Shown here piece by piece: positions 1 through 12,231 of a stretch of 12,231 bases of DNA. Below the pieces are notes generated by a model. The model saw nothing but the letters and a program-made list of their open reading frames with translations. It was not told the origin of the DNA and made no database searches. A program made the translations under genes and the position numbers. The DNA comes from Actinomycetes bacterium. GTDB lineage: Bacteria > Actinomycetota > Aquicultoria > CAJVYJ01 > JAUVQD01. The stretch's first letter is position 1. Each line of letters begins with the position of its first letter. Where the stretch lies: NCBI GenBank assembly GCA_030666075.1, contig DAOUYN010000008.1, forward strand, positions 1-12,231, read 5' to 3'.

Positions 1-655
1 AGAAGCGCCCGAAAGAATAGTAGATCCCGTAAACGAGCAGCAATGAGCCTTTCGGCCATGACAAAGGCGCGTCTTTCTGGCGGCCGCTCAAGTAGATCAA
101 GAGCGCAAAACCGGCCAGATTCCATATCGACTCATAGAAGAAGGTCGGGTGGAAGTGAGTAAAAGAGGCGAACTCCAGCGGCCGTTTAGCGGCATCAATA
201 AAGATACCCCAGGGCAAATCGGTCGGAGTGCCAAAAGCCTCCTGGTTCATGAAGTTTCCCCAGCGCCCGATGGCCTGACCGAGAAGCATGCTCGGAATCA
301 TCAAGTCCATCCATTTCAGCCAATCGAGCCGGTAGCGGCGGGTGTAAATATATGTGGAGAGAAAAGCGCCGATCAGAGCGCCGTGGATCGCGATGCCCCC
401 ATGCCAAATGGCGATTATCTCAGCGGGATCGTCAATGTACTCGGACAAGCTAAAGAGAACGTAGTAAGCGCGGGCACCGACAAGGGCGCTGATCAAACCG
501 TAGACTAGGATATTCGTCAGGTGTTCCGGGTTCTCTCCCGCGGCCCGAACACGCCGGTAGGCGATCATATAGCCGATGAGCACAGCCGAAGTTATTATCA
601 GGCCGTACCACCGTATAGACAGCGGCCCCAACGATACGGCGACCTCAGATCCCAT
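1..655 (-). CDS. lgt: Prolipoprotein diacylglyceryl transferase, 3' end cut by window edge
   Basis: Lgt is the integral membrane enzyme that moves diacylglycerol from phosphatidylglycerol onto the lipobox cysteine of prelipoproteins, the first step of lipoprotein maturation. I read 218 residues from an ATG at 655 with no stop before the window edge; the family is usually 260-290 residues, so roughly 50-70 are missing. Visible signatures are the HGG segment (WHGGIAIHGA, residues 85-94), the Lgt motif GRWGNFMNQE (130-139, with R131 and N134) and HPTFFYES (169-176). The last visible residues (GIYYSFGRF) match the start of the conserved arginine-containing final helix. Several hydrophobic helices are present. 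The start is set by GGAGGGG at 663-669, seven bases upstream. The gene has its own promoter and stands apart from the operon upstream. Identity is secure from the signature motif. Confidence 0.96.
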   Translation of the reverse strand, partial: MGSEVAVSLGPLSIRWYGLIITSAVLIGYMIAYRRVRAAGENPEHLTNILVYGLISALVGARAYYVLFSLSEYIDDPAEIIAIWHGGIAIHGALIGAFLSTYIYTRRYRLDWLKWMDLMIPSMLLGQAIGRWGNFMNQEAFGTPTDLPWGIFIDAAKRPLEFASFTHFHPTFFYESIWNLAGFALLIYLSGRQKDAPLSWPKGSLLLVYGIYYSFGRF

Positions 656-662
656 AGCTCAA

Positions 663-669
663 CCCCTCC
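663..669 (-). promoter_or_regulatory. Ribosome binding site of lgt
   Basis: Read on the minus strand, GGAGGGG lies seven bases before the ATG at 655. It fixes the lgt start, and the protein from this ATG has the expected short N-terminus before the first membrane helix. Confidence 0.8.
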
Positions 670-679
670 ATTCCCGGCG

Positions 680-705
680 ATTATAGCACGCGCTCTGAGG
701 GTCAA
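680..705 (-). promoter_or_regulatory. Extended -10 promoter of lgt
   Basis: On the minus strand TGCTATAAT (680-688) gives a perfect -10 hexamer with the TGn extension. A TTGACC (700-705) resembles a -35 box, but the spacer is only 14 nt, shorter than the usual 16-18. The extended -10 may compensate. The predicted transcript start is near 673, giving a leader of about 18 nt that contains the ribosome binding site. This implies lgt is transcribed independently of the genes upstream. Confidence 0.6.
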
Positions 706-756
706 GCGGGATAGGCCCAGGTCTGGCGAGGAGGGAATTAGTTTTGGAAAGGACAA

Positions 757-779
757 GGGGAAGACCAATGGTCTTCCCC
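757..779 (-). terminator. Candidate intrinsic terminator downstream of the response regulator
   Basis: GGGGAAGACC (757-766) pairs perfectly with GGTCTTCCCC (770-779) around a 3-nt loop, a 10-bp stem. On the minus strand it is followed by CTTGTCCTTTCC, which is pyrimidine-rich but not a clean T-run. It lies between the end of the response regulator operon and the lgt promoter, where a terminator is expected. The weak T-tract means it could instead be a protein-binding palindrome. Confidence 0.5.
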
Positions 780-795
780 CGCCGGAAAGGAGATG

Positions 796-832
796 AAAGG
801 TGCCAAATAAAGTTGCCTCCCTGACACCCTTT
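796..832. repeat. Imperfect inverted repeat with AAAGGTGCCA / TGACACCCTTT arms
   Basis: Two arms of 10 and 11 bases, with one mismatch and one bulge, flank about 17 nt that include GTTGCCTCCC. From memory, GGTGYCA / TGACACC arms of this sort recur between genes in diverse bacteria, sometimes near REP-associated (Y1) transposases. No transposase is present here, so this could be a non-autonomous remnant or simply a hairpin in the transcript tail. Confidence 0.35.
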
Positions 833-864
833 GTTAGTTTTTAACATTCAACATTGACCGCTAC

Positions 865-898
865 ATCCCCCAAACGGGGGATATTGGGCATATCGCCC
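865..898. promoter_or_regulatory. Pair of palindromes just after the response regulator gene, possible operator
   Basis: ATCCCCC (865-871) and GGGGGAT (876-882) form a perfect 7-bp inverted repeat with a 4-nt spacer. A second, short one follows: GGGC (886-889) and GCCC (895-898) around 5 nt, touching the stop codon of the response regulator. No T-run follows the first stem in either direction, which argues against a simple intrinsic terminator. NarL-family dimers bind short inverted repeats with 7-base half-sites, so the first palindrome could be an operator for the adjacent regulator. That role is inference. Confidence 0.4.
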
Positions 899-1554
899 TA
901 TTCTTCCAGCGATTCTAGTTTGACGAGATTATGGCGAATCGCATGAAGCACGGCGTGCATCCGATCTTTTTGACCGAGTTTTTCAAGCACGTGACTGACA
1001 TGTGACTTGATGGTCTCCTCGCTGACGAAGAGCTTTTCCGCCATCTCTTTGTTTCTAAGACCCCGGGCCATCAGCCCCAAGATGATCGTCTCGCGCTCGG
1101 TCAGTTCGTGGTCGTCGCGGTGGTTAAGTGACGGTTTGCGTCCAAGACGCTCGACGACCCGCCTCGCCACTTGCGGCTGCAAGAACGAGATTCCGCCCTC
1201 CACCGACCACACGGCCTCCATCAATCCCTCGCTGCCGATGTCTTTCAGCACATATCCATCAATGCCCGCATTGAGGGCATTGAAGATATCGTTCTCGTCG
1301 TCGACGGCCGTGAGGGCGATGATCTTGATCGCGGGAAATCGCTGCTTGATCTCCTTAGCCGCCATGATGCCGTTCTTTCTCGGCATCCTGATATCCATCA
1401 AGATGATATCGGGCTTAAGCTCACCGACTTTCTCGCAGGCCTCTTGTCCGTCGCAGGCCTCCCCTACTAGATCGAACGCATCCTCAGACTCGAAGACCAA
1501 GGATAGTCCCCGGCGCATGATCTCATGGTCGTCGACTATCATGATCTTGACCAT
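898..1554 (-). CDS. NarL/FixJ-family response regulator (receiver plus LuxR-type HTH), orphan
   Basis: A 218-residue two-component regulator. The receiver domain (1-120) has the acidic pair D8/D9, phospho-acceptor D54 in LMDIRMP, switch T82 and conserved K104. The C-terminal LuxR-type helix-turn-helix (about 145-212) begins LTERETIILGLMARGLRNKE and contains VSEETIKSHVSHVLEKLG. It presumably binds DNA as a dimer after phosphorylation. I chose the ATG at 1554 because GGGGAGG (1560-1566) lies five bases upstream. An upstream ATG at 1584 would add ten residues, encode this Shine-Dalgarno and overlap the previous gene. No histidine kinase is encoded in the window, so the partner is unknown. The gene follows the FAH-family gene after 13 nt and is probably the last of the operon. 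Family certain, target unknown. Confidence 0.93.
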   Translation of the reverse strand: MVKIMIVDDHEIMRRGLSLVFESEDAFDLVGEACDGQEACEKVGELKPDIILMDIRMPRKNGIMAAKEIKQRFPAIKIIALTAVDDENDIFNALNAGIDGYVLKDIGSEGLMEAVWSVEGGISFLQPQVARRVVERLGRKPSLNHRDDHELTERETIILGLMARGLRNKEMAEKLFVSEETIKSHVSHVLEKLGQKDRMHAVLHAIRHNLVKLESLEE

Positions 1555-1559
1555 CAGGA

Positions 1560-1566
1560 CCTCCCC
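1560..1566 (-). promoter_or_regulatory. Ribosome binding site deciding the response regulator start
   Basis: GGGGAGG on the minus strand, five bases before the ATG at 1554. It sits just upstream of the stop codon of the FAH-family gene (1568-1570), in the 13-nt gap, and argues against the ATG at 1584. Confidence 0.8.
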
Positions 1567-1567
1567 A

Positions 1568-2323
1568 TTATTGTGATACGCCATTCTCCAAGCGACCGAT
1601 CCCCTCGACCGTTACAGTGACAGAGTCGCCGACGGACAGCAGCCCGACGCCTGGAGGTGTTCCCGTTAAAATAACGTCACCAGGTAGCAAAGTCATCACT
1701 CCCGAGATGAAAGAGACCACCTCGTACACATCGAAGATCATCTGGGCGGTTGATGAGTCCTGCCGGACCCGCCCGTTTTGCTCCAATGTGATCCGGATCG
1801 CTCTCGGATCAAGCTCGGTCTCGATATGGGGGCCAAGGGCGCAAAAGGTGTCAAAGCTCTTGGCCCGGGTCCACTGACCGTCGCGCCTTTGCAAATCGCG
1901 AGCCGTGATGTCGTTTGCCCCGGTAAAGCCAAAGATATAGTCCGGCGCCTCGTCGGCCGAAACCGCATGCGCCGTGCGCCCGACCACAATCGCCAGCTCG
2001 GCTTCGAATTCCACTTGTTCCGAAGCTTGAGGGTAGAGAATGTCGCGACCGGGTCCGATCACAGTCGTCGGGGGTTTAATGAAGAGGACCGGCTCCTCGG
2101 GGACCTCCATGTTTATTTCTTTTGCGTGGTCCCGGTAATTAAGTCCGACCGCTACGACTTTTGAAGGGCTGACCGGCGCCAACAGCGTCACTTCTTTGGG
2201 GTCGAAGGTTTCGCCGGTCCGGACGATACCCTCGAATGGTTCGCCGGCCAGGCGGTCGATGGTGCTCCCGTTAACGACCCCAAAGGACACGATCCCACCG
2301 TGCTCGAACCGGACAACCTTCAC
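1568..2323 (-). CDS. Fumarylacetoacetate hydrolase (FAH) family protein
   Basis: A 251-residue protein of the FAH superfamily, cytoplasmic divalent-metal enzymes that hydrolyse, decarboxylate or isomerise beta-keto acids. The metal site is visible as E107 and E109 in VEFEAELAIVVG plus D138 in GANDIT. Other family marks are the H66/E69 dyad in LNYRDHAKE, K83 in FIKPP, K155 in AKSFD and TGTPPGVG near the C-terminus. The His-Glu dyad resembles FAHD1-type acylpyruvate hydrolase or oxaloacetate decarboxylase, but family members with different substrates share these residues, so I name no substrate. The start is GTG, overlapping the cimA stop as GTGA, which implies translational coupling. Placement after ilvE and cimA suggests a house-cleaning or keto-acid role next to isoleucine synthesis (inference). 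Confidence 0.92.
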   Translation of the reverse strand: MKVVRFEHGGIVSFGVVNGSTIDRLAGEPFEGIVRTGETFDPKEVTLLAPVSPSKVVAVGLNYRDHAKEINMEVPEEPVLFIKPPTTVIGPGRDILYPQASEQVEFEAELAIVVGRTAHAVSADEAPDYIFGFTGANDITARDLQRRDGQWTRAKSFDTFCALGPHIETELDPRAIRITLEQNGRVRQDSSTAQMIFDVYEVVSFISGVMTLLPGDVILTGTPPGVGLLSVGDSVTVTVEGIGRLENGVSQ

Positions 2324-3882
2324 TTGGCGCCCTTAAGGCGCGACAAGCCGTACTCGAGCCCGTCGACCAAAGCCTCCCAGCTCGCCTCGATCACGTTCTC
2401 GTGGACACCGATAGTTCCCCAAGCTGTCTCGCCGTCGGTGCTTTCGATATAGACCCGGACCTTGGCCCGCGTCCCGCGGCTTTGATTGATGACCCGCACT
2501 TTATAGTCAGTCAGATGAATCTTGTCAACCAAGGGCTCGGCGGTGCGCAGGGCTTGGCGCAAGGCCCGGTCTAGCGCGTTCACGGGACCGTTTCCTTCGC
2601 CGACAGCCACGAAACGTTCATCGCCCATGGCTATCTTGACCACTGCCTGCGACTCGGTCACCTTGGAACGGTGCCGATTATCGGTCACCTCGTAGTTCTC
2701 CAGTTCAAAGAGCGGCTCATAGGCCCCGGTGTTCTTGAGGATGAAGATGCCGAGCGAACCGTCCGCGGCGTCGTAGGTGTAGCCCTCTTGGGCCTTATCT
2801 TTAAGCTTGTTGAGTAATTCCGCTACTTTGTCTTTATCCTCGGACAGCTCCACCCCGATCTCGCGGGCTTTGTGAATGATCGTCGCCGACCCCGAAAGGT
2901 CGGAAGCGATTATGGTCGGATAATTACCGACGACCGCCGGCTCCACATGCTCGTAAGCACTGCTGTTGCGCTTGATCGCACTAATATGGACGCCCCCTTT
3001 ATGGGCGAAGGCGCTCTGCCCGACATAGGGCTGGTGATTATCCGGAATCGCGTTGACGACCTCGGCCACGTAGTGAGAAAGGTCGGTCAATTGGGCCAAC
3101 TTCTCTGGGCCAACGGTCTCTATGCCGGCTTTCAGCTCAAGGTTGGCGATGATCGAACAGAGATTGGCGTTTCCGCAGCGCTCCCCGTAGCCGTTTATCG
3201 TGCCCTGCACTTGAGTGGCGCCCGCGGCCACCGCCACCAGACTGTTGGCGACGGCGCATTCGCTGTCGTTGTGAGCGTGGATGGCGATCGGGGTCTTCAT
3301 TAAACTGACGACCTCCGCGACCACAGTCTGAAGTTCATTCGGCAGCCAGCCGCCGTTCGTATCACATAAAGCTATCCAGTTTGCGCCCGCATCTTCGGCC
3401 GCCTTGATAGTTGCCAGCGCGTAGTCCCGATTTGCGGCCCAGCCGTCAAAGAAATGCTCGGCATCGTAGATGACCTCCAGATCGTGTTCCTTCAAGAACT
3501 TGACCGACTCGAAGATCATCTTGAGATTCTCTTCATAAGTCGTCTGCAGCGTTTCGGTAACGTGCAGGTCCCAGCTCTTGCCAAAAACACAGACGGCCGG
3601 CGTGCCCGCCTCGACCAGAGCTTTGAGCGTCGGATCTTCCTCGGCCTTGATATTCTTTCGTCTCGTGTTGCCGAAACCGACCAGCTTAGCCGTAAGTCCG
3701 ATCTGGGCGGCGCGCTCAAAGAACTCCTTGTCCCGCGGATTGGAGCCGGGAAACCCACCCTCTATGTAATCCATGCCGAAGGAGTCTAGCTTGACGGCGA
3801 TCTTGAGCATATCTTCGGCGCTCAAGGCGATACCTTCGCGCTGAGCACCGTCCCTTAGTGTCGTGTCATAAAGCGTTATCAT
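2320..3882 (-). CDS. cimA: (R)-citramalate synthase
   Basis: A 520-residue enzyme that condenses pyruvate with acetyl-CoA to (R)-citramalate, giving 2-oxobutyrate for isoleucine without threonine deaminase. The N-terminal HMGL-like TIM barrel shows LYDTTLRDGAQREG (residues 4-17), the metal ligands in HAHNDSECAVANS and GTINGYGERCGNANL. A regulatory LeuA-type dimer domain fills roughly the last 150 residues (GPVNALDRALRQAL, then the WGTIGVHENVIEASW segment). The length and the DGAQREGIALS opening fit the long citramalate synthase branch rather than 2-isopropylmalate synthase or homocitrate synthase. Those share the barrel and remain the alternative. The C-terminal domain implies feedback control, usually by isoleucine. 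The ATG overlaps the ilvE stop (ATGA) and its own stop overlaps the FAH gene (GTGA), so the three genes are translationally coupled. Confidence 0.93.
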   Translation of the reverse strand: MITLYDTTLRDGAQREGIALSAEDMLKIAVKLDSFGMDYIEGGFPGSNPRDKEFFERAAQIGLTAKLVGFGNTRRKNIKAEEDPTLKALVEAGTPAVCVFGKSWDLHVTETLQTTYEENLKMIFESVKFLKEHDLEVIYDAEHFFDGWAANRDYALATIKAAEDAGANWIALCDTNGGWLPNELQTVVAEVVSLMKTPIAIHAHNDSECAVANSLVAVAAGATQVQGTINGYGERCGNANLCSIIANLELKAGIETVGPEKLAQLTDLSHYVAEVVNAIPDNHQPYVGQSAFAHKGGVHISAIKRNSSAYEHVEPAVVGNYPTIIASDLSGSATIIHKAREIGVELSEDKDKVAELLNKLKDKAQEGYTYDAADGSLGIFILKNTGAYEPLFELENYEVTDNRHRSKVTESQAVVKIAMGDERFVAVGEGNGPVNALDRALRQALRTAEPLVDKIHLTDYKVRVINQSRGTRAKVRVYIESTDGETAWGTIGVHENVIEASWEALVDGLEYGLSRLKGAK

Positions 3883-4748
3883 CCGACCGGAGTGCCATGA
3901 GTTTGAGCGTAAGCATGGAACTTAGTCATCAGGTCGGTCGTGATCGGCCCGGGCTCGCCATTGCCGATATGCCGTTCATCGACGATGGTGATCGGCGCTA
4001 TCTCAGCCGCCGTGCCTGTCAAGAAGGCCTCATCGGCGACATAGACGTCATGGAGCGTGATGATCCGCTCCTCGACCGGATAGCCGGCTTCCCGAGCCAG
4101 GTCCATGACAGTGTCGCGGGTCACGCCCTTAAGGGCGCCCATGCTCGTCGGCGGCGTCACCACCGTGCCCGCATCGACCAAAAAGAAGTTGTCCACAATA
4201 CATTCAGTAACGTAGCCGTCGGCGTTGAGCATCAGACCTTCCTGGGCATCGGTCCGATTGACCTCTAGGGTCGCCAGCACGTTGTTTAAATAGTTTAGCG
4301 ACTTGACCCTCGGGTTCAGGGCCTCCAGCAGATTGCGACGCGTCGAGACCGTGACTATCTTCATCCCGTGCCGATAAACTTCTTCGGGATAGATACTGAT
4401 GGTCGAGGCGATAATAAAGATCGAGGGCTTGGGGCACTTGATGGGGTTGAGTCCGAGATCGCCCTTGCCTCGCGTCACTACCAACCGCATGTAACCGTCG
4501 GCCAGACCGCTACGGCGGGCAGTCTCCACTATGGCCGCCTTCAATTCGTCATGATCGAGCGGCACGGCCAGCATGATGGCCTTGGCTCCGCCGTAAAGGC
4601 GATCCAAATGCTCATCGAGCTTGAAGATGGCGCCGTTGTATATGCGGATACCCTCGAAAATACCGTCCCCGTAGAGAAGGCCGTGATCGAATATAGATAT
4701 CTTGGCATCGTCCTCACTGACGAACTGGCCGTCGAGGTAAATCTCCAT
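3879..4748 (-). CDS. ilvE: Branched-chain amino acid aminotransferase
   Basis: A 289-residue fold-type IV pyridoxal phosphate transaminase that converts branched-chain 2-oxo acids to valine, leucine and isoleucine with glutamate as donor. Key features are HGLLYGDGIFEGIRIYNG (22-39), the PLP lysine K149 in RVKSLNYLNN, E182 in VTECIVDNFF and the GTAAEIAP segment (245-252). Length and motifs match short bacterial IlvE. D-amino acid transaminase and aminodeoxychorismate lyase share the fold, but the FEGIR segment and the cimA neighbour favour IlvE. It begins 13 nt after the stop of the transglutaminase-like gene. The upstream TAGGTAG is a weak and rather distant ribosome binding site. No clear promoter is visible in the gap, so it is either read through from the tubulin-like operon or driven from inside the preceding gene. 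Confidence 0.93.
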   Translation of the reverse strand: MEIYLDGQFVSEDDAKISIFDHGLLYGDGIFEGIRIYNGAIFKLDEHLDRLYGGAKAIMLAVPLDHDELKAAIVETARRSGLADGYMRLVVTRGKGDLGLNPIKCPKPSIFIIASTISIYPEEVYRHGMKIVTVSTRRNLLEALNPRVKSLNYLNNVLATLEVNRTDAQEGLMLNADGYVTECIVDNFFLVDAGTVVTPPTSMGALKGVTRDTVMDLAREAGYPVEERIITLHDVYVADEAFLTGTAAEIAPITIVDERHIGNGEPGPITTDLMTKFHAYAQTHGTPVG

Positions 4749-4761
4749 TGTGATATTCTAC

Positions 4762-5820
4762 CTAGCGCTCTGCCGTCTTGTAAACCCATAGCCGCCCATC
4801 CTTCAGCTCGTCCGAGACCTCTCCAAGGCTCCGGGTGTGCGCGGGTTCGCAAAGAACGTAACGCGAGTCTTCGTATTGGATGGAAAATCCATCCGCCCCA
4901 TCGACCAAAACTCCGACACCGGTCCAAGCGCCCCGCTCGACGATAATCGTGCCGTACCCCAGTTCCCGGAGTAAGACAACGAGTAAAACGGACTTACAAT
5001 CGGCGTTGCCGACGTGTTCAAAGAGAGTCTCCAGAGGCCACCGCGTGTAGCGGCGCCCTTTGGCTAAAGGATCCGCCGCTGTCGGGATGGCCTGGACAAA
5101 AGCCAACACCGATTCGACTTCCAGGACAGGCTCCAAGCCGGCTGCCTCCGCCGTCTCCCGCAGACCGGCCGCTACCCGCCGGACCTCTTCAGGCGCACCG
5201 TCCTGCACCAGGTGGCCGTAGACACGCCGGCCGAACTCTCCTTGATTGGCCGGATTAGCTCGGACGGATTCCTCATATCGCCCGCGTTCGAAGGCCGATT
5301 CGAGCCGCAGTTCCAAAACGTCTCCCGTCGGGTCCGGCGAACGCCAATGATAGAGGTGAACGGTGCGCCCCGCTCCCTCGCCCGTCCACAGGTCCAATCT
5401 GTGGCGCCCCGGCCCGGGGTCATCCTCGCCCGAAACCCGGCGCACGGTCAGCGGTTTCTGGGCCACAGATACAAAAGCCACCATGACGGCCAGCCCGAGC
5501 GGCAGGAGAGTGGGCTCGACGGCCAAGAACAACAGCGAAGCCAGTAGAGCAAACCGCCAGGCAAAAGTATCTATTCCCCCGATCCCGGTCCGTCGCGTCA
5601 GCCGCTCGCGAAGCACGGCCAGCCCGGGCCAGACAATGGTCTCGAAACGCTTGAGCGATAGCGCCGCCAGGGCCATCAAAGAATAGGTCAAGATAGCGAC
5701 TAGTATCCATGAACCCTCGGACCCCAGTGCCGGAAAGACGGGCTCGGCTTGGAGCAACCACAGGCGTAAGGGAAGAATGTAAAAGAGTCCGACGAAAACG
5801 ATGCTGACCAGAAATATCAC
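4762..5820 (-). CDS. Membrane protein with degenerate transglutaminase-like domain
   Basis: A 352-residue protein. The N-terminus has about four hydrophobic helices (roughly 2-23, 37-56, 86-102 and 104-121). A soluble part follows: about 130-240 is charged and helical, and the C-terminus resembles the transglutaminase-like cysteine-protease fold. ADCKSVLLVVLLRELGYG (273-290) matches the family's GDC...LL..LLR.LGY helix with C275 as the would-be nucleophile, and RYVLCEPA (320-327) matches the strand carrying the acidic residue. The expected histidine, usually in a HxxVGV strand, is absent: the segment reads GAWTGVGVLVDG. It may be catalytically dead or have a different active site. The start is GTG, overlapping the stop of the 679-residue partner as GTGA, so the two are probably made together. 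Function unknown; a membrane partner of the tubulin-like system is inferred from context. Confidence 0.8.
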   Translation of the reverse strand: MIFLVSIVFVGLFYILPLRLWLLQAEPVFPALGSEGSWILVAILTYSLMALAALSLKRFETIVWPGLAVLRERLTRRTGIGGIDTFAWRFALLASLLFLAVEPTLLPLGLAVMVAFVSVAQKPLTVRRVSGEDDPGPGRHRLDLWTGEGAGRTVHLYHWRSPDPTGDVLELRLESAFERGRYEESVRANPANQGEFGRRVYGHLVQDGAPEEVRRVAAGLRETAEAAGLEPVLEVESVLAFVQAIPTAADPLAKGRRYTRWPLETLFEHVGNADCKSVLLVVLLRELGYGTIIVERGAWTGVGVLVDGADGFSIQYEDSRYVLCEPAHTRSLGEVSDELKDGRLWVYKTAER

Positions 5821-7856
5821 GCCGCGTCCTCCTGCGTGAGAGGGGCGAACGCCAGCTGAACGTAGATGAGCTGATGCGGGCGCGAAACATCGACAACTCC
5901 CGCTTCCCTGAGAAGAGTAGGATCAGCCGCGAGCGGCGAGGAGCGGCCGCCCGGCAAGGCGGCCAGGACCACAGCCTCGGAGCGGGCAGATGAAGACGGA
6001 TGAGGCGGTCGCGAATCAGACCTGAGCTGATCAAACAGTGCCGCCAGGGATTCGCGATCACTATCTGCCTCCAGCAGTGACCTATCGAGGGTCTGTTCGT
6101 CGACGAATGTCAGTCCGCCGCGCGCGAAGTCATCGAGACCGGCCGCTAATTCTTCTCCTCGAAGTGAACGCCATTCTCGATGATGGCCGGCCGCATAACG
6201 GGCCGACTCATCCTCTTTATCGTAGCGACCGCGTTTGTACCGAGGGTGGACTGCGGGCTCCACCTGTGAAAAAAACGAGCGGGAGGTCGGGGGCGTCCTA
6301 CTCAGGGCGTGCAGATATAGCTTACGGAGCCCGGTCAGGGCCTCCTGCTCCGCGAAGAGCGCGGCCGACCAACTATGAACGGGCTCGGCTTCACCCTCGT
6401 CGACGTCCGCCCCTGATAACCACTCCGCCAGCAGGCGCCACCCGGCCCGGTCCACTGCTTCTCGATATTGAGCGACTAACGATTCTATATATAGGGAGCG
6501 GGAGTCGCGTAACGAAGCCTGGGCCCGCCGAAGAAACAGGAAAATGAAAAGGCCGGTCAGGATTGCTGCCGCGGCCCCGAAAACGGGCGGCGGCGGCAGA
6601 TAAGCCGGGTTGATATACCCTTCGGGGAAAGCTCCCAGGACCCGCACGAATTCCACGCCAAAAAAGTAAGTCAAAGGTATCAGTAGCCAGCTGCGGGCGG
6701 CAAGCGCCACCGCTTCCGGGTGCCCTTTGATCCGCCTAATAAGATCCGCGCGAAAGACCTCCGGGTCCTTGAGCTCGACCGGTTTGGTGGCGGCGCGGCT
6801 CTCCACTTCATCTTTGAGCGCCGCCGTCCGCTCCCCCAGCCGCTCGAGGAATCTCTCTGCTTTGTCCAGAGCACCCGATTCCGCCATGAGGTCGTCGAGC
6901 TCGGAGCCGAGCGCCGCAGCCTCGCTCTCCCCGAGACGGTCGAGGTTCCGCTGCAGTCGACCGATAATCCGCGGTAATCGCTCCCGCCCAATATAATCTA
7001 CGTGGCCGTCGATCTTCTTCACCCAGGAAGAGAGTGGTACGCCGGCAAATTGGCGAGCCTCTACGATCAACGCGTCGACCGCCGTCCCCTCGTCATCGGC
7101 GACGACCACCTCTCTTAGGGCATCCGCAAAGAACTCCCGCCGCTTCAGATACTCGTCTGCCTGCCGATAAAATAGTTCGCCGGCTCCGCCCAATAATCCT
7201 TCATTGACCAGCTCATGAATGAAGCGGTTCGATTCCTCCTCGACCAAGCTCTCGATCGGATGGACCAGCCCCGCCAGTCCGACTCCGGCCGAACGGGCCC
7301 GGCGGACCTCCATGATATCTCCAAGCGCTGCATCAAAGGATGGTTCAGCCAGCAGCGATGCAAAGGCAGCGGCAGTATCGCTTTGATTGGACCCGGATAC
7401 AAAGAAATGCCGATGATAAATGCTCTCATCGGGAAAAGCGGCGGTCTGCGGGGGCAACCGAAAGATCCCGGTCACCTCGATCGGTCCGACCCGGAGCCGA
7501 TCAGTGGAACTGTTGAAGAGCCTCGCCAGTCCCGCACTTAGCTCCATGGCTCCGGGGTCTTCTCTGTCGGCGATCGTCACGACCGCGGGGCGGGGCGTCC
7601 CGGTTCCAGCCCCATCCGGCAGCTCAATAAACTTACCGGCGCACCAATCTATAAAGGAGTCCGGTGTCTGGGTATCTTTCAGGCCGGCGGGACACTCGAC
7701 CAGAGTCAGGCCCCCAACCGTCTGAAAGGAGAACCCCGGCGCGCTATCGACTGTGCTCAGGGCCGCCATGACCACGGCGTCGCTTGGTTTCGATGACTCC
7801 AGACGGCGCAATGAATCGACGCCGAACGACCCCAACCCGAGAATAATCACGTTCAT
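5817..7856 (-). CDS. Membrane protein with N-terminal degenerate tubulin-like fold
   Basis: A 679-residue protein I cannot assign to a named family. The N-terminus (MNVIILGLGSFGVDSLRRL) parallels the T1-loop opening of the tubulin-like neighbour (LILGLGGTGAETAARL). At 91-113 a strand and helix (AVVTIADREDPGAMELSAGL) occupy the place of the neighbour's GTP signature, and about 30 residues later IFRLPP mirrors IFMPG. The glycine-rich GTP loop itself is missing. Residues 200-380 are charged and helical, probably coiled coil. Two membrane helices follow at about 388-410 and 424-443 with a proline-rich link. The remainder (450-679) is soluble, with a Pro/Ser-rich patch near 615-625. The short N-in/C-in hairpin would place both large domains in the cytoplasm. 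It starts 3 nt after the tubulin-like gene. A Rossmann-type NAD domain is the alternative for the N-terminus. Confidence 0.78.
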   Translation of the reverse strand: MNVIILGLGSFGVDSLRRLESSKPSDAVVMAALSTVDSAPGFSFQTVGGLTLVECPAGLKDTQTPDSFIDWCAGKFIELPDGAGTGTPRPAVVTIADREDPGAMELSAGLARLFNSSTDRLRVGPIEVTGIFRLPPQTAAFPDESIYHRHFFVSGSNQSDTAAAFASLLAEPSFDAALGDIMEVRRARSAGVGLAGLVHPIESLVEEESNRFIHELVNEGLLGGAGELFYRQADEYLKRREFFADALREVVVADDEGTAVDALIVEARQFAGVPLSSWVKKIDGHVDYIGRERLPRIIGRLQRNLDRLGESEAAALGSELDDLMAESGALDKAERFLERLGERTAALKDEVESRAATKPVELKDPEVFRADLIRRIKGHPEAVALAARSWLLIPLTYFFGVEFVRVLGAFPEGYINPAYLPPPPVFGAAAAILTGLFIFLFLRRAQASLRDSRSLYIESLVAQYREAVDRAGWRLLAEWLSGADVDEGEAEPVHSWSAALFAEQEALTGLRKLYLHALSRTPPTSRSFFSQVEPAVHPRYKRGRYDKEDESARYAAGHHREWRSLRGEELAAGLDDFARGGLTFVDEQTLDRSLLEADSDRESLAALFDQLRSDSRPPHPSSSARSEAVVLAALPGGRSSPLAADPTLLREAGVVDVSRPHQLIYVQLAFAPLTQEDAA

Positions 7857-7859
7857 GGC

Positions 7860-10800
7860 CTACCCGGCCAACGGTAATCCGCGGTCGCGCTGGTCTTTTA
7901 ACCGGCCGACGTAGGCCGTGAGAGCATCGTACTCTCGCCTGAGCATCTCGCGCTCCTCCTCGTCATCCCGACGTTTGACCTCGCTGACGATGATACGGTC
8001 GAGATACTCCTCGATATCCGTGATGAGGTGATACTGCTTCAGTTTCTCGAGTTCACCGATGAGCCGGCCGGCCCGGTCCGAAACCTCCGAGAAACCCACC
8101 AGGTTTTCGGCCGCCTCGAGCCGACCGGCGGTTGAAAGTGTCTCGATCGGTCCCATACGCAGGACCTTATCGGACTCGACCAGCTGAACCGCATAGTAGT
8201 CCTGGGCATCTCCAGCGAAGACGTAGCCCCGCACCGGGCGGCTGTCTATCTTGTCCTGCTCGATCAGACTCAAGACAACCGGATCTTTCTTGAAAACCAG
8301 ATAATCAGTGAAGAGACCGAGGGCAAACTCACAGACGGCCTGGTCGTCCAGGCTCGAGGACGTCCGCAAATCGGGAAGGGCTTCGATCTCCCGGCTCCAA
8401 TCTTGCCGAATATGTAATGGCTGGCTGCCCGAGAGCTTAGCGCGGCGCATATATTGCTTGTAGTCGGCGCGCAAGGCCGGCATGACCCGCAGAGCAAAGA
8501 GTGGCAGGCCATGTTGTGCCTGCAAGAGAGTGACTTGATGGTTATCGGCTGTCCGCACTAGTCCGGGGCGGTTCTGTCCCTGTGGTAGGGGCAGCGCATC
8601 AGGGTCGCTGTAACCGAGCGAAAACGTCCGCGGAAGGTCGACCGTACCCGCGTCATGGGCCTTTTCTTTATCATAATTCCAACATGGTTGGGACAGCTCG
8701 AAGAGGTTGCCCATAACTTGTTCGGAAAACTTCTGCTGTCCCACACTCTCGTTGACGGCTTCTACGGCCGTGCGGCTCAAGGTTTCCTTGAAGAGCTGCC
8801 TGACATGCTCCGAGACCATCGCTATCAGGACCTTATTGATCTTGACCTCCTGATCGCTGGTGGCCAGATCATACAAACCATGCCCGTGCACATCCTGAGT
8901 CTCATTCAGTCGAGCCAAGATCGCCTTGACGTGTTTAGACATGTTTGCCGGGCGGACTTTTTCATCATAGACAGCCTGGAACTCAGATGACTCTAAGGCC
9001 TCGAGCACCTTATGCGGAAAGATCTGCGTGGTGATCGTCGCCCCCCTATCGGCTTTGGCCAACGCCCGATCCCGGCGACGTTCATCCGCGCGTTCAGCCA
9101 GATGGTTCAGGCGCCCGATGATCAAATCTATCTTATCCAGCTCCCGATCGATGACGCTGCGCTGGACTTTGCGACCGACGCGGATCTCTTCATCCTCCAA
9201 GTATTCCTCAACGACCTGCTCTTGGCCGACCAGCGCCGTCAGCAGGTGTTGTTTGCGATCGGCTATCCTTTCTTGAAAAGACGCCTCGGCCAGGTCTCTA
9301 AGCGCCGATGCCAGGCGCCTCGCCGCCTTGCCGGTGTTACGGCCGCGAAACGGCACGAGCGAGTCACCGGTGAGACGCTCGAGCGATACCAGCTCCTTGT
9401 TGAGCGCGGCCCGATGGCGCCCTTTGATAACGCCCCATTCAGACTTCTCCTCGCGCATTTGACGCAACAGCTCCCGGGCGCTTCTTTTTGCGCCCATGAC
9501 GGTTTTCTGCGCGTAGGCAACACCCAGCTCGCAGTGGTCGACCAGATTGACGACCGCGTCGACAACTTCCTTCTTCGCCTCCTCCTCATGATCCCGGCAG
9601 TTACGATCGATCAGGAGGAGACCCTCGGTGATCCGGCTATCATTGAGATCGATCTCTTTTGTCAGCTTGTCGATCCGCCCCTTGCCCAGCGCCTGAGACA
9701 GTTCTCCCCCCGTCGGGATCTGAGCGACGAAGTCGAGAGCCGGGCGGCACAAGTCATCAATAGCGACCATATTCGTCGGCCCCAGGCGTTCGAAGAGGCC
9801 GGCTTGGCGCTCATCGCTTTCGACAGCCTCATCCATCCAGGCATCACTGGCGGTCAGGTCCATATAGATCATGTCGCGTAAGAAGCGGTAGACCAGCTGC
9901 GACTGGATAGTGTGGCGCGGAAAAAGTATCCGGCTGAGGCCAAGACTGCTGTAAGCGGTCCGTTTTCCTTGCCGTTGATGAGAGGGTTCGACGACAGCGT
10001 CGATATTGGTCAAGCCGACCCCCTCTTCCTCCTGGCCGACGGGCGTGACGATCATCTGATACATGGCGTCTGCCGTCAGGTCGTACGCATCCTCCGGGCG
10101 GTCTAGATTGCCGATATTGCCGAGCTGGCGGTCGATAATGTAGACGTATTTAGACAGGTTCCCCGCCGGTATCATCACGCGCTGGCTGGAATCTCTGGTC
10201 TTGGTGTCCAGGATATATTTGTTCAGGTCGCTGCCCGGCGAAAGAAAGTAGTCTAGCTCCTTGAGAAAAGCGTAAGCGTTGGCCCGATGCGCCGAAACTA
10301 GTTCGAGTGAGCGCTTTCGCGCCTCTTCCTCATAGACCCCGGGCATAAAAATAAACGAGCGTATCTCCGGCACCCGCCCCTGGGATAAAACGGCCCGCCA
10401 CACTTTGTACAAGATATCGAGGAAGATGCCGCTCCCCGTCCCCCCGCAGGCGGACGAGATGATATAAACACGGAAATTACCGCCTACATCGGCCAGATTC
10501 TGGTCGCGCACCAGGTCTTCGTAGAGCGTGCACGTATCGACGACTTTCTGGTGGATGATCGATTCCACCTGGTAGTGCATCTGATGCAGAAAGAGCCGTC
10601 CCAGCTGGCGAACACGCTTGGCTCCCCACTCTTGATATTGGGGCGACACATGGTAGCGATTGTCCCACCAGTCGCGCAAGTTCCGGTCCTTGGCGTAGTT
10701 CTCCTGAAGAAAGCTGTACCCGTTGAAGTCCTGGGCCAGATTGACGTACTCCTCTTCCGACTCCGAAAAGGTGCGGACGATATCGGGGTTCTGCTGCTTC

Positions 10801-11042
10801 AGTAGCCCGATGGTGTCAAAGAGGAGGAACTTGATCATGTCCGCGTGCTCCTGAACCTGACCGTATTCGACTTGGAGGTGCTGCTTTAAGCGCGCGGCCG
10901 TCTCGGCCCCGGTGCCGCCAAGGCCCAAAATCAAGGTCGGCTGCGGCGCGCGCCTCTCGAACCTTTCGGACTGGACAGCTTCGCGGCTGCGAACTTCACC
11001 GGTCAGCCCCTCAAAAAACTCCTCATTCAGTATCGAACACAT
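7860..11042 (-). CDS. Large tubulin/FtsZ-like GTPase (Tubulin_2-type family)
   Basis: A 1060-residue protein. Residues 35-400 form the tubulin-like core: LILGLGGTGAET (37-48) is the first nucleotide loop, LLFDT (73-77) a following strand, and SSACGGTGSGIF (196-207) the tubulin signature that binds GTP phosphates. IFMPG (231-235) and RANAYAFLKELDYFL (253-267) match the next strand and helix. NIDAVVE (346-352) sits where the catalytic T7 loop would be, before YSSLGLSRILFP. Residues about 400-1060 are a long, highly charged, mostly helical extension absent from FtsZ, ending in a coiled coil (about 1005-1055). No membrane helix is seen. It presumably polymerises or acts as a GTP switch in the cytoplasm. 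The start ATG has AGGGG six bases upstream (11049-11053). Tubulin-fold membership is well supported; polymerisation is inferred. Confidence 0.9.
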   Translation of the reverse strand: MCSILNEEFFEGLTGEVRSREAVQSERFERRAPQPTLILGLGGTGAETAARLKQHLQVEYGQVQEHADMIKFLLFDTIGLLKQQNPDIVRTFSESEEEYVNLAQDFNGYSFLQENYAKDRNLRDWWDNRYHVSPQYQEWGAKRVRQLGRLFLHQMHYQVESIIHQKVVDTCTLYEDLVRDQNLADVGGNFRVYIISSACGGTGSGIFLDILYKVWRAVLSQGRVPEIRSFIFMPGVYEEEARKRSLELVSAHRANAYAFLKELDYFLSPGSDLNKYILDTKTRDSSQRVMIPAGNLSKYVYIIDRQLGNIGNLDRPEDAYDLTADAMYQMIVTPVGQEEEGVGLTNIDAVVEPSHQRQGKRTAYSSLGLSRILFPRHTIQSQLVYRFLRDMIYMDLTASDAWMDEAVESDERQAGLFERLGPTNMVAIDDLCRPALDFVAQIPTGGELSQALGKGRIDKLTKEIDLNDSRITEGLLLIDRNCRDHEEEAKKEVVDAVVNLVDHCELGVAYAQKTVMGAKRSARELLRQMREEKSEWGVIKGRHRAALNKELVSLERLTGDSLVPFRGRNTGKAARRLASALRDLAEASFQERIADRKQHLLTALVGQEQVVEEYLEDEEIRVGRKVQRSVIDRELDKIDLIIGRLNHLAERADERRRDRALAKADRGATITTQIFPHKVLEALESSEFQAVYDEKVRPANMSKHVKAILARLNETQDVHGHGLYDLATSDQEVKINKVLIAMVSEHVRQLFKETLSRTAVEAVNESVGQQKFSEQVMGNLFELSQPCWNYDKEKAHDAGTVDLPRTFSLGYSDPDALPLPQGQNRPGLVRTADNHQVTLLQAQHGLPLFALRVMPALRADYKQYMRRAKLSGSQPLHIRQDWSREIEALPDLRTSSSLDDQAVCEFALGLFTDYLVFKKDPVVLSLIEQDKIDSRPVRGYVFAGDAQDYYAVQLVESDKVLRMGPIETLSTAGRLEAAENLVGFSEVSDRAGRLIGELEKLKQYHLITDIEEYLDRIIVSEVKRRDDEEEREMLRREYDALTAYVGRLKDQRDRGLPLAG

Positions 11043-11048
11043 ATGTAT

Positions 11049-11053
11049 CCCCT
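11049..11053 (-). promoter_or_regulatory. Ribosome binding site of the tubulin-like gene
   Basis: AGGGG on the minus strand, six bases before the ATG at 11042, within the 34-nt gap after the vWA/FHA gene. No promoter is evident in this gap, so the gene is probably co-transcribed with the one upstream. Confidence 0.6.
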
Positions 11054-11076
11054 ATATCCTCAGAGGCGCCGTGGCG

Positions 11077-12231
11077 CTAGCTCCACTGCAATCTATATTC
11101 CCCGATCTGGACTATGGAGCCGGAATGAAGTTCCATCTCTTCAGTCACGATCACCGGTGTCGACGCCGTTGAGCGCGCCACCCTGACCGTCCCTTCCCGC
11201 GGGCGGATGAAAACTTTGGCTTCCCCGTCGTCCCAGGCTGTAAAAAGTTCCGCGTGAACAGACTCGATGCCCGCGCCGCAGAGAGTCACGCGGCCATTCG
11301 CGCCCAAGCTCGCCCGTCGTCCCAGACCTTCCAGATTTACCGGTCGGGGTAGTTTCTCCCCCTTAGGAGCTGCGGAAAACGCAAGTCTGCCAAAAAGAGG
11401 CGGTGCGAATAATCCCCGGTACGCCAGCTGGCCCGCCGGGTTGACAGCATAGCGTCCGAAGAGCAGAAGAGTGGTGAGCGCGGCCAGCCCGATCAAGACG
11501 AACACGTATAGAGCCAGACCAGTCGTTCGGGAGAAGAGTATCTCCCTCTCCTCGCCGCTCGTCTTGATGACAGGGTCGATCCCCAAGCGTTCGATCTTCG
11601 GCGCCAACGGCAGTTCAGCCACGAGCGCCACCTTCAATTGCCCGCGCCACGACTCTTCTTTCTTCAAGTCGACCGCGTCGGCGCCGCGGGGCGCGACGAC
11701 CTTTATCGGGATCGTCCGGCGCTCACCGGGTTCGATGACGAACTTCTTGTCCTCGACGATCAACTCGGGCGCGATCTGCATTGAACCGTCGTCGCTTGGC
11801 CCCGCGGCCGCTCCCTCGGATACAGGCTGAAACCCTCGCCACGAGAGTCCGGACAGATCGATTTGCACCGGGAGAGTCTTATATTTCGACTCTATGATCA
11901 ACTGGTGCTCCTCGGTCGCCCCAGGCCGAAGCGCTCCCCAATCAGTCTCATCGACCGATACTGTCACGCTGCCCTTATCCAGTTCCTGCCCCACCTCATG
12001 CTTTAGACGTTCCCGCCGTATCTTCTCCTTGAGCTGCCGGAAATGAGTCCCGAGTTCGCTCGATTCTATCGATATCGGCCTGGCCTGCGGCCAGATATTT
12101 TTTAGGCGATCGACATCCGTGTTTTGATTGAGGCCGATGGCCAAAACGTAGGCCTCCTTTGACGTGCTCTCGTTCGCCGCCCTGTCTTTTAGGTTCGCCC
12201 AGGCCTCCCCGGGACGGATGGCGAATTCGCT
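11077..12231 (-). CDS. vWA-domain membrane protein with C-terminal FHA-like domain, 5' end cut by window edge
   Basis: The frame is open to the window edge, giving 384 residues of a longer protein. An internal TTG at 12144 is not the true start. Numbering from the first visible residue, EAYVLAIGLNQNTDVDRLKNI (26-46) through the LGTHFRQLKEKI helix (60-71) looks like the last strand and helix of a von Willebrand A domain. The metal-binding MIDAS motif would lie outside the window. A beta-rich, Ig-like region follows (about 88-220), with paired EPGERRTIPI-type strands. One membrane helix spans about 237-259. The C-terminus (about 294-384) resembles an FHA domain: VHAELF matches the conserved HA strand and SIVQIGEYRLQW the last strands, but the phosphothreonine-binding Arg and Ser are replaced. 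The expected topology is vWA outside and FHA-like inside, facing the tubulin-like protein (inference). Confidence 0.78.
   Translation of the reverse strand, partial: SEFAIRPGEAWANLKDRAANESTSKEAYVLAIGLNQNTDVDRLKNIWPQARPISIESSELGTHFRQLKEKIRRERLKHEVGQELDKGSVTVSVDETDWGALRPGATEEHQLIIESKYKTLPVQIDLSGLSWRGFQPVSEGAAAGPSDDGSMQIAPELIVEDKKFVIEPGERRTIPIKVVAPRGADAVDLKKEESWRGQLKVALVAELPLAPKIERLGIDPVIKTSGEEREILFSRTTGLALYVFVLIGLAALTTLLLFGRYAVNPAGQLAYRGLFAPPLFGRLAFSAAPKGEKLPRPVNLEGLGRRASLGANGRVTLCGAGIESVHAELFTAWDDGEAKVFIRPREGTVRVARSTASTPVIVTEEMELHSGSIVQIGEYRLQWS

Follow-up and report, generated by a model that had tools for sequence, protein, structure and literature searches.

Since 2010 the FtsZl1 proteins, the family described by Makarova and Koonin (PMC2875224) and represented by Pfam PF13809 (Tubulin_2), have posed a puzzle: they are cytoplasmic tubulins with extracytoplasmic partners, and no trans-membrane link between the two is known. 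A review objection carried with that paper was that a cytoplasmic FtsZl1 would be unable to join extracytoplasmic partners (PMC2875224). The question raised by the present locus is whether such a link may be encoded beside an FtsZl1 gene. The window, that is, the whole stretch analyzed, is a complete 12,231-base contig (G000:C132) of a metagenome-assembled genome estimated to be 75% complete, and its four genes of interest are listed in Table 1. A membrane-embedded tubulin homologue beside an intact FtsZl1 would be a concrete candidate for the link, and it bears on the 2010 objection.

Table 1. Genes of the FtsZl1 cluster in the window.
Gene product	Position	Strand	Basis
vWA protein, C-terminal 384 aa	11077..12231	-	ORF open at window end
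Tub, 1060 aa, FtsZl1/Tubulin_2	7860..11042	-	ORF and PF13809
679-aa membrane-anchored tubulin homologue	5817..7856	-	ORF and profile comparison
352-aa multi-pass protein, GTG start	4762..5820	-	ORF

Gene Order and Conservation

The four consecutive, close-set minus-strand genes of the initial annotation were recovered as ORFs between 4762 and 12231, and their order was kept in order-level relatives. In the ORF table, from 12231 down, the first three genes are separated by 34 and 3 bases and the last two overlap by 4 bases. Since the window is the whole contig, the contig end truncates the vWA gene. The Tub query matched 7 of 60 genomes (its own, one of the same genus, three of the family and two of the order) and none of the other 53, and the PF13809 profile matched 16 of the 396 genomes of the phylum, including the seven of the order. 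A vWA homologue was found directly upstream of Tub in all seven order genomes. The membrane partners also stayed with the tubulin: the 679-aa family followed Tub in 5/5 order contigs reaching that far, the G002 and G004 contigs ending right after Tub and not being counted, and the 352-aa family came next in 4/4, with only the first 64 codons of its gene on the G001 contig and the G006 contig ending inside the 679-aa gene. Relative to the closest relative, the dN/dS values of Tub, the 679-aa gene and the vWA gene (215 codons) were 0.041, 0.126 and 0.132, respectively; with a dN/dS of 0.04-0.13, purifying selection acts on all three.

A distinct GTPase or OmpA gene had been expected upstream of the cluster. 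The window stops at the vWA gene, and a pyridine-nucleotide-disulphide oxidoreductase gene, not a GTPase or OmpA gene, occupied that place in both scanned family-level relatives (L011 and L012); the expectation found no support in these two. On the other side, genes for an aminotransferase, an HMGL/LeuA-type synthase, an FAA hydrolase and a LuxR-type regulator, mutually overlapping and on the same strand, occupy 898-4748. This group begins 13 bases beyond the end of the four-gene cluster, and therefore the transcript may be longer than was first drawn.

Three neighbouring T2SSE (PF00437) matches, presumably PilT-like by size, were observed in 5/7 order genomes (G002:C113, G003:C38, G004:C211, G005:C27 and G006:C119). 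PF00437, which covers pilus and secretion ATPases, was considered as a discriminating feature and rejected: it was present in 7/7 order genomes but also in 14/14 controls and therefore does not discriminate.

The FtsZl1 Protein Tub

Residues 37-392 of Tub matched PF13809 with 143.3 bits (cut-off 27). The T1 loop reads GLGGTG (40-45) and the T4 loop GGTGSG (200-205), with CGGTGSG spanning 199-205, and GGTGSG was invariant in five aligned order proteins. The annotated tubulin-like protein with an intact GGTGSG was thus confirmed, and its proposed FtsZl1 membership agreed with the profile match over the cut-off, the T4 signature and the vWA neighbour. As a cytoplasmic FtsZl1 protein whose GTP-binding signature is intact, Tub would be expected to bind GTP. 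PF00091 (FtsZ) was matched on another contig in 7/7 order genomes, in G004 only as a fragment; therefore, Tub is not the division FtsZ. An NID motif was considered as T7; it was invariant in the order but not in other FtsZl1 proteins, and T7 identity is therefore not claimed. A PDB sequence search with Tub returned nothing relevant.

A Second, Membrane-Anchored Tubulin Homologue

The third gene had been described as encoding a two-helix membrane protein. The two transmembrane helices, at about residues 391-409 and 424-442, were found as described, together with long helices, and both ends of the 679-aa protein were predicted to be cytoplasmic. It was, however, no unrelated partner: profile comparison and the PF13809 match in L016 identified it as a second tubulin homologue. 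A T1-like GLGSFG is present at residues 7-12, and the T4 position is occupied by ADREDPGAMEL. The homologue search gave four proteins, the window's own included, among about 8,000 candidates scored. Pfam gave no match to the 679-aa protein itself. Of the sister-family homologues, L016 reached 36.8 bits (cut-off 27) and L014 19.7 bits with PF13809, and 5/7 rows of the family, including the window's own, showed no match to this profile.

In a first hhalign comparison with full-length alignments (7 and 5 rows), the 679-aa family and Tub gave 19.9% probability and E 0.0011. The signal became strong once N-domains and diverse Tub sequences were used. The N-termini of the seven family members aligned with the N-domains of 11 FtsZl1 proteins at a probability of 94.0 (E 1.3e-7, score 63.1) and with those of 15 at 98.3 (E 2.5e-14, score 110.3). 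The controls run against the 11-row profile peaked at 19.3 for 60 column shuffles and gave 17.9 for the reversed profile, 17.1 and 20.9 for the families of the neighbouring vWA and transglutaminase-like genes, and 27.2 for the true FtsZ of these genomes. With the 15-row profile, the best of 60 shuffles scored 16.7, and vWA, the transglutaminase-like family and FtsZ scored 19.5, 18.0 and 27.8, respectively. Homology between the C-terminal parts of Tub and the 679-aa protein seemed plausible by eye and was rejected at E 0.1, a level surpassed by shuffles, which reached 0.041.

In the joint alignment, GG[TSA]G stood at T4 in 13/15 Tub rows, the other two having GATG and GGTC, one residue off, whereas none of the seven rows of the 679-aa family had it there. 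The GGAG at residue 223 in two of these rows lies away from the T4 position. T1 was kept as GLGx[FY]G in 7/7 rows. Because the T4 loop is missing from all seven rows, the 679-aa protein was not classed as a GTPase, and it has probably lost GTP binding. Its AF2 model had a mean pLDDT of 61 and a pTM of 0.40, and Foldseek with this model returned nothing from the PDB at E <= 0.001; its top ranks went to dynamin-like and pore-forming helical proteins, and tubulins appeared from rank 14 (probability 0.82-0.99). VIA-align served only to re-rank the Foldseek candidates. The 679-aa product is, by sequence profiles, a diverged Tubulin_2 homologue without the T4 signature and with a predicted membrane hairpin. 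In this order, the gene for an FtsZl1 tubulin stands beside, and stays with, the gene for a membrane-spanning homologue that lacks T4.

The vWA and Transglutaminase-like Proteins

The 384-aa vWA fragment comprises the end of the vWA domain, a linker, a transmembrane helix at about residues 239-257 and an FHA-like tail, and it had no Pfam match. The window copy being cut, full-length relatives (530-574 aa) supplied the half that holds the MIDAS motif; they have an N-terminal hydrophobic helix, a MIDAS-type DTSLS, a second transmembrane helix and an FHA-like tail. The description as single-pass therefore holds for the fragment but not for these relatives. Pfam detected a VWA domain in the three scanned homologues L012, L014 and L015 (VWA_2 at E 5.8e-12 in L012), in agreement with the annotated vWA partner. 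For the FHA-like part, the likeness stayed sub-threshold: PF00498 was below the cut-off in 3/3 full-length homologues (E 0.02, 0.055 and 0.023), and a weak PDB match over the region (E 0.2) was to 2g1l, which we take to be an FHA domain. The charge pattern suggests that the vWA domain lies outside and the FHA-like tail inside.

In the 352-aa protein, three or possibly four N-terminal transmembrane helices and a basic loop precede a C-terminal domain that is transglutaminase-like. The homologue search with this protein gave six proteins, the window's own included, among about 8,000 candidates scored. The multi-pass topology first described was retained. The transglutaminase likeness was sub-threshold, with PF01841 matching 1/7 homologues at E 0.0086. 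At the positions that we assume to be those of the Cys-His-Asp triad, the Cys (residue 275) was kept in 7/7 members and Thr replaced the catalytic His in 7/7, so that the triad was not found in this family. The protein is probably non-catalytic, judging from these residues. A PDB sequence search with the family gave nothing relevant.

Other FtsZl1 Loci

A downstream gene whose product has one or two mid-protein hydrophobic helices was present at 5/7 other actinobacterial loci with full-length Tub (L042-L048), and profiles gave no confident tubulin link for gene 3 of these other loci. The presumed Streptomyces-type gene 3 (G152 and relatives) compared with FtsZl1 no better than probability 3.9 and E 0.011. 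Its score of 27.9, in register with the FtsZl1 N-terminus, was reached by none of 120 shuffles and was level with that of genuine FtsZ, and the predicted model of its product is only suggestive of tubulin likeness. We tentatively consider a general reading, made a little more likely by this shuffle control, about which we are somewhat doubtful: the membrane protein beside FtsZl1 in many lineages may be a decayed membrane-anchored tubulin, and FtsZl1 systems may generally be two-tubulin machines, with a GTP-driven subunit on a transmembrane nucleotide-dead twin, the relation being still readable from sequence in this order.

Other arrangements were also observed. The L047 gene 3 (L047:3586-6837) has a C-terminal Trypsin_2 domain (E 1.3e-28); as a query it matched 59/61 genomes, and among the matches listed all lay in the trypsin region except itself and one at residues 443-675. 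The L048 gene 3 found only itself among relatives (1/61). Two short tandem Tubulin_2-like proteins of about 500 and 573 aa, another two-tubulin arrangement, are encoded at L049:415-4089 and L050:7511-11140. Of the L050 copies, which are 45% identical, the 573-aa one alone showed GG[TSA]G; both L049 copies have GGTG at T4. Three genes of the caspase family and three of the OmpA family surround the FtsZl1 gene of L113 (Azospirillum sp. TSA2s plasmid p2). In the Thermaceae plasmids L108, L109 and L112, brxL (BREX Lon-like) comes after vWA, Tub and gene 3, separated from them by an IS in L108, and the FtsZl1 surroundings in such plasmids contain helicase, exonuclease, WYL, HEPN or TROVE genes; a defence association of FtsZl1 is possible there. 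Gene 3 in two Thermaceae plasmids had no predicted transmembrane helix.

Proposed Mechanism and Alternatives

The initial model was a GTPase docked to the membrane by dedicated proteins. Its FtsZl1, vWA and membrane partners remain, but the two-helix partner is itself a tubulin homologue, and the operon model changes therewith. We put at about an even chance that the operon encodes a membrane-docked two-tubulin system, in which Tub assembles on a nucleotide-dead, membrane-anchored homologue and is regulated by the other two proteins. The 679-aa protein would be a permanent nucleotide-dead membrane seat, a nucleator or cap for the assembly of GTP-loaded Tub, which it might template much as each subunit of other tubulin-fold assemblies does for its successor. 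Through the bitopic vWA protein, a signal from the envelope would be coupled to Tub assembly, and Thr phosphorylation by the genomes' Ser/Thr kinases might be relayed to it through the FHA-like tail, as their co-presence and the sub-threshold domain suggest. The 352-aa multi-pass protein, whose transglutaminase-like domain lacks the His, would act at the membrane as a partner without enzymatic activity. The output would probably be the organisation of an envelope structure, pilus-linked motility being the sole published lead found.

Part of the same evidence could be read differently. The conserved GLGx[FY]G and the purifying selection on the 679-aa gene (dN/dS 0.126) would also suit a protein whose nucleotide site is altered but still binds, and which forms a heteropolymer with Tub as its second subunit, but the complete loss of the T4 glycine loop in this family, which most Tub rows keep, makes this quite unlikely. 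A filament-free signalling or envelope-sensing switch, with Tub as a GTP-dependent scaffold toggling among the vWA/FHA-like, pseudo-tubulin and transglutaminase-like proteins, seems unlikely but deserves more weight. It is consistent with the predicted placement of the vWA domain outside and the FHA-like tail inside, with Ser/Thr kinase matches in 7/7 order genomes, and with the T6-H7 region of FtsZl1 not being identified by Makarova and Koonin, whose account leaves filament formation open (PMC2875224); the FHA match, however, was below the cut-off, and the operon contigs read yielded no kinase gene.

An anti-phage or conflict system was the least probable reading and is very unlikely for this locus. 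The brxL gene following vWA, Tub and gene 3 in 3/3 Thermaceae plasmid records found, in one across an IS, the scoring of the Thermus gene as BrxL by PADLOC and the Trypsin_2 domain in one other actinobacterial gene 3 point to it, whereas the presence of the Tub gene in all seven genomes of the order, in two families, the metabolic genes adjoining the operon and the failure of PADLOC to match any of the four window proteins confidently (best E 0.006) argue against it.

Comparison with Known Systems

The proposed membrane-docked two-tubulin system can be set beside known assemblies. In α/β-tubulin and BtubA/B heterodimers, two tubulin-fold paralogues act together; here, in contrast, one partner is without T4 and spans the membrane, and the partnership is a proposed one. 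If it is real, a bacterium would here combine an active tubulin with a dead one. FtsZ, a tubulin homologue of the cytoplasm, is fixed to the membrane by a dedicated tether (FtsA, ZipA or SepF), and unlike these, the proposed tether, the 679-aa protein, is itself a tubulin homologue. No report of a pair of an intact tubulin and a T4-less transmembrane homologue was found in the open-access literature searched. Tubulin_2 proteins served as an outgroup in a 2023 evolution paper (PMC9871819).

The locus resembles FtsZl1 as described by Makarova and Koonin in the Tub profile match, GTP-binding signature, vWA neighbour and co-existing FtsZ, and the 1060 aa of Tub are similar to the 1051 aa of Huta_2051 (PMC2875224). 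A GTPase, kinase or OmpA gene is a frequent but not universal neighbour in that description, and none was seen adjacent here; moreover, the third gene here encodes a T4-less membrane-anchored tubulin homologue, which differs from the systems as described there (PMC2875224). Sulfolobus solfataricus SSO1376, likened here by description only, is an FtsZl1-like protein that has diverged and is predicted to have transmembrane helices (PMC2875224), and therefore membrane segments in the FtsZl1 family have a precedent. According to the same account, SSO1376 carries its helices at the N-terminus and retains the GTP-binding motifs, and its gene is transposon-disrupted (PMC2875224), whereas the 679-aa protein has its hairpin mid-protein, has lost T4 and is adjoined by an intact FtsZl1 gene. 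The initial statement that the partners are not characterised needs softening, since a cyanobacterial Tubulin_2 cluster, sll0445-sll0447 of Synechocystis, has co-fractionation and mutant data, with effects reported on phototaxis and photosystem II electron transport (PMC9880817). As in the present locus, a Tubulin_2 protein (Sll0445) is encoded there with two partners, whose association with it is reported; they are annotated as FtsA- and DivIC-like and are set beside the window genes by description only (PMC9880817).
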